Shown here: in pieces, positions 1-64,000 of the stretch
Layout: the number at the start of each line of letters is the position of its first letter
Position numbering within the stretch: position 1 is the stretch's first letter
Assembly: GCF_031191185.1 (NCBI RefSeq)
Contig: NZ_CP133464.1
Span: 372,001-436,000, forward strand
Direction of reading: 5' to 3'
From: Prevotella nigrescens
GTDB lineage: Bacteria > Bacteroidota > Bacteroidia > Bacteroidales > Bacteroidaceae
DNA: 64,000 nt
Translations under genes and position numbers: made by a program
The notes under the pieces: generated by a model
Database searches by the model: none
Seen by the model: only the letters and a program-made list of their open reading frames with translations
Told to the model about the DNA's origin: nothing

Positions 1-229
1 GTTGAAATTGTGTTCGTCGGTTTTTAACACTCGCATAAGAATACCAACGGTGTGGATTGCATAGTGTAGAGGCGTGATTTATCACGTTCTTCATTTCCAT
101 GCAGCAGTCTCTTGGGTGCAGGGAAGCAATTTGTTGCGTCCCTACGGCAGGGAAGAGGCATTTATGCAGGGGCGGTTCAACAATGGTTCATCGGTGGAAC
201 GGTTTTCTTCTGGTTGCACTTCCACACAG
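1..229. other. left-edge intergenic region, no gene supported
   Basis: I see no convincing gene between the left edge and the terminator at 230. Positions 30-89 resemble 47912-47971 (about 63% identity without gaps, ending in the same ten bases). Read on the minus strand, both contain Asn-Val-Ile-Asn followed by His-Arg and an aromatic residue. This may be a short shared remnant; its nature is unknown. Confidence 0.4.
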
Positions 230-271
230 AAAAATACTCCCATTCTGTTTGGATAAACAGCGTGGGAGTAT
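230..271 (-). terminator. intrinsic terminator of the fumarase operon
   Basis: A nested hairpin: outer arms 234-242 and 263-271 are perfectly complementary (9 bp), and inner arms 245-250 and 255-260 pair as well. Read on the minus strand the stem is followed by five T (230-234). It lies about 115 bases beyond the stop of the fumarase beta gene and would end that transcript. Confidence 0.85.
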
Positions 272-387
272 GGTAAATAGTTATGTTCTTTCGTTCCTTT
301 TTTATTCTTCGAAAAGTGCGTTTTCTCGCCATGGCATTGTCCAAGCGAGCTTGCCACTGTTCATTTGGCTTATCAAAGACGTCCTTT

Positions 388-942
388 CTACTGCCTGTAT
401 TTCTCTACACCGAGCTTATACATATCGTTTCCTTCGTGGTCGATGGCTACGATTACAGGCAGTTCCTCTACACGGAGGCGGCGTATAGCCTCTGTGCCGA
501 GCTCGTCGAAAGCGATGACTTCGGCTTCTTTTACTGCCTTTGCCATAAGGGCGGCAGCACCACCGATGGCAGCGAAGTAAACGCCAGTGTGCTCTTTGAG
601 TGCGTCGATAACCTCTTCGGAACGAGAGCCTTTGCCTATCATGACGCGTAAGCCTTGCTGAATGAGGCGTGGCGAGTAGGCGTCCATGCGTCCACCCGTA
701 GTCGGACCGACAGAACCGATGGGTTGTCCCGGCTTGGCAGGGCAGGGGCCAGCATAGTAAACCGCCTGACCCTCAAAGTTGAATGGCATAGGTTCGCCTG
801 CGTCCAGCATTTCGCAAAGACGCTTGTGTGCAGCATCGCGCGCCGTATATATAGTGCCCGAAATGTAAACCATATCGCCTGCGTGGAGCGAACGTATGGT
901 TTCGTCGGTGAAGGGAGCTGATATAATTCGTTTTTCTTCCAT
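388..942 (-). CDS. class I fumarase/mesaconase, beta subunit
   Basis: This 184-residue protein is the C-terminal (beta) half of an iron-sulfur class I hydro-lyase of the fumarase/tartrate dehydratase family. Family features visible are GDMVYISG with TARDAAHKR near residues 23-42, the stretch GSVGPTTGGRMD near 77-88, and MIGKG near 100. The start at 942 was chosen because the protein then begins MEEKRIISAPF as in relatives; a longer reading to 1008 would overlap the alpha gene. It lies 25 bases after the alpha subunit and the two must form one enzyme. In this context the substrate is probably mesaconate (to citramalate), though fumarate hydration cannot be excluded; these enzymes often accept both. 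The specificity is inferred from neighbours. Confidence 0.88.
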   Translation of the reverse strand: MEEKRIISAPFTDETIRSLHAGDMVYISGTIYTARDAAHKRLCEMLDAGEPMPFNFEGQAVYYAGPCPAKPGQPIGSVGPTTGGRMDAYSPRLIQQGLRVMIGKGSRSEEVIDALKEHTGVYFAAIGGAAALMAKAVKEAEVIAFDELGTEAIRRLRVEELPVIVAIDHEGNDMYKLGVEKYRQ

Positions 943-967
943 AATTCGTTTTCTTATATTTGCGTGT

Positions 968-1810
968 TTAGAGTGAACCTTCGGCGTGTCGTGTGGCGTG
1001 GCAGCCAATGTTTACCGAGACGGGCAAGCCTGCAATGTGGGTGGCATTGGTGAGAATGCTTACTTGCAGGGCTGTTGTCGTGCCGCCGAAACCGCAGGGA
1101 CCGATGCCGAGCTTGTTGATTTCTTCCAGCAATTCTTTCTCCAACTGGGCTACGTGAGGCTTTTTGCTCACACTGCCAACAGGGCGTAGAAGGGCTTTCT
1201 TGCTGAGGAAGGCTGCCCGCTCCATAGTTCCACCGATACCAATGCCCACGATGATGGGTGGGCAGGGGTTGCCGCCAGCGTGGAAAATGGTGTCGATGAC
1301 AAACTCCTTGATTCCTTTCACGCCTGCACTGGGCGTAAGCATCTTCAGTCCGCTCTTGTTTTCGCTGCCGAAACCCTTTGGTGCTACGGTGATGTGGAAC
1401 TCATCTCCCGATACGATTTCGTAGTGAATGATGGCTGGTGTGTTGTCGGTGGTGTTCACACGGTCTATCGGGTCTTTCACAACCGACTTGCGCAGATAGC
1501 CGTTTGCATAGCCTTGGCGCACGCCTTGGTTGATGGCTTCCTCGATGAAACCGCCCGTAACGTGGCACTCTTGTCCCATTCTGACGAACACAACCGTCAT
1601 TCCTGTGTCCTGACACATAGGCACACGCTCGGTTCTGGCAATGTCGGCATTCTTTACTATCGTACCGATGATTTCGCTTGCCAAGGGCGATTTCTCTTGT
1701 TTCTGGCATATTGCGAGCTTGTTGTATATATCGTCGGCAAGCACGTAACATGCTTCTATACAGAGTTTTTCTACCAACTCCGTAATTCTTGATGCTTCAA
1801 TTTCTCTCAT
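968..1810 (-). CDS. class I fumarase/mesaconase, alpha subunit
   Basis: 280 residues, the N-terminal (alpha) half of a two-subunit class I fumarase-type hydratase with an oxygen-sensitive [4Fe-4S] cluster. Cluster-ligand candidates are C66 in MCQDTGMT, C183 in NPCPP and C270 in NIGCHATRH; the spacing matches the three ligands known in single-chain class I fumarases. GIGIGGT (190-195) and GFGGTTTALQV are also typical. Its ATG directly abuts the stop of the upstream P-loop gene, so the two are translationally coupled. Because it is co-transcribed with a protein that travels with the methylaspartate pathway, mesaconate hydratase activity is the leading hypothesis. A dual fumarase/mesaconase role would also fit, since no other fumarase is visible here. 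Confidence 0.9.
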   Translation of the reverse strand: MREIEASRITELVEKLCIEACYVLADDIYNKLAICQKQEKSPLASEIIGTIVKNADIARTERVPMCQDTGMTVVFVRMGQECHVTGGFIEEAINQGVRQGYANGYLRKSVVKDPIDRVNTTDNTPAIIHYEIVSGDEFHITVAPKGFGSENKSGLKMLTPSAGVKGIKEFVIDTIFHAGGNPCPPIIVGIGIGGTMERAAFLSKKALLRPVGSVSKKPHVAQLEKELLEEINKLGIGPCGFGGTTTALQVSILTNATHIAGLPVSVNIGCHATRHAEGSL

Positions 1811-2755
1811 TTATACTTCTCTTGTAAGGAAATACTGTGTATTTCGGTTCTCAATGTTTTCGCAATTCTTGTCAACAATGCCTATCAGGCAGTGCGTTTT
1901 AGTGTCCGGGTCGTACATAAGTTCCTTTACAAAGGCAAAGTTCTGTATGTCTTGGGTGTTGGTAACCTGCAGGCGAGGACCTCCGCACTCTACAATGCAT
2001 TCGCCGATGGTGATGTGTTCCTCGTCGTAGTATGCCACAGGCTGATGCTGGTCTATTACTTCTTTCACGCTATCTTCAAGTTCCTGAATGTCAAACTCTT
2101 CGTGGTTGTAGAACTTCAGTACGAATCCGTTGCGTATGTCGGAGAAGTAGTAGCTGTCTGGATAGATGCCGTAGTTGTCCTCGAGTATGTAACGGGTGAT
2201 TTCTTCGGCGGTGTGCGCCATCTTGCGGTACTTCAACGACTCGTGCACAATGTCGTAAATGCTTTCCGGAAGTGGTCCGAACATAGATGGACGTGCTACG
2301 ATAATCTCTTCACCGATGCCAACAACGAGGTCGGCATTCCGACCTAAAGCCTTCCGTAACAGGTTGAAATGCTCAACGATGACACGCTTTTTGTGCTCCA
2401 GCAACGTTTTAACGAACTCTGCAATCTCCCACATCTGCATGAAACCAGTAAGGAAACGAATGTCCAAATGGAACGATGAAGCCTCCTTTATCTCGCCCAA
2501 TGCAATCGCCTCGCGCATGGAAAGGATTTTGCGGGGATTGATAACGTCGTCGTCGTTGGTGAGTTCCAATCCGGGAAACATGCCCTTGATGAGCGATGAC
2601 TTGCCCGAACCTGCATCGCCGACAATGCCGATAAGGCGATCGGTGTAGAGAAGGTGGCGTTGCGAAATGTAGTCGCCGAGGAATATAAGACGCTCTTTGC
2701 CACGGGGAGCGAAGTATTGCGTCGATATAAGATACTGTTGAAGTGGGTTTATCAT
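1811..2755 (-). CDS. P-loop ATPase with AlaRS second-additional-domain-like motif
   Basis: 314 residues from the ATG at 2755, chosen because the upstream extension looks like untranslated leader. A Walker A motif GDAGSGKS lies at 46-53, preceded by a hydrophobic strand (LIGIV), so the N-terminal half is a P-loop nucleotide-binding domain of kinase or ATPase type. Near residue 257, CGGPR followed by VTNTQDI and FAF resembles the CGGTH...T..I..F signature of the second additional (editing) domain of alanyl-tRNA synthetase and AlaX. Here the zinc-ligand His position is Arg, so editing activity is doubtful. The gene abuts the fumarase alpha gene. I do not know its function; a regulatory or activating ATPase for the pathway is only a guess. 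Confidence 0.7.
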   Translation of the reverse strand: MINPLQQYLISTQYFAPRGKERLIFLGDYISQRHLLYTDRLIGIVGDAGSGKSSLIKGMFPGLELTNDDDVINPRKILSMREAIALGEIKEASSFHLDIRFLTGFMQMWEIAEFVKTLLEHKKRVIVEHFNLLRKALGRNADLVVGIGEEIIVARPSMFGPLPESIYDIVHESLKYRKMAHTAEEITRYILEDNYGIYPDSYYFSDIRNGFVLKFYNHEEFDIQELEDSVKEVIDQHQPVAYYDEEHITIGECIVECGGPRLQVTNTQDIQNFAFVKELMYDPDTKTHCLIGIVDKNCENIENRNTQYFLTREV

Positions 2756-2834
2756 TGCTGTTCGTGCTGGGTGTTGGTGCGGGAAGGCAGTGTAAGCAGG
2801 GCTTGTTGCCCAGTGTATAATAGAACTTGTGTGT

Positions 2835-2887
2835 AAAAAAAAGAACGAGTTGGCACGCCCCACAGTGTGGGTTCGTGTGCCGGCTCG
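2835..2887 (-). terminator. terminator after the DUF4387 gene
   Basis: On the minus strand a multi-part hairpin (arms 2846-2849/2884-2887, 2852-2856/2877-2881, 2859-2863/2867-2871) is followed after three bases by eight T (2835-2842). It follows the DUF4387 stop at 2901 and precedes the P-loop gene, so the cluster is probably two transcription units, or one with partial read-through. Confidence 0.8.
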
Positions 2888-2900
2888 CTCTATGTTCGTG

Positions 2901-3221
2901 TTACAATTCGAAGGTCATCTTCATCAAAGGTGTGTGCTGCTGTGCGCCGTACACATCGGTTTCGCCCAACGAACCCGATGGGATAGGGCGGACGATGGTT
3001 ACTTTGATGGCTTTTGCAGGGTCGAAGTGAATGATGTTAATGATGTCTTCTGTCTTGATATGGTAGAGTTCACAGAACATTTTTTCGTTGAAAATGTTGG
3101 CTGCCTTTACCTTATTATACATATCAAAGTCCTTGAAAATGACATCGAACGTAAGTTCGAAAGGCCCCGAATTCTTGCTGCGAATAACCGAAGCCACGTC
3201 TATTAATTTGTATTGTGCCAT
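2901..3221 (-). CDS. DUF4387 (AtuA-related) protein
   Basis: 106 residues without signal peptide or membrane segment. The beginning AQYKLIDVASVIRSKNSG and the C-terminal VTIVRPIPSGS fit the small DUF4387 family, which is found next to, or fused to, AtuA/DUF1446 proteins; the name is from recognition only. A strong Shine-Dalgarno sequence (AAGGAG, 8 bases before the ATG) supports the start. It follows the AtuA-like gene by 24 bases, so the two are likely subunits of one enzyme. Biochemical function is not established; the setting points to a step beyond mesaconate or citramalate. Confidence 0.8.
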   Translation of the reverse strand: MAQYKLIDVASVIRSKNSGPFELTFDVIFKDFDMYNKVKAANIFNEKMFCELYHIKTEDIINIIHFDPAKAIKVTIVRPIPSGSLGETDVYGAQQHTPLMKMTFEL

Positions 3222-3245
3222 GTTTTTATCTCCTTAAACTGTTTG

Positions 3246-4622
3246 TTACTTGCATTCTCCCTTGTCGAAATTGACGTAAGTGATAGGGAAGAGACTTGTT
3301 GGGTCGTCTACTTCCAAGAGGTGATAGACGTTGAATTCGTAAACTTCGCCCATCTTACAGTCTGATGGAGAGAACGGGAAGGCGAGGTTACCTGATGTGG
3401 AATAGCGACCTTCATAGCCGAAGTGGAGCATCGTACTGCGTGCAAAGCTGCAGATAGTGTTGGCTGTTTCCTGACTATCTGCCACGGCTTCGATAATGAT
3501 GAGCAGTTCATCAGAGTGCGATTCCTCTATTCCTTTGAACATAGCCATAACGCCTTTCTTGCCGTAAATCTTGAAATCGAGGAAGAAATCGGTTATGCCG
3601 TACTTCTTGAAGTTATCCTCTACGCGAGCGCGAACAGCCTCTGTGATTTCGTCTATCTTAGAAATCATGATGGGATCCTTAACCGCTGCAGGCGACATAG
3701 TGCGGAAACCTACCCGGCGAACACCCTCGAGCTTAACGTAATATTTGTCGGTTGGTACGAACTTGGAGCCTGAAACACGTACCTTATTGTCGTCTACCTG
3801 TTCGAATTTGCATTCGTGCAGGTTGATGGCACCGCCCGGACCAGGCAATATGTATGGGTTGGTCTTCTCGTAAAGAGTGTGTCCTGCAATGGAAAGAGTA
3901 GTACATTTACGAGCTGACGACAATGGTTCGAGCACGAAATCGTCGTGGTGCAGATAGCCAAACATACAGTCGCTACCACTTCCCGGCAGTGCGCAGATAG
4001 CGGCACACTCTAATATTTTGCCCAAGTGGATAGCCAAACCTTTAGGAAATCCCTCCTTTATTGGAAGGGCTGCGAATACAGATGGGTCGTAAGAACGACC
4101 AGCAATAATAACGTCTGCCCCTTCTTCCAATGCCTTGATGTAAGGTTCTTCGCCCATTTGTGCCACGATGTGAACGGCTTCGTCTATGTCTTTCTCTCCG
4201 ATAGGCTTAGCCGGAGCAAGTGGAGTTACCTTTCCTTTGCGAAGTTCTTCCTTGATAAAGTCTTTCTCAAATTCCGATTCTATTACTGCCATCTTGAAAG
4301 AAAGCCCTTTCTCTTTGGCTATTTCGCGAATGATATCGAGCACAAATTTTACGTGAGGACGTGCCCCGCTACCACCGGCAGTACCTACAATGACAGGTAC
4401 TTTCGCCTCGATGCCCGCAGGAATCATGATTTCCAAGTCGCGTTTTACCGAGTTGCGGTCGGTGAACGACTTGCCTGCGCCAAGATAATAAGGTCCCGGG
4501 TCTGATGAACCAGCGTCTACTGCAATTACATGTGGTTTACGTTTCATTCCTTCTACGAACGATTCCATCGGGAAACCATAGCCCAATATCGCCGTAGTGG
4601 AAAGTATTCTGATTTCTTCCAT
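3246..4622 (-). CDS. AtuA/DUF1446 family protein
   Basis: 458 residues. It belongs by overall pattern to the AtuA/DUF1446 family, named after a gene of acyclic terpene degradation: MEEIRILSTTAILGYGFP at the start, VIAVDAGSSDPGPYYLG near 33-50, GTAGGSGARPH near 80, and IIAGRSYDPSVFAA near 170. The start at 4622 is preceded by a purine-rich AAGGAAAAG; the upstream in-frame extension is basic and unlike the family. AtuA proteins have no firmly known reaction and are often linked to CoA-thioester metabolism. Here it sits between methylaspartate ammonia-lyase and the fumarase/mesaconase genes. No citramalate lyase gene is present in the window, so this pair is the prime candidate for an unrecognised step. 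That role is inference. Confidence 0.82.
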   Translation of the reverse strand: MEEIRILSTTAILGYGFPMESFVEGMKRKPHVIAVDAGSSDPGPYYLGAGKSFTDRNSVKRDLEIMIPAGIEAKVPVIVGTAGGSGARPHVKFVLDIIREIAKEKGLSFKMAVIESEFEKDFIKEELRKGKVTPLAPAKPIGEKDIDEAVHIVAQMGEEPYIKALEEGADVIIAGRSYDPSVFAALPIKEGFPKGLAIHLGKILECAAICALPGSGSDCMFGYLHHDDFVLEPLSSARKCTTLSIAGHTLYEKTNPYILPGPGGAINLHECKFEQVDDNKVRVSGSKFVPTDKYYVKLEGVRRVGFRTMSPAAVKDPIMISKIDEITEAVRARVEDNFKKYGITDFFLDFKIYGKKGVMAMFKGIEESHSDELLIIIEAVADSQETANTICSFARSTMLHFGYEGRYSTSGNLAFPFSPSDCKMGEVYEFNVYHLLEVDDPTSLFPITYVNFDKGECK

Positions 4623-4814
4623 CTTTCTTTTCCTTTTTTTATTGCGTGGTCGAAACCTTTTAATTGCCTGATTGGAAGCAAGGTACAATAACTTTATGAG
4701 CGTTAAAGAGACGTACCATAAAAGGTTTGTTCCAATATTTAGAAGTTTTAATAAATATGACTTTCGCTTCTGAAGAGTGCGCTATCAACCTTTGGAAATG
4801 ATTGAATTGGAGTC

Positions 4815-5047
4815 TGATGTCTATTGTGTCATTTTCTGACTGCTATTGCATCGATTTCTAAAACCCATTGTTTCGCTCTCTAAAACCCACCCTTTTGCGA
4901 TGCAAAAGAGCCTGTTTTGTTCTTCAAAACCCATTGTTTTGATTTCTGATGGCGATAGCATCAATCTCAGACGCAGTTTGTATCAGTTCCTGACAGATAC
5001 GATGTCATATCTTGATGAATATGGCGTCGTGTCTGAAAGGAACAGAC
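4815..5047. repeat. array of 22-bp hairpin units (ten positions)
   Basis: Units of 17 bp recur at 4815, 4837, 4859, 4881, 4903, 4925, 4947, 4969, 4991 and 5013, exactly 22 bp apart. Most have 5-base arms, 7-base loop, 5-base arms, then a 5-base spacer. Arms differ between units but stay complementary, for example CAAAA/TTTTG at 4903 and 4925, TGATG/CATCA at 4947 and TGACA/TGTCA at 4991. Units at 4815, 4881 and 5013 pair only with G-U wobble allowed; 4859 has a mismatch; 4837 and 4969 are poor. An off-register 17-mer GTCTG...CAGAC follows at 5031. The array lies between the MAL stop and the AtuA start. Confidence 0.8.
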
Positions 5048-5103
5048 GCCACATCCTTTTTTCTATCTTGTAATATTGAATTTGCGTATATATTATAATG
5101 TGT

Positions 5104-6345
5104 CTACTCGGCGGTGAGAGCCAAGATGCGGCTCATTTCGTTGAAGACAATCATGTAGCCTTCGTCTACACCCATACCCGGTTTTGCAAGATACTGTACA
5201 GGTTGGGTTGCCATGGCGATGTTTGCACAAACTTCTGCAGAGCGGTTTGTTTCGTTGCAAGTACCACCGAGATAGGCACCCATGCCGTGTTCCTTGCAGT
5301 AAAGTACGGCTTCGATGGTGTTGTTGATGCCTCCGAGGTCGGGCGTCTTTATCTGTGCCATGTGCCCAGCCTTCTTTTCAGTGAACGCTTTGATGTCTTC
5401 CAGTGTGTTGCACCACTCGTCTGCAACGATTTCAGCGTCGATACCGTCGCGGTCCATCGCTGCGCGGATAGCAGCCAGAGCATCGATTTGTGCTTCGCGC
5501 TCGCCCATATCAACTGGTCCTTCTACACGCAAGTGGAACGGTTTTGCTATTTCTGCCACTTCGCCAATGTATTTGGCGATAGCCTCGAAGTCGTTGTTGA
5601 ACACGATGCCGAGTGTACCGTAGACGTCGATATGGAATGTTGGGTTGTAGCATTCGCATGGACGGAGCTCGAGCACGCGGTTGCGGAGCCACTCTATATA
5701 TTCCTTAATCTTTTCGCCTTTCAGTCCAACCTTTGTCTCAACGTGATTGAAAAGTGCGTGGGGAAGCACGTCTGCACACTTCATTATCATCTTGTCTGCA
5801 TTCAGGTAGCGGTCGTCTCCCGATTGAGAGAAGATAGGAATCATCTTCTTGGAAACCTCTGTGCCATATTCATCGGCTACTACTTGTGCCATTAATTTGG
5901 CTTGGCTCTTTGCAACGGCATCGAGACAAGCCTGTGTTACACCATATCTTATGGCGGTGTGATATATCTTTCCTGTAGACGGACTTACTGCCTTGTCTAC
6001 GAGGTCAGCCATTTTGCGGAACGATGTAATTTCTTTTCCTTCGTAAAGTGGTGCTATTTCTTTCTCAATAACTGGGATAAAGTCCTTGGCAAGGAACAGT
6101 GGGTCGCGCCCACCGGCACCTGAATACTGTACGGCAGCACAGTCTCCGAATGCGATGGCACCGTTCTCAAGGATAAACATAACGCTGATAGACTCGCCGG
6201 CTTGTCTTACTTGCTTGAAACCGGGTGTCATTGGAGTCCCAATATAGAAGGCACCGTCATTCTTTGCACCAGCTTTGATGGCTTTCTGGTCATCGAAAAA
6301 GAATCCCGTTTTGCCCGGAGCGCATACAACTTTCTTGATTTTCAT
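5104..6345 (-). CDS. mal: methylaspartate ammonia-lyase
   Basis: 413 residues, the usual length for 3-methylaspartate ammonia-lyase of the enolase superfamily, which removes ammonia from L-threo-3-methylaspartate to give mesaconate. Visible hallmarks are FNHVETKVGLKGEK near 200 (catalytic His), the three metal-ligand segments HIDVYG, VEGPVD and ADEWCN, and QIKTPDLGG near 330, which holds the catalytic Lys. The first 160 residues match the capping domain. It is the second enzyme of the methylaspartate route and follows glmE by 128 bases, a gap with a strong RNA stem-loop. A 480-base gap with a 22-bp hairpin array separates it from the AtuA gene. Confidence 0.97.
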   Translation of the reverse strand: MKIKKVVCAPGKTGFFFDDQKAIKAGAKNDGAFYIGTPMTPGFKQVRQAGESISVMFILENGAIAFGDCAAVQYSGAGGRDPLFLAKDFIPVIEKEIAPLYEGKEITSFRKMADLVDKAVSPSTGKIYHTAIRYGVTQACLDAVAKSQAKLMAQVVADEYGTEVSKKMIPIFSQSGDDRYLNADKMIMKCADVLPHALFNHVETKVGLKGEKIKEYIEWLRNRVLELRPCECYNPTFHIDVYGTLGIVFNNDFEAIAKYIGEVAEIAKPFHLRVEGPVDMGEREAQIDALAAIRAAMDRDGIDAEIVADEWCNTLEDIKAFTEKKAGHMAQIKTPDLGGINNTIEAVLYCKEHGMGAYLGGTCNETNRSAEVCANIAMATQPVQYLAKPGMGVDEGYMIVFNEMSRILALTAE

Positions 6346-6367
6346 AATAAGAACCTGTTTAAGTTAT

Positions 6368-6406
6368 GGTCTCGCTACCATTTCTCTATCATTCAATAGC
6401 GAGACC
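6368..6406 (-). other. intra-operon stem-loop between glmE and MAL
   Basis: Arms 6368-6377 and 6397-6406 form a perfect 10-bp stem around a 19-base loop. No T run follows on the minus strand, so this is more likely an mRNA processing or stabilising structure than a terminator. It could set different amounts of glmE and MAL message. Confidence 0.65.
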
Positions 6407-6473
6407 GATGTGTTAGTTTATATTTTTACTTGATGTGTCTTTTATTTATATTCGCTTGAAGAACATTGCAGAA

Positions 6474-7931
6474 TTAGTTGTTCTTCGGGCGTCCTACAAG
6501 GTGTCCCTTACCGATTGCGTAAACGTCGTCGATAACCATCTGGAAGCTGACAGGACGGTTTTCTGCCTTCGCACGTTCCTCTAATTTCTGGCGATGGAAG
6601 GTTACCAAGTCGTCGCTGAGCGGCATGTTACCCATGTTCAGCAAGCGGATAGCACCTTGATTGTCGCGTGCAGGCAACACCTTACCGGCGTTGTACTTGC
6701 TTGGTGCGAATGGTATGTCGATTACACCGGCTTCGATAGCAGCGCAAGTTCCCACAGCCCAGTCGCCCTTGCCGAGTTCCTCGACCTTGTTGAGCATACA
6801 CTCCATTTCCTGCATAATGATTTCGCTTTCGTCTACAACAGCAGGTATTTCGCGGAAGTTCTGGTCTTTTAACATATTGATGACCTGCTTCGTAGCACGC
6901 AGTCCGGCAGCGTTGGCTTCCTTGGTTGGGATACCCATAGCCTCGTGAGGAGTCTTCACGATAACCTTTGTAGCCTTTGCAAGTGCACCGGCTGCCGAGC
7001 CCCACGAGATAACACCGAACGCTTGTGCCTCGTCTTGTGGGAAACCGCCCATCCATTGGTGGAACACTGTGGTTACACGAGCGTCCTTGTAGCCGAACTT
7101 ATCAAGGTATTTGCGGGTCATGATGTCGAGCGAACGTATTGCGGCAACGTCCTGAATGAGGTTTCCACACTGCCCATATCCAACAGTAAGGTCGCGTACT
7201 CCCTGTGTTGCAGCGAGCACTGCTTCGATCACAGCCACCGTATTTGAGATGCAAGGAGGGATAAGTGTACCAGTAAGAGGGCCGAATGGCTCGCGGTTGA
7301 TCGACACGCCCGCTTCCTCGTACAGACCTACCAAGCGGTCAGTATACTGCCAATGATGAATTACTTGGTCTACTGGGTGCGCCTTAGAATAGGGGATATT
7401 ATAGGAAATTCCGCCACCTTCGTACGAAGTGAAACCACCTGCAATAGAGATTTCGGTAAGCAAACGAGCATCAGGAGTTCCGTGTCTCACCTGCACAGGG
7501 TTCTTTACTGCCGATGTAACCTTGCGGCAAATGTCCACGCCATAGTTCACAATTGGAAATCCGTTGAGCATGGAACGGTTGGTTTCAAAACTCTTCTGAA
7601 TACCAACTTCGCATTCTTTGTATCTGTTCAGACGGGTGTAGCTGTCTACGGTAGAGGGCAGCAAGTCGGCTCCGCCTTCGTCTTCGAGGAAGCGCAACAG
7701 CTTTATGTGCTCTTCGTAGAGTGCCACACCGGCACGTGGCTGAATGAGTGTGTCGCCATTTTCTACGGCTTTCTGCAGCTTGTAAGAGAAGCGTTTCTCC
7801 GGTGCAATGCTCTTTTGGTAATCTACTGCTTCTTGGAAGTCTACATCTTTCCCCGTCTCCCATTGGTTAAGGACGTCGGCTCTTTCCTTGAAAAACTCGT
7901 CGTCGGTTAGTTTTTTGTTCTTTAATTCCAT
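6474..7931 (-). CDS. glmE: glutamate mutase epsilon subunit
   Basis: 485 residues, the typical length of the large (epsilon) subunit of coenzyme-B12-dependent glutamate mutase, which with GlmS rearranges L-glutamate into L-threo-3-methylaspartate. It carries the TIM-barrel subunit features [13 protein letters not shown] near 63-75, NGFPIVNYG near 123, [10 protein letters not shown] near 149, [12 protein letters not shown] near 172 and [11 protein letters not shown]. These contain the conserved arginines that bind substrate carboxylates in the known enzyme. Gene order glmS-glmL-glmE, with 27 bases between glmL and glmE, is the standard arrangement. There is no sign of truncation. Confidence 0.97.
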
Positions 7932-7958
7932 AATAGTAATATTTATACTATTGTATAT

Positions 7959-9344
7959 TTATATTTCCGTTATTTCCTTTTTCATGATTGCCAGCGCCAG
8001 ATGCGGCTCGAAAGTGCTCAGCAATCCCATTGATGCGAAGATGTATTTCTTGTCGAGCATGTACTTCGGGGCTTTGGGTTTGGCAAACATTGGGTCGCGC
8101 GATGCTTTCTTTTCTGCACCACTTAGGATTTGCTTAGGGTTGCTGCTGTTCTTGATAGAACCACCGATACCTACTATATAGGGCACGTCGGAAAGGTCTT
8201 TCCCCGTCAGCGTGAACACTTGTCCCATTGGTGTGAAGGCAGGTTCGAAGTATCCGCAGTGGCGTTCTACTGCCACTTTCACGGCGTTTCGTGCCAATCC
8301 TTGTTCTATGCGTGCTTCTTCGTCGGTCTGCGGAAGGGTGGAAGGAGCGGCAACGCACCGTTTAATCCAGTCTTCTATCTTGCTTTGCTCAATCCCGAGT
8401 TCGTCTGCGAACACCTCCATGTTTATCTCGTCCGCCATCGCCGTAAGGCTGTAGCGCATTCCGAGGTCACCTTCTACGGTGCGTTTGCTGTACGGTTCGG
8501 GCAGTCCCTTGGTGATAACCTCGGCTACCGTGGGCTCTCCTTTTGCCATAGAATATATGTCTGTGGTTGCGCCACCGAGGTCTACAGCCATCATGTCGCC
8601 CATTCCTTCGTCGCGTCCGTAGCCCTTGCTGAAGAGTTCGCAACCTGTCAGAACAGCCAATGGTGTGGGAATAATGTCGTAACCACTCATTTCCTGAATC
8701 CTTGAAAGTCCTTTTGCCTCAATGATTCGGCTGATGAAGAGTTCCTTAATCTTCTGTTTTGCAGGGTTGATGTTGATGACATTGAACTGCGGCATTACGT
8801 TTTCGGCAATGACACACTTCTTTTTGTTCGATGCCTTGAAGATTTCTTCGAGTTCGTCGGAAGCGGTTTTGTTGCCTGCTGCAATGATAGAGAAGTCGCG
8901 GTCGATGGCACATAGTCGTTTGGCATTGGCTATAATAACGTCTTTATTGCCTCCGTCTGTACCTCCGCAGAGTAGAACCAAGTCTGGATTGATATCGTAA
9001 ATTTCCTGCTGTTCGGTGTGTGATATTTCAAACGAGTAGGTTTTTACCACCTTTGCGCCTGCGCTCGATGCTGCCATTTTGGCTGCTTTTGCTGTAAGTT
9101 CGGGCACTAATCCGAGTGCAACCATCTTCAAACCTCCCGCAGCACTGCTGCAACAGAGCAGTCTGTCGTATTCGAAGTGTCCCATTTGGGCTTCGAGTTG
9201 CTGCATGCCGTTGTTGAATCCCTCCATCACATCGGTCTCGATGGTGGTGAAGGCAGCCGCTGTTCCTATTACATCGCCCCTTTCGGTGTCTATCGCCGTC
9301 AGCTTCGTGTATGTGCTACCAAAGTCTACTGTAAGGTATTTCAT
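7959..9344 (-). CDS. glmL: glutamate mutase accessory protein GlmL (MutL)
   Basis: 461 residues of the actin/hexokinase-like ATPase family that accompanies B12-dependent glutamate mutase. The N-terminus YLTVDFGSTYTKL is the phosphate-1 loop, VLLCGGTDGGN near 125 and MAVDLGGATTDIYSM near 255 are further nucleotide-binding segments, and YIVGIGGSI lies near 405. Such proteins are believed to reactivate the mutase by exchanging damaged cobalamin, but I infer that from family knowledge. It starts 3 bases after glmS and ends 27 bases before glmE. Confidence 0.94.
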   Translation of the reverse strand: MKYLTVDFGSTYTKLTAIDTERGDVIGTAAAFTTIETDVMEGFNNGMQQLEAQMGHFEYDRLLCCSSAAGGLKMVALGLVPELTAKAAKMAASSAGAKVVKTYSFEISHTEQQEIYDINPDLVLLCGGTDGGNKDVIIANAKRLCAIDRDFSIIAAGNKTASDELEEIFKASNKKKCVIAENVMPQFNVININPAKQKIKELFISRIIEAKGLSRIQEMSGYDIIPTPLAVLTGCELFSKGYGRDEGMGDMMAVDLGGATTDIYSMAKGEPTVAEVITKGLPEPYSKRTVEGDLGMRYSLTAMADEINMEVFADELGIEQSKIEDWIKRCVAAPSTLPQTDEEARIEQGLARNAVKVAVERHCGYFEPAFTPMGQVFTLTGKDLSDVPYIVGIGGSIKNSSNPKQILSGAEKKASRDPMFAKPKAPKYMLDKKYIFASMGLLSTFEPHLALAIMKKEITEI

Positions 9345-9347
9345 AGG

Positions 9348-9764
9348 TTAGTCTTCCTTCCCTAAAACCTTATCGAGGTCTTTGATAGAGATTTCGATGT
9401 CAGTTCCGGGAGGATATACCTTTGTGAAACCCATTGCGAGGAAACGTTTTTCCACGTCTTCAAAGTTCTGCTTGCCTACCACGAGGTTGCCGCCTACGAA
9501 GATGGGAATGCCTTTCAGTCCTGCTTCGTCGCACTTTTCGCGCAGTCCCTGGCAGTCGATTTCGCCATGACCATACATTGACGATACAAGAATGGCATCG
9601 GCATTGGTCTCAATGGCAGCTGCAATGTATTCTTCCTGTGCTACCATTACGCCGAGGTTCACCACATTGTAGTTGTGTTGCTCGAGTGCAAAAGCAATGA
9701 TTTTATTGCCGACTGCGTGTGCATCGGCTCCAATGACGCCAGTTACTACTGTCTTTTTTTCCAT
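9348..9764 (-). CDS. glmS: glutamate mutase sigma subunit (B12-binding)
   Basis: 138 residues, the complete small cobalamin-binding subunit. The base-off/His-on signature DxHxxG is present as D14-A-H16-A-V-G19; H16 would be the lower axial ligand of cobalt. [13 protein letters not shown] near 62-74 and [11 protein letters not shown] near 88-98 are the conserved loops around the nucleotide tail. It is the first gene of the operon, downstream of a near-consensus promoter. The adenosyl form of the coenzyme may be made by the adenosyltransferase at 30.5 kb. Confidence 0.97.
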
Positions 9765-9813
9765 AGCAATCTAATGTATTTGAGTTAGGTTCTATATATT
9801 TTCGTATATTTTG

Positions 9814-9844
9814 CAAACTTACAACCTTAATTTTAAATGGCAAA
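9814..9844 (-). promoter_or_regulatory. promoter of the glmS operon
   Basis: Read on the minus strand: TTTG (9841-9844), 19 bases, TAAGTTTG (9814-9821). This matches the Bacteroidota housekeeping promoter (-33 TTTG, -7 TAnnTTTG). Transcription should start near 9807, giving a leader of about 40 bases before glmS. Confidence 0.8.
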
Positions 9845-9993
9845 GAATTATCCAATAAATTTCGGAAATTAACAATCGTTTACAATAAATGGCTTTTTGG
9901 GAAATTCGTTTTTGTCTTTTGACAATGTCATTTGCTTTCAACTTCTCTGTGTCCTACATTCTGTAATACGAAGTGGACGGTGCTTTTACATTG

Positions 9994-10076
9994 CGAAACA
10001 GGGCTTTTTACAAGCTGAAACAGGCTCTTTTGGTGTGTAAAAGAGCCTGTTTTGAAACGTAAAATACGGAGGTTTA
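9994..10076. repeat. array of 22-bp hairpin units
   Basis: Units start at 9994, 10016, 10038 and 10060, exactly 22 bp apart, between tilS and the glmS promoter. The units at 10016 and 10038 carry the core AGGCTC in opposite orientations, each flanked by A-rich and T-rich arms; the outer two are more diverged. Confidence 0.85.
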
Positions 10077-10190
10077 TAACATGCTGACGGGTAGACAGTT
10101 AGCAAATGGAGACTGAAACGGAAAAAGATGGCAGTTGTTCGCCTTCCTCATGGCTAATGAAGCAGGTTATAAGAATAGGACATTGCAACG

Positions 10191-11582
10191 TTAAGATTGC
10201 AGGAAACGAATGTGCAAAGCCATGGCAGTAGTATTACAAATACGGTATGTTTCGCTGGAACGACGCCCTACTACCCATATAATTTCGCCGTTTCCATCGA
10301 CTAAAACAAGCTGTCGCCGTTTGCTGACCGCATCTACTTTCAGGTCTGTAAGATAGTCGCTGACAAGTTTCGAACCCCTCATTCCGAAAGGGTGGAAGCG
10401 GTCTGCCACCTCAACACGGCGCAAGGTAAGTGGGAAATGCACTGCTGCCTTGTCTACAACTATTTGGTTTGTATCTGTCGGTATAACGAAATTGCTATCT
10501 ACAACTTCTTCCTTTATCTCTATCTTGCATTGTTCCGAGTAGATATATCTACCCGTTTCGGGCAGTCGCAGCGGCTTCGGTGCGTTCTCTTCGTGCCGTA
10601 ACAAGAGCATCATCTTTCTGTCGAACAAAAGCGTATAACTACCTGTCATGTATTCTTTTCCGCTATCTGAAGATAGGGAAGATGTTATACCCCTGACTTG
10701 CGAAGGGGTAAATCCGTAGGGAGCGAGCAGAAAAAAGAGGAAATATTCGGGCGAGACGTATTCCCTTAGGGCAGCAATGTTGATGCGAAGGTTGGGCAAT
10801 GCCTGTTTCGGCTTTCCTTTCATGAGTTGCAGGAACAAGGTGCCGGCATCTCCTTTCTCTGTCGAAACAATGTTTGGAAAGGCGTTTTCTATCGATGAAA
10901 TGATTATTTTTTTCGCTTCGTCAAGGTCTTCCGACATCTTCATAACCGTTTCATCGAACGAGGGATTAAGCTCTCTTAGCTTTGGAACAACCTCTAATCG
11001 GAGTTTGTTCCGCTTTATGTCGGCAACAAGATTGCTGCCATCGGTTACAAAAACTTGTTTTTTCGTGGTTAAATAAGCCTCTATCTCCGCCTTGGAACAA
11101 CAGAGTAACGGTCGGATAATGTTGCCGTTAATAGGTTGAATGCCCATCAATCCACGTAGTCCGGTGCCTCTGACAAGATTTAAGAGGACGGTTTCAACCG
11201 AATCGTCTCGGTGGTGGGCAATGCAAATGGCATCGGCATCAATGTCGTGTCGCAGGGCTTCAAAATAGTTATAGCGCAACGTACGTGCAGCCATTTCTAT
11301 GCTTACTTTATGCAGTTCGGCATATTCTGCTGTATCAAAGTGAATTAAGTGTAGTTCTATATTGTTCTCCTTACACAGTTTTATGCAGAAATCTTCGTCT
11401 CGTTGGCTCTCTTCTCCACGCAGAAGGAAGTTGCAATGTGCTGCTTCAACGTAGTAGCCTAACTCCTTTAGTATCAGTAACAGAGCCACACTGTCGGCTC
11501 CTCCCGACAGTCCAACGATGTATCGGCCATCTAACGGGAGCAGTTTGTGGGTGTCGATGAATGTCTTTACCTTATTCAACAT
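10191..11582 (-). CDS. tilS: tRNA(Ile)-lysidine synthase
   Basis: 463 residues. TilS attaches lysine to C34 of the CAU-anticodon tRNA-Ile so that it reads AUA. The N-type ATP pyrophosphatase P-loop SGGADS lies near residue 25. AAHCNFLLRGEES near 49, MAARTLRYNYFE near 95 and IAHHRDDSVETVLLNLVRGTGLRGL near 118-142 are the family motifs. The C-terminal 100 residues, with RVADRFHPFGMRGSKLVSDYL, match the TilS C-terminal domain. It overlaps the end of rlmI by 11 bases, indicating coupled translation in a three-gene RNA-metabolism operon. Confidence 0.95.
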   Translation of the reverse strand: MLNKVKTFIDTHKLLPLDGRYIVGLSGGADSVALLLILKELGYYVEAAHCNFLLRGEESQRDEDFCIKLCKENNIELHLIHFDTAEYAELHKVSIEMAARTLRYNYFEALRHDIDADAICIAHHRDDSVETVLLNLVRGTGLRGLMGIQPINGNIIRPLLCCSKAEIEAYLTTKKQVFVTDGSNLVADIKRNKLRLEVVPKLRELNPSFDETVMKMSEDLDEAKKIIISSIENAFPNIVSTEKGDAGTLFLQLMKGKPKQALPNLRINIAALREYVSPEYFLFFLLAPYGFTPSQVRGITSSLSSDSGKEYMTGSYTLLFDRKMMLLLRHEENAPKPLRLPETGRYIYSEQCKIEIKEEVVDSNFVIPTDTNQIVVDKAAVHFPLTLRRVEVADRFHPFGMRGSKLVSDYLTDLKVDAVSKRRQLVLVDGNGEIIWVVGRRSSETYRICNTTAMALHIRFLQS

Positions 11583-12783
11583 AGAGCACTAATCCCTTCA
11601 GATACTCTCCTTCGAGGTGGTAAATATTGATTGGGTGGTCGGCTGGCTGGTGTATCTGGTGTAGTATTCTAACCTTTCTACCAGTCTGTGCAGCAGCCGT
11701 AAACACTGCTTGGCGAAAGTTTTCCTTTGTAACAACCTGCGAACAGCTGAATGTAAACAGTATGCCACCTTTCTTAATGCGTTCAAATCCTTTCACGTTC
11801 AGGCGGGTATAACCACGCAGTCCGTTCTTCAGAGCACTGCGATGCTTGGCAAATGCTGGTGGGTCGAGCACTATAAGGTCGTATTTCCCATCATTGTTGT
11901 CGAGGTATTTAAAGGCATCTTCGCAGATGGCTTCGTGCCTGTTGTCGCCCGGAAAGTTAAGTTCTATGTTCGCATTGGTTAGTTCCACCGCCTTTGCAGA
12001 GCTGTCTACAGAGTGCACAAGCTTTGCTCCGCCCCGCATGGCATACACCGAAAAGCCGCCCGTATAGCAGAACATGTTCAGCACCGAGCGTCCTTTTGCA
12101 TAATGTTCCAGCAAGCTACGGTTTTCGCGTTGGTCTATAAAGAAACCCGTTTTCTGTCCTTTTAGCCAGTCGATATGGAATTTTAGTCCGTTCTCAATGG
12201 CTATGTCGTTGTCGGTATTGCCGTAAATAAACCCATTTTCTTGTCCTAATTCAGCCTTGAAGGGCAGCGTAGTCTCGCTCTTGTAATATATGCTGTCCAC
12301 CTTTTCGCCCATAACGGCATGCAATGCAGCCGCTATCTCGTAGCGAGCGACGTGCATTCCCACCGAATGAGCCTGCATGACGCACGTTGTTCCATAGACA
12401 TCGACTATCAGTCCGGGCAGATTGTCGCCCTCGCCATGTACCAGACGATAAGTGGTATTGACGGTTTCGCCCGTACCAGCCGCCACGTTTTCAGCCGGTC
12501 GAATGACACCAATGGCTTCCCTGACAGCCATCGCTGCCTTTAGACGGGCTTGCCAGAAGTGAGCGTCGATGGGCACATCGCGAAACGAAAGTATGCGAAC
12601 GGTGATGGAACCAATCTGGAAATGCCCCACTCCCATGAAGTTTCCGTCTCTCGTGTAGACCTTTACAAGGTCGCCTTCCTGCAATGTTTCGTCCTTCTCG
12701 AGTATTGCACCGGAGAATATCCACGGGTGCCGGCGCAGCAAACTTTCCTCTTTCCCTTTCTTTAAAACTATCTTCTTATACAT
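11572..12783 (-). CDS. rlmI: 23S rRNA (cytosine-C5) methyltransferase, RlmI family
   Basis: 403 residues: an N-terminal PUA domain (about 1-75, beginning with a basic region and HPWIFSGAI), a middle EEHEA-like segment, and a C-terminal SAM-dependent methyltransferase domain. Motif I is LNMFCYTGGFSVYA, the DPP motif is VLDPPAFAKHRS, and the candidate catalytic cysteine lies in TFSCSQVV. This is the architecture of RlmI, which makes m5C1962 in 23S rRNA. The target site is assigned from the family, not from this sequence. It begins 2 bases after the RNase D-like gene and overlaps tilS at its end. Confidence 0.9.
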   Translation of the reverse strand: MYKKIVLKKGKEESLLRRHPWIFSGAILEKDETLQEGDLVKVYTRDGNFMGVGHFQIGSITVRILSFRDVPIDAHFWQARLKAAMAVREAIGVIRPAENVAAGTGETVNTTYRLVHGEGDNLPGLIVDVYGTTCVMQAHSVGMHVARYEIAAALHAVMGEKVDSIYYKSETTLPFKAELGQENGFIYGNTDNDIAIENGLKFHIDWLKGQKTGFFIDQRENRSLLEHYAKGRSVLNMFCYTGGFSVYAMRGGAKLVHSVDSSAKAVELTNANIELNFPGDNRHEAICEDAFKYLDNNDGKYDLIVLDPPAFAKHRSALKNGLRGYTRLNVKGFERIKKGGILFTFSCSQVVTKENFRQAVFTAAAQTGRKVRILHQIHQPADHPINIYHLEGEYLKGLVLYVE

Positions 12784-12785
12784 TG

Positions 12786-13469
12786 TTAATCGTTCTTTTG
12801 CGTGTCATTAACATCGGTTTCATCGATATTTTCGGTGGTTTTTAGTTCTGGCTGGGGCACTATCACGGTTTCGTAATTATGTGTTTTATGAAGTTCCTGC
12901 AGGCGTTCGTAGATTTGAATGCACGTCCATGCGTCGGTGGCAGCATATATTTTCTGCTGCTCCGTCAGTATGGGTGCCTCCCAATTGGATAATTGTTGCC
13001 GTTTCGTAATGCGCTCATGGAAAAGGTTTGCATACAGTTTCTGCAAGCTAAGGTCTTCTATTCCGAACTCGCTAACCATGTTCTGAAGGTCTATGAACCG
13101 CCCAATCTTGAAATCTCTACGTTGGTGCAACATCATAAAATCGTCGTGTAAAGAAAGTCCAACCTTCAGTATTGTGGTGTCTTCAAGTAGCCTGACGATG
13201 CACGAGGGCATACCTATTAAGTTCAAACGGAAAAGAAAACACACGTCCTTGGTGCTCACTTGCAACAGTGCAACCTTATGATGTTGTCCCTTTTTGAATA
13301 CCGGGCGTGTTTCAGAATCGATACCAAGAATATCCGCCGACAGCAGGAAATCGACAGCTTTCTGGGCTTCAGACTCGGTAAGAACCACTACTATTTTGCC
13401 TGGAAATGTTACCCTGGGCAAGTCGGAGATACTCTTTTTATCGAACTTATTGTATAATTTAGTAATCAT
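12786..13469 (-). CDS. RNase D-like 3'-5' exonuclease domain protein
   Basis: 227 residues containing one DEDDy exonuclease domain: GIDSETRP (Exo I, D and E), GLSLHDDFMML (Exo II, D) and YAATDAWTCIQIYE (Exo III, Y and D). It lacks the HRDC domains of true RNase D, so a trimming role in tRNA or small RNA maturation is likely but unproven. The C-terminus is acidic, ending DVNDTQKND. It is first in the operon with rlmI and tilS. Its likely -7 element (TAAATTTG on the minus strand) lies 20 bases before the ATG. Confidence 0.85.
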   Translation of the reverse strand: MITKLYNKFDKKSISDLPRVTFPGKIVVVLTESEAQKAVDFLLSADILGIDSETRPVFKKGQHHKVALLQVSTKDVCFLFRLNLIGMPSCIVRLLEDTTILKVGLSLHDDFMMLHQRRDFKIGRFIDLQNMVSEFGIEDLSLQKLYANLFHERITKRQQLSNWEAPILTEQQKIYAATDAWTCIQIYERLQELHKTHNYETVIVPQPELKTTENIDETDVNDTQKND

Positions 13470-13488
13470 AATGTACTGTTTCGTTTTG

Positions 13489-13549
13489 CAAATTTAGCAA
13501 AATCTTCTGAAAATATGCCCGATTATATGGCATTTTTTTAGTACTTTTG
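13489..13549. promoter_or_regulatory. divergent promoter region, RNase D-like operon and ftsK
   Basis: Two -7 elements: TAAATTTG on the minus strand (13489-13496) for the leftward operon, and TACTTTTG on the plus strand (13542-13549) 22 bases before the ftsK ATG. Neither has a clear TTTG at the proper distance, so only the -7 parts are supported. Confidence 0.55.
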
Positions 13550-13571
13550 CATTTGGTTTAAACATTCAATA

Positions 13572-16019
13572 ATGGCGAAAAAGAAAAGGGAGAAGACTCC
13601 AAAGACATTCAGTGAGGCTATTGGTGCGCATTATATCATAAACGACAAGACTGGCTTTGTATTGGGAATTGTTCTGATTTGTCTTGCTTTATATATATTG
13701 GTGGCCTTCATCAGTTACTTTTCTACGGGCGAAGCCGACCAGAGTCTGGTTACGGCACTGCGTCCAGGGGAAATAGAAAATACTGCGAAGGTGTTTCAGA
13801 ACAGCTGTGGCTCTGTGGGAGCACTGCTCTCTTACTTTCTGATATCGCGCTGCTTTGGTATCCCTGCCTTCATTATTCCACTCTATATCATACTCTGTGG
13901 CGTGAAAATGATAAAGGCTTACGAGAAGATAAACCTATGGAAGTGGTTCTTTGGAATGGCTTTGGTAATGGTGTGGAGCTCCATTACGTTTGCAAAGTTC
14001 CTTACTCCGCTGATGAGCGAGAACATTTTTAACCCCGGCGGAGACCATGGCAGGTTTGTTGTAGAGTACATTGAGAACATCATAGGGGCACCGGGACTGC
14101 TCGCCGTACTTGCCATTACAATGATAGCATTCCTTACTTACCTCACTTCAGAGACCATTACGGTTATCAAGAAGTTGCTCAATCCGGTGGGATACATACG
14201 CAACAAGGTGAAATTCACGATTGTCCGGCATAATTTTGAAAAGGATAAAATAGGTGAAAGCACCCACGAAATGGAGGAGGAAGCAGTAGAAAAGCTGCAG
14301 AATGCAGAGTCCCAGACGGTGGAATTTCTTGACGATGACCTGCCAAATACCATGATAAAGCCTAACGCTAAGGACAAAACCACGGCGAAAGAGAACGATG
14401 AAGAGACTGCTGCCAATGGCGAAATAGGAATGAAAGTTAATGTCCCTGTCGGGTTGGAAAAGGCACAAGGCAAGGTGGTGGCAGGCACGACAGACCTTGC
14501 AACACCTATTAATCCACACGAACCTTTCCCCAATTGGAAGTATCCAACCCTTAATTTGCTTAAGCAATACGACTCTGACAACAGCGTAAACTTTGTAGAC
14601 AAGGAGGAGCTGGAGGCTAATAAGAACCGCATTATAAAGGTTCTCAGCGACTTTGGCGTGCAAATTCGCAGCATTCGCGCAACGGTTGGACCAACCATTA
14701 CCCTCTACGAAATAACACCGGCACAGGGTGTCCGCATTTCGAAAATCAAGAATTTGGAAGACGATATAGCACTTAGCTTGGCTGCAATAGGTATTCGTAT
14801 CATTGCACCAATGCCCGGCAAGGGCACCATAGGTATCGAAGTGCCAAACGCCAAGCCCTCCATCGTGTCCATGTTCTCTATTCTTAACTCGCGAAAGTTC
14901 CAGGAAAGCACAATGGAACTGCCTGTTGCGTTAGGCAAGACCATTACGAACGATGTGTATATGGTAGATTTGGCAAAGATACCACACCTGCTTGTAGCGG
15001 GTGCAACAGGGCAAGGTAAGTCGGTAGGACTTAACGCTATCATCACATCTTTACTATATAAGAAGCACCCAAACGACCTTAAGATAGTGCTGGTAGACCC
15101 TAAGAAGGTTGAGTTCAGCATATATTCGCCCATCGCCAAGCCTTTCATGGCTGCGGTAGAAGAGAATGAAGACGAGCCGATTATAACCGACGTGCAGAAG
15201 GTTGTAAAGACTTTGAAGGGTCTTTGCGTGCTTATGGACAATCGGTACGACATGTTGAAAGCTGCAGGAGCGCGCAATATAAAAGAGTATAACAAGAAGT
15301 TCCTTAACCATCAGCTTAGTCCTGCGGAAGGACACGAGTTCATGCCGTACATCGTTGTCATCATTGATGAGTTCGGAGACCTTATCCTTACGGCTGGAAA
15401 AGAAATTGAAATGCCTATCACCCGTATCGCCCAGCTGGCGCGTGCGGTAGGCATTCACATGATTATAGCAACACAACGCCCAACTACTTCCATCATAACG
15501 GGTAACATAAAAGCCAACTTCCCCGGTCGTATCGCGTTCCGTGTGGGTGCCATGATGGATTCTCGTATCATTTTAGACAGACCCGGAGCCCAACAACTTG
15601 TGGGACGCGGAGACATGCTTTACCTCAATGGAGGAGAGCCAACACGTGTGCAATGTGCCTTCGTAGACACTCCGGAGGTGGAAGATATATCCAAGTTCAT
15701 CGCCACACAGCCTGGTCCAGTAGAGCCATTGCTCATTCCTGAGCCTGCAACAGATGAAGGAGGAGTTGCCGGTGGTAGTCTTGACGAGAACTTAGACCCA
15801 CTGTTCGAAGATGCAGCAAGGGTCATAGTGCTGAACCAACAAGGCTCTACAAGCATGATACAACGCCGCTTCTCCATTGGTTACAACCGTGCCGGGCGAC
15901 TAATGGACCAGATGGAGAAAGCCGGCATTGTGGGAGTGGCACAAGGCTCAAAGCCTCGCGAGGTGCTCATTGGCGACGAAATGGGACTCGAATCGTTGCT
16001 TTCAACACTGCATAGATAA
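13572..16019 (+). CDS. ftsK: DNA translocase FtsK/SpoIIIE family
   Basis: 815 residues. The N-terminal 200 residues contain four or five membrane segments, followed by a variable acidic linker (about 215-320), then the motor. GATGQGKS at 477-484 is Walker A; YIVVIIDEFGDLI near 595 is Walker B; IATQRPTTSIITGNIKANFPGRIAFRV is the conserved FtsK segment. The last 65 residues form the winged-helix gamma domain (QGSTSMIQRRFSIGYNRAGRLMDQME) that reads orientation sequences. It pumps DNA at the septum to finish chromosome segregation and dimer resolution. Length is normal for Bacteroidota. The LolA-like gene follows after 23 bases. Confidence 0.96.
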   Translation: MAKKKREKTPKTFSEAIGAHYIINDKTGFVLGIVLICLALYILVAFISYFSTGEADQSLVTALRPGEIENTAKVFQNSCGSVGALLSYFLISRCFGIPAFIIPLYIILCGVKMIKAYEKINLWKWFFGMALVMVWSSITFAKFLTPLMSENIFNPGGDHGRFVVEYIENIIGAPGLLAVLAITMIAFLTYLTSETITVIKKLLNPVGYIRNKVKFTIVRHNFEKDKIGESTHEMEEEAVEKLQNAESQTVEFLDDDLPNTMIKPNAKDKTTAKENDEETAANGEIGMKVNVPVGLEKAQGKVVAGTTDLATPINPHEPFPNWKYPTLNLLKQYDSDNSVNFVDKEELEANKNRIIKVLSDFGVQIRSIRATVGPTITLYEITPAQGVRISKIKNLEDDIALSLAAIGIRIIAPMPGKGTIGIEVPNAKPSIVSMFSILNSRKFQESTMELPVALGKTITNDVYMVDLAKIPHLLVAGATGQGKSVGLNAIITSLLYKKHPNDLKIVLVDPKKVEFSIYSPIAKPFMAAVEENEDEPIITDVQKVVKTLKGLCVLMDNRYDMLKAAGARNIKEYNKKFLNHQLSPAEGHEFMPYIVVIIDEFGDLILTAGKEIEMPITRIAQLARAVGIHMIIATQRPTTSIITGNIKANFPGRIAFRVGAMMDSRIILDRPGAQQLVGRGDMLYLNGGEPTRVQCAFVDTPEVEDISKFIATQPGPVEPLLIPEPATDEGGVAGGSLDENLDPLFEDAARVIVLNQQGSTSMIQRRFSIGYNRAGRLMDQMEKAGIVGVAQGSKPREVLIGDEMGLESLLSTLHR

Positions 16020-16042
16020 GCAAAGAAGAAGTTTTTAACACA

Positions 16043-16654
16043 ATGAAAATACAACGTAACATTTTATTTGCATTGGCATTTATGCTTAGTGTCAATGCTT
16101 TCAGTCAAAGTTCTGCAGATGCAAAGAAGGTTTTAGACAAGGCGGCAGCAGTTGTTGGACGACGTGGAGGAGCCGCTGCCAACTTCTCGATTACTGGAGG
16201 AGAGGTAGGCAGAACATCGGGTAGCATCATTATAAAAGGTAATAAATTCAAAGCCATTACACCCGAAACCACCATCTGGTTCGATGGTAAGACACAGTGG
16301 GCGTATATGAAAAGCACCAACGAAGTGAATGTTTCGACACCCAGCGAGGCCAAGCGGCTTTCCATGAACCCCTATGCTTTCATTACAATGTACAAGAATG
16401 GCTACCACATGTCCATGAAAACGACTGCCGCAGCATACATTGTCCACTTGCAAGCCATACACCCGGCACGTAGCATGCAAGAGTTTTACGTTACCATTTC
16501 AAAGACTTTCTATCCACAACAGATAAAGATGTTGCAAGGCAAAAAGTGGGTAACGATTAACATTAGCAGCTTCCGTGCTGCCTCGCACCCCAATTCTTAT
16601 TTCCGGTTCAGGCATTCCGATGCTCCTTCGGCGGAGGTTGTCGACTTGCGATAG
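16043..16654 (+). CDS. LolA-like outer-membrane lipoprotein carrier
   Basis: 203 residues with a signal peptide (about 1-21, ending NAFSQ). The mature part resembles LolA-like periplasmic proteins: DAKKVLDKAAAVVGRRGG at the start, an antiparallel sheet, TIWFDGKTQWAYMKSTNEVNVSTPS near 74-98, and a C-terminal strand region ISSFRA. LolA carries lipoproteins from inner to outer membrane. Sequence conservation is low, so I call it LolA-like only. It follows ftsK closely and is probably co-transcribed with it. Confidence 0.72.
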   Translation: MKIQRNILFALAFMLSVNAFSQSSADAKKVLDKAAAVVGRRGGAAANFSITGGEVGRTSGSIIIKGNKFKAITPETTIWFDGKTQWAYMKSTNEVNVSTPSEAKRLSMNPYAFITMYKNGYHMSMKTTAAAYIVHLQAIHPARSMQEFYVTISKTFYPQQIKMLQGKKWVTINISSFRAASHPNSYFRFRHSDAPSAEVVDLR

Positions 16655-16801
16655 AGCAAGCCGTAGCCGTTCGTTTAAATCGTCTGAGAGACTAATCTAA
16701 CTGATGTATAGAGTTTTCTGTAACCTCTGTGAATTTATAAAATAATATACCGAAGGCTAAAGAAAATAGCCTTAGTTTTGCCAACCTACCTTTCTGAAAT
16801 G

Positions 16802-16862
16802 TAAAAGAGCCTGTTTGACCTTCCCAAACAGGCTCTTTTGCAACACAAAATGCACTCTTTTT
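16802..16862. repeat. array of 22-bp hairpin units
   Basis: Units start at 16802, 16824 and 16846, spaced exactly 22 bp. The first two (GAGCCTG core, then CAGGCTC core) are near mirror images and together also form one long hairpin. It lies about 150 bases past the LolA-like gene and could serve as a 3' end element. Confidence 0.82.
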
Positions 16863-17386
16863 TGCAGTGCATTGATAATAATGGGACTACACAATACACC
16901 TTATATATAATATATACATTATCTTGCCACGTTCTGCATTGCTATATCGAAGTGTGCCAACCTGCTCCGCACAGGCAGAAAAGCTATGTGCAAGAGAGTG
17001 TGAAGGCTGCGTACACGATTTAAAATGTAAAAAAGAATAAAAAAATAAAGATTTTACAGCATACCTTTTGTTATTCTAAAGAATATTAGTAAATTAGCAG
17101 ACGAATATTGAAAGATATGATAACAAGAACCAAGTTAATCGCCCTTAGGCAAATTCTATGAACAATCTTTATAGCATTTTTGCTTTGAAATCGGCGAAGT
17201 CCCACCTTTAGACACAAGAGGTATAACTGAACATACATCGGGAAAGAAAAGGAACGGACGCCCTGAAATGGCAGAAGGACAGGAAGCAGACGGCGAATTC
17301 AAAAACAGCCTTCCACAATGTGGAAACGCTTTCAGCATGTCTTTAGCATACAAATCAAATACTATTATTCATTACATTCTTACATT
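16863..17386. other. AT-rich intergenic region before the type IX cargo gene
   Basis: About 520 bases without a supported gene. TACCTTTTG near 17062 resembles a -7 element with one extra T. In-frame codons upstream of the ATG at 17387 do not look like protein. I see no strong hairpin. Confidence 0.4.
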
Positions 17387-19498
17387 ATGAGAAAGAACTA
17401 TGTACATTTGGCCCTCGCGGCAACCTTGACAATGGCAGCAACAAGTACTGTTTCTGCCCAGCAAAACAATGGAGCTGGGGTACAAAAGCTTACACGGAAC
17501 GTACAGCCTCAGCAGTCTAAAATTGCAGCGGCTGCCTTTAGTCTCGGCAAAAACGTCGCAAACGCACCCTTGGCAACGTTCGCCAAGGCAGCAAATCCCT
17601 ACGGAGAGGAACAGCAGGTGATGTTTGAAGACTTCGCAAAGATGACTTCAGGGAGCGAGGCGAACCCCGACACAGAGACAAACTTGATTAAGGACGAGTT
17701 TGAATACCCCTGGATCAACACCAAAGACGAATACTTTAAAAAAGCTGGCTGGGGTTCCGGCAACGCATATCCCGCCGGTGGAACAGTTTATTTACAGTCT
17801 GGTCCGGAAGATATGGCACACATTAACACGCCAATGCTGAACGTAAGTGCAAACGGAGGCATAGCTTGGATTCGCTTTAAAGCACGTGCCAAGAACGCCG
17901 GAGACAACCCACAAGTCATGGTAGAGGCTGCCGAAACCTTCAACATGTCGCCCACCTGGCGCATGATGGGCAGTGCAACGCTGCCTCAACTCAGCACCGA
18001 ATGGAAAGAATACTCTATGTATTTCTTTGGCGGCGGCGAATATACACTCTTCAATATCGTGTCTGTCATGGCTCCGGTGTATATCGACAATATCGAAGTC
18101 TTTACCGTCAAGCAACACGTTAATACGCCGGAGATGCTCGCACATACAAACTATGCGGGTTCTGAATTCGATATTCATTGGACTAAGATTGCCGATGCTA
18201 CGGGCTACAAGGTAAATGTTTTCACGCTAAGTGAGGCTGGAAAACCCGAATACTTGTTCGAAAACAAGGCAGTAACTACCAACAATTTCCATGTAACGGG
18301 AGCAGAATCAGGCAAGACTTACTTCTACAATGCATCGGCAACGAAAGGCAGTTACGAGTCTATTCCATCTGACAAGATGTTCGTTTTCGACCTTGAGGCT
18401 CCTGTAATGAACGAAGTTACCAATCTTAACAAGGATAAATACACGGCATCGTGGAGCACTGTGCCTTCGGCAGAGCGCTATAACTATATTGCATACTACG
18501 ACCGCAAGGCTGGAAAGGCTGGCGACTTCGTGGTTACAGAGGAAGATTTCACCGGTGTAAAAGATGCTGAGGGAAATCTTACAGGTTGGACAAAGGAAGA
18601 GCCGAGCCCTAATTCGTACGACTCTTACTATATTCCTGAAATGAAACAGGCAGGCTGGAAGGGCACGCAATACGCTCCTTACACCGACTATATCTGTCTG
18701 GACGGCTGGCAATACTACCACAACCATCAGGACGCAGGGCTTATTTCGCCAGAGTTGGATATGTCTAAAGATGGTGGAAAGTTTGCTGTTAGCGTTAAAT
18801 TGGCATCTGCTCCGGTTACCGCAGTCGATAAGGACGGAAAGGAGTTCACAGCTTATCCACAGGCTGCTTTCGCCCTTTTCAACTACAACGAAACTACTTG
18901 CGACTACGAGCAGGCAGAGCTCATCTATCCCGAAGGCTATCCAAAGGCTGTTAATGACAACTGGAAGAACTTCACAGTAAACTTTACCAAGGGTTCAAAG
19001 AAGTCTATCATAGGTATCTATGCCGTCTATGCTGACGAGCATCTCTATCTCGACGACCTGAAGATTACGCAGAAATATCAGGCTGGCGAAAGCCTCAACG
19101 ACCCGTTCGTCTTCCGTAGATGGGTGCAAGAACCAAAGGCAGACATCACTATTCCTTACTTTGTTGGCAAGTCGGAGGTTAGTCATCGCGCAACAGCCTA
19201 TAAGGTAAACAGCGACAGAAACGTGAAGAAGAGATACGCAGAAAGTAAGTTTAGCGAACTAAAGAAGGTGGGCATACCCGATGGTATCAGCAACATTGGT
19301 CTTTCTAAAGCATTGGTTAAGATGGAAGGCAACAACGTTTGCGTAAGCAACACCAACGGCGAAAGCGTTCAAATCTATACGCTCGACGGACAGCTTGTAT
19401 ATAGCAACAAGGGCGAAAAGGACGTTCGCGCCACTTTGACACAGCACGGTGCTTACATTGTAAAGGTGGGCAGCAAGTCTGTTAAGCTTGTTTTCTAA
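17387..19498 (+). CDS. secreted adhesin-like protein with type IX sorting domain
   Basis: 703 residues. The start at 17387 gives a clean signal peptide MRKNYVHLALAATLTMAATSTVSAQ. The middle holds two regions like cleaved-adhesin/choice-of-anchor domains: DEFEYPWINTKDEYFKKAGWG, and a second with GLISPELDMSKDGGKFAVSV, both with TLPQLSTEWKEYSMYF-type strands. A fibronectin-III-like stretch (TPEMLAHTNYAGSEFDIHWTK) lies between. The last 70 residues (VQIYTLDGQLVYS...GAYIVKVGSKSVKLVF) match a type IX secretion C-terminal domain, so export through the outer membrane is expected. The ligand is unknown. A terminator follows 21 bases after the stop. Confidence 0.83.
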   Translation: MRKNYVHLALAATLTMAATSTVSAQQNNGAGVQKLTRNVQPQQSKIAAAAFSLGKNVANAPLATFAKAANPYGEEQQVMFEDFAKMTSGSEANPDTETNLIKDEFEYPWINTKDEYFKKAGWGSGNAYPAGGTVYLQSGPEDMAHINTPMLNVSANGGIAWIRFKARAKNAGDNPQVMVEAAETFNMSPTWRMMGSATLPQLSTEWKEYSMYFFGGGEYTLFNIVSVMAPVYIDNIEVFTVKQHVNTPEMLAHTNYAGSEFDIHWTKIADATGYKVNVFTLSEAGKPEYLFENKAVTTNNFHVTGAESGKTYFYNASATKGSYESIPSDKMFVFDLEAPVMNEVTNLNKDKYTASWSTVPSAERYNYIAYYDRKAGKAGDFVVTEEDFTGVKDAEGNLTGWTKEEPSPNSYDSYYIPEMKQAGWKGTQYAPYTDYICLDGWQYYHNHQDAGLISPELDMSKDGGKFAVSVKLASAPVTAVDKDGKEFTAYPQAAFALFNYNETTCDYEQAELIYPEGYPKAVNDNWKNFTVNFTKGSKKSIIGIYAVYADEHLYLDDLKITQKYQAGESLNDPFVFRRWVQEPKADITIPYFVGKSEVSHRATAYKVNSDRNVKKRYAESKFSELKKVGIPDGISNIGLSKALVKMEGNNVCVSNTNGESVQIYTLDGQLVYSNKGEKDVRATLTQHGAYIVKVGSKSVKLVF

Positions 19499-19519
19499 AC
19501 ATCATTATTTAGCTATTGG

Positions 19520-19552
19520 GTGGGTACATCGTTTTTGGTGTGCCCACTTTTT
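19520..19552 (+). terminator. terminator after the type IX cargo gene
   Basis: Arms 19520-19528 and 19539-19547 pair over 9 bp with one G-U, followed by five T (19548-19552). Confidence 0.85.
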
Positions 19553-19823
19553 GGTTGTAACACCACCTTGAAAGCACGAACAAGATGATACTTTCGTTTC
19601 ATTCAGGTTTTCGGAAAGATATTTCCCCAGACGGCGTAAAGGCTATATGAAAAGCATTTTCTTATGTTTTAATGATTTAAATCCATAATAAATTATTACA
19701 TTTGTGGCGTGGAAGGATATGCCCATGTGCGGTTTGGCTATGTCGTAACGACATTAGCAGAGAGTAAGACCACTATAATGGCTTAATCTGAAACAACATT
19801 CCAAGAAACACCAAAGAAGATTT

Positions 19824-21032
19824 ATGGACTCGTTAAAAGAGATTTTTAGAATAGGAAAAGGACCGTCGAGCAGTCATACGATGGGACCTTCCCATGCAGC
19901 AGAGATATTTGCCCGTCGCAATCCCAACGCCAAGGCCTTCGAAGTAACGCTATATGGCAGTCTGGCAGCAACAGGGAAAGGGCACCTTACCGATGTGGCT
20001 ATCAACGAAGTGCTGTCTAAAATAGCTCCAGTAGAAATAATATGGCTGCCGGGAACAGTGCTGCCTTTCCATACAAATGGCATGCGCTACAAGGCGTTAG
20101 ATGCCGAAAAACACGTTGAAAACGAATGGGTGGTGTACAGTGTTGGTGGTGGTGCGCTCTCGGAAGGAAAGGGAAAAGACGACATGTTCTATACAACGCC
20201 GGTCTATGAACTGTCTACCCTGAAAGAAATACAACGGTGGTGCGAAGCCAACGGACGCGGTTTCTGGGAATATGTGGACGAATGCGAGGGAACGGAAATA
20301 TGGGACTATCTGCACGAAGTGTGGGTTACAATGTGCAATGCTGTAGAACGTGGATTGGAAAACGACGGTGTCTTGCCCGGACCATTGAAGCTTTCGCGTA
20401 AGGCGGGAAACTATTATATAAAGGCGTTGAGCTACCGAAGCAGCCTGCAATCGCGTGGATTGGTGTATGCCTACGCACTTGCAGTGAGCGAAGAGAATGC
20501 ATCTGGTGGCACCATTGTTACGGCTCCAACCTGCGGTTCGTGTGGTGTCATGCCCGGAGTGCTGTATCATCTGTACAAGGCACACCAGTTCTCGGAACGC
20601 AAAATACTACGTGCGTTGGCAACAGCCGGACTGTTTGGCAACGTTGTAAAAGCCAATGCGTCCATCTCGGGGGCTGAAGTGGGGTGTCAGGGCGAAGTTG
20701 GTGTGGCTTGCGCCATGGCATCTGCAGCTGCCTGCCAACTATTTGGTGGGACGCCGTCGCAGATTGAATATGCAGCCGAAATGGGGCTGGAACACCACTT
20801 GGGAATGACCTGCGACCCTGTTTGCGGATTAGTTCAGATACCTTGTATAGAGCGGAATGCTTTTGCTGCATGCCGTGCTCTCGATGCACAACTGTATGCT
20901 AACTTTAGCGATGGGCGTCATCGTGTTTCGTTCGACAAGGTGGTTGAGGTGATGAAACAAACGGGACACGACCTTCCTTCGCTTTATAAGGAAACCAGCG
21001 AAGGTGGTCTGGCGCAAGATTTTGAATGGTAA
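19824..21032 (+). CDS. sdaA: L-serine ammonia-lyase (iron-sulfur serine dehydratase)
   Basis: 402 residues combining the beta domain (KEIFRIGKGPSSSHTMGPSHAAE, 4-26) and the alpha domain in one chain. It deaminates L-serine to pyruvate using a [4Fe-4S] cluster. Ligand candidates are in APTCGSCGVMPG near 235, and CDPVCGLVQIPC near 332-343. It is about 50 residues shorter than the E. coli SdaA type. A possible -7 element TACATTTG lies at 19697-19704 without a good -33. With the methylaspartate genes it points to amino-acid fermentation, and the serine hydroxymethyltransferase at 56.8 kb may connect to it. Confidence 0.93.
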   Translation: MDSLKEIFRIGKGPSSSHTMGPSHAAEIFARRNPNAKAFEVTLYGSLAATGKGHLTDVAINEVLSKIAPVEIIWLPGTVLPFHTNGMRYKALDAEKHVENEWVVYSVGGGALSEGKGKDDMFYTTPVYELSTLKEIQRWCEANGRGFWEYVDECEGTEIWDYLHEVWVTMCNAVERGLENDGVLPGPLKLSRKAGNYYIKALSYRSSLQSRGLVYAYALAVSEENASGGTIVTAPTCGSCGVMPGVLYHLYKAHQFSERKILRALATAGLFGNVVKANASISGAEVGCQGEVGVACAMASAAACQLFGGTPSQIEYAAEMGLEHHLGMTCDPVCGLVQIPCIERNAFAACRALDAQLYANFSDGRHRVSFDKVVEVMKQTGHDLPSLYKETSEGGLAQDFEW

Positions 21033-21327
21033 AGCTTTACAGAAACCCATAGGAACATCAGGAGAACTATGGCTTTTAGCTCTCTAAAGACTTGCCGTAA
21101 GGAAGGCGACAAATCCTATTGTCCATGTTAAGTTTATACGTTAAATCTTCCGCTATTGTCCTTATTTGTTCTTTTAGGAAGAAAATTCCTTCATCTTGAC
21201 AATGCGTCAATAAGCCAATTGCCCATTGCGCAGAGTAGAAAGACACCATAATAAGTTACGTTGGATCGTAACTATATTGTGCAGAATGTTCACATAGGCA
21301 CTTTGCTACTTGCATTTTGTGGTTTGT

Positions 21328-21756
21328 TTAGTTTCTCAAAAACCTCTTCACCTTGTTGTAATACTGTTGCGTTTTGCTCTTGCTGAAGTTTATTCCGCCA
21401 TGCCACATGCGAATGGCTCGCTCCGTATTGTTTGCCTTGTTGTATTTTGACTGGAACAGAACAAACATCTCTCTCGATTTCTCTGGACTGAAACGGTCTG
21501 CCATGGTGTAGCGTTTTTTGCTGCCTTTTGCCTTTAGAATATTGTTACATTCTGCCACAACGTGGTGCGAAATTTGCAATATTCCTGCGTGCGGACCGTT
21601 TTTTGCTTTTGCATTTCCTTTACTTTCTACCTGTGTAATAGCGTCCATCACGGGTCGCCAATTGAAATTTTTAATCTTTGCGGCAGTCTCTGCGCTTGCA
21701 GTGTTCGATGCCAATGCCATTAAAATTCCTACTGTCAGTACTCTAATAATTCTCAT
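21328..21756 (-). CDS. secreted lysozyme-like/transglycosylase-like protein
   Basis: 142 residues from the ATG at 21756, which gives a signal peptide (MRIIRVLTVGILMALASNTASA). The mature part has DAITQVESKGNAKAKNG and HAGILQISHHVVAECN, a pattern like the catalytic Glu and GxxQI region of lysozyme-fold (SLT-type) enzymes, and ends in AIRMWHGGINFSKSKTQQYYNKV. It is shorter than most lytic transglycosylases. A role in opening peptidoglycan is likely; other substrates cannot be excluded. Its own promoter is at 21866-21897. Confidence 0.72.
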   Translation of the reverse strand: MRIIRVLTVGILMALASNTASAETAAKIKNFNWRPVMDAITQVESKGNAKAKNGPHAGILQISHHVVAECNNILKAKGSKKRYTMADRFSPEKSREMFVLFQSKYNKANNTERAIRMWHGGINFSKSKTQQYYNKVKRFLRN

Positions 21757-21865
21757 TACATAAAATTTTCCGAAGCCTATAAACTTGCCACAAAGTGGGC
21801 AAGCTATACGGAATGGTGCACATGAGAATTGGTGCACATATCCCTCAGCTCCATATTAACGCTTG

Positions 21866-21897
21866 CAAAGGTACGAAAATATGTGCTGATAATCAAA
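21866..21897 (-). promoter_or_regulatory. promoter of the lysozyme-like gene
   Basis: Minus strand TTTG (21894-21897), 20 bases, TACCTTTG (21866-21873). The leader to the ATG at 21756 would be about 100 bases. Confidence 0.78.
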
Positions 21898-22035
21898 TCG
21901 TTAAGTATAACTTAACAAATCTATACATGAATGCTGCCACTTTATAACTTTTGTTTAAAAAACTTAATACGCTTGTTCGGTTGGTCAGTAGCCACACTCG
22001 CAGCCTGCCGAATACTTATTTTGTAGCGCATAAAT

Positions 22036-22066
22036 TTTGCCAATTAAGAACTTTACAGTACCTTTG
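22036..22066 (+). promoter_or_regulatory. promoter of tRNA-Arg
   Basis: TTTG (22036-22039), 19 bases, TACCTTTG (22059-22066), a full consensus match placed about 38 bases before the tRNA. Confidence 0.82.
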
Positions 22067-22104
22067 CAAGCGTTCTGCATACCAATGCAGGTAGCTGAAA
22101 CAAT

Positions 22105-22181
22105 GGCTCCGTAGCTTAGCTGAATAGAGCGTAGGATTCCGGTTCCTAAGGTCATGGGTTTGAATCCCATCGGAGTCACCA
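22105..22181 (+). tRNA. tRNA-Arg (anticodon CCG)
   Basis: A complete cloverleaf of 77 bases with encoded CCA. Acceptor GGCTCCG pairs with CGGAGTC (one G-U). The D stem is GCTT/GAGC; the anticodon stem TAGGA/TCCTA encloses TTCCGGT, anticodon CCG, which reads CGG; the T arm is ATGGG-TTTGAAT-CCCAT. It has its own promoter and terminator. Confidence 0.95.
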
Positions 22182-22214
22182 AAGAGAAGATACAAACGGT
22201 ATCTTCTCTTTATT
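22182..22214 (+). terminator. terminator after tRNA-Arg
   Basis: Arms 22182-22193 and 22199-22210 form a perfect 12-bp stem with a 5-base loop starting directly after the CCA end, followed by a short T/A run. Confidence 0.82.
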
Positions 22215-22422
22215 ATAAAATAATATTTGTGAAGATAATCAACGAGTTACAGACGTATATTAAATAAAAACAAAAATGCGTCTCTCTGTGTGCCCATTCC
22301 TTAATTTTGTTCCTTTCATTCTATCAATCCTGAACTTTCAATCAAGCAACTTTCCTCACCAATCGTACATCTTTTCCGCTGCGTGTAATGTGTTGTGGCA
22401 CACCTCTCAAGATGAGTACGAA

Positions 22423-22510
22423 GTTTTAGATATCAGTCACGTTCGTTTTAGATATCAGTCACGCACGTTTTAGATATCAGTAATGATAGTTTTAGATATC
22501 TAAAACTTTT
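22423..22510. repeat. four tandem 22-bp repeats with GATATC core
   Basis: Copies start at 22423, 22445, 22467 and 22489, exactly 22 bp apart, each beginning GTTTTAGATATC. The second half is nearly the same in the first three (AGTCAC or AGTAAT plus four variable bases). In the last copy GTTTTAGATATCTAAAAC is a perfect 18-base palindrome. The period equals that of the hairpin-unit arrays but the sequence differs. Confidence 0.9.
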
Positions 22511-22841
22511 CTATCTCTTATGTGTGGTCAATAAATTAAGTGATGCTCATAATTAATTATCAATATATTTAAGCCAATCTTTCAGCCAGTCTGCCATCTC
22601 AAGGAAGGAGCATAGCGGGCTACACGACTGATGATAGATGGCGGAATGACGAAAGGAGGGAGTTCTTTGTTGTAGTGCAGTACGCTTTGCAGTAGTTTTG
22701 TGTACCGGTCCTGTCCATGTGTTTGAACTACTGCATTAAGTAGGGGAGTAGTTTGCATTTGTCCGCAACTCGATGCCGAACCGTTCTGTTTTATCATTGA
22801 CAGTAATGCAATAATCTTTGTGAGCTGCCGTTATTCATAGT
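22511..22841. other. intergenic region before the TonB receptor
   Basis: No gene is firmly supported. A 71-codon open stretch on the minus strand (22582-22797) has no start signal or family I recognise and may be a remnant. I see no clear promoter of the TAnnTTTG type. Confidence 0.35.
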
Positions 22842-25229
22842 ATGAATAAAGCAAAACTTCTATCCATTGCGCTGTTGTTCGTGTGTCTGCTCTATGCTGG
22901 TAACGCTATGGCACAGTCGTTTACGTTGCAAGGAAAGGTGTCCGACCAGGACGGAAATCCCATTGAGCTGGCATCAGTCATTGTGGCTTCACAAGGAAAA
23001 ATGGCGATGTGCAACCTCAAGGGCGAGTTCAGCATGCAGCTGCAGAGCGAAGATTCGGTTAAGATACGCTTCTCCATGCTGGGCTATAAAAGCAAAGTGC
23101 GTGTGCTGCATCGCCCGCAAGGCAAGCAGACGCTGCAAGTCCAGCTGACCAGCGATAACCAATTGCAGGAGGTTATAGTAGAGGCGCAAACACCGCAGCA
23201 TGGTACTACCGAGAACATAAAGGTGGAAGCAACCAAGCGAAACCCCTCCGTCTCGGGCAATGCCGTAGAGGAAATATTGCAGACACAGGCCGGCGTGTCC
23301 ACCCATTCCGAGCTTTCGTCGCAGTATAACGTGCGCGGTGGAACGTTCGACGAGAACTCTGTATATATAAATAATGTGGAAGTGTATCGCCCTTTCTTAG
23401 TCCGCAGCGGACAGCAGGAGGGGCTTTCGGTGATAAATGCCGACCTTGTGGACCGCGTCGGCTTCTCTACGGGTGGCTTCGAGGCCAAGTATGGCGACAA
23501 GATGAGCTCGGCTTTGGACATCACCTACAAGCGTCCGAAGCGCACCGAAGGTTCCTTTACGGCATCGATGCTGGGCGCAAGCGGATACTTCGGACTGGCA
23601 TCGAAGAAGCTTACGTGGACGAACGGACTGCGATACAAGACCAACCGATACCTGTTAGGATCGCTGGAAACAAAGGGAGAGTACAATCCATCGTTCTTGG
23701 ACTACCAGACTTACCTTTCATGGCAACCGTCCAAACGGTGGCAGGTAGACTTCATCGGCAACATTTCGGAGAACAATTACAACTTCGAACCCGAGGACCG
23801 AACAACCAATTTCGGTACGCTGAAGAACGTAAAGTCGTTTAAAGTCTACTTCGATGGCAAGGAAAAAGACCTCTTCCGCACCTTCTTCGGCTCGCTAAGC
23901 GTTACGCGGCATCTCTCAAAGCGTACCGATGTGTCGCTGATAGCATCAGCCTTCTCCACCAAAGAGCAGCAACGATACGACATACAGGGGCAATATTGGC
24001 TCACACAGACCGAGACTTCGGAGAATTTAGGAGTGGGAACATACATGCAACACTCGCGCGACTACCTTAAAGCAGACGTGAAAAGCCTGAAGTTAATGCT
24101 GTTGCAGCGTGCAGGAACGCACAGAATAGAAGGCGCTTTCACCTATAAGATGGAGAAAATCAAGGAAAACTCGGCAGAATACGAGTATCGCGACTCGGCA
24201 GGATACAACATTCCGCACAACGGCGAAACTCTCGACATGATCTATTCGCTGCGGGCTCGCAACACATTGGACGCCAAACGCATGGAAGTCTACGTGCAAG
24301 ACACATGGAACTTTAAGAGCAACGACTCCATACCAACCCTCTTTCGGCTGAACTATGGTGTGCGTTACGCCTACTGGAACTTTAACGGAGAGAGCATTGT
24401 TTCGCCACGTGCATCGCTCAATATCACCCCCGGCTGGAACCGAAACCTGTCGTTCCGTGTGGCAGCAGGTCTCTATTACCAGGCACCGTTCTACAAAGAG
24501 CTGCGCGATACCACCATGATTAACGGCGTAACCTACGCCCTGCTGAACAAGAAAACGCGTTCTCAGCGGTCCATACACGCATTGGCATCGATGAGTTACC
24601 GCTTCACAATGCTGAACAGACCCTTCAAATTCACTGCCGAAGCCTACTACAAAGCCATCTCGCGCCTTGTTCCTTACTCGGTAGACAACGTGAAAGTAAC
24701 CTATTTTGGCGACAAACAGACTTCCGGACACGCCACTGGACTCGACCTAAAGCTATTCGGAGAGTTTGTGCCGGGGGCAGATTCGTGGCTCACGCTTAGT
24801 GTCATGAACACTGCAATGAAGCTGAATGGCAAGAACGTACCCCTGCCAACCGACCAGCGTTTTGCCCTGAACCTTTTCTTTACCGACTATTTCCCCGGCT
24901 CAACACGCTGGCGAATGTCGCTGAAACTGGCGTATGCAGACGGTCTCCCGTTCTCTGCACCCCACCAGGAACTAAGCAACAACTCTTTCAGAGCACCTGC
25001 CTACAAGCGTGCCGACATAGGAATGAGCTATCGTCTGTTCGACAATCAGGACGGTTCGCGCCGCTCCATCTTCCGCAATGTGTGGCTGGGTGTAGACTGT
25101 CTGAACCTTTTCGGCATCAGCAACGTAAACTCCTACTACTGGATAACGGATATTTCAGGACAGCAATACGCCGTGCCTAACTATCTTACAGGCCGACAAA
25201 TCAATGCGAAACTATCGGTAGAATTCTAA
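22842..25229 (+). CDS. TonB-dependent outer-membrane receptor
   Basis: 795 residues. A signal peptide (1-24, ending AMAQ) is followed by a carboxypeptidase-regulatory-like domain (FTLQGKVSDQDGNPIELASV, with FSMLGYKSK) and a plug domain (NPSVSGNAVEEILQTQAGVSTHSELSSQYNVRGG, about 127-165). The remainder is a beta-barrel ending in an aromatic residue (LSVEF). This is the SusC-like class by N-terminal domain, but no SusD partner is adjacent and the barrel is short. The cargo is unknown; substrates such as iron complexes, cobalamin or peptides are equally possible. The rubredoxin gene follows with its own promoter. Confidence 0.9.
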   Translation: MNKAKLLSIALLFVCLLYAGNAMAQSFTLQGKVSDQDGNPIELASVIVASQGKMAMCNLKGEFSMQLQSEDSVKIRFSMLGYKSKVRVLHRPQGKQTLQVQLTSDNQLQEVIVEAQTPQHGTTENIKVEATKRNPSVSGNAVEEILQTQAGVSTHSELSSQYNVRGGTFDENSVYINNVEVYRPFLVRSGQQEGLSVINADLVDRVGFSTGGFEAKYGDKMSSALDITYKRPKRTEGSFTASMLGASGYFGLASKKLTWTNGLRYKTNRYLLGSLETKGEYNPSFLDYQTYLSWQPSKRWQVDFIGNISENNYNFEPEDRTTNFGTLKNVKSFKVYFDGKEKDLFRTFFGSLSVTRHLSKRTDVSLIASAFSTKEQQRYDIQGQYWLTQTETSENLGVGTYMQHSRDYLKADVKSLKLMLLQRAGTHRIEGAFTYKMEKIKENSAEYEYRDSAGYNIPHNGETLDMIYSLRARNTLDAKRMEVYVQDTWNFKSNDSIPTLFRLNYGVRYAYWNFNGESIVSPRASLNITPGWNRNLSFRVAAGLYYQAPFYKELRDTTMINGVTYALLNKKTRSQRSIHALASMSYRFTMLNRPFKFTAEAYYKAISRLVPYSVDNVKVTYFGDKQTSGHATGLDLKLFGEFVPGADSWLTLSVMNTAMKLNGKNVPLPTDQRFALNLFFTDYFPGSTRWRMSLKLAYADGLPFSAPHQELSNNSFRAPAYKRADIGMSYRLFDNQDGSRRSIFRNVWLGVDCLNLFGISNVNSYYWITDISGQQYAVPNYLTGRQINAKLSVEF

Positions 25230-25268
25230 GGAAGCGAGGAAAACAATAACACAATTTAACGGATTTAG

Positions 25269-25300
25269 TTTGTAAGAATTACATAAAAACATTATCTTTG
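25269..25300 (+). promoter_or_regulatory. promoter of rubredoxin
   Basis: TTTG (25269-25272), 20 bases, TATCTTTG (25293-25300), about 38 bases before the rubredoxin ATG. Confidence 0.82.
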
Positions 25301-25337
25301 CAGCGTTAATAGCAAATAAAGATAAAGACAAAACATT

Positions 25338-25502
25338 ATGAAGAAATATGAATGTAATACCTGCGGGTACATTTACGACCCTGCAGTAGGCGATCCAGAT
25401 GGTGGCATAGCGCCAGGCACAGCTTTCGAAGATATCCCAGACGATTGGGTTTGCCCACTTTGTGGAGTATCAAAAGACGATTTTTCAGTTGTCGAGGAAT
25501 AA
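25338..25502 (+). CDS. rubredoxin
   Basis: 54 residues, the full length of a rubredoxin. The two iron knuckles are C6-x2-C9 ([12 protein letters not shown]) and C39-x2-C42 ([15 protein letters not shown]), with the conserved [17 protein letters not shown] between. It is a one-electron carrier, commonly used by strict anaerobes to feed superoxide reductase, rubrerythrin or peroxide-reducing enzymes; none is adjacent here. It has its own consensus promoter and a terminator 31 bases after the stop, so it is probably a single-gene unit. Confidence 0.97.
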
Positions 25503-25533
25503 TTCATTGATTAAAATATTTACAAAACGTTGA

Positions 25534-25567
25534 GGGGTATGTAGCTTTTTTGCTATATGCCCCTTTT
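25534..25567 (+). terminator. terminator after rubredoxin
   Basis: GGGGTATGTAGC (from 25534) pairs with GCTATATGCCCC (ending 25563) with two G-U pairs around a T-rich loop, followed by TTTT. Confidence 0.85.
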
Positions 25568-25711
25568 CCTTTTGTCTGCCAATAGAGTTGTACGCACCAT
25601 TCAGGGTCGCCATTGCGCCTCGTCCTTGTCAGGCATATTCCTCACAAAGTTTACCAATATTCCTTACGTTTACTGCTTGTGTGGCATTGCCACGTTGCTT
25701 GTTCAATATTC

Positions 25712-25794
25712 CGGAACAGGCTCTTTTAGCGTGCAAAACAGTGGGTTTTGCACTGTAAAACAGGCTCTTTTGCCCCACAAAACAGTGGGGTTTG
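25712..25794. repeat. array of 22-bp hairpin units
   Basis: Four 17-bp units at 25712, 25734, 25756 and 25778, exactly 22 bp apart. Cores alternate: CAGGCTC, CAGTGGG, CAGGCTC, CAGTGGG, with A-rich left arms and T-rich right arms. The array lies between the convergent rubredoxin and YihY genes. Confidence 0.88.
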
Positions 25795-25881
25795 TATTAT
25801 GCTGGAATACAGATTATTACACAACGAAGTTCTTTGCCCGTACCATTTGCCAATCTATGGTTTTTCGAAGGTTGGCAAATT

Positions 25882-27228
25882 TCACTCCGTTTGTCTGTCT
25901 ATAAGTTCTTTGATGTTGATGGTTTTCAGCTCTTTCAGGTAGGTTGCGTGAATGTTTTTCACCTTTTTGTATATGTCTTTCTCCCACACATGCTCTGGCA
26001 ACTGACTGGTCAAGGCAGGCTTCAGGCTGGGTACTGACTCCATGCGAGCCACCAATTCGCCCACGGTCATGTCGTTGGTGTCGTGCGTAGGCGTATAAGT
26101 TACTTCATCGCTGGTTGGCAAATGGTTCTCGGCAACCAGTCCTATGTCTTTCAATCGGTCTAATATTGCCAATGTAACACGTATTGGAATGCCTGTTTCA
26201 GTCTCCAATTCTAATGCTGTATAAGGTTTCTCATCGTGCGAAAACCGTTGACAGATGTAGCATAGCACAGTTGCACTCATTGCAAGAAAGTCGTTATAGC
26301 AAACGTCTTTCATCTCTATCATACATTCGTAGTAGTCCAAATTCTGGTTGGTATAGCAGAGTTCGGCACAGAAAAGGCAGATATACCACGACATAAGCAT
26401 CCACAACATAAACAAAGGCAGGGCTGCAAACGAACCGTAGATGGCATTATAGCTTGTAAGAAACACCTGTCCGTGAATGTAAAGTCCCTGTAAGGCAAGC
26501 ATTGACAAGCTGGCAAGCACGGAGGGACCTATCGTTTTGGAGAGCTGAACTTTTGCGTTGGGCATGAAGACATAGAGCACAACAAACATAAAAGTAAGTA
26601 TTGCCCACGGCAAAAGATAGCGGAGCGAGAAGCGGGCAATGTTTCCCAGAAGTGCAAAACTGCTAAGATTTTCTACGAAACCATAAAGATAGATGCTCAG
26701 TCCAGACATTATGATGATGCTGATTGGCACCAGAAACATCATTGCGGTGTAGTCTATGAGCACCCGACTGATGGGTCGTGTGCCCTTAACCTGCCATATA
26801 CTGTCGAAAACGCGCTCTACGGTGTTTATCAAAGAGAACACACTGTAAAGCATAATCAGCAGTCCGATGCCGATAAAAATGCCTGTTTTGGCATGCGTAA
26901 GATAAGAATGTGTAAGTGTTAACAGCCAGTTTGCCACTTCGGGTTGTGCCGAAAACATTTCTCGAAACTGGGTTTCTATGAACTTGCCGAACCCAAAACC
27001 GTTGGCAACAGCAAATATTAAGGCTGCTATGGGCACTATTGCCATAATGGTAGAGAACGACAGCTGAGCTGCAAAAGTTACGTGTTCGCGCTCTATAAAG
27101 AACTTTATTGTAAGGTAAAACTTCTGCAACAATCTAATAGCAATGCCTTTACGTTTAGATTTATACTCTGTTTTCTGCCACATTTCTGTGGTAAAAAAGT
27201 TCTTTATTTTGGTTATATCCATCTTCAT
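25882..27228 (-). CDS. YihY/BrkB family inner-membrane protein
   Basis: 448 residues from the ATG at 27228, which has AAGGA eight bases upstream. The family core is about 55-310, with six hydrophobic segments and HVTFAAQLSFSTIMAIVPIAALIFA near 52-76, plus IYGSFAALPLFMLWMLMSWYICLFCAEL. The C-terminal 150 residues form a soluble tail with a winged-helix-like part (YTALELETETGIPIRVTLAILDRLKDIGLV). The old name RNase BN is a misassignment for this family; its real function is unknown, possibly transport. The promoter lies inside the terminator of the upstream micro-gene operon. Confidence 0.87.
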   Translation of the reverse strand: MKMDITKIKNFFTTEMWQKTEYKSKRKGIAIRLLQKFYLTIKFFIEREHVTFAAQLSFSTIMAIVPIAALIFAVANGFGFGKFIETQFREMFSAQPEVANWLLTLTHSYLTHAKTGIFIGIGLLIMLYSVFSLINTVERVFDSIWQVKGTRPISRVLIDYTAMMFLVPISIIIMSGLSIYLYGFVENLSSFALLGNIARFSLRYLLPWAILTFMFVVLYVFMPNAKVQLSKTIGPSVLASLSMLALQGLYIHGQVFLTSYNAIYGSFAALPLFMLWMLMSWYICLFCAELCYTNQNLDYYECMIEMKDVCYNDFLAMSATVLCYICQRFSHDEKPYTALELETETGIPIRVTLAILDRLKDIGLVAENHLPTSDEVTYTPTHDTNDMTVGELVARMESVPSLKPALTSQLPEHVWEKDIYKKVKNIHATYLKELKTINIKELIDRQTE

Positions 27229-27291
27229 TCTCGTTCCTTTTTTGTTTCTCAAAGGGTGTGTCTTCTTTACAAAAGGGCAAAGAACACAGTG

Positions 27292-27322
27292 CAAACTTAA
27301 TAAAAAAAGGTGAAATCAACAA
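27292..27322 (-). promoter_or_regulatory. promoter of the YihY gene
   Basis: Minus strand TTG (27320-27322), 20 bases, TAAGTTTG (27292-27299). The -33 part falls inside the terminator hairpin of the preceding transcription unit. Confidence 0.65.
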
Positions 27323-27338
27323 CGATTTCACCTTTTTA
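27301..27338 (-). terminator. terminator of the micro membrane-protein operon
   Basis: AAAGGTGAAATC pairs perfectly with GATTTCACCTTT around a 6-base loop; the minus strand continues with a run of seven T. It is located 90 bases beyond the stop of the 29-residue gene. Confidence 0.85.
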
Positions 27339-27426
27339 TATCTATGTATGTTGCAACTTGCCGATAGGGTTTCAGTAAGTTGTTGTATGCCATTTGCCTT
27401 AAAGATAGCAGCGAATTGGCATGAAT

Positions 27427-27516
27427 TCAGCGGTTCTTTTTGTCTTGATACATAAAGTAAAGACGTCCAATTACTGCGCCCACAAAGAGCAAAATCGCTA
27501 CTGCTAATGTTCCCAT
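27427..27516 (-). CDS. 29-residue membrane micro-protein (copy A)
   Basis: An ORF of 29 codons: MGTLAVAILLFVGAVIG, then RLYFMYQDKKNR. One hydrophobic helix of about 17-20 residues is followed by a basic tail, so it is probably a single-pass inner-membrane protein with the tail in the cytoplasm. It is a tandem duplicate of the 35-residue gene next to it: leader (AGGAGAATAGTATGGGA) and last 12 residues (LYFMYQDKKNR region) are almost the same, while the helix has diverged. AGGAG lies 7 bases before the ATG. I recognise no function. Duplication with conserved ends and a good ribosome site makes it credible as a gene. Confidence 0.62.
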   Translation of the reverse strand: MGTLAVAILLFVGAVIGRLYFMYQDKKNR

Positions 27517-27539
27517 ACTATTCTCCTAACTTCTAATTA

Positions 27540-27647
27540 CTATCCTTTTCCGTTAGATTTACGGTTCTTTTTGTCTTGATACATAAAGTAAAGACCTCCA
27601 ATTGTCGCTACCAGCGAAACAAAAATCGATGCTACTATTGCTCCCAT
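27540..27647 (-). CDS. 35-residue membrane micro-protein (copy B)
   Basis: 35 codons: MGAIVASIFVSLVATIGG, then LYFMYQDKKNRKSNGKG. It has one hydrophobic helix and a strongly basic tail. The ATG lies 1 base after the stop of the frameshifted gene at 27649, whose last codons contain its ribosome site (AAAGGAG), so translation is coupled. Copy A follows after 23 bases. The size and charge pattern resemble small regulatory subunits of membrane complexes and also type I toxins. No antisense RNA is evident, and I assign no function. Confidence 0.62.
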   Translation of the reverse strand: MGAIVASIFVSLVATIGGLYFMYQDKKNRKSNGKG

Positions 27648-27648
27648 A

Positions 27649-27839
27649 CTATTCTCCTTTCTTTTGATTACTATCCTTTTCTATTAAATAGAGCCCCCAA
27701 CATAAGGTTAATGCTGCACCCAATACAACGCAAACAAGAACCCATAGGCGATCCATACTGCCAAAAGCTGTCGATAATAGCAAAGCGTTACCATATATTT
27801 TGCTATATCCATCAGCCATTTTCCTAGCTCTTTTTTCAT
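27649..27839 (-). pseudogene. small membrane-protein gene with a one-base frameshift
   Basis: From the ATG at 27839 the minus strand reads MKKELGKWLMDIAKYMVT, a start typical of a small Bacteroidota membrane-protein family (I think DUF6722), then runs out of frame. In the neighbouring frame, also open from an ATG at 27819, the missing part follows: ALLLSTAFGSMDRLWVLVC, a second hydrophobic segment and LYLIEKDSNQKKGE. Inserting one base after the Thr codon would restore a protein of about 63 residues with two membrane segments. This is a true frameshift, a programmed shift, or a sequence error. The alternative is that the 56-residue frame from 27819 (after AGGA) is the real product. Possible -7 TATATTTG at 27844-27851. 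Confidence 0.6.
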
Positions 27840-27956
27840 AATGCAAATATATAAATAATTCTTGTATTACGGTTCTTATTCTTAGAAAAAATAGCCAATA
27901 TCTTTTATTTTGCCCTTCTTTCTATCGCTATTGGTGTTTTATTATAATTCAAAAGA

Positions 27957-27994
27957 AACCTCGCTATAAAGGAAAATCCCATATAACGAGGTTT
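27957..27994 (-). terminator. terminator after htpG
   Basis: AAACCTCG-C-TATA and TATA-A-CGAGGTTT pair with one mismatch around a 13-base loop. On the minus strand a weak T-rich stretch (TTTCTTTT) follows. It is 26 bases beyond the htpG stop. Confidence 0.68.
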
Positions 27995-28019
27995 AAAACT
28001 ATGTGTTATAGCAGTTGGT

Positions 28020-30077
28020 CTACTTAATTAAGTCTACCGAACGCTTAATAAACTTGTCGAGCGCAGCACCTTTTAGCAATCCGTTTTGCAAGAGAGCAAG
28101 GTCTATTAGCTGATGTATGGCATTATTGTTCTTGGCATAATCAGCTATCACAGTGTTCTTTTCGTTACGTTGTTTCGTAAGTTCTTCCTCTGTGTTCTTA
28201 AGTTCGTCCTTCTCGTTTTGGGTAACTTCCTCTGGCTTTTTCTTACCTTGTGCCTGTTGCAAGGCAGCTTCGCGCGCCTGCAAACCCTTAATTTCGCTAC
28301 GTATAGGCTGCAGTTTTTCGGCAGTAGAAGTATTGCTTTCGCTCAGAATTTGCTTAATAATGGCGTGGTCAGAGTTCAGTACGATGGTGTATGTGTCGGG
28401 CATTTGTGCATAGAAACCCATACCCTGCTGGTATTGGCTCATCTCTTTCATACGGCGCATATACTCGTTTTGTGTTGCCACAATTGGCTGAGCGGTTTCG
28501 CCCAATGGCTCTACGCTTACCATAAACTCTGCCTTTTCCACCTTAGGCAGCTGCGATTGGAAAGCCTGAGTTAGCGTATCGGCATCGTTTTCGCCAAGTT
28601 TTTCGCCCTTTGTTTCGTCTTTTTTCGCAATGATATGGTCTATAACGTCAGAGTCTACCCGTACAAAACGCGACTTGTCGAACTTCTGTTCCAGCATGGA
28701 AAGCGTAGGAACATCTAACTGTCCGTTGGCTAACAGCACGGAATATCCCTTTGCACGTGCCGTTTCAATGTACGAATACTGTTCCTCCTTTTCGGTTGCG
28801 TAGAGGTAAACAAGCATTCCGTCCTTGTCGGTCTGGTTGTCTTTAATAAGCGTTTTATACTCTTCGAAGGTGAAGTTCTTGCCATCTACATCGGTAAAGA
28901 GTGAGAAATCCTTTGCACGGTCGTAGAAATCGGGTTGCGAAAGCATACCATAGTTCACGAAAAGCTTAAGGTCTTGCCACTTTTCTTCGTACTCTTTACG
29001 GTTCTCTTTGAATATTCCGTTGAGCCTGTCTGCCACTTTCTTGGTGATGTAAGTAGATATTTTCTTTACGTTAGCATCGCTTTGCAAATAGCTTCGGCTC
29101 ACATTCAGCGGTATATCTGGTGAGTCTATCACACCATGAAGCAGGGTAAGGAACTCCGGAACAATGCCTTCTACCTGGTCTGTAACGAATACTTGGTTGC
29201 AATAGAGCTGTATCTTGTTGCGCTGAAGCTCTATATTGTTCTTCACGCGTGGGAAATACAGAATACCGGTCAGGTGGAATGGATAGTCAACATTCAGATG
29301 AATCCAGAACAAAGGCTCGTCGTTCATTGGGAAGAGCGTACGATAGAACTGCTTGTAGTCCTCGTCTTTCAGTTCAGCGGGTGCTTTTGTCCATAGCGGT
29401 TCCACATTATTTATAATGTTGTCCTTATCTGTTTCCACGCTTTTACCGTCTTTCCATTCAGTTTGTTTGCCGAAGACAACGGGTACAGCCATAAACTTGC
29501 AGTACTTGTTCAGCAGGCTTTCTATCTTCTGTTTCTGCAAAAACTCCTTGCAATCGTCGTCTATATGGAGCACGACATCGGTGCCATGGGTTGCCTTTTC
29601 GGTGTCTTCTATCGAAAATTCCGGGCTTCCGTCGCAGCTCCAACGTACTGCTTGTGCCCCGTCGCGATAGCTTTTGGTTATTATTTCAACCTTTTTAGAC
29701 ACCATGAAGGCAGAGTAGAAGCCCAGACCGAAGTGTCCTATGATGGCTTCAGCCTTGTCTTTGTACTTGTCCAAGAAGTCTGTAACGCCCGAAAAGGCTA
29801 TCTGGTTAATGTATTTGTCTATCTCTTCTGCCGTCATACCTATGCCATCATCGCTTACGGTGAGTGTTCCGGCTTTTTCGTCGAGACTTACACGAACCTT
29901 CAAATCGTTGGTTTCGCCTTTAAACTCGCCTGTTGCAGCAAGCGTGCGCAGCTTTTGTGTTGCATCGACAGCGTTAGATACCAACTCGCGAAGGAAGATG
30001 TCGTGGTCGGAATAGAGGAATTTCTTAATGACAGGGAATATGTTCTCTGTCGTTACACCTATTTTACCTTTTTGCAT
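28020..30077 (-). CDS. htpG: chaperone HtpG (Hsp90)
   Basis: 685 residues. The N-terminal GHKL ATPase domain shows FLRELVSNAVDAT near 29 (ATP-binding E and N), VSDDGIGMTAEEI near 74, and GHFGLGFYSAFMV near 114. The middle domain has the catalytic-loop NVSRSYLQSD near 328. The C-terminal dimerisation domain includes a charged helical segment (EKLQPIRSEIKGLQAREAALQQAQGKKKPEE) typical of Bacteroidota homologues. It folds or remodels client proteins in the cytoplasm. I see no clear promoter of the standard type just upstream. It appears to be a single-gene unit with a terminator. Confidence 0.96.
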   Translation of the reverse strand: MQKGKIGVTTENIFPVIKKFLYSDHDIFLRELVSNAVDATQKLRTLAATGEFKGETNDLKVRVSLDEKAGTLTVSDDGIGMTAEEIDKYINQIAFSGVTDFLDKYKDKAEAIIGHFGLGFYSAFMVSKKVEIITKSYRDGAQAVRWSCDGSPEFSIEDTEKATHGTDVVLHIDDDCKEFLQKQKIESLLNKYCKFMAVPVVFGKQTEWKDGKSVETDKDNIINNVEPLWTKAPAELKDEDYKQFYRTLFPMNDEPLFWIHLNVDYPFHLTGILYFPRVKNNIELQRNKIQLYCNQVFVTDQVEGIVPEFLTLLHGVIDSPDIPLNVSRSYLQSDANVKKISTYITKKVADRLNGIFKENRKEYEEKWQDLKLFVNYGMLSQPDFYDRAKDFSLFTDVDGKNFTFEEYKTLIKDNQTDKDGMLVYLYATEKEEQYSYIETARAKGYSVLLANGQLDVPTLSMLEQKFDKSRFVRVDSDVIDHIIAKKDETKGEKLGENDADTLTQAFQSQLPKVEKAEFMVSVEPLGETAQPIVATQNEYMRRMKEMSQYQQGMGFYAQMPDTYTIVLNSDHAIIKQILSESNTSTAEKLQPIRSEIKGLQAREAALQQAQGKKKPEEVTQNEKDELKNTEEELTKQRNEKNTVIADYAKNNNAIHQLIDLALLQNGLLKGAALDKFIKRSVDLIK

Positions 30078-30277
30078 AATCTATATTTTTATTTGTTAAT
30101 TTCAATCTGCCTGTATCATTACAAATGGCGTGCCAAAATGTAACAACCAGACTTTCGCATTGCAAACAGATTTTACATATCGTCTTATTTTGATGGTTGT
30201 AACCTGCGAAAATATCTAAATTTATTCAAATTTATTGCAGTTTTATGCTCCATTCTCCATTTTATTTTATACTTTTG

Positions 30278-30513
30278 CAGGCACTCAAGAGCTTGTCAAA
30301 ACTAAATAACAACATCGAATAGGCATCGTTTCAGAAGCCTATATGGTAGCAGACTCATTGCTAAATGGTTATTTCTCCATGCTTCGGAAAGCCAATAACT
30401 TGGAGAAACATGACTGACAGAAAGGCTCAAGACATCATAACAACAAATAACAGTCCTATTCAATAACGTATAAAAACTAACATTTCTATACAAAACACCA
30501 ATCTATAAGCTAC
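30278..30513 (+). other. possible long 5' leader of the adenosyltransferase gene
   Basis: A -7 element TACTTTTG lies at 30270-30277 without a good -33. If used, the leader is about 230 bases. It contains a perfect 8-bp stem 30372-30379/30401-30408, and bases 30368-30373 could instead pair with 30394-30399. I looked for a cobalamin-riboswitch B12 box (GCCACTG) and did not find it. Confidence 0.4.
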
Positions 30514-31050
30514 ATGAATGCAAGGAATATGGTAAGCCGTGGACAGGTTCACGTCTACACGGGCAACGGAAAAGGTAAGACCACGGCAGCTTTCGGACTT
30601 GCCATACGAGCCTGTATGGCTGGCAAAAAAGTTTTCATCGGACAGTTCATGAAGTCGATGCAATACAACGAAACACGCATTGCAAGATACATAGACAACC
30701 TGTCTGTAGAGCAGTTTGGCAATGGTTGCATACTGACGCGTGCCCCCAACGAGGTGGATAGGCGGCAAGCTCAGGACGGAATGCATAGGTGCGCAGAACT
30801 TCTTGGCTCGGGTAATTGGGACGTAGTGATATTCGATGAGATTACAATAGCACTGCACATGGAACTCGTCAGCATTGAAATGCTTATGGAAGCATTGGAA
30901 AACAGAGACGCCAAAACAGAGGTTGTGCTTACCGGACGCCATGCTCCGAAACAACTTATAGACTATGCCGACCTTGTAACAGACATGCAGGAGGTGAAGC
31001 ATTACTATGCCAGCAAGGGACTGTTGTCGCGCAATGGCATAGACAGATAG
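30514..31050 (+). CDS. cobO: cob(I)yrinic acid a,c-diamide adenosyltransferase
   Basis: 178 residues of the CobA/CobO/BtuR type. The P-loop GNGKGKTTAAFG lies at 18-29. GQFMKS near 43, DVVIFDEITIALHMELV near 104-120 and VVLTGRHAPKQLIDYADLVTDM near 137-158 are the family signatures. The enzyme transfers the adenosyl group from ATP to cobalt, making adenosylcobalamin. Glutamate mutase, encoded at 6.5-9.8 kb, needs precisely this coenzyme, so the gene supports that pathway although it is 20 kb away. ATG at 30529 is an alternative start. No other cobalamin genes are adjacent. A 22-bp unit array lies downstream. Confidence 0.93.
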   Translation: MNARNMVSRGQVHVYTGNGKGKTTAAFGLAIRACMAGKKVFIGQFMKSMQYNETRIARYIDNLSVEQFGNGCILTRAPNEVDRRQAQDGMHRCAELLGSGNWDVVIFDEITIALHMELVSIEMLMEALENRDAKTEVVLTGRHAPKQLIDYADLVTDMQEVKHYYASKGLLSRNGIDR

Positions 31051-31151
31051 GCAATCTTCAAGAACCACACAATTTGTATGACGTGTCAGGATTTTGCTTT
31101 TCGATACGCCTCAACCACCTTTCAATCTCACGAAGATAACGTTACTGAAAC

Positions 31152-31257
31152 AAGGCAATTGTGCCTTAGTATTTCAATACCCCTTGTTTCGTTGTGTAAA
31201 AGAGCCTGTTTTACACGGCAAAAGAGCCTGTTTTGGAACGCAAGACAGGCTCTTTTG
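31152..31257. repeat. array of 22-bp hairpin units
   Basis: Clear units at 31197, 31219 and 31241 (exactly 22 bp apart; two with GAGCCTG, one with CAGGCTC core). In the same register a weaker unit lies at 31175, and a palindrome with other arms (AAGGC/GCCTT) is at 31152-31167. The array separates the convergent adenosyltransferase and lipoate genes. Confidence 0.82.
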
Positions 31258-31401
31258 TTTTATTAAGGCAGTAGCATGGTAAAATGACACCTACACTTCG
31301 GGTGTATTGTTGCCTGATGGTTGCGACGGGTCTGGACAGTTCTTCCGTGTCTTGATGCACTTTATAACGGGCAACTGGAAACTTTCAAACGGCAGAAATG
31401 G

Positions 31402-33225
31402 CTATACGGTATCGGCAGCGTGGTATGAACTGCGCACCAATGGACCACTTACTACGTGCTGGAAGCCTTTCTCCAATCCTATCTTCTTGTACTCTGCAAA
31501 CTGCTGTGGACTGATATAGGCTTTCACTGGCAGATGTTTCGACGTGGGTTGCAAGTACTGTCCCAGCGTCAGACGCTTGCAGCCGGTGGCGAGAATGTCG
31601 TCCATGGTCTGCAATATCTCCTCGTGCGTTTCGCCTAAACCTAACATAAAGCCTGTTTTCGCCTGCACTCCGCAACGCACAATCTCTGCCAGCACCTCCA
31701 AACTGCGGTCATATTGTGCCACGCTGCGCACCGATGGAGTAAGCCTGCGCACCGTCTCCATGTTGTGTCCACACACGTGTGGCTTTGTGGTTAGCACCTT
31801 TTGTATCAGTTCTTTCTTCCCCATGAAGTCCGGTATAAGCAGTTCTATCTTTGTGTCAGGGTTCAGTTGCTGTATGGCTTCCACGGTTTTCACCCAGTGT
31901 TCGGCACCGTAGTCGGGCAAATCGTCGCGGTCTACCGACGTGATTACGGCATAACGAAGGTTCAAAGCCTTTATCGATTCAGCCACGTGTCGGGGTTCTT
32001 CAGGGTTCAAAGCGTTGGGACGTCCACTCAATGTGTTGCAGAATCGACACTTGCGGGTACATATTTCGCCCCCTATCATGAGCGTTGCGGTGCGTGCTGC
32101 CCAGCATTCTGTGCGGTTGGGGCATAGTCCGCTGGTGCAGATAGTGTTCATGTGGTGGCGTGCCAGAATGCCCGCTGTTTCGCCAGACGACTTCTTTGAG
32201 GTTAGGTTTATCTTCAGCCAATCGGGCTTCATCACGTGTGGCGGACGTCCGAAGAGCAGGCGCAAGAACTGTTCGGTGGTGAAATTGCGAATCACGTTGC
32301 CCATTTCCACGCCCTCGATAGCCTTCTCTACCGCCTCGCGCGTAAAGCTGACACCATGCAGAAGGTCGAGCAATTCACGGTCAAGGTCGCCCGACAGGAA
32401 GTAATCGCCCATCAGATTGATGTTCACAATCTTTTGGTTCTTCAGTTCAATATGTGCCTGAATGGTACCCACATCGGCAAAACGCTTCTGCCGAACCTCC
32501 GTATATTTAGGGTTCTTGCCGTATGTAAAGTCGTCAGAAGCAAGTCCTTTCTCAATCTCTTCAATCTGTTTCATGTCGTCAGGAGTAAGTTCCAGCACCT
32601 CGTTTCCACACATATACTTGCGTACGTAAGCCATAAACGCCTCTATATCGAGCGTGGTATAGTTGCCCACATTGGCAACACGCTGGCGCACGGACGCTAC
32701 CCCCTTGCTCTGCAACTTCTCCTTTCCGGGTGTCAATGCTTCTGAAAGGTGTTCCAACTGCGTGCTGAACAAGAGCGAATTGTGCAGCACGCTGCGCCCT
32801 TTAAGGCGGTAGAAGGCACTTCCAGCCACCTTCTTTCCCTCCACGAGAATATCGTTTCTGCCCGAAAGCTCGGTGTTAATGCCAAGACTTCTTATCATGT
32901 CGGCAATGCCCTGCATATACTCTACAAAGGCACTATTCACGTTTTCGGCAAACGAGATGTACGAAAACTGCATGCAGCCCTTGTCGGCATAGATGCAGCC
33001 TCCGCCACTCTTACGGCGGAAAATGTGTATGCCGTTGCGCTTGCAGTAGTCTATGTTCACTTCGTTTTCGGTCAGCTGGTTGCGTCCAAGCATGACCGTC
33101 GGCTCTACACGCCACGCCATAAAGTAGTCGTCGTCGGTGTATTTGCGTGCCACATACTCTTCTACGGCAAAGTAAAAAGGCAGTTGGTGGGTAGTCTTTC
33201 GTTCAGGAATAATGATATATTTCAT
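31402..33225 (-). CDS. lipoate-protein ligase/lipoyl synthase fusion
   Basis: 607 residues with two enzymes in one chain. Residues 1 to about 325 are LplA-like: RRKSGGGCIYAD at 70-81, GRNDILVEGKKVAGSAFYR at 122-140, and an accessory C-terminal part to about 325. Residues 330-607 are lipoyl synthase LipA: auxiliary cluster cysteines C363, C368, C374, radical-SAM cysteines C389, C393, C396 (CTRKCRFC), and the C-terminal RSSYHA motif. The product could both attach lipoate or octanoate and insert the sulfurs, for 2-oxoacid dehydrogenases or glycine cleavage H protein. No LipB is seen in the window. A -7 element TACATTTG lies at 33341-33348 on the minus strand. Confidence 0.93.
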   Translation of the reverse strand: MKYIIIPERKTTHQLPFYFAVEEYVARKYTDDDYFMAWRVEPTVMLGRNQLTENEVNIDYCKRNGIHIFRRKSGGGCIYADKGCMQFSYISFAENVNSAFVEYMQGIADMIRSLGINTELSGRNDILVEGKKVAGSAFYRLKGRSVLHNSLLFSTQLEHLSEALTPGKEKLQSKGVASVRQRVANVGNYTTLDIEAFMAYVRKYMCGNEVLELTPDDMKQIEEIEKGLASDDFTYGKNPKYTEVRQKRFADVGTIQAHIELKNQKIVNINLMGDYFLSGDLDRELLDLLHGVSFTREAVEKAIEGVEMGNVIRNFTTEQFLRLLFGRPPHVMKPDWLKINLTSKKSSGETAGILARHHMNTICTSGLCPNRTECWAARTATLMIGGEICTRKCRFCNTLSGRPNALNPEEPRHVAESIKALNLRYAVITSVDRDDLPDYGAEHWVKTVEAIQQLNPDTKIELLIPDFMGKKELIQKVLTTKPHVCGHNMETVRRLTPSVRSVAQYDRSLEVLAEIVRCGVQAKTGFMLGLGETHEEILQTMDDILATGCKRLTLGQYLQPTSKHLPVKAYISPQQFAEYKKIGLEKGFQHVVSGPLVRSSYHAADTV

Positions 33226-33537
33226 TGTTCAGATCTATGTTCTCAATATGTGTTGATAGGTTGTTTCACCTTATCGTATATATAATGCCCACAATTTCAT
33301 CGGCAAGTCGCTACACCCTGCCAATGCCATCGAGGGCTTGCAAATGTACGAAAAAATATTGATTTGGGCGAAAATACACCCTTTTTTATTACAAACGATA
33401 CTTTCCCGGAGGATTAAAAAAGATGAAATTACACCATAAAACGAATATTTTCTTTAACTTTGTACAATTGTTTGCGAACTGTGACAGCTACAAAACGCAA
33501 CGGAAGAACAATACAATAAGAATAGAAAACATTGATA
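33226..33537. other. divergent intergenic region
   Basis: It holds a minus-strand -7 element TACATTTG (33341-33348) for the lipoate fusion gene and a plus-strand TAACTTTG (33455-33462) for the FMN/iron-sulfur gene. Neither has a good -33 at the right distance. No gene is seen. Confidence 0.5.
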
Positions 33538-34611
33538 ATGAAGAAACTACAGCAGGTCTTAATGCTCGCTGTCTGCCTACTGATACTGATGGTGGCAGCC
33601 GTCCAGCGCGATGGAAAACTATGGGGAAACAGTCTGAAAGCTGCGAAAGCCGACAGCCTGAAGACTGCAAGAATAGACACGATGCGTACGCTCGATGACG
33701 GAACAAAGGTGATAAATACCACCATGTTGAGTAAAGACATTACGGGATATGGTGGTGCTGTGCCGTTAGAAATATATGTAAAAGACAACAAAATAGTGAA
33801 AGTGAAGGCGTTAAAGAATGCCGAAACGCCCGAATTCTTTGCCGAAACGAAGCCATTGCTTGCCAAATGGAACGGCAAGACCATAGACGAAGCACTGCGA
33901 TTGAAGGTAGATGCCGTCAGTGGAGCTACCTTCTCGTCGCGCGGAATCATCGGAAACATGAGGCGCGGACTGGCTTACGCTTCGCAAAAAGCCGTAGAGC
34001 CAAGCATTCTGGAGCAGATGGACCTCAATGCAAAAACCGTTTCGGCACTCTTGGTTGTACTCTTGGGTGCCATTGTTCCGCTGTTCTATCGAAACAAACA
34101 CTACCGCACGGTGCAGCTTTTGCTAAACGTTGTGGTGCTGGGCTTCGGTTGTGGTACGTTCCTTTCGTGGTCGCTGTTCGTCAATTTCGTGTCAAGCGGC
34201 ATTAATTTCTGGGCTTCGCTCGTACCTGTTCTTATGTTAGTCACTGCCTTTGTCTATCCGCTTTTTGGCAAGAAGAACTATTATTGCACGAACATTTGTC
34301 CGTGTGGCTCGCTCCAAGACCTGGCTGCGAAAACGAAAAACAGGAAGTGGCGCATGGACGGAAAGACGGTTAAAGCACTCAATGCTGCCCGTAGACTCTT
34401 GTTTGCAGTGCTGTTGGTGCTTGCACTTTCCGGCATTTGGTTCAAGTGGATGGACTACGAAGTGTTCTCTGCCTTCATCTTTCAGACGGCTTCGGTGTTT
34501 GTCCTGGCGCTCGGTGGAGTTTTTTTGCTACTTTCCTTCTTCGTTGCCCGCCCCTATTGCCGCTTCGTCTGCCCTACGGGAACACTGTTCAAGATAGCCG
34601 AACGCCGTTAG
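33538..34611 (+). CDS. FMN-binding/4Fe-4S membrane redox protein (NosR/NapH-like)
   Basis: 357 residues from ATG 33538. Residues 1-20 are a membrane anchor. Residues about 50-155 form an FMN-binding domain with SGATFSS near 126, the site where FMN is normally attached covalently to Thr by ApbE. Four or five membrane segments follow (about 165-345). Between them is CTNICPCGSLQDL, and near the end CRFVCPTGTLFK: two cysteine clusters of the NapH/NosR type, exposed to the cytoplasm. It probably passes electrons across or along the inner membrane; partner enzymes are not adjacent. There is no full C-terminal double ferredoxin domain, so it is shorter than NosR. Confidence 0.85.
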   Translation: MKKLQQVLMLAVCLLILMVAAVQRDGKLWGNSLKAAKADSLKTARIDTMRTLDDGTKVINTTMLSKDITGYGGAVPLEIYVKDNKIVKVKALKNAETPEFFAETKPLLAKWNGKTIDEALRLKVDAVSGATFSSRGIIGNMRRGLAYASQKAVEPSILEQMDLNAKTVSALLVVLLGAIVPLFYRNKHYRTVQLLLNVVVLGFGCGTFLSWSLFVNFVSSGINFWASLVPVLMLVTAFVYPLFGKKNYYCTNICPCGSLQDLAAKTKNRKWRMDGKTVKALNAARRLLFAVLLVLALSGIWFKWMDYEVFSAFIFQTASVFVLALGGVFLLLSFFVARPYCRFVCPTGTLFKIAERR

Positions 34612-34796
34612 ACGATGGCAGGAAACAAATAGGATAAAAACAATAACAATAGGGAAAAATCAGTTTCCGACCTACCCTTTGCCTAATACTTGCCGCCATT
34701 TCGCAATTCTGCATATATATGAAGAAAAGCAAGCAATGGTGCAAGAAATCCACCGAACGGAAAGCATGGTGTAACCATTTCATTATCAATACATAA

Positions 34797-34879
34797 CAAA
34801 AACCATTGTTTCGCCTCATAAAAACGCCTGTTTTGCATGGTAAAACAGGCTCTTTCGTCTTGCAAAACAATATCTTTTG
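34797..34879. repeat. array of 22-bp hairpin units
   Basis: Four 17-bp units at 34797, 34819, 34841 and 34863, exactly 22 bp apart, all with AAAA-type left arm and TTTT/TTTC right arm. The 7-base loops differ (ACCATTG, ACGCCTG, CAGGCTC, CAATATC). Confidence 0.86.
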
Positions 34880-35095
34880 CAAAGCCAAAACGCTGCTGTC
34901 GTTTTCCCGTCGGATATTCATTAGGAGACAAAAGTATCTTTATGCAGAAACCGTATATGGCAGGAAGAAGACAGAAAGTGCGTGTTGCGCATTACACCAA
35001 CCATGCAGTCGTGTCTTATGAGTCATGCAACAAGGTGAATTTCAAACAGGAACTGCAGAGCAGGCAAAAAAATATTGGAAAACCATTCCGCACAA

Positions 35096-35126
35096 TTGGA
35101 TTTCCAGGAAATATTTTGTAATTTTG
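35096..35126 (+). promoter_or_regulatory. promoter of the BspA-like gene
   Basis: TTG (35096-35098), 20 bases, TAATTTTG (35119-35126). The ATG at 35149 lies about 23 bases downstream. Confidence 0.75.
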
Positions 35127-35148
35127 CTTTCAAATAATAAAAATGACG

Positions 35149-36597
35149 ATGAAAAAGAGATTATTTAGTGCAGTGCTTGTACTGTTGTTCAGTGTTGCAT
35201 GCTCGGTTATGGCAGTTGCGGCTACCTCTGGTGGCGACGAGGCAGACGAAGTGGTGCGTGCGGGAGGCTTTCTGTTTCATTTCAACCGCGACAGAACGGC
35301 ACTCTCGCTGTGGTTCTGCAACCGTGCCGACCGCAACATGACACTGCCCGACAAAGTTTATTACGACGGCACAACGAAGGAGGCAAGTCTCAAACCGTTC
35401 GGTAAGGCAAAGGCTTACACTGTGGAAGAGCTCGAAGAGCGCACGTTCAGAGGCAACCCCGATATACAGTCCGTCACCATTCCAGCCTCGTATCGCACCG
35501 TGGGCGGCACCGCCTTTATGAATTGTCCGAACCTGAAGACCTTCGTAGGCTTGGGCAAGGACGTCATGTATGGCAACGATCTTTTTTCTGGATGTACGGC
35601 TTTGGAGAACGTAACCATAGATGCACGCGCCATCGGTTCACACATTTTTGAAGGATGCGAAAGGCTCATCAAGCCTCACATTACGGGCACATTGGATCAC
35701 ATTCCCGATGCCGCTTTCCAGAAAAGTGGCATCAGAAGCATCGACTTTATACCGCAGAGCGTTACCGCTATATGGGCGGGAGCCTTTACAGAGTCGCAGT
35801 TGGAGGGCGACCTTGTGCTGCCGTTGCGTTTCGCCGTCATAGTCAATGGGGCTTTCTCGCTGACGAATATCCGAAGCGTAACCGTTCCGGAAGGCTTCAG
35901 AGAACTGCGTGATGGGGTCTTCGCAGGGTGCCGTTCGCTCAGCAAAGTGTCGCTGCCGAGTACGCTGAAATACCTTGGCGGCATGGAATTCTCGGCTACG
36001 GCAATCAAGCAGATCGATATTCCGAACTCGGTTATAGACCTCGGTCCGTCAGCTTTCTTCAACTGTTTACAGCTCGATTCAGTCCGTCTTTCAAATCAAT
36101 TGGACAAGTTAGAACCTTCTATTTTCCAAGGTACGGCATTGAAACACATATACCTTCCGGCTTCCATCAAGAGCATAGGGAAAGGCTGTTTCATGTTCTG
36201 TAAGCAGCTAACCGATGTCTACTGCTTTTCAACAACCCCGCCAGAGGCTCACGAATATAGCTTCAACGACTTTGACAAGCCCACCATACATGTTCCGAAA
36301 GGTACGCTCGCGGCATATAAAAGTGCTCCGACATGGAAGAAATTCAAGAAGTTCAAGGAGATGCCTGCCGCTGCAACAGATATTTCTACCACACAGTTTG
36401 CCACATCAAACATATACCGTCAGGACAACGAAGTGCACGTTAACGATGTTCCTGACGGCACGCTCGTACAGGTCTACACGCTTGATGGTCAGCTAATAAG
36501 CGAGGTTACGGTTCACAACACTGGGGCTGTTCTGCCGCTGAACACCGAGAACCCTGTTATTGTCAGGGCAGGCAGACAAACCGTAAAGCTTAGATAA
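35149..36597 (+). CDS. BspA-like leucine-rich-repeat surface protein
   Basis: 482 residues from the second ATG (35149; the ATG at 35143 is an alternative). The signal peptide is 1 to about 24. Residues about 85-395 are LRR_5 (BspA/Treponema) repeats of about 22-24 residues, with recurring patterns such as SVTIPEGFRELRDGVFAGC and SLPSTLKYLGGMEF. A closing unit TPPEAHEYSFNDF...IHVPKGTLAAYKSAPTWKKFK is shared with the large protein at 60.9 kb. The last 75 residues (LVQVYTLDGQLISEV...VIVRAGRQTVKLR) resemble a type IX sorting domain. BspA proteins bind host fibronectin or fibrinogen; this one's ligand is unknown. The unknown gene at 36620 follows after 22 bases. Confidence 0.88.
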   Translation: MKKRLFSAVLVLLFSVACSVMAVAATSGGDEADEVVRAGGFLFHFNRDRTALSLWFCNRADRNMTLPDKVYYDGTTKEASLKPFGKAKAYTVEELEERTFRGNPDIQSVTIPASYRTVGGTAFMNCPNLKTFVGLGKDVMYGNDLFSGCTALENVTIDARAIGSHIFEGCERLIKPHITGTLDHIPDAAFQKSGIRSIDFIPQSVTAIWAGAFTESQLEGDLVLPLRFAVIVNGAFSLTNIRSVTVPEGFRELRDGVFAGCRSLSKVSLPSTLKYLGGMEFSATAIKQIDIPNSVIDLGPSAFFNCLQLDSVRLSNQLDKLEPSIFQGTALKHIYLPASIKSIGKGCFMFCKQLTDVYCFSTTPPEAHEYSFNDFDKPTIHVPKGTLAAYKSAPTWKKFKKFKEMPAAATDISTTQFATSNIYRQDNEVHVNDVPDGTLVQVYTLDGQLISEVTVHNTGAVLPLNTENPVIVRAGRQTVKLR

Positions 36598-36619
36598 ACA
36601 ACACTGAATATTGAGGCTT

Positions 36620-37351
36620 ATGGAAACTGACGATAAATATCAGCCGCTTTTATACTATATAGTGTTTGGTTCTGACGCATCAGAGTTAGTCGTTTCTCGT
36701 ACGAAACACCATGTAGACACTATTCCGCATGGATTGGAAATAGAACAACTGAATCGTCAAGAACACGGAGAGAGAATGGACTGGCTGCTGAACGGAACGA
36801 TAGAAAAGGTGTTCCGGCAACACGATGCTACACTGTACGATACCTGCAAGGACACAGACTGCTGGACCATTCTGCGCGGACGGATTGCCACTGACGGCGG
36901 TTCAGACTATTTGCGAAACACCATCGGGCTGGTTCAGGCACTCATCGAACAAGGCGGAATAGGCGTCTTCGACCTGCTGACGCTCGACTTGCAGCCGGCA
37001 AGCAAGTGGTCTGCCCGCTACTTCGAAAAGGAAACAGACCCGCAGACACATGTAGTTGTGCTGAAATCGGACAACGAAGATGGCAGCGTATGGCTGCATA
37101 CGCGAGGCATGATTAAGTTCGGTCGCCCCGATTTCAGCGTCCTTCAACTTGCTCCATCGCAGGTAAACGATGCCAAGCAAGCCCTCGACCAACTCATCTT
37201 CCATAGTGGAAAAGGTGCGGAAATGAGTAAGAAACTACGCCTGCATACGGCAAACGGCAAGACCATCGACGCACAACTCCGCCTCGTTCCCGACTTCGAC
37301 AACTTCGATTTCAATAACGCATACTACGAAACAGAGCTGAAGTTGCAGTAA
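36620..37351 (+). CDS. uncharacterised cytoplasmic protein
   Basis: 243 residues, no signal peptide or membrane helix. I do not recognise the family with certainty; the layout (ILRGRIATDGGSDYLRNTIGLVQALIEQGGIGVFD near 85-120, then WLHTRGMIKFGRPDFSVL near 155) is reminiscent of DUF4261-type proteins. It is acidic, rich in charged residues and ends in NNAYYETELKLQ. ATG 36620 is preferred to an upstream TTG. It lies 22 bases after the BspA-like gene and may be co-transcribed. Immediately downstream is a decayed helicase fragment, suggesting a locus with past rearrangement. Confidence 0.7.
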   Translation: METDDKYQPLLYYIVFGSDASELVVSRTKHHVDTIPHGLEIEQLNRQEHGERMDWLLNGTIEKVFRQHDATLYDTCKDTDCWTILRGRIATDGGSDYLRNTIGLVQALIEQGGIGVFDLLTLDLQPASKWSARYFEKETDPQTHVVVLKSDNEDGSVWLHTRGMIKFGRPDFSVLQLAPSQVNDAKQALDQLIFHSGKGAEMSKKLRLHTANGKTIDAQLRLVPDFDNFDFNNAYYETELKLQ

Positions 37352-37467
37352 AGCAGTAACGACTCTATCCTTCTCTCACCCTCGATTGGACAGCCCCTCG
37401 TGTGCCTATGCTGCTTCCTCTCGTTGCCAGCACATTGCAAAACCCGTAGGTTTTAAACGGTAGAAGC

Positions 37468-37680
37468 ATAACTCCGAACGCTATCCGAACAAGCAGAACA
37501 CTATCAAAAAGCAGAACCAAGAAGATTCCTGCAGGTTCTACGTTGCCATGTCGCATGCCAAACGCTACCCCATTGTAGTCTATTCCCTCGCCAGCTGCGA
37601 TTGGCACAACGTGTCGCACACCCGCAAATTCACCCCATTTATAGACAGTATAGCCTGCTATTTCAAGGAATCAAACGTCT
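37468..37680 (+). pseudogene. decayed 3' fragment of a UvrD-like helicase gene
   Basis: Read on the plus strand this stretch gives SERYPNKQNTIKKQNQED, CRFYVAMSHAK, VVYSLASCDWHNVS and RKFTPFIDSIACYF. It aligns with the last 70 residues of the helicase at 52194-54893 (SERYPNKRNTTERQNQEDA, KFYVAMSRAK, VAYSLTARDWHGVS, RELTPFMNSIVHHF). Stops precede it and no start or other helicase part is present, so it is the remnant of a lost paralogue or of a partial duplication. Confidence 0.85.
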
Positions 37681-37716
37681 GGACACACTTCCCGAGAAAC
37701 GAAAGACGAACGATTT

Positions 37717-37748
37717 TTTGGTTGTTTGATACTTTTTTATTATCTTTG
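37717..37748 (+). promoter_or_regulatory. promoter of the SDR gene at 37808
   Basis: TTTG (37717-37720), 20 bases, TATCTTTG (37741-37748); leader about 52 bases. Confidence 0.82.
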
Positions 37749-37807
37749 TAAAACAACGACTTACAGATTGAAAGCTGACAAACAAGTAACAAATCAATTT
37801 TCGGACT

Positions 37808-38536
37808 ATGAAAAGAGCTATTGTAATGGGTGCCAGCAGTGGCATCGGGCATGAGGTGGCAAGGCTTCTTATCATGCAAGGGTGGACGGTTGGAGTGGCA
37901 GCACGCCGCAAGGAAAAGTTGGAAGACCTGAAGAACTGTGCGCCCGAACGCGTCTTCACAGCGCAGATTGATGTAACCAACGAGAAGGCAGACGAGGCAC
38001 TCTCCCAGCTTGCAGACCGGATAGGAGGGCTCGATCTTTATTTCCATGCAGCAGGAATTGGGTGGAAGAATCCGACCTTAGAGCCTGAAAAGGAGATGAA
38101 GACAATGCAAACCAATGGACTCGGATTCGTACGAATGGTGAGCGAGGCCTATCGTTATCTTGCCAAGCATGGTGGCGGACACATTGTCTGCATCACTTCC
38201 GTGGCAGGCACAAAAGGCATAGGGACCATTCCTGCCTATAGTGCTACGAAAGCAATGCAGAACACCTACCTGCAAGCCTTGGAACAGTTGGCAGCCAATA
38301 ATCATCTTAACATTCGCTTCACGGATATTCGCCCCGGTTTCGTAGATACTCCGTTATTGCCCGATTCCTCTCATTTCCCCATGCTGATGAAGACAGATGA
38401 TGTAGCGAACAGCATTATGAAAGCCATAGAGAGGAAGCGCCACGTCTGCATAATCGATGGTCGCTGGTGTGTCTTCACAGCCATGTGGCGACGTATTCCG
38501 AACTGGATTTGGAGGCGAATGAAACTGAAAGAATAA
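37808..38536 (+). CDS. short-chain dehydrogenase/reductase
   Basis: 242 residues of the classical SDR fold. The NAD(P) loop GASSGIGHEVA is at 8-18, with basic residues AARRKEK after strand 2 suggesting NADP. HAAGIG is near 81, the catalytic Ser in ITSVAG near 134, and YSATKA (Tyr and Lys) near 147-152. RPGFVDTPLL follows. The last 40 residues, with HVCIIDGRWCVFTAMWRRIPNWIWRRM, form an amphipathic or membrane-associated tail seen in some lipid-modifying SDRs. Substrate unknown. It has its own consensus promoter. Confidence 0.88.
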   Translation: MKRAIVMGASSGIGHEVARLLIMQGWTVGVAARRKEKLEDLKNCAPERVFTAQIDVTNEKADEALSQLADRIGGLDLYFHAAGIGWKNPTLEPEKEMKTMQTNGLGFVRMVSEAYRYLAKHGGGHIVCITSVAGTKGIGTIPAYSATKAMQNTYLQALEQLAANNHLNIRFTDIRPGFVDTPLLPDSSHFPMLMKTDDVANSIMKAIERKRHVCIIDGRWCVFTAMWRRIPNWIWRRMKLKE

Positions 38537-38699
38537 CTACATGTATTGTATGCAGTTTCACAAAAAAGCAAGATTGCACAAGAATTATGGTATTTCAGAG
38601 TCCTCAGATGACCTTGTACTAACATGTGGAAACGACTTTTGGATAAAATTTTCGGTAACTTTGCAACGCAGAACGAACCGAATTACTTAACAGACAGAG

Positions 38700-39638
38700 A
38701 TGGAGCAAGAGAAAAACAAGGGTGGAATGATGAGTGTTATTGCCGCTTTGGGTGCTAATGTGCTGGTGGCAATATCTAAGTTTATAGGTTTTGCGGCATC
38801 GGGTTCGGCTGCCATGCTGAACGAATCGATACACAGTATAGTAGATTGTGGCAACGAAATACTTCTGCTTGTGGGCAATAAGCAAGCTGAAGCGAGGGTG
38901 TCCGACAAGCACCCGTTCGGTCAGGCTCGTGCAAAATACTTTTACAGTATGGTAGTTGCCATGATGTTGTTCTTTGCCGGTGGTGCATTGGGAATCATGG
39001 AAGCTGCCGAAAAGTTGTTCCACCCCGAGCACAGTGTAGAAAACACGTGGCTTGTAATGGGGATATTGGTGTTCGGACTGATTGTAGAAACTGTGAGCTT
39101 GCGTGTTGCGTTAAAGGAAATAGAAGCACTTAACAAGGAGAACTTGTCGCTTTACAAATTTCTGCGAGAAAGCCGCCACAGCGAAATTCTTATAATTTTT
39201 GCTGAAGATAGTTGTGCCGTTGTGGGCTTGCTGATAGCTTTTGGTGGCACGTTGCTTAGCCATTTCACCAATAATCCGTTCTATGATGCCCTGTCTGGTG
39301 TGTTAATTGGATTGTTGCTTTGCGGTGCAGCCCTCTTTTTGGCACGCGAGTTTTACAGTCTGCTTATTGGCGAAAGCGTTACAACAAAAGACTTGGTGCG
39401 TATAAAGTCAGCTTTCAATCGTGCCGAAGTAAGTAGGTTGATTAATGTAAAGACCATACATTTAAGTCCTACAGACATATTGGTTACGGCGAAAATAGAT
39501 TTAAAACCCGAGTTCGAGGCGCAGTCGTCTGCCATAGTTAACGACATTGAACGGAATATGCGAGCCGATTTTGCCAGCTACAACATATTCATATATATAG
39601 AAATAGACGAATATAAAGACGGTTACAAACGTTCTTGA
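38700..39638 (+). CDS. cation diffusion facilitator (CDF) efflux protein
   Basis: 312 residues. The six-helix CDF core lies at about 10-220: AMLNESIHSIVDCGNEILLL (47-66) holds the HxxxD metal pair of helix 2, DKHPFGQARAKYFYSMVVA follows, and the helix-5 counterpart is IFAEDSCAVVGLLIA near 160. The C-terminal cytoplasmic domain (about 225-305) has the alpha-beta form expected for dimerisation. CDF proteins export Zn, Mn, Fe, Co or Cd by proton exchange. The metal is not determined by sequence alone here; the variant helix-5 motif argues against a typical zinc-only YiiP. A -7 element TAACTTTG lies at 38656-38663. Confidence 0.9.
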   Translation: MEQEKNKGGMMSVIAALGANVLVAISKFIGFAASGSAAMLNESIHSIVDCGNEILLLVGNKQAEARVSDKHPFGQARAKYFYSMVVAMMLFFAGGALGIMEAAEKLFHPEHSVENTWLVMGILVFGLIVETVSLRVALKEIEALNKENLSLYKFLRESRHSEILIIFAEDSCAVVGLLIAFGGTLLSHFTNNPFYDALSGVLIGLLLCGAALFLAREFYSLLIGESVTTKDLVRIKSAFNRAEVSRLINVKTIHLSPTDILVTAKIDLKPEFEAQSSAIVNDIERNMRADFASYNIFIYIEIDEYKDGYKRS

Positions 39639-39781
39639 TGGGGTGGACAAGCCCAATAATTCCTCCATGTGTTCTATGAAATTTAGGATTTATAGGAGAA
39701 TTAGTAGCTTTAGGCTTCATAAATTGCGAGTGTCCCTTCATAAAAACACATTGAATGCCACGTGCACTGACCACCAAAAAC

Positions 39782-39814
39782 AAAAAAAGTCGCCTTGATT
39801 AAGACGACTTTTCA
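39782..39814 (-). terminator. terminator after tRNA-Met
   Basis: AAGTCGTCTT and AAGGCGACTT (minus strand) pair around a 4-base loop with one G-U, followed by seven T. It lies 10 bases past the tRNA and could also act for the plus strand. Confidence 0.82.
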
Positions 39815-39823
39815 TTTCTGTTG

Positions 39824-39896
39824 TTGCGGGTGCAGGACTCGAACATGCGACCTCCAGGTTATGAGCCTGGCGAGCTACCAACTGCTCCAACCCGCG
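39824..39896 (-). tRNA. tRNA-Met (CAT), probably initiator
   Basis: A full cloverleaf on the minus strand. The anticodon loop CTCATAA sits in the stem CCAGG/CCTGG; the T arm contains GTTCGAG. The first base C faces A at position 72 with no pair, the mark of the bacterial initiator tRNA. The anticodon stem has G30-C40 and G31-C39, but A29-T41 instead of the third G-C pair. CCA is not fully encoded. Confidence 0.85.
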
Positions 39897-39955
39897 ATAT
39901 TAACCGTTTGCAATTATAAAATAAGTTTCGTTTACTCGTTCCTGAATTGCGAGTG

Positions 39956-39986
39956 CAAAGGTAGATATTTATTTTTAGATATGCAA
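39956..39986 (-). promoter_or_regulatory. promoter of tRNA-Met
   Basis: Minus strand TTG (39984-39986), 20 bases, TACCTTTG (39956-39963), about 60 bases before the tRNA. Confidence 0.78.
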
Positions 39987-40079
39987 GACATTCGGATAAT
40001 ATTACTGATAAATTGGTTCGTTTTAACATAAGTAAACATTATACCTGATAAAAAAGTAGAGAAGTGCGTATAAATTAAT

Positions 40080-40110
40080 TTTGCAGACTAAATAAAATCC
40101 ATTACCTTTG
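40080..40110 (+). promoter_or_regulatory. promoter of the SDR gene at 40217
   Basis: TTTG (40080-40083), 19 bases, TACCTTTG (40103-40110); leader about 100 bases. Confidence 0.8.
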
Positions 40111-40216
40111 TTGTCTGTTCTGTCTGTTGCACATTGTGCGAGGGCAGAACCGAGATGAAACAATTAATATAAAGGTGTAGTGGAAACACTATGCCGCAAC
40201 TTAAACAAGATAATAC

Positions 40217-40975
40217 ATGGAAAAGAAAATCGTAATGGTTACGGGTGCAACGAGTGGCATTGGAGAAGCATGCGCACGCAAGTTTGCAAGTGGTGGATAC
40301 AATGTCATCATTACCGGACGCAGGGGAGAGAAGCTCGATGCGCTAAGACGAGAGCTTGAAAGCATGGGGGCAGAAGTGCTGGCAATGCAGTTTGATGTGT
40401 GCGAACGCGAATCTGCACGAAAGGCAGTAGATTTTCTGAAGGGTAAATGGGCTAAGATAGATGTTCTGATAAACAATGCCGGACTTGCATTGGGCTTGGA
40501 CAAAGAGTATGAAGGCGACTTCAATGACTGGGATACCATGATAGATACCAACATTAAAGGATTGCTGAACATGACTCGTTTTGTAGTTCCGGGTATGGTG
40601 GAACGCAACGAGGGACACGTTATTAATATTGGTTCGGTGGCTGGCGATGCGGCTTATGCAAACGGAAATGTGTATTGCGCTACGAAGGCGGCAGTAAAAG
40701 CTTTGTCGGACGGACTGCGTATTGATGTTGCAGAAAGTGATGTGCGTGTAACAAACTTGAAGCCGGGACTGGTTCAAACCAACTTCTCTAATGTGCGTTT
40801 CCATGGCGACGACGCTCGTGCAGAAAGTGTTTACAAAGGAGTGAAGCCACTGACGGGCGACGATATTGCCGATGTTGCTTTCTATGCAGCCAGTGCTCCG
40901 GCTCATGTCCAGATAGCTGAGGTGCTGATTTTGGCGACACATCAAGCCAATGGCTCGGTGATTGCAAGAAAGTAA
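40217..40975 (+). CDS. NADP-dependent SDR, YdfG-like 3-hydroxy acid dehydrogenase
   Basis: 252 residues. The cofactor loop GATSGIGEACA is at 10-20, with TGRRGEKLD after strand 2 indicating NADP preference. NNAGLALG is at 87-94, the catalytic Ser in NIGSVAGD near 140, and YCATKAAVKAL (Tyr/Lys) near 154. LKPGLVQTNFSNVRFHGD and the C-terminal ADVAFYAASAPAHVQIAEVLI are typical of the YdfG group, which oxidises L-allo-threonine and 3-hydroxy acids such as 3-hydroxypropionate. Function is assigned by family resemblance. It has its own promoter and ends opposite the tetR-fabG operon. Confidence 0.9.
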   Translation: MEKKIVMVTGATSGIGEACARKFASGGYNVIITGRRGEKLDALRRELESMGAEVLAMQFDVCERESARKAVDFLKGKWAKIDVLINNAGLALGLDKEYEGDFNDWDTMIDTNIKGLLNMTRFVVPGMVERNEGHVINIGSVAGDAAYANGNVYCATKAAVKALSDGLRIDVAESDVRVTNLKPGLVQTNFSNVRFHGDDARAESVYKGVKPLTGDDIADVAFYAASAPAHVQIAEVLILATHQANGSVIARK

Positions 40976-41004
40976 GGCAAATATTATAAGACCTTTTGGG
41001 GAAA

Positions 41005-41058
41005 ACAAAAAAGCGAAACATGCGATTGTGGTTGTTGCAACTGCACGGTGTTTCGCTT
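41005..41058 (-). terminator. terminator of the tetR-fabG-rluA operon
   Basis: Arms 41011-41020 and 41049-41058 form a perfect 10-bp stem; the minus strand continues with six T (41005-41010). It may also serve the convergent SDR gene. Confidence 0.83.
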
Positions 41059-41075
41059 ATTCATATCTGTAATTA

Positions 41076-41333
41076 CTACCTTTTCAGCTTCGCTTTCAAT
41101 CGTTTGTAGCCGTCTACGCCCAAAATAGCAAGTCCGCTGTATTGCAGTGCCTTAGCCAATCCGAAGAATGCTGCCCACAAAATACCTTTTGCAGCTACGG
41201 AAATGGGGAGGATTGCCTGTGCAAACGATGTGATATAGCACAACACACACATGGAAAGAACGATGACTCCGGTGCGGAACGACAGCTGTTGAAGCCATGC
41301 TATAAAGCGTTTCAATAGGGGAGGAGTAGTCAT
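41076..41333 (-). CDS. small two-helix membrane protein
   Basis: 85 residues from ATG 41333, 11 bases after the rluA-family stop. Hydrophobic segments are about 19-42 (FRTGVIVLSMCVLCYITSFAQAIL) and 48-70 (GILWAAFFGLAKALQYSGLAILG), with a basic C-terminus YKRLKAKLKR. Two membrane helices with both ends inside are likely. I do not recognise the family. It is the last gene of the operon with TetR, FabG and the pseudouridine synthase. Confidence 0.68.
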   Translation of the reverse strand: MTTPPLLKRFIAWLQQLSFRTGVIVLSMCVLCYITSFAQAILPISVAAKGILWAAFFGLAKALQYSGLAILGVDGYKRLKAKLKR

Positions 41334-41344
41334 TTGTGTGGGTG

Positions 41345-42010
41345 TTATCTGAAGTCGTCCCATACCTTTTCGGCAGGTAGAGGTGATGTTACAACTATTT
41401 TCTCTTTACTTACGGGGTGTATGAACTCAACCTTGTGGCTCAGCAGCGATATGCTTCCATCGGGGTTGGAGCGGCGTGCACCATATTTCAAGTCGCCTTT
41501 AACGGGGCAACCAATGGCTGCAAGCTGGCAACGTATCTGGTGGTGTCGCCCAGTAAGCAAATTTATTTCGAGCAAAGTGTAGCGTTCGGTGTGTCCTATG
41601 GTTTTGTATTTCAGTATGGCTTGCTTTGCGTTCGGCACATCGTGGTCGTACGCGTAGCTTTTGTTCTGCTTCTCGTTTCGTACCAACCAGTTGGTTAGTG
41701 TGGCTTCCGGTACATCGGGAGCCGTCTGAACCATTGCCCAATATGTTTTCTTCACTTCGCCATTTCGGAACATATCGTTGAGTCGGGAGAGCGCTTTCGA
41801 TGTCTTCGCAAAGACAACTAACCCAGAAACGGGACGGTCTAAGCGGTGCACAACACCCAGAAACACATTTCCAGGCTTGGCATATTTCTCTTTAATCCAC
41901 GCTTTAATGGTTTCCGAGAGAGGCTTGTCGCCCGTCTTGTCGCCTTGTATTATCTCTCCGCTTTGCTTGTAGACGACAATAATGTGGTTGTCTTCGTAAA
42001 GAACTTGCAT
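41345..42010 (-). CDS. RluA-family pseudouridine synthase
   Basis: 221 residues, a catalytic domain only, without S4 RNA-binding domain. The active-site motif HRLDRPVSG has the catalytic Asp at 58. GRHHQIRCQLAAIGCPVKGDLKYGA near 153-178 is the second family hallmark. It isomerises uridine in rRNA or tRNA; the lack of an S4 domain resembles RluA/TruC-like enzymes, and the exact site is unknown. It follows fabG by 65 bases and precedes the small membrane gene. Confidence 0.9.
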   Translation of the reverse strand: MQVLYEDNHIIVVYKQSGEIIQGDKTGDKPLSETIKAWIKEKYAKPGNVFLGVVHRLDRPVSGLVVFAKTSKALSRLNDMFRNGEVKKTYWAMVQTAPDVPEATLTNWLVRNEKQNKSYAYDHDVPNAKQAILKYKTIGHTERYTLLEINLLTGRHHQIRCQLAAIGCPVKGDLKYGARRSNPDGSISLLSHKVEFIHPVSKEKIVVTSPLPAEKVWDDFR

Positions 42011-42075
42011 CGTTTAAAAAGTTCTATCGCCCCTTTACCCATAAGAGCAAGGGGGATAGATATTAGAAAGGAATA

Positions 42076-42822
42076 TTACATATTCATACCGCCATCGACC
42101 TGAATGACCTGTCCAGAGACGTAGCTTGAGAGGTCAGATGCAAGGTATAGCGCAGTATTTGCTATGTCCTCGGTAGTGCCTCCGCGTCGCAATGGTATCT
42201 TGGAAGTCCATTCCTTGCGGATTTCTTCAGAAAGCTGCTGTGTCATGGCGGTGTCAATGAAGCCTGGAGCAATGGCATTGGCGCGCACGCCCTTTGGTCC
42301 CATCTCCTGAGCCACGCTCTTTGCGAGTGCAATCATGCCCGCCTTAGAAGCCGCATAGTTTGCCTGACCCGCATTGCCGTGTACTCCCACAACGCTTGCC
42401 ATGTTGATTATGCTGCCATTGCGTTGGCGCATCATGACCGGAACGCACGCATGTATGAAGTTGAATGCACTTTTTAGATTGACACCAATGACGGCGTCCC
42501 ACTGTGCTTCAGACATACGGAGCATTAATCCGTCCTTGGTTATACCGGCGTTGTTGACTAAAATGTCTACGCTTCCGAACTCTTCTTTTACTTGTTTCAC
42601 TACTTCTTCAGACTGAGCGAAGTCGGCAGCATTGCTGGCATAGCCTTTACACTTTACTCCGAGTGCTGAAATTTCAGCCTCAGTAGCCTTTCCGTTCTCA
42701 TCGATAACGAGGTCGGTGAATGCAATATTGGCACCTTCGCTTGCAAATTTTATCGCAATTGCTTTGCCTATTCCGCGTGCTGCCCCTGTAATGAGGGCTG
42801 TCTTACCCGTTAATAATCCCAT
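42076..42822 (-). CDS. fabG: 3-oxoacyl-ACP reductase
   Basis: 248 residues, the normal FabG length. The cofactor loop GAARGIGKAIA is at 12-22, NNAGITKDGLMLRMSEAQWD near 90-110, the catalytic Ser in NMASVVGVHGN, and YAASKAGMIALAKS gives Tyr/Lys near 155-159. APGFIDTAMTQQL and the C-terminal SGQVIQVDGGMNM complete the signature. It reduces 3-oxoacyl-ACP with NADPH in fatty acid elongation. Placement directly after a TetR gene suggests control of fatty acid synthesis by that regulator, which is inference. Confidence 0.95.
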   Translation of the reverse strand: MGLLTGKTALITGAARGIGKAIAIKFASEGANIAFTDLVIDENGKATEAEISALGVKCKGYASNAADFAQSEEVVKQVKEEFGSVDILVNNAGITKDGLMLRMSEAQWDAVIGVNLKSAFNFIHACVPVMMRQRNGSIINMASVVGVHGNAGQANYAASKAGMIALAKSVAQEMGPKGVRANAIAPGFIDTAMTQQLSEEIRKEWTSKIPLRRGGTTEDIANTALYLASDLSSYVSGQVIQVDGGMNM

Positions 42823-42946
42823 AATCTGTTTCTATTTATGTTTTTAATATCTACGTTTTTGGCAGGTTTGGTATCTTAATGATGTACGTTCCGTAGTCTT
42901 AAACGATACGAATTGCACCTACGTAAAATAGGTATTGAACCGCTTT

Positions 42947-43564
42947 TTAATAGGTGTTGCAGTCTGTCTTGCCTTTTCCCATTTTGTTTCCGAGTGCTCC
43001 GTACACTACTTTTGCTACGAGCGGACGACTGCTTTCTTCGGTTAAGCCGTGCCCAAGTCGCCCATAAATGAAGGGAACTTCCAGTCCTTTAATACAATAA
43101 TGGGTTATATCGGCAACCAAATCTACGTTGTCAATGTCGAAATCGCCATCGTTCTTTGCTTCCGTATATACCTTTCTGAAGAGTTCTATCTCGTCTTCGT
43201 CGAAGTTTTTGCGCACCTTTTCCACCATCCAGATGTTTCGAAAGAACTCTGCCCTGAGGTTTCCGTTCCTCATAACAGTTTCCTTAATCATGCTGAGGTG
43301 GGTGTAAATAAGTTCTATAATCTTGTCGTGAGGTGGTATCCGCTTCGATGCCACTTCGTCCAACTTGTCCGACAGGCGTTCCAGTTCGGCTTCTATAACG
43401 GCATAGTACACGTCTTCCTTACTCTTAAAATAGGTGTACAGCGTACGGCGCCCCTTGCCTGAGGCTTCCGCAATGTCGTTCATTGTTGTGTTTGCAATAC
43501 CTTTCTTGGCAAAAATCTGCCTTGCTACGTCTACAAACATCTGTCTTGTCTTCGAAATAGACAT
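42947..43564 (-). CDS. TetR/AcrR family regulator
   Basis: 205 residues. The N-terminal helix-turn-helix is classical: ARQIFAKKGIANTTMNDIAEASGKGRRTLYTYFKSKEDVYYAVI (about 14-57). The C-terminal ligand domain is all-helical. A strong ribosome site (AAGGAG) and a consensus promoter precede it. It heads an operon with fabG, so it may sense an acyl-CoA or acyl-ACP and control membrane lipid synthesis, in the way FabR or FadR do; this is not shown by sequence. Confidence 0.9.
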   Translation of the reverse strand: MSISKTRQMFVDVARQIFAKKGIANTTMNDIAEASGKGRRTLYTYFKSKEDVYYAVIEAELERLSDKLDEVASKRIPPHDKIIELIYTHLSMIKETVMRNGNLRAEFFRNIWMVEKVRKNFDEDEIELFRKVYTEAKNDGDFDIDNVDLVADITHYCIKGLEVPFIYGRLGHGLTEESSRPLVAKVVYGALGNKMGKGKTDCNTY

Positions 43565-43645
43565 TTCTTTTTCTCCTTAAATTCTTCCTTATATTGCGCT
43601 GAAATGCCGACCATTCACGTCATTGCACAATATTTTTATTGTGTG

Positions 43646-43676
43646 CAAAAGTAGAGAAAAAAAACTAATTCTACAA
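43646..43676 (-). promoter_or_regulatory. promoter of the tetR-fabG operon
   Basis: Minus strand TTG (43674-43676), 20 bases, TACTTTTG (43646-43653); leader about 75 bases. Confidence 0.77.
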
Positions 43677-43832
43677 GTAATTGCGTAAAAATACATATTT
43701 TTTAGTATTCTGTTCGCATTCAGATACATTATGATATAAAGGATATGGAGTGTTGCGAACGGTACTCTGATAACTGAAAATACTATGGAACAAGTGCCAC
43801 AGCATGGTTGTTGCCTGACAGTCCGTACACTT

Positions 43833-44594
43833 CTACACATCTGTTTCCAAACCATCGTAGGCGAAGAAGATGTTTTCCGGCAGACGTTGTTGTGTTTCTT
43901 CGTGCAAGCCAATCTCGTGTGTGAGATGCGTTAAGTAGGTTCGCTTGGCATTGATGGCACGGCTAAATGCTATGGCATCAGCTATCAGCTGGTGCGAATG
44001 GTGCTCTTTTTTCCAACGCAACGCATTCACCACGAGCGTATCTACGCCTTCAAGATAAGGCAATTCCGTGGCATTGATGGTCTTCATGTCGGTAATGTAG
44101 GCAAAGTTTCCGATGCGATAGCCCATAATGGGCATCTCTCCGTGTATCACTTCGACGGGTGTAACCGTGCAATCGCCTATCGGGAACGCCTTGTGAGGTA
44201 CGACAGTGTGCAGGTTTAGCTTGGGGACACCCGGATAAAGATGCTCTTTGAAACAATAGGGAAAGTTGTGGCGCAGCCCCTTGCAGGTGTCTTTGTCGGC
44301 ATATATTTCCAAATCGGACAGCCAGCTGAAGGGTCGCAGGTCGTCGATACCCCCTACATGGTCGTAGTGAATGTGCGTTATCAGAATGCCATCAATCTTT
44401 TTGTAAGGCACAGGAAGTATCTGCTGGCGGAAGTCGGGGCCGCAATCTATCAGTATGCGTGTGGTTTCGGTTTCGAGCAGTGCCGACGTGCGCAGTCTTT
44501 TATCCTTGGGATTGGTGCTTTGGCACACCTTGCATGTACAGCCAATGACGGGTACTCCGTTAGAAGTTCCGGTACCTAAAAAGCGTAGTCTCAT
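43833..44594 (-). CDS. PhnP-like metallo-beta-lactamase fold hydrolase
   Basis: 253 residues. FLGTGTSNGVPVIGCTCKVCQ at the start has the cysteines of a structural zinc site as in PhnP. The metal motif HIHYDHVGG lies near 74-82, DCGPDFRQQ near 50, and HLTHEIG near 222 gives the terminal His ligand. PhnP is a cyclic phosphodiesterase; homologues outside phosphonate operons have broad or unknown phosphodiesterase activity, as here. It is the last gene of an operon behind murB (9-base gap). Confidence 0.88.
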   Translation of the reverse strand: MRLRFLGTGTSNGVPVIGCTCKVCQSTNPKDKRLRTSALLETETTRILIDCGPDFRQQILPVPYKKIDGILITHIHYDHVGGIDDLRPFSWLSDLEIYADKDTCKGLRHNFPYCFKEHLYPGVPKLNLHTVVPHKAFPIGDCTVTPVEVIHGEMPIMGYRIGNFAYITDMKTINATELPYLEGVDTLVVNALRWKKEHHSHQLIADAIAFSRAINAKRTYLTHLTHEIGLHEETQQRLPENIFFAYDGLETDV

Positions 44595-44603
44595 AGTATT
44601 TGT

Positions 44604-45608
44604 TTAGCGAATGTTCACCTCCGGTTTTATGTCGATGCCGAATTTCTGCCTTACGTCGTGCTGAATGGTTTCGCAAAGATGCACCACTTCGCTGCCCGTT
44701 GCGCCGCCGCGGTTCACCAATACCAATGCCTGCTTGTCGTGAACGGCAGCTCTACCCAATGCTTTTCCTTTCCAACCGCATTGTTCTATGAGCCAACCTG
44801 CTGGTATCTTTTCGTGTTCGCTGTCGATGGTATAGTGGGGCATACCCTCGTATTGCCGTGCCAACTCGTTGTATTTTTGTGTTGGAACCACTGGATTCAT
44901 GAAGAAGCTACCAGCATTGGCCAATACTTTCGGGTCGGGCAACTTGGCGTTTCTTATCTCAATAATGGTCTCACGAAGTTGCATTGCCGTGGGGTTGCCT
45001 ATTCCCTTTGCTGCCAATGCCGCACGAATGTTGCCATAATCCAACTTCGGAGCGTAGGTCTTAGAGAGCTTGTAGGTAACGGCAGTAATCAGGAAGCGGT
45101 CTCTCCACGCATGTTTGAACTTGCTTTGCCGATAGCTATAGGCGCATTCAGCGTTCATGAAGCGGCAAATGCGCCCCGTTTCAATCTCTACAGCCTCCAC
45201 AGAGTCTATCAAGTCCTTCGCTTCAACGCCGTATGCGCCAATGTTCTGCACGGCACTGGCACCTACTTCGCCGGGTATGACAGACAAGTTCTCGGCTCCG
45301 TACAGTCCGTTTGCCACACAATAAGCCACGACATCGTCCCAGACGTAGCCCGAACCGCAGCGAATGTGGCACTCGTCGGTCTGTTCGAGAAAGCGAATAC
45401 CCGAGTGCAACACCGTTCCATCGTAGTCGCCGGTCAGCAAAAGGTTGCTTCCTCCACCCAAAATCAGTAGCGGACGGTCGGTTTCGGTAAGCATTCCAAC
45501 CACCGCCTGCGCCTCTTCCACCGAGCCATACTCCATAAACCGTTTGCATTTCGCATCAATTCCGAACGTGTTATGCCTGAGCAGGCTGTAGTCTTTCTCG
45601 TCTGTCAT
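44604..45608 (-). CDS. murB: UDP-N-acetylenolpyruvoylglucosamine reductase
   Basis: 334 residues. MurB reduces the enolpyruvyl group to lactate in peptidoglycan precursor synthesis, using FAD and NADPH. LLRHNTFGIDAKC at the start, the FAD-binding ILGGGSNLLLTGDYDG (about 48-63), VIPGEVGASAVQNIGAYGVE (about 122-141), the proton-donor Ser in NAGSFFMNPVV near 231, and the C-terminal Glu in KPEVNIR match type I MurB. It lies 29 bases after the DUF4348-like gene and 9 bases before the PhnP-like gene. Confidence 0.95.
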   Translation of the reverse strand: MTDEKDYSLLRHNTFGIDAKCKRFMEYGSVEEAQAVVGMLTETDRPLLILGGGSNLLLTGDYDGTVLHSGIRFLEQTDECHIRCGSGYVWDDVVAYCVANGLYGAENLSVIPGEVGASAVQNIGAYGVEAKDLIDSVEAVEIETGRICRFMNAECAYSYRQSKFKHAWRDRFLITAVTYKLSKTYAPKLDYGNIRAALAAKGIGNPTAMQLRETIIEIRNAKLPDPKVLANAGSFFMNPVVPTQKYNELARQYEGMPHYTIDSEHEKIPAGWLIEQCGWKGKALGRAAVHDKQALVLVNRGGATGSEVVHLCETIQHDVRQKFGIDIKPEVNIR

Positions 45609-45637
45609 CGTCTCATTCAGCTTGTCTCGGTTTCTTT

Positions 45638-46492
45638 TTAGTAGGCAATAATGCGTTCCAAGCGCCAGTTCTTGCCTCGTTTTTTAAACTCTAACTGTGT
45701 TTCAATGCCATTGGAGAGTCCTCGGAACACAAGAATTTTCTTCTTGCTCTCCCCATATTTCTGTCCGTAAAGAATGTTATAGATGTTGTTCTTCGGCACT
45801 TCTGGCAGATACGTGCTCCATTCCGATGCTGGAATAGTAGTGTTTACCTTGTTCGTAGTTTCTCCGTTAGGGTCTATGCCAACGTATGGCAGTGGGTCTT
45901 TTATGCTTCCTCGTCCGTCGTTGGCAAGGAATTTGCTCAAGAAATCAAGGAACGAGGCGTTGTATTTCTGTGCAAATCCGATGTTGTTTATCTTGTTCAT
46001 CTTCCATTTGCCGTCCTGATGGTCGAAGCAATATTGCTCTACCAGTCGTTGGTTCAGGTTTATTTTCTCCACAATCACCGTGTCGAGCTTGGTCGATTTG
46101 GCATATTCTGCCTGACCTGCGTTGTCGAAAATCAGCGTATAATAGCCTTTCGGACGGAAGAAGTAGTCCATTTTCCACTGATTGCGCGCTATCTGTTTCG
46201 TAACTTTTCCGTTGGTTTCAACGGGCAATGGGAACACAATGCGCTTGCGTTGCAGCTTTTTGTTGGCAATGAAGTTGAAGAAAAAGTCGTCGAAAAGTTG
46301 GTCGGCAGCTTTTGGCATTGGTGTTTCTGCAATAATTTCTGTTGCCGAATCCACGTTGCTGGTGGTGTCTGTCGTGTCTGTTACAGCTGTTTTTGTAGAG
46401 TCTGCCGGCTCTACTTTCTTCTTGTTACAACCTGTTGTGACGCATACCATGGCTGCGCACAAGGCAACAACGAGTAAAATTGCTTTTCTCAT
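45638..46492 (-). CDS. DUF4348-like lipoprotein
   Basis: 284 residues. A lipoprotein signal is clear: a hydrophobic segment followed by VTTGCNKKK, with C22 as the likely lipidated residue. A linker rich in Thr, Asp and Ser runs to about 55. The globular part (FDDFFFNFIANKKLQRKRIVFPL near 67, WKMDYFFRPKGYYTLIFDN near 106, and a C-terminal FKKRGKNWRLERI) resembles DUF4348 proteins of Bacteroidota, which I name from memory. It is probably anchored in the outer or inner membrane facing the periplasm. Function unknown; it heads the operon with murB. Confidence 0.78.
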   Translation of the reverse strand: MRKAILLVVALCAAMVCVTTGCNKKKVEPADSTKTAVTDTTDTTSNVDSATEIIAETPMPKAADQLFDDFFFNFIANKKLQRKRIVFPLPVETNGKVTKQIARNQWKMDYFFRPKGYYTLIFDNAGQAEYAKSTKLDTVIVEKINLNQRLVEQYCFDHQDGKWKMNKINNIGFAQKYNASFLDFLSKFLANDGRGSIKDPLPYVGIDPNGETTNKVNTTIPASEWSTYLPEVPKNNIYNILYGQKYGESKKKILVFRGLSNGIETQLEFKKRGKNWRLERIIAY

Positions 46493-46542
46493 ATTTTCTA
46501 ATTATATTCTCAAATTCTTTTTTATGGCTTCTAAAACCGCTG

Positions 46543-46635
46543 CAAATGTACTACTTTTATTTTATAATAAGCTTGTAAGAACCAATATTTTTCTATCCCA
46601 GTGCTTCTCTTTTCAGATTATAAATTGTACCTTTG
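46543..46635. promoter_or_regulatory. divergent -7 elements, DUF4348 operon and pheS
   Basis: Minus strand TACATTTG (46543-46550) about 50 bases before the lipoprotein gene, and plus strand TACCTTTG (46628-46635) 20 bases before pheS. No good TTTG lies at the right distance for either. Confidence 0.55.
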
Positions 46636-46654
46636 CACGAAAATTACAAGTGTT

Positions 46655-47695
46655 ATGATTCTCGAAAAGATAGAAAAACTACTAAAAGAAATGAGCAGCG
46701 TATCGGCTAAAAACGCTGAAGACGTAGAGCAACTTCGATTGAAATATCTTAGCAAGAAGGGCGAAATAAATGCCTTGATGGGCGAATTTCGCAACGTAGC
46801 TGCCGACCAGAAGAAGACGGTAGGCATGAAAATAAACGAGCTGAAGCAGCTTGCACAAGACAAAATAAACGATTTGCGCGAACAGTTGGAAACAAACGAG
46901 GCGCAGAGCAGCGACATAGACCTTACCCGGACAGCCTATCCTGTTGGCTTGGGTACCCGTCATCCGCTTACATTGGTAAAGAAAGAGATTATAGATATAT
47001 TTGCACGAATGGGCTTTACACTCTATCAGGGACAGGAGATTGACGACGACGAGCACGTGTTTACCATGCTCAACTTCGCTGCCGACCACCCTGCTCGCGA
47101 CATGCAGGACACTTTCTTCATAGAGCGTTCGCACTCTTTGGACGTAACGAAGAATGTCTTGCTACGCAGTCACACCTCTAACGACGAGGCGCACTATATG
47201 TCTACCCACCAGCCGCCTATCCGTGTGCTCTGCCCGGGACGTGTTTTCCGCAACGAAGCCATCAGTGCGCGTGCCCATTGCTTCTTCCATCAGGTGGAAG
47301 GACTGTATGTAGACAAGAACGTCAGCTTTGCCGATTTGAAGCAAGTTCTGCTTACTTTCGCCCGCGAAATGTTCGGAGCAGACACCAAAATACGTCTCCG
47401 TCCGAGCTACTTCCCCTTTACGGAGCCCAGTGCAGAGATGGATATAAGTTGCAATATATGCGGTGGCGAAGGCTGCGGATTTTGTAAACACACTGGCTGG
47501 GTAGAGATTTTGGGTTGCGGAATGGTAGACCCTCACGACCTTGAGGCTTGTGGCATCGACTCGAACGTGTACACGGGTTACGCCTTTGGCATGGGTGTGG
47601 AGCGCATAACCAACCTGAAATATAGGGTGAGCGACCTCCGTTTGTTCTCCGAAAACGATGTCCGCTTTCTCAAAGAGTTCGAAAGCGCATTGTAA
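46655..47695 (+). CDS. pheS: phenylalanyl-tRNA synthetase alpha subunit
   Basis: 346 residues from the ATG at 46655, which follows the -7 element by 20 bases. The N-terminal coiled coil (1-90) contacts tRNA. The class II catalytic core includes HPLTLVKKEIIDIFARMGF near 108, motif 2 around VLCPGRVFRNEAISARAHCFFHQVEGL (about 208-234), FPFTEPSAEMDI near 266, and motif 3 GMGVERITNLKY near 321. An unusual CNICGGEGCGFCKHTGW stretch (about 271-288) is a small metal-binding-like insertion seen in many PheS. The pheT gene is not adjacent, so the subunits are encoded apart. Confidence 0.96.
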   Translation: MILEKIEKLLKEMSSVSAKNAEDVEQLRLKYLSKKGEINALMGEFRNVAADQKKTVGMKINELKQLAQDKINDLREQLETNEAQSSDIDLTRTAYPVGLGTRHPLTLVKKEIIDIFARMGFTLYQGQEIDDDEHVFTMLNFAADHPARDMQDTFFIERSHSLDVTKNVLLRSHTSNDEAHYMSTHQPPIRVLCPGRVFRNEAISARAHCFFHQVEGLYVDKNVSFADLKQVLLTFAREMFGADTKIRLRPSYFPFTEPSAEMDISCNICGGEGCGFCKHTGWVEILGCGMVDPHDLEACGIDSNVYTGYAFGMGVERITNLKYRVSDLRLFSENDVRFLKEFESAL

Positions 47696-47714
47696 GCTCC
47701 ATTGCAATACGTTC

Positions 47715-47797
47715 CAAAACCTATTGTTTTACACAACAAAAGAGCCTGTTTTGCCACGCAAAACAGGCTCTTTTGCAATGTAAAGACGCACACATTG
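47715..47797. repeat. array of 22-bp hairpin units
   Basis: Units at 47715, 47737, 47759 and 47781, exactly 22 bp apart. The second (GAGCCTG core) and third (CAGGCTC core) are exact mirror images with CAAAA/TTTTG arms; the first has core CCTATTG; the fourth is degenerate. The array starts 20 bases after pheS, ahead of convergent walJ. Confidence 0.9.
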
Positions 47798-48191
47798 TTT
47801 TTTGTTAGAACCACTTTCGCAAAGTCGGGGTTGTTTAGTGGCAAAGTCATTTCGTTGATATGGCGTGGCAGTTGCAATGCCGTAAGGCTCTGTCCATCGT
47901 GCCATGGCGTCCTCGAATACGCAAAGCGATGTTGTGTTTTCCACACAGCATGGATACGGTTTATCACGTTCCATTTTGTTTTAACCATTTGGTACCTGCA
48001 GGTTATGGGGAGGATGAGTTGTGCCCTTACCGCCTTTGGTATGCCCTTTGGCGTGTTGTTGAATGTTGGCAAACACATATATAATAAGGTGTAACGGCTG
48101 GCGGAAAGTCTGTCCTACCTGTTTCGTGGAACTGCCCCCCCCTCAGAGGAGTGTGTTGCGGGGGCTTCAGTTGGGCGAATATAAATATGTG
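47798..48191. other. intergenic region with possible gene remnant
   Basis: No confident gene. A minus-strand open stretch (about 47810-48078) includes a segment related to positions 30-89 of the window. An eight-C run occurs at 48133-48140, a place where length errors are common. Confidence 0.35.
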
Positions 48192-48995
48192 TTATTTCAA
48201 TTCGTATATTTCGCTGGGTATCTTGCGTCGCAACACTTCTACAATAAAGTCTACGCCCGGTACCAATCCGTGTCTTTCCATCTCGTTCGCAACTGCTATT
48301 CGTGCCAATTCGGGGTGATTGTTCTCATCGCTAAGGTGGCAGAGCCATACGTGTTTCAGCTCTTCTGTAGCGTTCTCCACTATGGTTCGGGCACATTCGG
48401 TGTTGCTTAAATGTCCTGTGTTGCTGGTTATGCGAGTTTTTAGATGCTGTGGATAGGGTCCAGCCATAAGTTTTTCCAATTCGTGGTTGGCTTCAATAAC
48501 CAAGTAGTTGGCTTTTGCCACGAACGCACGAATCTCTTCTGTAATGTGTCCGCAGTCGGTTACGAGCGTAAAAGTAACGCCTTGGCATTGCACACAGTAC
48601 CCCACGCAGTCGAGACTGTCGTGCGGGACGGCAAAAGGAGTAACGGTAAAGTCGCCTATTTGCTGTGTCTTTCCTTTCTCAACATATCGTACTTGTTCGG
48701 GCGCAACCTTCTTCTTTACACACCAGTTCCTTGCTATTCCCTCGTGGACTGTCCGCGTAGAGTAGACCGGAATGGCAAGACGGTCGCTTATGCTGCCCAC
48801 CGACTTGATGTGGTCGGCATGGTCGTGCGTAACAAGAATGTTGTGAATCATCGATAAGTTTAGTCCGTAGCTCTGCATAAACCTCTTCATCGACCGTATG
48901 CCGATGCCGCAATCAATCACGATTCCATCGGTTTCGGTATATAAAAGATATGCGTTGCCACTGCTTCCGCTTCCAAATGATATAAATTTCAGCAT
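48192..48995 (-). CDS. WalJ/YycJ-like metallo-beta-lactamase fold protein
   Basis: 267 residues. FISFGSGSSGNAYLLYTETDGIVIDCGIGIRSM (4-36) and the metal motif THDHADHIKS (about 60-69) are typical of the YycJ/WalJ group. VTDCGHITEEIR near 146 supplies the Asp/His ligands, with HLSNTECA and WLCHLSDENNHPELA further on. In Firmicutes the homologue is linked to cell-wall control and DNA repair, and 5'-exonuclease activity has been reported for the family. It lies 57 bases downstream of the tamA-like gene on the same strand. Confidence 0.88.
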   Translation of the reverse strand: MLKFISFGSGSSGNAYLLYTETDGIVIDCGIGIRSMKRFMQSYGLNLSMIHNILVTHDHADHIKSVGSISDRLAIPVYSTRTVHEGIARNWCVKKKVAPEQVRYVEKGKTQQIGDFTVTPFAVPHDSLDCVGYCVQCQGVTFTLVTDCGHITEEIRAFVAKANYLVIEANHELEKLMAGPYPQHLKTRITSNTGHLSNTECARTIVENATEELKHVWLCHLSDENNHPELARIAVANEMERHGLVPGVDFIVEVLRRKIPSEIYELK

Positions 48996-49052
48996 TGTTT
49001 TCTAATTTGTTGTAAAAGTAATTAAGTTATTCAACCCGTGAAGTCAGCTTGT

Positions 49053-51326
49053 TTAGAACGGCAATCCGACAGCGAAATGGAACGTAAAGTCGCGACTGAA
49101 CTTGGGATTAACGATAGGGTAGTGCCCCTTTCCCGACGAGTAGGCAGGGTCTATGGCTTTCATGCCGGCATCGAAACGCAGCACGAAGTAGTCGAAGTTG
49201 AGGCGCAGTCCTAAACCGTAGGCTACTGCAATTTGCTTGAGAAACTTGCCGAAATGGAACTGTCCGCCGGGCTGCTCGGCATATTCTCGCAGTGTCCAGA
49301 TGTTGCCTGCATCTACAAAGGCTGCCCCATCGAACTTCCAAAACAAGTGTGTTCTGTATTCGGAACTGAGGTTCAGCCTTAAATCTCCCGTCTGGTTGAT
49401 GAAGTCTATGCGCCCATCGGTACCACGAAAACTACCCGGCCCCAATTCTCTGACGCTCCAGCCGCGCACCGAGTTAGGTCCACCGGCTATGTAGCGCTTC
49501 TCGAAAGGCAGCACCTTGCTGTTTCCGTAGGGATAGGCAATGCCGAAATCGGCATGCAAGGCAAGCGAGTTGCGAGGGTCGAAACGCAGGACGCGCGTGA
49601 AAGCAAAGTCGAATTTAAGATACTGGGCGTAGGCAATGTTGAAGATTTTAGACTGTCCCTGCTCATTTTTCTTAAACTTCGACACGGCGTTAGCCAACGA
49701 AAGCAAGTTTCCTGCCGACTCTATCTTGGCCTTGATGGCTATGTCGTCGTTGCGATTATAACTTACGCTGAAGCCCGACCGCATGATGAACAGGTCTTCA
49801 TAGTTATAGCGCAGTATGGCGTTGCGGTTAGAAACATTGTCGAGATAGTCTGCCTTGAAGCGCTCGCTAATCCATGGCATGTACACATAGCTAAGGTCTG
49901 GTATCTCGAGTTCGTAGTTCAGATGGCGTCGGACATTGCTCCAGTTGTATTTCCAGGCTGCCGAAAAGACACGGCGGTGGAACTCCGGGCGATCCTGGAA
50001 GTCCCAGCCAACCGACAGTTCGGACGTTGCGTTGCTGCGACGACGGAACTCTCGCGTGGAAAAGGGAGAGAGAAAGCGTGGGAATTGCAGTCGAGCCTGC
50101 ACGCCATACTCCTCGTAGTTGTGGTTGGAATAGCCCTCCAAGCCCTTGATAGCCTCGAAAGCGGCACGCAGTTCGATGCTGAACAGCTCGCTGCCATGGA
50201 ACAGATTGCGGTTCTGATAGGTGAGAACGGCAGCTGCTCCAAGGTCGCCCGCAGTGTTGGTGCCCTCGGGCTGGAATGCAACCGTGTTGGGTTTGGTGGG
50301 CGAAAGTTTAATGTTGGTTTCCAAAAAGCGCAGGGAAGCAGGCTGATAGTCGAATATTTTGCCAATGGCAATGGAGTCGAACTGAGGCATTTCCCTGAAT
50401 TCTATGTCGGTGTAGCGTATGGCTCCCAACCTCGCAAAGTTGTTGTAAGTAGTCCGAAGGTCGGTTGCCGAGAAGTATTTGCCGGGTTCTATGAGCGTGT
50501 TGTCGGCAATGATGCTGCGCCGAAGGTGCAATCCGGTAGAGTCGCCGGGTATGATGTTCACGCTTCCAATCATGTAACGGGGGTGTAGAGTAGGCGTTGC
50601 CGTGTCCGTAGTCCTGTATTTCGTAAGATGGAGCGTAACATCTACACTGCGTGAACCCCGTATCGAGTCTGCCGTATAGTAGATATAGTCTTTGTTGAAG
50701 CGGTAATAGCCTTGGTCGTTCAGTATCTTTGTAATGCGTTTCCGCTCATTGTCCAAGGCTGCAACGGTGAATTGGTGCGGTCGGTTGGTGTTGATGCCTT
50801 GCGAAAGCGTTGGTTTCAGAATGTCGGCAATAACCGAATCTTGAATGTCGTAGGCGAAATGGTCTATCATAAACGGTTCGCCGGGCACCAACGTGTATAT
50901 TGCCTTGAGCTTTTTCCCCTTTACCTTGGTGCTGAAAACCACGCGGGCGTTCATGTATCCCATGTTGTTCATTGCCAATCGGAGGTCTTCGCACGACAGT
51001 CGAGCCTGCAACGTGTCGTAGTAAACGGGCTTTTCGCCAATGCGTTGCAGTGTTCTGTTAATCCATTTCGTGGTGTCTCGCCCAGCTAAAGAGTAAGTGC
51101 CAAGAGGTATTTTGAAGAAAGAGAACCATCGGGAGTTTTCTTTCTGCCGTACATATTGTGCCAATTGCGACGCATTGAAGTCGGCTGCATCAGAGCGAAG
51201 TTCCACTTTGTCGAGCAGATAACTGCCATCTGGCACAAACTTATCGGTGGAACACGATGCTAAAAATGTTGCTGCAATAGCAAAAAACAGAAAGATATAT
51301 GTAGGGAAAACCTTTATCCGAAACAT
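49053..51326 (-). CDS. TamA/BamA-like Omp85 outer-membrane protein
   Basis: 757 residues from ATG 51326; the reading frame is open far upstream but those codons run through the promoter. The lipoprotein-type signal FAIAATFLASCSTDKFVPDG puts a lipidation Cys near residue 24. POTRA-like domains span about 35-330. The C-terminal half is a 16-strand Omp85 barrel with RYIAGGPNSVRGWSVRELGPGSF near 630-652, which contains the VRGW signature, and a final aromatic residue. Likely role: assembly or translocation of outer-membrane proteins, similar to TamA. A lipidated Omp85 protein is unusual outside Bacteroidota. Minus-strand -7 TATCTTTG at 51348-51355. Confidence 0.88.
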   Translation of the reverse strand: MFRIKVFPTYIFLFFAIAATFLASCSTDKFVPDGSYLLDKVELRSDAADFNASQLAQYVRQKENSRWFSFFKIPLGTYSLAGRDTTKWINRTLQRIGEKPVYYDTLQARLSCEDLRLAMNNMGYMNARVVFSTKVKGKKLKAIYTLVPGEPFMIDHFAYDIQDSVIADILKPTLSQGINTNRPHQFTVAALDNERKRITKILNDQGYYRFNKDYIYYTADSIRGSRSVDVTLHLTKYRTTDTATPTLHPRYMIGSVNIIPGDSTGLHLRRSIIADNTLIEPGKYFSATDLRTTYNNFARLGAIRYTDIEFREMPQFDSIAIGKIFDYQPASLRFLETNIKLSPTKPNTVAFQPEGTNTAGDLGAAAVLTYQNRNLFHGSELFSIELRAAFEAIKGLEGYSNHNYEEYGVQARLQFPRFLSPFSTREFRRRSNATSELSVGWDFQDRPEFHRRVFSAAWKYNWSNVRRHLNYELEIPDLSYVYMPWISERFKADYLDNVSNRNAILRYNYEDLFIMRSGFSVSYNRNDDIAIKAKIESAGNLLSLANAVSKFKKNEQGQSKIFNIAYAQYLKFDFAFTRVLRFDPRNSLALHADFGIAYPYGNSKVLPFEKRYIAGGPNSVRGWSVRELGPGSFRGTDGRIDFINQTGDLRLNLSSEYRTHLFWKFDGAAFVDAGNIWTLREYAEQPGGQFHFGKFLKQIAVAYGLGLRLNFDYFVLRFDAGMKAIDPAYSSGKGHYPIVNPKFSRDFTFHFAVGLPF

Positions 51327-51347
51327 TAATACTGCTGATTTTTTGCG

Positions 51348-51406
51348 CAAAGATACTAAAAAGTTGGCAGTAAAAGCGTGCAAACAGAGAGTTTTTTGTA
51401 TTTTTG
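51348..51406. promoter_or_regulatory. divergent -7 elements, tamA-like gene and methyltransferase
   Basis: Minus strand TATCTTTG (51348-51355) 21 bases before the Omp85 ATG, and plus strand TATTTTTG (51399-51406) just before the methyltransferase. Good -33 elements are not seen. Confidence 0.5.
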
Positions 51407-51410
51407 TGGA

Positions 51411-52151
51411 GTGATATCGAAGAACAAAATAAAGCTCATCAGAGCACTCGAAACAAAGAAAGGACGTGTAAAACACGGTATGTTTGTAGCCGAAGGGCCC
51501 AAGATTGTGGGCGATTTGCTGGCTGCAGGGTTTCGTTTGGCGGAGCTTTTCGATGATGAAGACGACATAAAAAAGGTGTCGTTCTTGCAACATCCGCAAG
51601 GAAAAGTCGGTGTGTTTAGGTTGCCCGATTATGTAGAAACGGCACATGACGAACGCGAAACGGCTGTTGATGAAAAGTGTATGCCCATGCTTGGCGAACA
51701 CGAACTGGCACTTGCGCTGGACGGAGTGCAGGACCCAGGCAATTTAGGAACCATCATTCGGGTGGCAGACTGGTTCGGAATAAAGCGCATTTTCTGTTCG
51801 ATGGATACGGCAGACTGCTGGAATCCAAAGGTAGTGCAAGCCACAATGGGCAGCATTGCAAGGGTTCAGATATGTTACTTGAACTTGGGAAAGTTCGTAA
51901 AATCACTTCCAACAGACTATCCTGTCTATGGAACACTGCTCGATGGAGACGACATCTACACAGAGAAACTGACCCATCACGGCATTATAGTGATGGGAAA
52001 CGAAGGCAACGGCATCTCGGCTGTCATTCGGAAGCATGTAAACAGGAAGCTGCTGATACCCAACTTCTCTATCGGAACAACACGGGCAGAATCGCTTAAC
52101 GTGGCAGTTGCAACTGCCATAGTGTGCTCGGAGTTCAGGCGAAGAGGGTAG
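51411..52151 (+). CDS. TrmH/SpoU-family RNA 2'-O-methyltransferase
   Basis: 246 residues if it begins at the GTG at 51411 (ISKNKIKLIRALETKKGR, the usual family start); an upstream GTG at 51378 is in frame but precedes the -7 element. The N-terminal substrate-binding domain holds FVAEGPKIVGDLL near 26-38. The SPOUT domain has LALDGVQDPGNLGTIIRVADWFG near 104-126, a central VMGNEGNGIS near 197-206, and NFSIGTTRAESLNVAVATAIVCSEF at the end (motif 3). It methylates ribose 2'-OH in rRNA or tRNA; the site is unknown. The -7 element lies only 5 bases before the GTG, so the message may have almost no leader. The helicase follows after 42 bases. Confidence 0.88.
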   Translation: MISKNKIKLIRALETKKGRVKHGMFVAEGPKIVGDLLAAGFRLAELFDDEDDIKKVSFLQHPQGKVGVFRLPDYVETAHDERETAVDEKCMPMLGEHELALALDGVQDPGNLGTIIRVADWFGIKRIFCSMDTADCWNPKVVQATMGSIARVQICYLNLGKFVKSLPTDYPVYGTLLDGDDIYTEKLTHHGIIVMGNEGNGISAVIRKHVNRKLLIPNFSIGTTRAESLNVAVATAIVCSEFRRRG

Positions 52152-52193
52152 GCGAGTGGCTCTTGCTTTGTCTGCATAACCCATAAACAAGCT

Positions 52194-54893
52194 ATGAAGA
52201 AAAAGGAAACATACACATTGCTCGACGAAAGTCAGCAAAAGGTGGTAGACGCACAGCACGGCTATCACCTTGTGTTGGCATCGCCGGGCTGTGGAAAGAC
52301 ACATATCCTGGCTGAACGCATACGGCATGCACGACAACAAGGCATGGACTACGACGACATGCTGTGCCTGACGTTTACCAACAGGGCTGCGCGCGAAATG
52401 CAAAACCGCGTTCGTGCGGTGATGAAAGACGACGATACAAGCAGTCTGCAAATAGGAAACGTGCACCATTTCTGTTCCAAATTCTTGTTCGAAGAGGGCA
52501 AAGTGCCTGCCAATACTTCAATCATAGACGATGAAGAAGCCATCAGCATCATTGCCGAATACAGGCAAGAGAGTGAAGAAGCTGTAATGAACAACTACAA
52601 ACGGCTGCAGGAATACAAGCAAATGATATTGTTTTCGCACCTTATGTTCCAGATGAAGCACCACCATGAGTGGAAATATTACCTCCACCCCGAGTGCCTT
52701 ACTGCTACCGACAGAGAAGCCATGAAGCATATTTGCCGCACTCAGGATAAGCCCTACAACGAACAAACGGTGCTGGAAATATACGACAACGCAATGCTAT
52801 ATATCGATGAGGCTGAATCGCCATACATTAACCGACAGCTCGCCGAAGCCATTCGGGCACTCATAATAAAGATGAATTTTGCCAAACTCTTTGCCGATTA
52901 CAAAGAGGAACACGGCATGTTAGACTTCGAGGACTTGCTGCTCTACGCCTATAACATATACAGCACCGACCCCACATGCCGTAAGTACAAATGGATTCAG
53001 GTAGACGAAGTGCAAGATTTAAACGCCATGCAGCTTGCCATCATAGACCTGCTGGTGGACGACAACGACCCTACGGTGATGTATCTCGGCGACGAACAGC
53101 AAGCCATCTTCTCATTCATGGGGGCAAAAATAGAAATGCTGAGCTTGCTGAAGACACGCTGCAAAGGCAACATTCACCATCTGTTGCAGAACCATCGCTC
53201 GCCAAAATACCTCTTAAACGTGTTCAACGACTATGCCGAACACGAACTGCACATAGACAGAGACCTGCTGCCTATTACCGACAACGATGCTGAAGCCGGA
53301 CAAAACGACCTTGTGGTATTGGCAACAGATACGGTTGAAGACGAGACCGATGCTGTTGCGATGACAGCAAAACGCCTGCTCGAGCAAGACAAGACCACCA
53401 CGACAGCCATCATTGTAAATGCGAATGCCGACGCCGACAAGGTGAGCACTGCCCTGAACCTCCACAACGTAGACCATTTGAAGATTTCGGGGCGCGACCT
53501 TTTCGACACTTCTGCCATGAAAACGCTTATTGCGCACCTGTCAGTATTACACAACGAGCAGAACGTTCTGGCGTGGTCGCTCCTGATGAAAGGGCTGAAG
53601 GTGTTCGATTCGAAAGCGCTTGCACGCCGTTTTGTGCACAAACTCCGACAACTTTCGCTCTCTCCAACCGACTTCCTGCTGTATTCGGACAGCAACTACA
53701 CTGCCGACTTCCTGCAAAACTATACTGATGGCGACATCGTTGTGTTCGATACGGAGACAACGGGGCTTGATGTGTACAGCGACGACATTATAGAGATAGC
53801 AGCAATTCGGCTGCACAACGGAGCGATAGTGGGCGAACCGCTCGACCTTTATATTCGTACCGACAAGCCCATTTTGCCGAAACTTGGCGAGAAAGACAAC
53901 CCGATGTATGCCATTTACCACGAAAAAATGTACCGGAACCAACTGCTTTCGCCTGCCGAAGCCTTGCAACGGTTCTGGCAATATGTGGGCGATGCTGCCC
54001 TGTTGGCACACAATGCCAGCTACGACAGCAACATCTTAGACTACAACATGCGTCGCTATACACCGGCAGATAGTTGGAAAAGTCATACAAATACGTGCTT
54101 CGACTCGCTCAAGCTCATACGTCTGCTTGCGCCTGGACTGTCATCTTACAAGTTAGAGGCACTGTTGGAACACTTCCATCTTGCAGGAACCAACTCGCAT
54201 CAGGCTATCGACGACGTGGCAGCAACCCTATCGCTGGTACGTCTCTGTGCTGATGAGGCAGCAAAGCAAAAGCCCCTGCAGGCAGCCTTTATGCACCATA
54301 AACGAGTTGTTCCCTACATTCAGCGTTTCCGTGCAGCATACGCACCGCTCTTCAGAAATACGCTTTCGCACTGCTACGAAATAGAAATGGGTGGCGAAAA
54401 GGCGCTTGTAACCGAGATAAAGAATGTGTACAACGGACTGGTGGCACAAGGACTGATAGCCAAGATAGAACGTCTGCCTTACTTCCTGCGCTACTTGGAA
54501 TTCGATTTATTGACAGACAGGGACACGCCCAATGTACTTATCGAACAACTGAACCGTTACATTATAGAAATCAATACGATGAAAGAAAGCGACTTTTGCA
54601 ACAGTAGAAGCATTGAAGAACGGGTCTACGTTACCACCATACACAAGGCAAAGGGCTTGGAATTCGACAATGTCATCGTCTACGATGCCGCTTCCGAACG
54701 CTATCCGAACAAGCGTAACACCACCGAAAGGCAAAATCAGGAAGACGCCCGCAAGTTCTATGTAGCCATGTCGCGTGCCAAGCACCGCCTCATCGTGGCA
54801 TATTCGCTCACTGCCCGCGACTGGCACGGTGTGTCGTATAGTCGCGAGCTCACTCCATTTATGAACAGCATTGTCCACCATTTCAACGGATAG
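52194..54893 (+). CDS. UvrD-like helicase with embedded DEDDh exonuclease domain
   Basis: 899 residues. The superfamily 1 helicase core starts with SQQKVVDAQ and Walker A ASPGCGKTH (about 29-37), then FTNRAAREMQNRV (Ia), WIQVDEVQDLNAMQ (motif II, near 268), GDEQQAIFSFMGA (motif III, near 302), and LLQNHRSPKYL (IV). Residues about 511-685 are a DnaQ-type 3'-5' exonuclease: VVFDTETTGLD (Exo I), LLAHNASYDSNILDYNM (Exo II), NSHQAIDDVAATL (Exo III, H..D). The helicase resumes with VTTIHKAKGLEFDNVIVYDAASERYP (near 810) and FYVAMSRAKHRL. An ATP-driven unwinding enzyme with built-in degradation would suit DNA repair or end processing. A broken copy of its 3' end is at 37.5 kb. Confidence 0.93.
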   Translation: MKKKETYTLLDESQQKVVDAQHGYHLVLASPGCGKTHILAERIRHARQQGMDYDDMLCLTFTNRAAREMQNRVRAVMKDDDTSSLQIGNVHHFCSKFLFEEGKVPANTSIIDDEEAISIIAEYRQESEEAVMNNYKRLQEYKQMILFSHLMFQMKHHHEWKYYLHPECLTATDREAMKHICRTQDKPYNEQTVLEIYDNAMLYIDEAESPYINRQLAEAIRALIIKMNFAKLFADYKEEHGMLDFEDLLLYAYNIYSTDPTCRKYKWIQVDEVQDLNAMQLAIIDLLVDDNDPTVMYLGDEQQAIFSFMGAKIEMLSLLKTRCKGNIHHLLQNHRSPKYLLNVFNDYAEHELHIDRDLLPITDNDAEAGQNDLVVLATDTVEDETDAVAMTAKRLLEQDKTTTTAIIVNANADADKVSTALNLHNVDHLKISGRDLFDTSAMKTLIAHLSVLHNEQNVLAWSLLMKGLKVFDSKALARRFVHKLRQLSLSPTDFLLYSDSNYTADFLQNYTDGDIVVFDTETTGLDVYSDDIIEIAAIRLHNGAIVGEPLDLYIRTDKPILPKLGEKDNPMYAIYHEKMYRNQLLSPAEALQRFWQYVGDAALLAHNASYDSNILDYNMRRYTPADSWKSHTNTCFDSLKLIRLLAPGLSSYKLEALLEHFHLAGTNSHQAIDDVAATLSLVRLCADEAAKQKPLQAAFMHHKRVVPYIQRFRAAYAPLFRNTLSHCYEIEMGGEKALVTEIKNVYNGLVAQGLIAKIERLPYFLRYLEFDLLTDRDTPNVLIEQLNRYIIEINTMKESDFCNSRSIEERVYVTTIHKAKGLEFDNVIVYDAASERYPNKRNTTERQNQEDARKFYVAMSRAKHRLIVAYSLTARDWHGVSYSRELTPFMNSIVHHFNG

Positions 54894-54950
54894 ACAGTGC
54901 CATATCGTGGCTTGGCAGGGCAATTACTATATTAATAAAAAACAACATTT

Positions 54951-55361
54951 ATGATGATTGGTAACCATACAGCGTTAAGTGTGTACGTTCCACTGCTTAT
55001 GGCAGTGGTATTGGGTGCAATGACCTATTTTCATTGGCACCATAGACTGAAGTATTTATATTTGGCAGCCCTGTTGCTCTTGTTGGTTTACGCCATTACG
55101 TCTGCCATATATGTCAGTCATTCGGCAGGCTATAATTTGTCTGCGTCTTTAATAAAAGGTGCTCCGCTTTTGTGGCGTTTCGTCTGCCTTGGCGGAATCG
55201 TTCTATTCTTTGTATCTGTTGGCTGCTTTGTATATGAAAATGGAAGTTTCAAACTGTTCTTTAAAATCGTCTCGTGCATCGGAATAGGCTTTTTTATGCT
55301 GTGCGGCTTCTATTCGTTCTTTTTCATCATGGCAGGTCTTGCATCGCTGAAAAGTGGATAA
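54951..55361 (+). CDS. four-helix membrane protein of unknown function
   Basis: 136 residues with four hydrophobic segments: about 8-26, 33-53, 70-93 and 101-130. Short loops contain HWHHRLK and ENGSFK. No motif or family is recognised. ATG 54951 is used; the second codon is also ATG. It lies 57 bases after the helicase on the same strand and may be its operon partner, though nothing links the functions. Confidence 0.72.
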   Translation: MMIGNHTALSVYVPLLMAVVLGAMTYFHWHHRLKYLYLAALLLLLVYAITSAIYVSHSAGYNLSASLIKGAPLLWRFVCLGGIVLFFVSVGCFVYENGSFKLFFKIVSCIGIGFFMLCGFYSFFFIMAGLASLKSG

Positions 55362-55514
55362 GACACCATTCAACATGCATACTGTAAGACTGCGAAACAC
55401 ATTCTGTAAAGACTGACAAAGCACCTAAATTTTCTCATATCTCTTTAGTCTATCAGCACAAATTTTCGTAAGTATGCCGAATTATAGGCGTTTTTCCGTA
55501 ACTTTGCAGCCACT

Positions 55515-56306
55515 ATGAGCAAAGGAAAGTTACAGAAGTTTGCAGCGTTGGAGACGTTTAAAAATGTCTTTCAGTATCCGTATGGCGTAATAAGCGAAAT
55601 TCCTTTCGACATGAAAGGATATTGGAACGAACAGTATTTCCATAACAACCACCCGATAGTTTTAGAGTTGGGGTGTGGAAAAGGTGAATATACCGTGGGC
55701 TTGGCGCGTCGTTATCCACACATAAACTTCGTTGGCGTAGACATAAAAGGAGCGAGAATTTACACAGGCGCAAAGCAAGCATTAGACGAGAATTTGCCCA
55801 ATGTGGCTTTCCTTCGCACGAATATAGAGATTATAGACCGCTTCTTTGATGCCGGCGAAGTTCGGGAAATCTGGCTGACTTTCTCCGACCCGCAGATGAA
55901 GAATCCACGCAAGCGCCTTTCGTCTACCTTTTTCTTAAACCGCTATCGCAACTTTATGGAAGACGGTGGAGTGGTGCACCTGAAGACCGATTCCAATTTC
56001 CTCTTCACCTATACCACCTGTCTCGTCCGCGAAAACCACCTGCCCTTGCTCTTCCGCACCGACGACTTGTATGGCACCGGGACCAATGGCACGCAACCTG
56101 CAGATATCGATTCGGAAACAAGGGAAATACTCGGAATACATACTTACTACGAAAACCAATGGTTGGAGCGTGGACTGAACATAAAGTACATGAAGTTCCG
56201 ACTGCCGCACGCAGGCAACCTTGTTGAACCGGACGTGGAGATAGAACTCGACGACTACCGTTCGTTTAAGCGCACCAAAAGGAGCGAAAAGGAGACAGCA
56301 AGATAG
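55515..56306 (+). CDS. trmB: tRNA (guanine-N7-)-methyltransferase
   Basis: 263 residues. TrmB makes m7G46 in the variable loop of many tRNAs. The SAM-binding motif [19 protein letters not shown] is near 51-68, [20 protein letters not shown] near 72-91, and the catalytic/tRNA-binding [15 protein letters not shown] near 119-133 (Pro-Gln variant of the common DPWPK motif). [11 protein letters not shown] follows. The C-terminal 50 residues are basic and extended relative to the E. coli enzyme. A -7 element TAACTTTG (55499-55506) lies 8 bases before the ATG, so the leader is very short. Confidence 0.93.
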
Positions 56307-56372
56307 AATTTTATTATTAAGAGAGTGCCATTGCAAAATATGTATCAAAATAATCAGCAACAATGCAGCTTT

Positions 56373-56576
56373 TTATATATTCTTCCAAATACGCGGGTTG
56401 CATAATAGAGTGCCACCAATTCCTTTAAACTTTTCAATGAAAGCTGTAATCTTCTTGAATACATTTTTAGTCCTGTGGGTATCGCCATCAAGGCGAGCTT
56501 TGCCAGCCTCAACAAACTCCTTTGTTCCATTTGTAGTAAGATAAGTTCGACGTTGAATAATATGCTTTGTTTTCAT
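56373..56576 (-). CDS. small basic hypothetical protein
   Basis: 67 residues, predicted pI basic: MKTKHIIQRRTYLTTNGTKEF, then an Ala/Arg-containing helix and KKITAFIEKFKGIGG. No signal peptide and no family I recognise. It lies on the strand opposite trmB and glyA, in an otherwise empty 458-base gap. AAGGAA occurs 15-20 bases upstream. No clear promoter or terminator is seen. It could be a real small gene or a chance reading frame. Confidence 0.4.
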   Translation of the reverse strand: MKTKHIIQRRTYLTTNGTKEFVEAGKARLDGDTHRTKNVFKKITAFIEKFKGIGGTLLCNPRIWKNI

Positions 56577-56646
56577 AATAAAAACTATTAAAGGAAGGCT
56601 CTGATAATTCTAATAAATGGTCGCTTTAAAATATTTGCACGAAATA

Positions 56647-56678
56647 TTTGCCATGTTATTAGAAAATTCCTATATTTG
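56647..56678 (+). promoter_or_regulatory. promoter of glyA
   Basis: TTTG (56647-56650), 20 bases, TATATTTG (56671-56678). The leader to the ATG is about 80 bases. Confidence 0.83.
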
Positions 56679-56764
56679 CAACTAATTATAACAACCTTGC
56701 TTTTGGCGACATCTTACTAAAAACCGTGGACTGTCGGCGGAGGCATTTTTAATACTTAAACAAC

Positions 56765-58045
56765 ATGAGAAAAGATCTTGAGATTTTCGATCTCATCGAG
56801 CAAGAGCACCAGCGCCAGTTAAAAGGCATGGAGCTGATTGCTTCGGAAAACTTCGTCAGCGACGAAGTTATGCAGGCAATGGGGTCTTACCTTACCAACA
56901 AGTACGCTGAAGGCTATCCCGGCAAGCGTTATTATGGTGGCTGTCAGGTAGTAGACGTAGTAGAGAACCTATGTATCGAGCGTGTAAAGAAGATATTTGG
57001 TGCATGCTGGGCTAACGTGCAACCACACTCTGGCGCACAGGCTAACCAAGCTGTTCTTGCTGCTGTTCTCCAACCGGGCGATACCTTTATGGGACTCGAC
57101 CTTAACCATGGCGGGCACCTTTCACACGGTAGCCCAGTAAACAACTCTGGTATTCTCTACCACCCAATTGGCTATCAGCTCGACAAAGAGACGGGACGCG
57201 TAGACTACGACCACATGGAGAAACTCGCACGCGAGCACAAACCAAAGCTCATTATTGCAGGTGCATCAGCCTACAGCCGCGAGTGGGACTACGCACGCTT
57301 CCGCAAGGTTGCTGACGAAATTGGGGCTATCTTCATGGTAGACATGGCTCATCCGGCAGGTTTGATAGCCGCAGGTCTGCTCGAGAACCCTGTCAAGTAC
57401 GCTCACATCGTAACAACAACTACACACAAGACCCTCCGTGGTCCTCGTGGCGGTGTGATTATGATGGGCGAAGACTTCGACAACCCATGGGGAAAGAAGA
57501 CACCGAAGGGTGTCATCAAGAAGATGTCTCAACTTCTCGACTCTGCTGTGTTCCCTGGAAACCAAGGCGGTCCGTTAGAGCACGTTATTGCTGCCAAGGC
57601 TGTTGCCTTCGGCGAAATTCTACTACCAAGCTGGAAACAGTACGCTACACAAGTAAAAGAAAACGCTGCTGTACTTGCCGACGAACTCGTAAAGCGTGGT
57701 TACGGCATCGTTTCCGGTGGTACCGACAACCATTCAATGTTGCTTGACCTCCGCACGAAGTTCCCTGAACTCACCGGTAAGGTTGCAGAGAATGCTCTTG
57801 TTGCAGCTGACATTACAGTGAACAAGAACATGGTACCATTCGATACACGCTCTGCATTCCAGACGTCAGGTATCCGTCTTGGTACCGCTGCCATGACTAC
57901 TCGTGGAGCCAAAACCGACCTTATGGTGCTCGTTGCCGAGCTTATCGACAAGGTTCTTTCTGCACCGGAAGACGAAAAAGTCATTGCAGAAGTTCGCGAG
58001 AAAGTAAACGCAACAATGAAAGATTATCCATTGTTCGCATACTAA
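56765..58045 (+). CDS. glyA: serine hydroxymethyltransferase
   Basis: 426 residues, a normal bacterial length. The PLP enzyme interconverts serine and glycine while charging tetrahydrofolate. [10 protein letters not shown] near 21, [16 protein letters not shown] near 46-61, [13 protein letters not shown] near 87, [13 protein letters not shown] near 194 and the PLP-lysine segment [14 protein letters not shown] near 219-232 are all intact. [22 protein letters not shown] follows. The codons favour C-ending forms, as expected for a highly expressed gene. It has a consensus promoter and a terminator 35 bases after the stop; single-gene unit. Confidence 0.97.
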
Positions 58046-58079
58046 TCAAGAACAAAACAAAATTTCTCATAGCTAAAAA

Positions 58080-58121
58080 GACTCCCTCCGCAGTATTACC
58101 GCAGGGGGAGTTCTTGCTTTA
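58080..58121 (+). terminator. terminator after glyA
   Basis: GACTCCCTCCGC pairs with GCAGGGGGAGTTC (one mismatch, one G-U) around a 9-base loop, followed by TTGCTTTATTT. Confidence 0.78.
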
Positions 58122-58449
58122 TTTATTAACACACCGATTTTGCATTTTCTCACATCCCTCATATCATTATCATTAGGATTTGTCTGAATATGAGGAACCA
58201 TAAAGCAGTGGTGTATTCTCCCCATAGTATAGGCATGCTTCTGTATGTTTCCAACACCCTAACCAATTAATTTTGTTTGTATATGATTTGTATATGAGGT
58301 TACGCTCAAACGCACCCTCGTCTTGTGGAGTGTTTGCAGACATATATAATAATAAGGTGGTAGCTGCATTGCAGATTGTTTGCAACTGTTTTTACAACCA
58401 TCACGCTACGAGGGCTTTATGGAACATGAATCATGCTGGATGCAGTTTA
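58122..58449. other. intergenic region, no gene supported
   Basis: Short open stretches on both strands lack start signals and family resemblance. No strong hairpin or 22-bp array is visible. Confidence 0.4.
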
Positions 58450-59667
58450 CTACCTTTCTCTTATAATTCTGCTTTTGTGCACATAGCCAGTCTTGCCGTC
58501 GTTTGTAGAAACCTTCCACCACTCACCGTCCGCCTCTAAAACACGAACCGGAGTGTCGGAAGGAATGCGTCCGATTATCCGTGCCGATGTGCCGCCCTTT
58601 TCCCGCAGGTTGCAATAACCATCAGAATCGTATATAAAGTGAGACGCAACCTTATTGTTGAGTCCATTAGCAGTTTCTGTCTCCTGTACAGAATGAATAG
58701 AGGCTACAAGTTCTTCCAGCCTATTGTTATCATAAAAATTGTGCTTTTTAAGTCGGCTTTCTATATCTGGAAACTGACGAAGAAAATACTCAAGATATTC
58801 GAAGGCCTTGCTGCCACGAGGTTCAAGAATAGCTGCCCGGTTCTTGTCGTCGTAGTCCATCATGAGCGTAACCAAGTAAGCCAAACATTGGTCTTTCACG
58901 TTCACATCGTATTCCAACACATCAAACGTCCAAGAAAACGATGTAACAATTCCTTCAAAGTCTTTAAAATCGTCTCGGTTATTGGCACATTGTTCGTATA
59001 TCTGTTTTATAAGCCGTTTCCTAATGCCCCGTTTCTTGTTATTATAAAATAATATCGATATGACAGATGGAGCGTCGAAATAGCTAGACAGTCGTGCATT
59101 TCTCACGGCTATCTCCATGAGGTCTGGATTACCCTCATAGTCGAACTTGAAAACCACTTCAGTTGCATCGCCTGAGTTTTCTTTAAAGTATGGCAGAACT
59201 GTAGAATCGTTGTTGAACAGCAATTTGTTATATGCTGCAATTCTTTTACCTGCACCCGACTCGTTGTCGTAGAGGTATCTTCTTGCGTCTTCTTTGGTTA
59301 CGTTTTTCTCAATCCATGGTTGGTAGAACAAATCTTCTACGGCTGGGTAGATAAATCTACCAAATTCGTTAATCGTATATTCAGTATCTATCGAATTAAT
59401 TGGGTTTGCTGTCGTTTTTGGAACTGCAGGCAAATACAGTCCGAACAAATATAAACATTTGTCGCGGAAAGACTGTTGCGATGGTTCTTTATAGCCATTC
59501 TCTTTCAGAAATGTCCTAATCGTCTCGGTTTGCCATTTGTCTCGGTCGAAAGTCTTCTTGTTATTAATCTTTCTAACTGTCTTTATGTTGCAACAAGTCC
59601 AACTATATGAGCCATTGCAAACAAAAAGTAAGCAGAGTATTAACAGTGAGTAAAATCGATTGTTCAT
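58450..59667 (-). CDS. secreted protein with C-terminal SH3 domain
   Basis: 405 residues from ATG 59667. The signal peptide covers about 1-22 (NNRFYSLLILCLLFVCNGSYS); the following W-T-C-C could also be a lipidation site, but the spacing is not ideal. The middle 300 residues are alpha-helical and unrecognised. Residues about 345-405 are a bacterial SH3 domain: DGYCNLREKGGTSARIIGRIPSDTPVRVLEADGEWWKVSTNDGKTGYVHKSRI. These domains bind peptidoglycan or peptide stems. The promoter candidate at 59947-59977 gives a 270-base leader. Function unknown; cell-envelope location expected. Confidence 0.8.
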   Translation of the reverse strand: MNNRFYSLLILCLLFVCNGSYSWTCCNIKTVRKINNKKTFDRDKWQTETIRTFLKENGYKEPSQQSFRDKCLYLFGLYLPAVPKTTANPINSIDTEYTINEFGRFIYPAVEDLFYQPWIEKNVTKEDARRYLYDNESGAGKRIAAYNKLLFNNDSTVLPYFKENSGDATEVVFKFDYEGNPDLMEIAVRNARLSSYFDAPSVISILFYNNKKRGIRKRLIKQIYEQCANNRDDFKDFEGIVTSFSWTFDVLEYDVNVKDQCLAYLVTLMMDYDDKNRAAILEPRGSKAFEYLEYFLRQFPDIESRLKKHNFYDNNRLEELVASIHSVQETETANGLNNKVASHFIYDSDGYCNLREKGGTSARIIGRIPSDTPVRVLEADGEWWKVSTNDGKTGYVHKSRIIRER

Positions 59668-59946
59668 ACGCAATTTTTTGTTAAAGTTCCTACATATATT
59701 TTAATCAAAGTCGTTTCTGCATTTATGAAGAAAATTATTTTCCAACATCATAAACAAACAAATTACATTTCCCAATCCAATTCATTATGAAGTCATCAAT
59801 GACAGAGGAAAGACGTGGCATGCCCAGTCACAATTCAATATTCCTTTAAAACATACACATACCATAAACAACTCTTTTTTGGTGGTCAATTAGCATTTGT
59901 TCAGCAAAAAGCCCAAAAGTTTTGTAAGTTGTTCCAAATTGTAGTG

Positions 59947-59977
59947 CAAAGTTACTATATTTCTTCGGAATATGCAA
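59947..59977 (-). promoter_or_regulatory. probable promoter of the SH3 gene
   Basis: Minus strand TTG (59975-59977), 20 bases, TAACTTTG (59947-59954). It is 280 bases before the ATG, so either a long leader or a separate small transcript is made. Confidence 0.62.
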
Positions 59978-60316
59978 CTATTTGCTCATTTATTTTGTAA
60001 TCAGATACAGTTATATAGGAGTGGCATTTATTACAATCACCCTTTTTCCAAAGTATCTCCACCTCTTTTCTACTGAAGCATTTATTTCCTTTTGGGAAGA
60101 ATTGTATGGGACTTTTTCAAATTTATTTTAAGAAAGACTGATAATTTCTTAATTACCACTGCGCTGCGTGGGATACGAAGAGAAAACTCAAAGTCATGAC
60201 TATACTAACGACGGGAACGAAAGCCATTAATTGCTCTTGGTCATTCGCTTTGACAAATAAGACAGAGTACCACTATGTCTGCGATTGTAACATTAAAATA
60301 GAAAAAATTTATGCAT

Positions 60317-60408
60317 AAAAAAAAGCGATGACCCTCTCAGGCGACCGCTTCATAAACCTTTAATAGGTATTAGTGGATTTAAGGTAAAAAAGATTGTTTT
60401 CAGGATAA
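60317..60408 (-). ncRNA. candidate small RNA of about 90 bases
   Basis: In a 1.2-kb stretch without protein genes, a near-perfect promoter (60415-60446, minus strand) is followed about 60 bases later by an intrinsic terminator: AAGCG (60346-60350 read in reverse) pairs with CGCTT (60323-60327), followed by a run of eight T. Start near 60408 and stop near 60317 give a transcript of about 90 bases. Inside, ACCT and AGGT form another small stem. I cannot match it to a known RNA family. A 14-codon frame begins before the hairpin but would run through the terminator. Confidence 0.6.
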
Positions 60409-60414
60409 CGATGG

Positions 60415-60446
60415 CAAAGTTATGTAAATAATTCTGTTGCTCCAAA
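60415..60446 (-). promoter_or_regulatory. promoter of the candidate small RNA
   Basis: Minus strand TTTG (60443-60446), 20 bases, TAACTTTG (60415-60422), a full consensus match with no protein gene downstream on that strand for 650 bases. Confidence 0.78.
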
Positions 60447-60636
60447 TGTTTTTGCTGTTTTTTTATTGTTTTTTCATTGTGCACGCCAACACAAACAAAC
60501 ATTCTTATAAAATCTAAGTCATGTCAAAGTTTAATTAAAGAAATACAACAACATCATATAGGTACAATCTAAATAAACCGTTTCCTTATTGTGTTTAGAT
60601 CATTTGTAAGAATTATTAGATTTCCCAGTCTGTTTC

Positions 60637-60687
60637 TTTGACATCAAAATTATTTATATTACCTTTGTCAGGTCTAAATGCAGACCT
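60637..60687 (+). promoter_or_regulatory. promoter and leader hairpin of the large LRR gene
   Basis: TTTG (60637-60640), 19 bases, TACCTTTG (60660-60667). Just after, 60670-60675 and 60682-60687 (AGGTCT/AGACCT) form a perfect 6-bp hairpin at the very start of a leader of about 205 bases. Confidence 0.78.
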
Positions 60688-60878
60688 ATATAAATCGATT
60701 TCTAACCGTCTTGCCTTGTATCTTATGATGCAAAACACTCCATAACGAGATTACGACGGGTGGGGTATAATTCGAACAAAAGGACACCATTGCACCATGT
60801 CTCTTTCCGAAGAGCGATTTAAAAGTACTGTCCAAAGACAACCAACCCTAAACATTAATTATTAAACAACAAGTTAAA

Positions 60879-63800
60879 ATGAGAAGAATCTACTTACTGA
60901 TGTTTGCCCTGATGCTATGTTTTAGTATGGCAAATGCACAAGTTATCGAAGGTACGGTGCTGAAATCGTGGGACGGAGCCAGTGGTTCCATCGAGATTCC
61001 AGCCAATGTTACCGAGATAGCAGCGAACTGTTTCTACACGCCGGCCGAGGAAGACCCCGACACTTGGGAGGTTATTGCCGAGGAAAAGAGTAACACCAAC
61101 ATTACAAGCGTTAAGCTGAACAATGTCAAGAAGATTGGCAAGAACGCATTCAGAGGCTGTTCCAACATCGAAACAATCGATGCTCCAAATGTTGAAACTA
61201 TCGAAGAAGGTGCATTCTATGGGTTAGAGAAATTGACAATACTCAGTCTTCCAAGTATAAAGGAACTCGGTATGAACGCCTTCGAAGGCTGCAATCAAAT
61301 CGCAAAAATCGCCTTGGGAAGTGGTCTTGCAAAGATGTTTGGCAACACTTTCAAAGGCTGTAAGGCGGTGTCAGACATCTCTGTGGCTGCTGGCGGCACA
61401 TACAAAGCCGCACAGAACGCAATCGTCAGCCCAGACAAAACACTGGTCTATCTTGCTGGAAAGGCAAAGGAGATAAAGCTGACAGCCGACGAATGCACTG
61501 CCATCGGCGACGATGCACTGTACAACAATACCAATGTAACGAAGATAGACCTGCCCGGTGTGAAGACCATTGGCAAGAACAGCTTCACGGGTTGCAGTGC
61601 TTTGTCGGAACTGTTGGTGCCCAATCTTGTGAGCGTAGCTACCGATAGCTACATTACATGGAGCGGTGTGGCATCGCTGACAGTGGTTGATATTCACCTA
61701 AGTAAGGACTTCGTGTCGTTCGGAGCCACCGAATTTGCCGACAAAACCTCTACTACCATCTATGTTGCCGACGAGAATGTAAAGGCAAAACTCCAGAAAA
61801 AGTTCAGCAAATGTAAGATTGTAATTGGCGAACCACAGTCTGTCAAGAACTACAAAGTAACCTATTATATTACGAACATAGAGGTTGCAGGAAAGAAATC
61901 AGGCGAAATAGAGGCCTGGACCAATGGCGCACGCAACTTTGAAACAGGGACGGAGATACCCGATGGCAATGCCGTTTCGGTGATGGTAACACCCTATGGC
62001 GGCTACAAAATAGACAAGTGGGAGGTGAACGGCAAGCCTGCTGCAACCGAAAACATTCGTCCATCATCGTCCATCAATGGCGAAATATGGTTTGTCAACC
62101 ACATCACCGAGGCTTTGAACATAGCCGTTACGCTGAAGGCAGAAGAGGAAGGAGACCTTATTTTCTTTAAAAGTAAGGAGCCAGACTTTGGCAATGTAAC
62201 CTGCACGGTGGTGGAGACGGGCAAGCAGATAAAGACTGCCGAAAAGGTAAAGAAGGGTGCCAAGCTCCACTTCGAGGCATTCCCGAACACAGGCTACCAC
62301 GTTACGCAGTGGTATAAGCTTGGTAAAGAAACCGTTACAGACGAAAATGGAAACAAGAAAACCGTTGAAAAGTATCTTCCTATCCCTGGTTACGACAACG
62401 CTACAGTGTACGAATGCAACGCAGAAGATGCCTTGGACATACTCGTAGACTTCGATCGCGAACAGGGAAAACATATTGTCAGCTTCAAGTCTCTGAACGA
62501 AAAGACAGGCGAACTCACGGCTTCGGTAGATGGAAACAATATTTCTACGGGGGCAGTAGTAGCCCATGGCGCAACCGTAGTGTTTACAGCGCACCCCAAA
62601 GAGGGCTATGTTGTAGACAGCTGGCTGCTCAACGAAGAAGAAGTGAAAGGCGAAAAGGGTCTGACCTACACCATTTCCGACCTGAAAGAAGACGTTACTG
62701 TATGGTTGGTTTGCAGTGAAAAGTCGGAAGAACCCGAGCATAAGGCAGAGATAAAAGACGGGCATCTCATCTCGTGGAAGCCAAAAGGCAAGGCAGTTAC
62801 CCCCGAAGGAGTGCAGTATATAGACAACAATGCGTTGCAAGCCGCCACAGAACTCGAGTCGTTCCACATCACGAAAGACGTCAAGAGCATAGGCGAACTG
62901 GTGTTCTTGTTCTGTACTCAGCTCACAGAAATAACGGTAGACCCTGACAACAAGTACTTTACTTCGGTAGACGGCGTATTGTACAGCAAAGACAAAACAC
63001 GCCTGATGGCTTATCCTCCGGGACGTTCAGGTGCGTCATACGAGATTATTCAGAGTGCAACAAGCATCAAGCCGGGCGCATTTGCATTGGTTCCGTCGCT
63101 TCTTGGCGTTACTGTGGCAAAGGGAAACACGGCTCTGCGTGCCAGCAAAGGTGCTCTCTACACACGCAACATGCTCACTTTGCTCTATCAGCCCACCATT
63201 CCGCAGACTGCACCAGGTACTGATAAGCTTGCATTGAACGAGGGATTGGAAACCATTGCACGCTATGCTTTGGCCTACAACCATACGGTTACCGAGATAA
63301 CGCTGCCGGGTTCGCTGAAGACTATCGAGGCCAATGCGCTTTCAAACAATCCTAACTTGAATGGCATAAAGTGGGAAGAGGGCGTTGAACCCGAGCTTGA
63401 AGCCATTGGCGATTCGGCTTTCTACCACGACGGACAGTTTGCAAAACTGCAACATATCCCCTCTTTGAAAACGCTTGGAGCAGGTGTTTTCATTAAGAAC
63501 GCCAACCTTTTGGAAGTCCATATACCTGCCAATTGCACCATAGGAGACAAGGCATTCTTCGAATGTCTGGCTCTCCAGAACGTCTATTCGTACGGAATGA
63601 CTCCGCCAGTGATAGCCGATGACGCTTTCAAGTCAATCTACTATCTCGACGAAGCAGTACTGCACGTGGATAAGAATGCGGTGGAAGCCTACAAGAAAGC
63701 CGATGGCTGGCGCCACTTCAAGCACTACGAGACGGGCACAGTTACTGCCATTGGCTCGGCAAGGGCAGGCGCAGGCAGTGCAATTCGTGTGGTAGGGCAG

Positions 63801-63977
63801 AGCAACGGCTACACCGTTGAAGGACTGAATGCCGGACAACGCTACACGCTCTGCACCGTTTCAGGCACACAGATAGCAGCAGGCACAGCCAACGGCAGCA
63901 GTCTGTTTGTCCCCGTTCAGCGCGGACAGATTTACATTCTGAATATTGCAGGCGTCAGAACCTACAAATTATTTTAA
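60879..63977 (+). CDS. large BspA-like LRR/repeat surface protein
   Basis: 1032 residues, complete, ending 23 bases before the window edge. Signal peptide 1-20 (ending NAQ). LRR_5 repeats fill about 25-325 (KIGKNAFRGCSNIETIDAPNVETIEEGAFYG and similar) and again about 640-960. Between them (about 325-620) are three repeats of the divergent InlB-B/bacterial-repeat type: VSVMVTPYGGYKIDKWEVNG, LHFEAFPNTGYHVTQWYK and VVFTAHPKEGYVVDSWLLN. The second LRR block closes with IHV-type unit VLHVDKNAVEAYKKADGWRHFK. The final 75 residues (YTLCTVSGTQIAAG...GQIYILNIAGVRTYKLF) fit a type IX sorting domain. Likely a cell-surface adhesin; ligand unknown. A paralogue with the same closing unit lies at 35.1 kb. 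Confidence 0.9.
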   Translation: MRRIYLLMFALMLCFSMANAQVIEGTVLKSWDGASGSIEIPANVTEIAANCFYTPAEEDPDTWEVIAEEKSNTNITSVKLNNVKKIGKNAFRGCSNIETIDAPNVETIEEGAFYGLEKLTILSLPSIKELGMNAFEGCNQIAKIALGSGLAKMFGNTFKGCKAVSDISVAAGGTYKAAQNAIVSPDKTLVYLAGKAKEIKLTADECTAIGDDALYNNTNVTKIDLPGVKTIGKNSFTGCSALSELLVPNLVSVATDSYITWSGVASLTVVDIHLSKDFVSFGATEFADKTSTTIYVADENVKAKLQKKFSKCKIVIGEPQSVKNYKVTYYITNIEVAGKKSGEIEAWTNGARNFETGTEIPDGNAVSVMVTPYGGYKIDKWEVNGKPAATENIRPSSSINGEIWFVNHITEALNIAVTLKAEEEGDLIFFKSKEPDFGNVTCTVVETGKQIKTAEKVKKGAKLHFEAFPNTGYHVTQWYKLGKETVTDENGNKKTVEKYLPIPGYDNATVYECNAEDALDILVDFDREQGKHIVSFKSLNEKTGELTASVDGNNISTGAVVAHGATVVFTAHPKEGYVVDSWLLNEEEVKGEKGLTYTISDLKEDVTVWLVCSEKSEEPEHKAEIKDGHLISWKPKGKAVTPEGVQYIDNNALQAATELESFHITKDVKSIGELVFLFCTQLTEITVDPDNKYFTSVDGVLYSKDKTRLMAYPPGRSGASYEIIQSATSIKPGAFALVPSLLGVTVAKGNTALRASKGALYTRNMLTLLYQPTIPQTAPGTDKLALNEGLETIARYALAYNHTVTEITLPGSLKTIEANALSNNPNLNGIKWEEGVEPELEAIGDSAFYHDGQFAKLQHIPSLKTLGAGVFIKNANLLEVHIPANCTIGDKAFFECLALQNVYSYGMTPPVIADDAFKSIYYLDEAVLHVDKNAVEAYKKADGWRHFKHYETGTVTAIGSARAGAGSAIRVVGQSNGYTVEGLNAGQRYTLCTVSGTQIAAGTANGSSLFVPVQRGQIYILNIAGVRTYKLF

Positions 63978-64000
63978 TACAGACAACCCAAACGCGCCTT

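Follow-up and report, generated by a model that had tools for sequence, protein, structure and literature searches.

The described repeat closest in kind to the locus reported here is PINSR, a 188-bp intergenic repeat of Prevotella intermedia that numbers 177 copies in one strain and 184 in another, with about three-quarters of its sites common to both (PMC4755523). In the available portions of that description, no function is ascribed to PINSR and PCR detected none outside one clade. Our literature search on PINSR in Prevotella found nothing beyond this paper, and the 22-bp framework described below found no mention in the literature searched, most subscription journals lying outside it. We analyzed a window of 64,000 nucleotides from Prevotella nigrescens (contig NZ_CP133464.1, positions 372,001 to 436,000), which contains an array of ten 22-bp units. 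Among the copies of a repeat dispersed between genes in some Prevotella genomes, this array is unusually long (Table 1).

A preliminary description of the window had reported ten consecutive units spaced 22 bp apart, with arms that mostly pair, partly through G-U, in the gap between the genes for methylaspartate ammonia-lyase (MAL) and an AtuA-family protein. All of this was borne out, including the gap, where both flanking genes carry the expected Pfam domains. The 17-base units start at 4815, 4837 and so on to 5013 at a spacing of exactly 22 bp, and 45 of their 50 arm positions are pairable with G-U, or 37 by Watson-Crick pairing only. Watson-Crick pairs per unit number, in order, 3, 2, 3, 4, 5, 5, 5, 2, 5 and 3 out of 5; in agreement with the earlier claim, the fit is poor in units 4837 and 4969, and 4859 contains a single mismatch. 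The ten-unit pairing score is the highest of all starts in the 64 kb. None of 2000 dinucleotide shuffles of 4701-5104 matched the array (best score 36, or 29 Watson-Crick only), and among periods of 18-30 every period other than 22 scored at most 33, compared with 45 at 22. The nearest named ammonia-lyase genes are those of Prevotella aurantiaca (96%) and P. falsenii (95%). The AtuA-family gene was listed as an ORF at 3246-4688, and comparison with relatives places its start more likely at 4622.

Table 1. Array, flanking genes and further family arrays, in positions of the window.
Feature	Position	Strand	Basis or remark
Ten-unit array, period 22 bp	4813..5032		45/50 arm positions pairable, 0/2000 shuffles
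Two outer units, GAYG/YRTC-like arms	4813..4856		Arm-type analysis; no match among focal-genome matches listed, E <= 10
Four central units, dispersed family AAAA-N7-TTTT	4857..4944		Cores CCCATTG, CCCACCC, GAGCCTG, CCCATTG
Four outer units, GAYG/YRTC-like arms	4945..5032		Arm-type analysis; no match among focal-genome matches listed
Hairpin then T6, overlapping last unit	5013..5062	+	Sequence; DNA fold of 5005-5066
Methylaspartate ammonia-lyase gene	5104..6345	-	PF05034 (MAAL_N), PF07476 (MAAL_C)
AtuA-family gene	3246..4622	-	PF07287 (AtuA); start from comparison with relatives
Family array	9995..10075		G084 array beside same aligned gene end
Family array, 3 units	16803..16861		Register/tract scan
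Family array, 4 units	25713..25793		Register/tract scan
Family array, 4 units	31176..31256		Register/tract scan
Family array, 4 units	34798..34878		Register/tract scan
Family array, 3 units	47716..47774		G084 array beside same aligned gene end

The central units of the array belong to a family with the framework AAAA-N7-TTTT-N7, which places one A- or T-tract every 11 bp. In the focal genome the 15-mer unit AAAAGAGCCTGTTTT has 48 copies (reversed control, 0), the two-unit framework AAAA-N7-TTTT-N7-AAAA-N7-TTTT has 129 exact copies and the three-unit framework has 44. The reversed two-unit form matches 109 times, but since longer arrays include both forms it does not serve as an independent control. 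Arrays were assigned to the family on at least three units in register with a tract score of at least 6 of 8; the focal array scores 7, 8, 8 and 8. When 4800-5060 was used as the query in a DNA search of its own genome, which scored 40 of 106 first-look candidates at E <= 10, the matches listed included 65 non-self ones, all within 4854-4943, and the six outer units had no match elsewhere among them. In 262 kb of focal-genome sequence, the listed six-unit runs elsewhere with at least 25 of 30 arm positions paired each hold at least three A4/T4 units. The window also contains a second 22-bp tandem at 22423-22500, with 3.5 copies of GTTTTAGATATCAGTCACGATC, which is not of the A4-N7-T4 type, ends in a palindrome and lies upstream of a 795-aa ORF, and a 131-bp unit in tandem duplication at 27431-27681 (1.9 copies).

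The family is abundant in only part of the genus. Among 120 genus genomes drawn evenly from a larger group, the focal one included, 75 hold at least one two-unit match, many of them a handful for which chance could account, and a minority are rich: the ten richest besides the focal genome hold 481, 360, 126, 120, 113, 94, 56, 35, 34 and 28. A draw of 395 genomes from the phylum, which contained one other genome of the genus (G513), yielded the strict three-unit pattern in the focal genome only. Searches of viral contigs returned 16 stretches; by eye, three have cores of the type found in the related genome G084, one has another vocabulary, and the remainder look like simple or A/T-rich repeats.

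Genome G084 has 203 places with an anchor core. Fifty-eight distinct copies represent, for the most part, a single element some 190 bp long, which has four 22-bp units and position-typical linkers and in which cores 2 and 3 can exchange places. From length class, copy number and lineage, rather than from published consensus letters, we infer that this element is PINSR, which would suggest an inner structure for the published repeat. The ends of the G084 consensus are, by eye, imperfect inverted repeats (TGTAAAGATAATTC and GAAAAATATTTACA, 11/14), in contrast with PINSR, described in the available text as lacking terminal inverted repeats (PMC4755523). In one copy (L116), units 1-3 are apparently inverted in place with complementary cores flanking them, and from this copy short inverted repeats may flip segments. 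A copy of the G084 form is present in the focal genome (L055). Neither G084-form end (TGTAAA.AT / AT.TTTACA) was found within 130 bp of the focal array with one mismatch allowed.

The arrays that were classified are intergenic. When genes were called with a simple codon-scored procedure made here, none of 82 arrays, including 5 at locus edges, fell inside a gene. By type of gap, the focal-genome arrays are 21 tandem, 14 convergent and 6 divergent, with 2 at locus edges; those of G084 are 16 tandem, 12 convergent and 2 divergent, and those of a third genome, G010, are 3 convergent, 3 divergent and 3 edge. With the focal genome and G084 pooled, arrays are held by 27 of 35 convergent gaps and 8 of 25 divergent gaps (p = 0.0006), rates that are biased in absolute terms because the loci were chosen for holding arrays. 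The bias towards 3' ends has p = 0.05 in the focal genome alone and p = 0.006 in G084 alone; G010, outside the pooling, has few arrays and no such bias (3/3 convergent and 3/3 divergent gaps). An earlier context count against plain ORFs placed 15 of 47 focal arrays in ORFs, mostly short, and one in a divergent gap. It was superseded by the codon-scored calls, which, with none in genes and 6 of 41 classified arrays divergent, make the 3'-end bias weaker.

The preliminary description had taken the changing but complementary arms as paired change that pointed to selection on structure. The arms fall into two types, A4/T4 in four units and GAYG/YRTC-like in six, and it is the mixing of these types that makes covariation significant over all ten units (p = 0.003 when whole right arms are permuted). 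Permuted within the two types, the right arms give p = 0.69, and column-wise permutation of the six non-A4 units gives a mean of 26.0 pairing positions out of 30, compared with 26 observed (p = 0.72). The paired change therefore amounts to one switch of arm type; arm covariation was rejected, and selection on structure lost its support. In the 44 other focal-genome arrays (164 units), inner arm pairs are A-T in 581 of 656. One-sided changes affect 72 pairs (25 of them to G-U) and two-sided changes 3, compared with 2.3 expected by independence; one of the three is Watson-Crick. Pairing at register positions beside these arrays is not above the off-register background. RNAalifold scored the 58 G084 copies at -5.1 kcal/mol, the covariation term being -0.1 kcal/mol, and the strongest column associations among these copies trace to the exchange of core 2 with core 3. 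No comparison within a genome, whether of the focal array, the 44 other arrays or the G084 copies, supported the compensatory arm changes by which a structured RNA is recognized. Pairing arms in tandem units need not mean selected hairpins, the inference of RNA hairpins from these arms is not supported, and for the focal array a DNA feature is a likelier explanation than a series of RNA hairpins.

These results bear on the possibility that a transcribed RNA structure, either the row of units or one long inter-unit hairpin, acts as a MAL-AtuA terminator, attenuator or stabilizer, which we consider unlikely. In its favor, folding energy is low on both strands of 4800-5075 (-78.9 and -85.0 kcal/mol as RNA, z -5.5 and -5.6), a stretch that takes in a separate hairpin at 5013-5053; we read this good fold as near-palindromic units pairing mutually, plus that hairpin over the last unit. 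Folded singly as DNA, eight units (all except 4837 and 4969) gave 0 to -4.8 kcal/mol, three being without structure. Also in its favor, a terminator-like match lies at 4892-4908, one of 2 in 4600-5200 compared with 0.3 in shuffles, and convergent gaps hold more arrays than divergent ones. Both-side changes in 6 of 18 G084 consensus pairs could also be taken for structure, but they are mainly whole-core swaps, three of the six pairs break in 13 of 58 copies, and the last base of core 1 pairs with the first base of its partner in 18 of 44 copies, about 20 being expected. Adjacent inverted units form 15-bp stems followed by T4 in some copies; against this, same-core neighbors in the focal genome are inverted in 24 cases and direct in 15 (merged recount, p = 0.10), with no inverted bias in G010 or in a further genome, G012. 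In G084 inverted neighbors prevail (5 to 0, and 18 to 2 in a larger set), but these copies share one ancestor, and a preference for inverted neighbors was dropped. An Rfam scan of the window at the gathering threshold returned two tRNAs only, with no known family at the array. The hairpin with six T at 5013-5062 is a plus-strand feature, antisense to the operon; 5005-5066 folded as DNA gave -9.6 kcal/mol (z -2.7), and a consensus terminator scan did not flag it.

The preliminary description had offered DNA sites on one face of the helix as its other option, and this was the better half of the claim: the A-tracts recur every 11 bp, and the bend itself is a model prediction. Bends were computed with a wedge model and checked on repeats known to be curved or straight. 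Phased A-tracts are predicted to bend the focal array by 107 degrees over 66 bp, compared with 52 +- 11 in shuffles (0/100 as high). For the five other window arrays with computed bends the prediction is 83-105 degrees, matched by 0, 0, 0, 3 and 0 of 100 shuffles, the three belonging to the array at 34798. Of 95 distinct arrays in four genomes, 90 have a bend z above 1.64 (focal 41/45, G084 28/28, G010 10/10, G012 11/12), an excess that in part reflects merely having A-tracts, since dinucleotide shuffles break A-runs. Linkers lengthened by 3 or more, or shortened by 4 or more, lower the mean predicted bend from 83-92 to 28-43 degrees. The model optimum is a spacing of 20-21 bp, so that 22 is near, not at, the optimum.

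The N7 cores form small genome-specific vocabularies, used in both orientations, in the focal genome, G084, G010, G012 and G017. CAGGCTC and CAATGGG are the commonest in the focal genome, CCTACGC, CAATAGG, CAGCCGC and GAGCCGC in G084, GATAACC and GATGACC in G010, and GCAGCCC and GCATAGC in G012; those of G017 are mostly the same as in G084. Core counts and first bend counts for the focal genome used 47 entries, including three shifted readings of one array, which merge to 45 arrays.

Some gaps hold arrays in two species, and the cores there mostly differ. The gap before a gene that, read by eye, we take to encode S-adenosylmethionine synthetase holds arrays in the focal genome and G084 and aligns on both sides; 100-column blocks are 81-97% identical outside the element, compared with 64 and 62% at it. 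The cores there are CCTGTTG/GAGCCTG/CAGGCTC/CAGGCAC in the focal genome and CCTATTG/GCGGCTG/GCGTAGG/CAGCCGC in G084. The window arrays at 9995 and 47716 each have a G084 array next to the corresponding aligned gene end, the match being one-sided; cores differ at 9995, and at 47716 both genomes have CCTATTG as first core and differ in the rest. To judge from these few sites, core replacement looks like concerted evolution, and an incomplete one. Concerted replacement of many dispersed short repeats would be unusual for bacteria.

Genome-specific vocabularies and mostly different cores at shared gaps are also what would be seen if the units were dyad sites bound by a dimeric protein evolving together with the cores, making the array an operator; the inverted half-words and the 22-bp spacing fit as well. 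The two half-words of a unit are, however, mostly unequal, and one core has stayed the same in both genomes at 47716, and we think an operator array improbable. Equal half-words number 4 in 157 focal-genome units (21.0 expected) and 0 in 267 units of G084 (62.8 expected), but this apparent avoidance disappears when each distinct core is counted once (focal 2/71, 3.1 expected) and was discarded. A bolder version, which we hold to be very unlikely, would have genus-wide bent, phased elements with a fixed framework, whose species half-words are rewritten because they are read by a fast-evolving DNA-binding protein, like a chromosome-address code; the focal array would then be a place where a second arm alphabet is starting to replace the first.

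The MAL-AtuA gap measures 475 bp between aligned blocks in the focal genome and 35 in G084, and no array was found there in 14 relative loci (nine named and five unnamed, some of the same species; in one, L156, the start of the far gene could not be located). Such absence would be expected of a selfish or neutral repeat, mobile or spread by recombination, that has no function for the cell and whose bend and pairing simply follow from its sequence. We regard this as plausible and a little short of probable. The smaller contig, of 568 kb, is enriched in the 15-mer AAAAGAGCCTGTTTT (it makes up 21% of the bases of two contigs and has 30 of the 48 copies, copies within one array not being independent), and the imperfectly inverted ends of the G084 copies point the same way. 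Against it, phasing is kept in four genomes despite different cores, most PINSR sites are reported to be common to two strains (PMC4755523), and no Y1 transposase was found in the focal genome, G084 or G017. The RAYT domain PF01797 was found in G010, G006, G053 and some genomes with few or no arrays, and was not found in the focal genome, G084, G017, G039, G078 or G012; mobilization by RAYT was rejected. The spacer itself holds other repeats in relatives. In P. falsenii and P. aurantiaca it contains, by eye, short degenerate copies resembling the MAL 3' end, and so the gap gains repeats independently. That of Hoylesella marshii contains GGTCATGAGACCTAA ... TTAGGTCTCATGACC, an inverted repeat that resembles a small transposable element.

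On balance, we find it somewhat probable that the focal array is a locally lengthened, diverged copy of a curved intergenic repeat whose action, if it has any, is that of bent double-stranded DNA. The probabilities given to this reading and its rivals overlap and do not sum to one. Any action of the curved repeat would take place at gene ends, where it would keep transcription units apart as a site for a nucleoid protein or for supercoiling. Its copies would be homogenized through recombination among themselves, and tandem duplication may have multiplied the unit at the MAL-AtuA gap. The paired arms would then follow incidentally from the unit's inverted symmetry and not from selection for hairpins.

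Several described systems resemble this family in part. REP/BIME elements, the subject of PMC2817692, likewise consist of many short intergenic units in alternating orientation, but the focal family has A-tract arms and variable cores, and the focal genome, G084 and G017 lack a RAYT-type Y1 transposase. BrickBuilt, a minisatellite and MITE of Porphyromonas gingivalis, is likewise a dispersed intergenic array with about two helical turns per unit and predicted stem-loops; by its description, as far as available, it has 23-nt direct repeats, a leader, a tail and IS5-like ends, whereas the focal array has a period of 22 (PMC4596501). PINSR shares with the focal family its intergenic, multi-copy and non-coding nature. 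The A4-N7-T4 22-bp units are confined to the central four of the focal array, and those of PINSR are deduced from G084; the focal array differs in having ten units, six with the other arm type, and no G084-form ends within 130 bp. Finally, PINSR is reported from one clade in the available text (PMC4755523), whereas further genomes of the genus carry the A4-N7-T4 framework with other cores, which suggests PINSR to be a single dialect of a framework that extends more widely in the genus.
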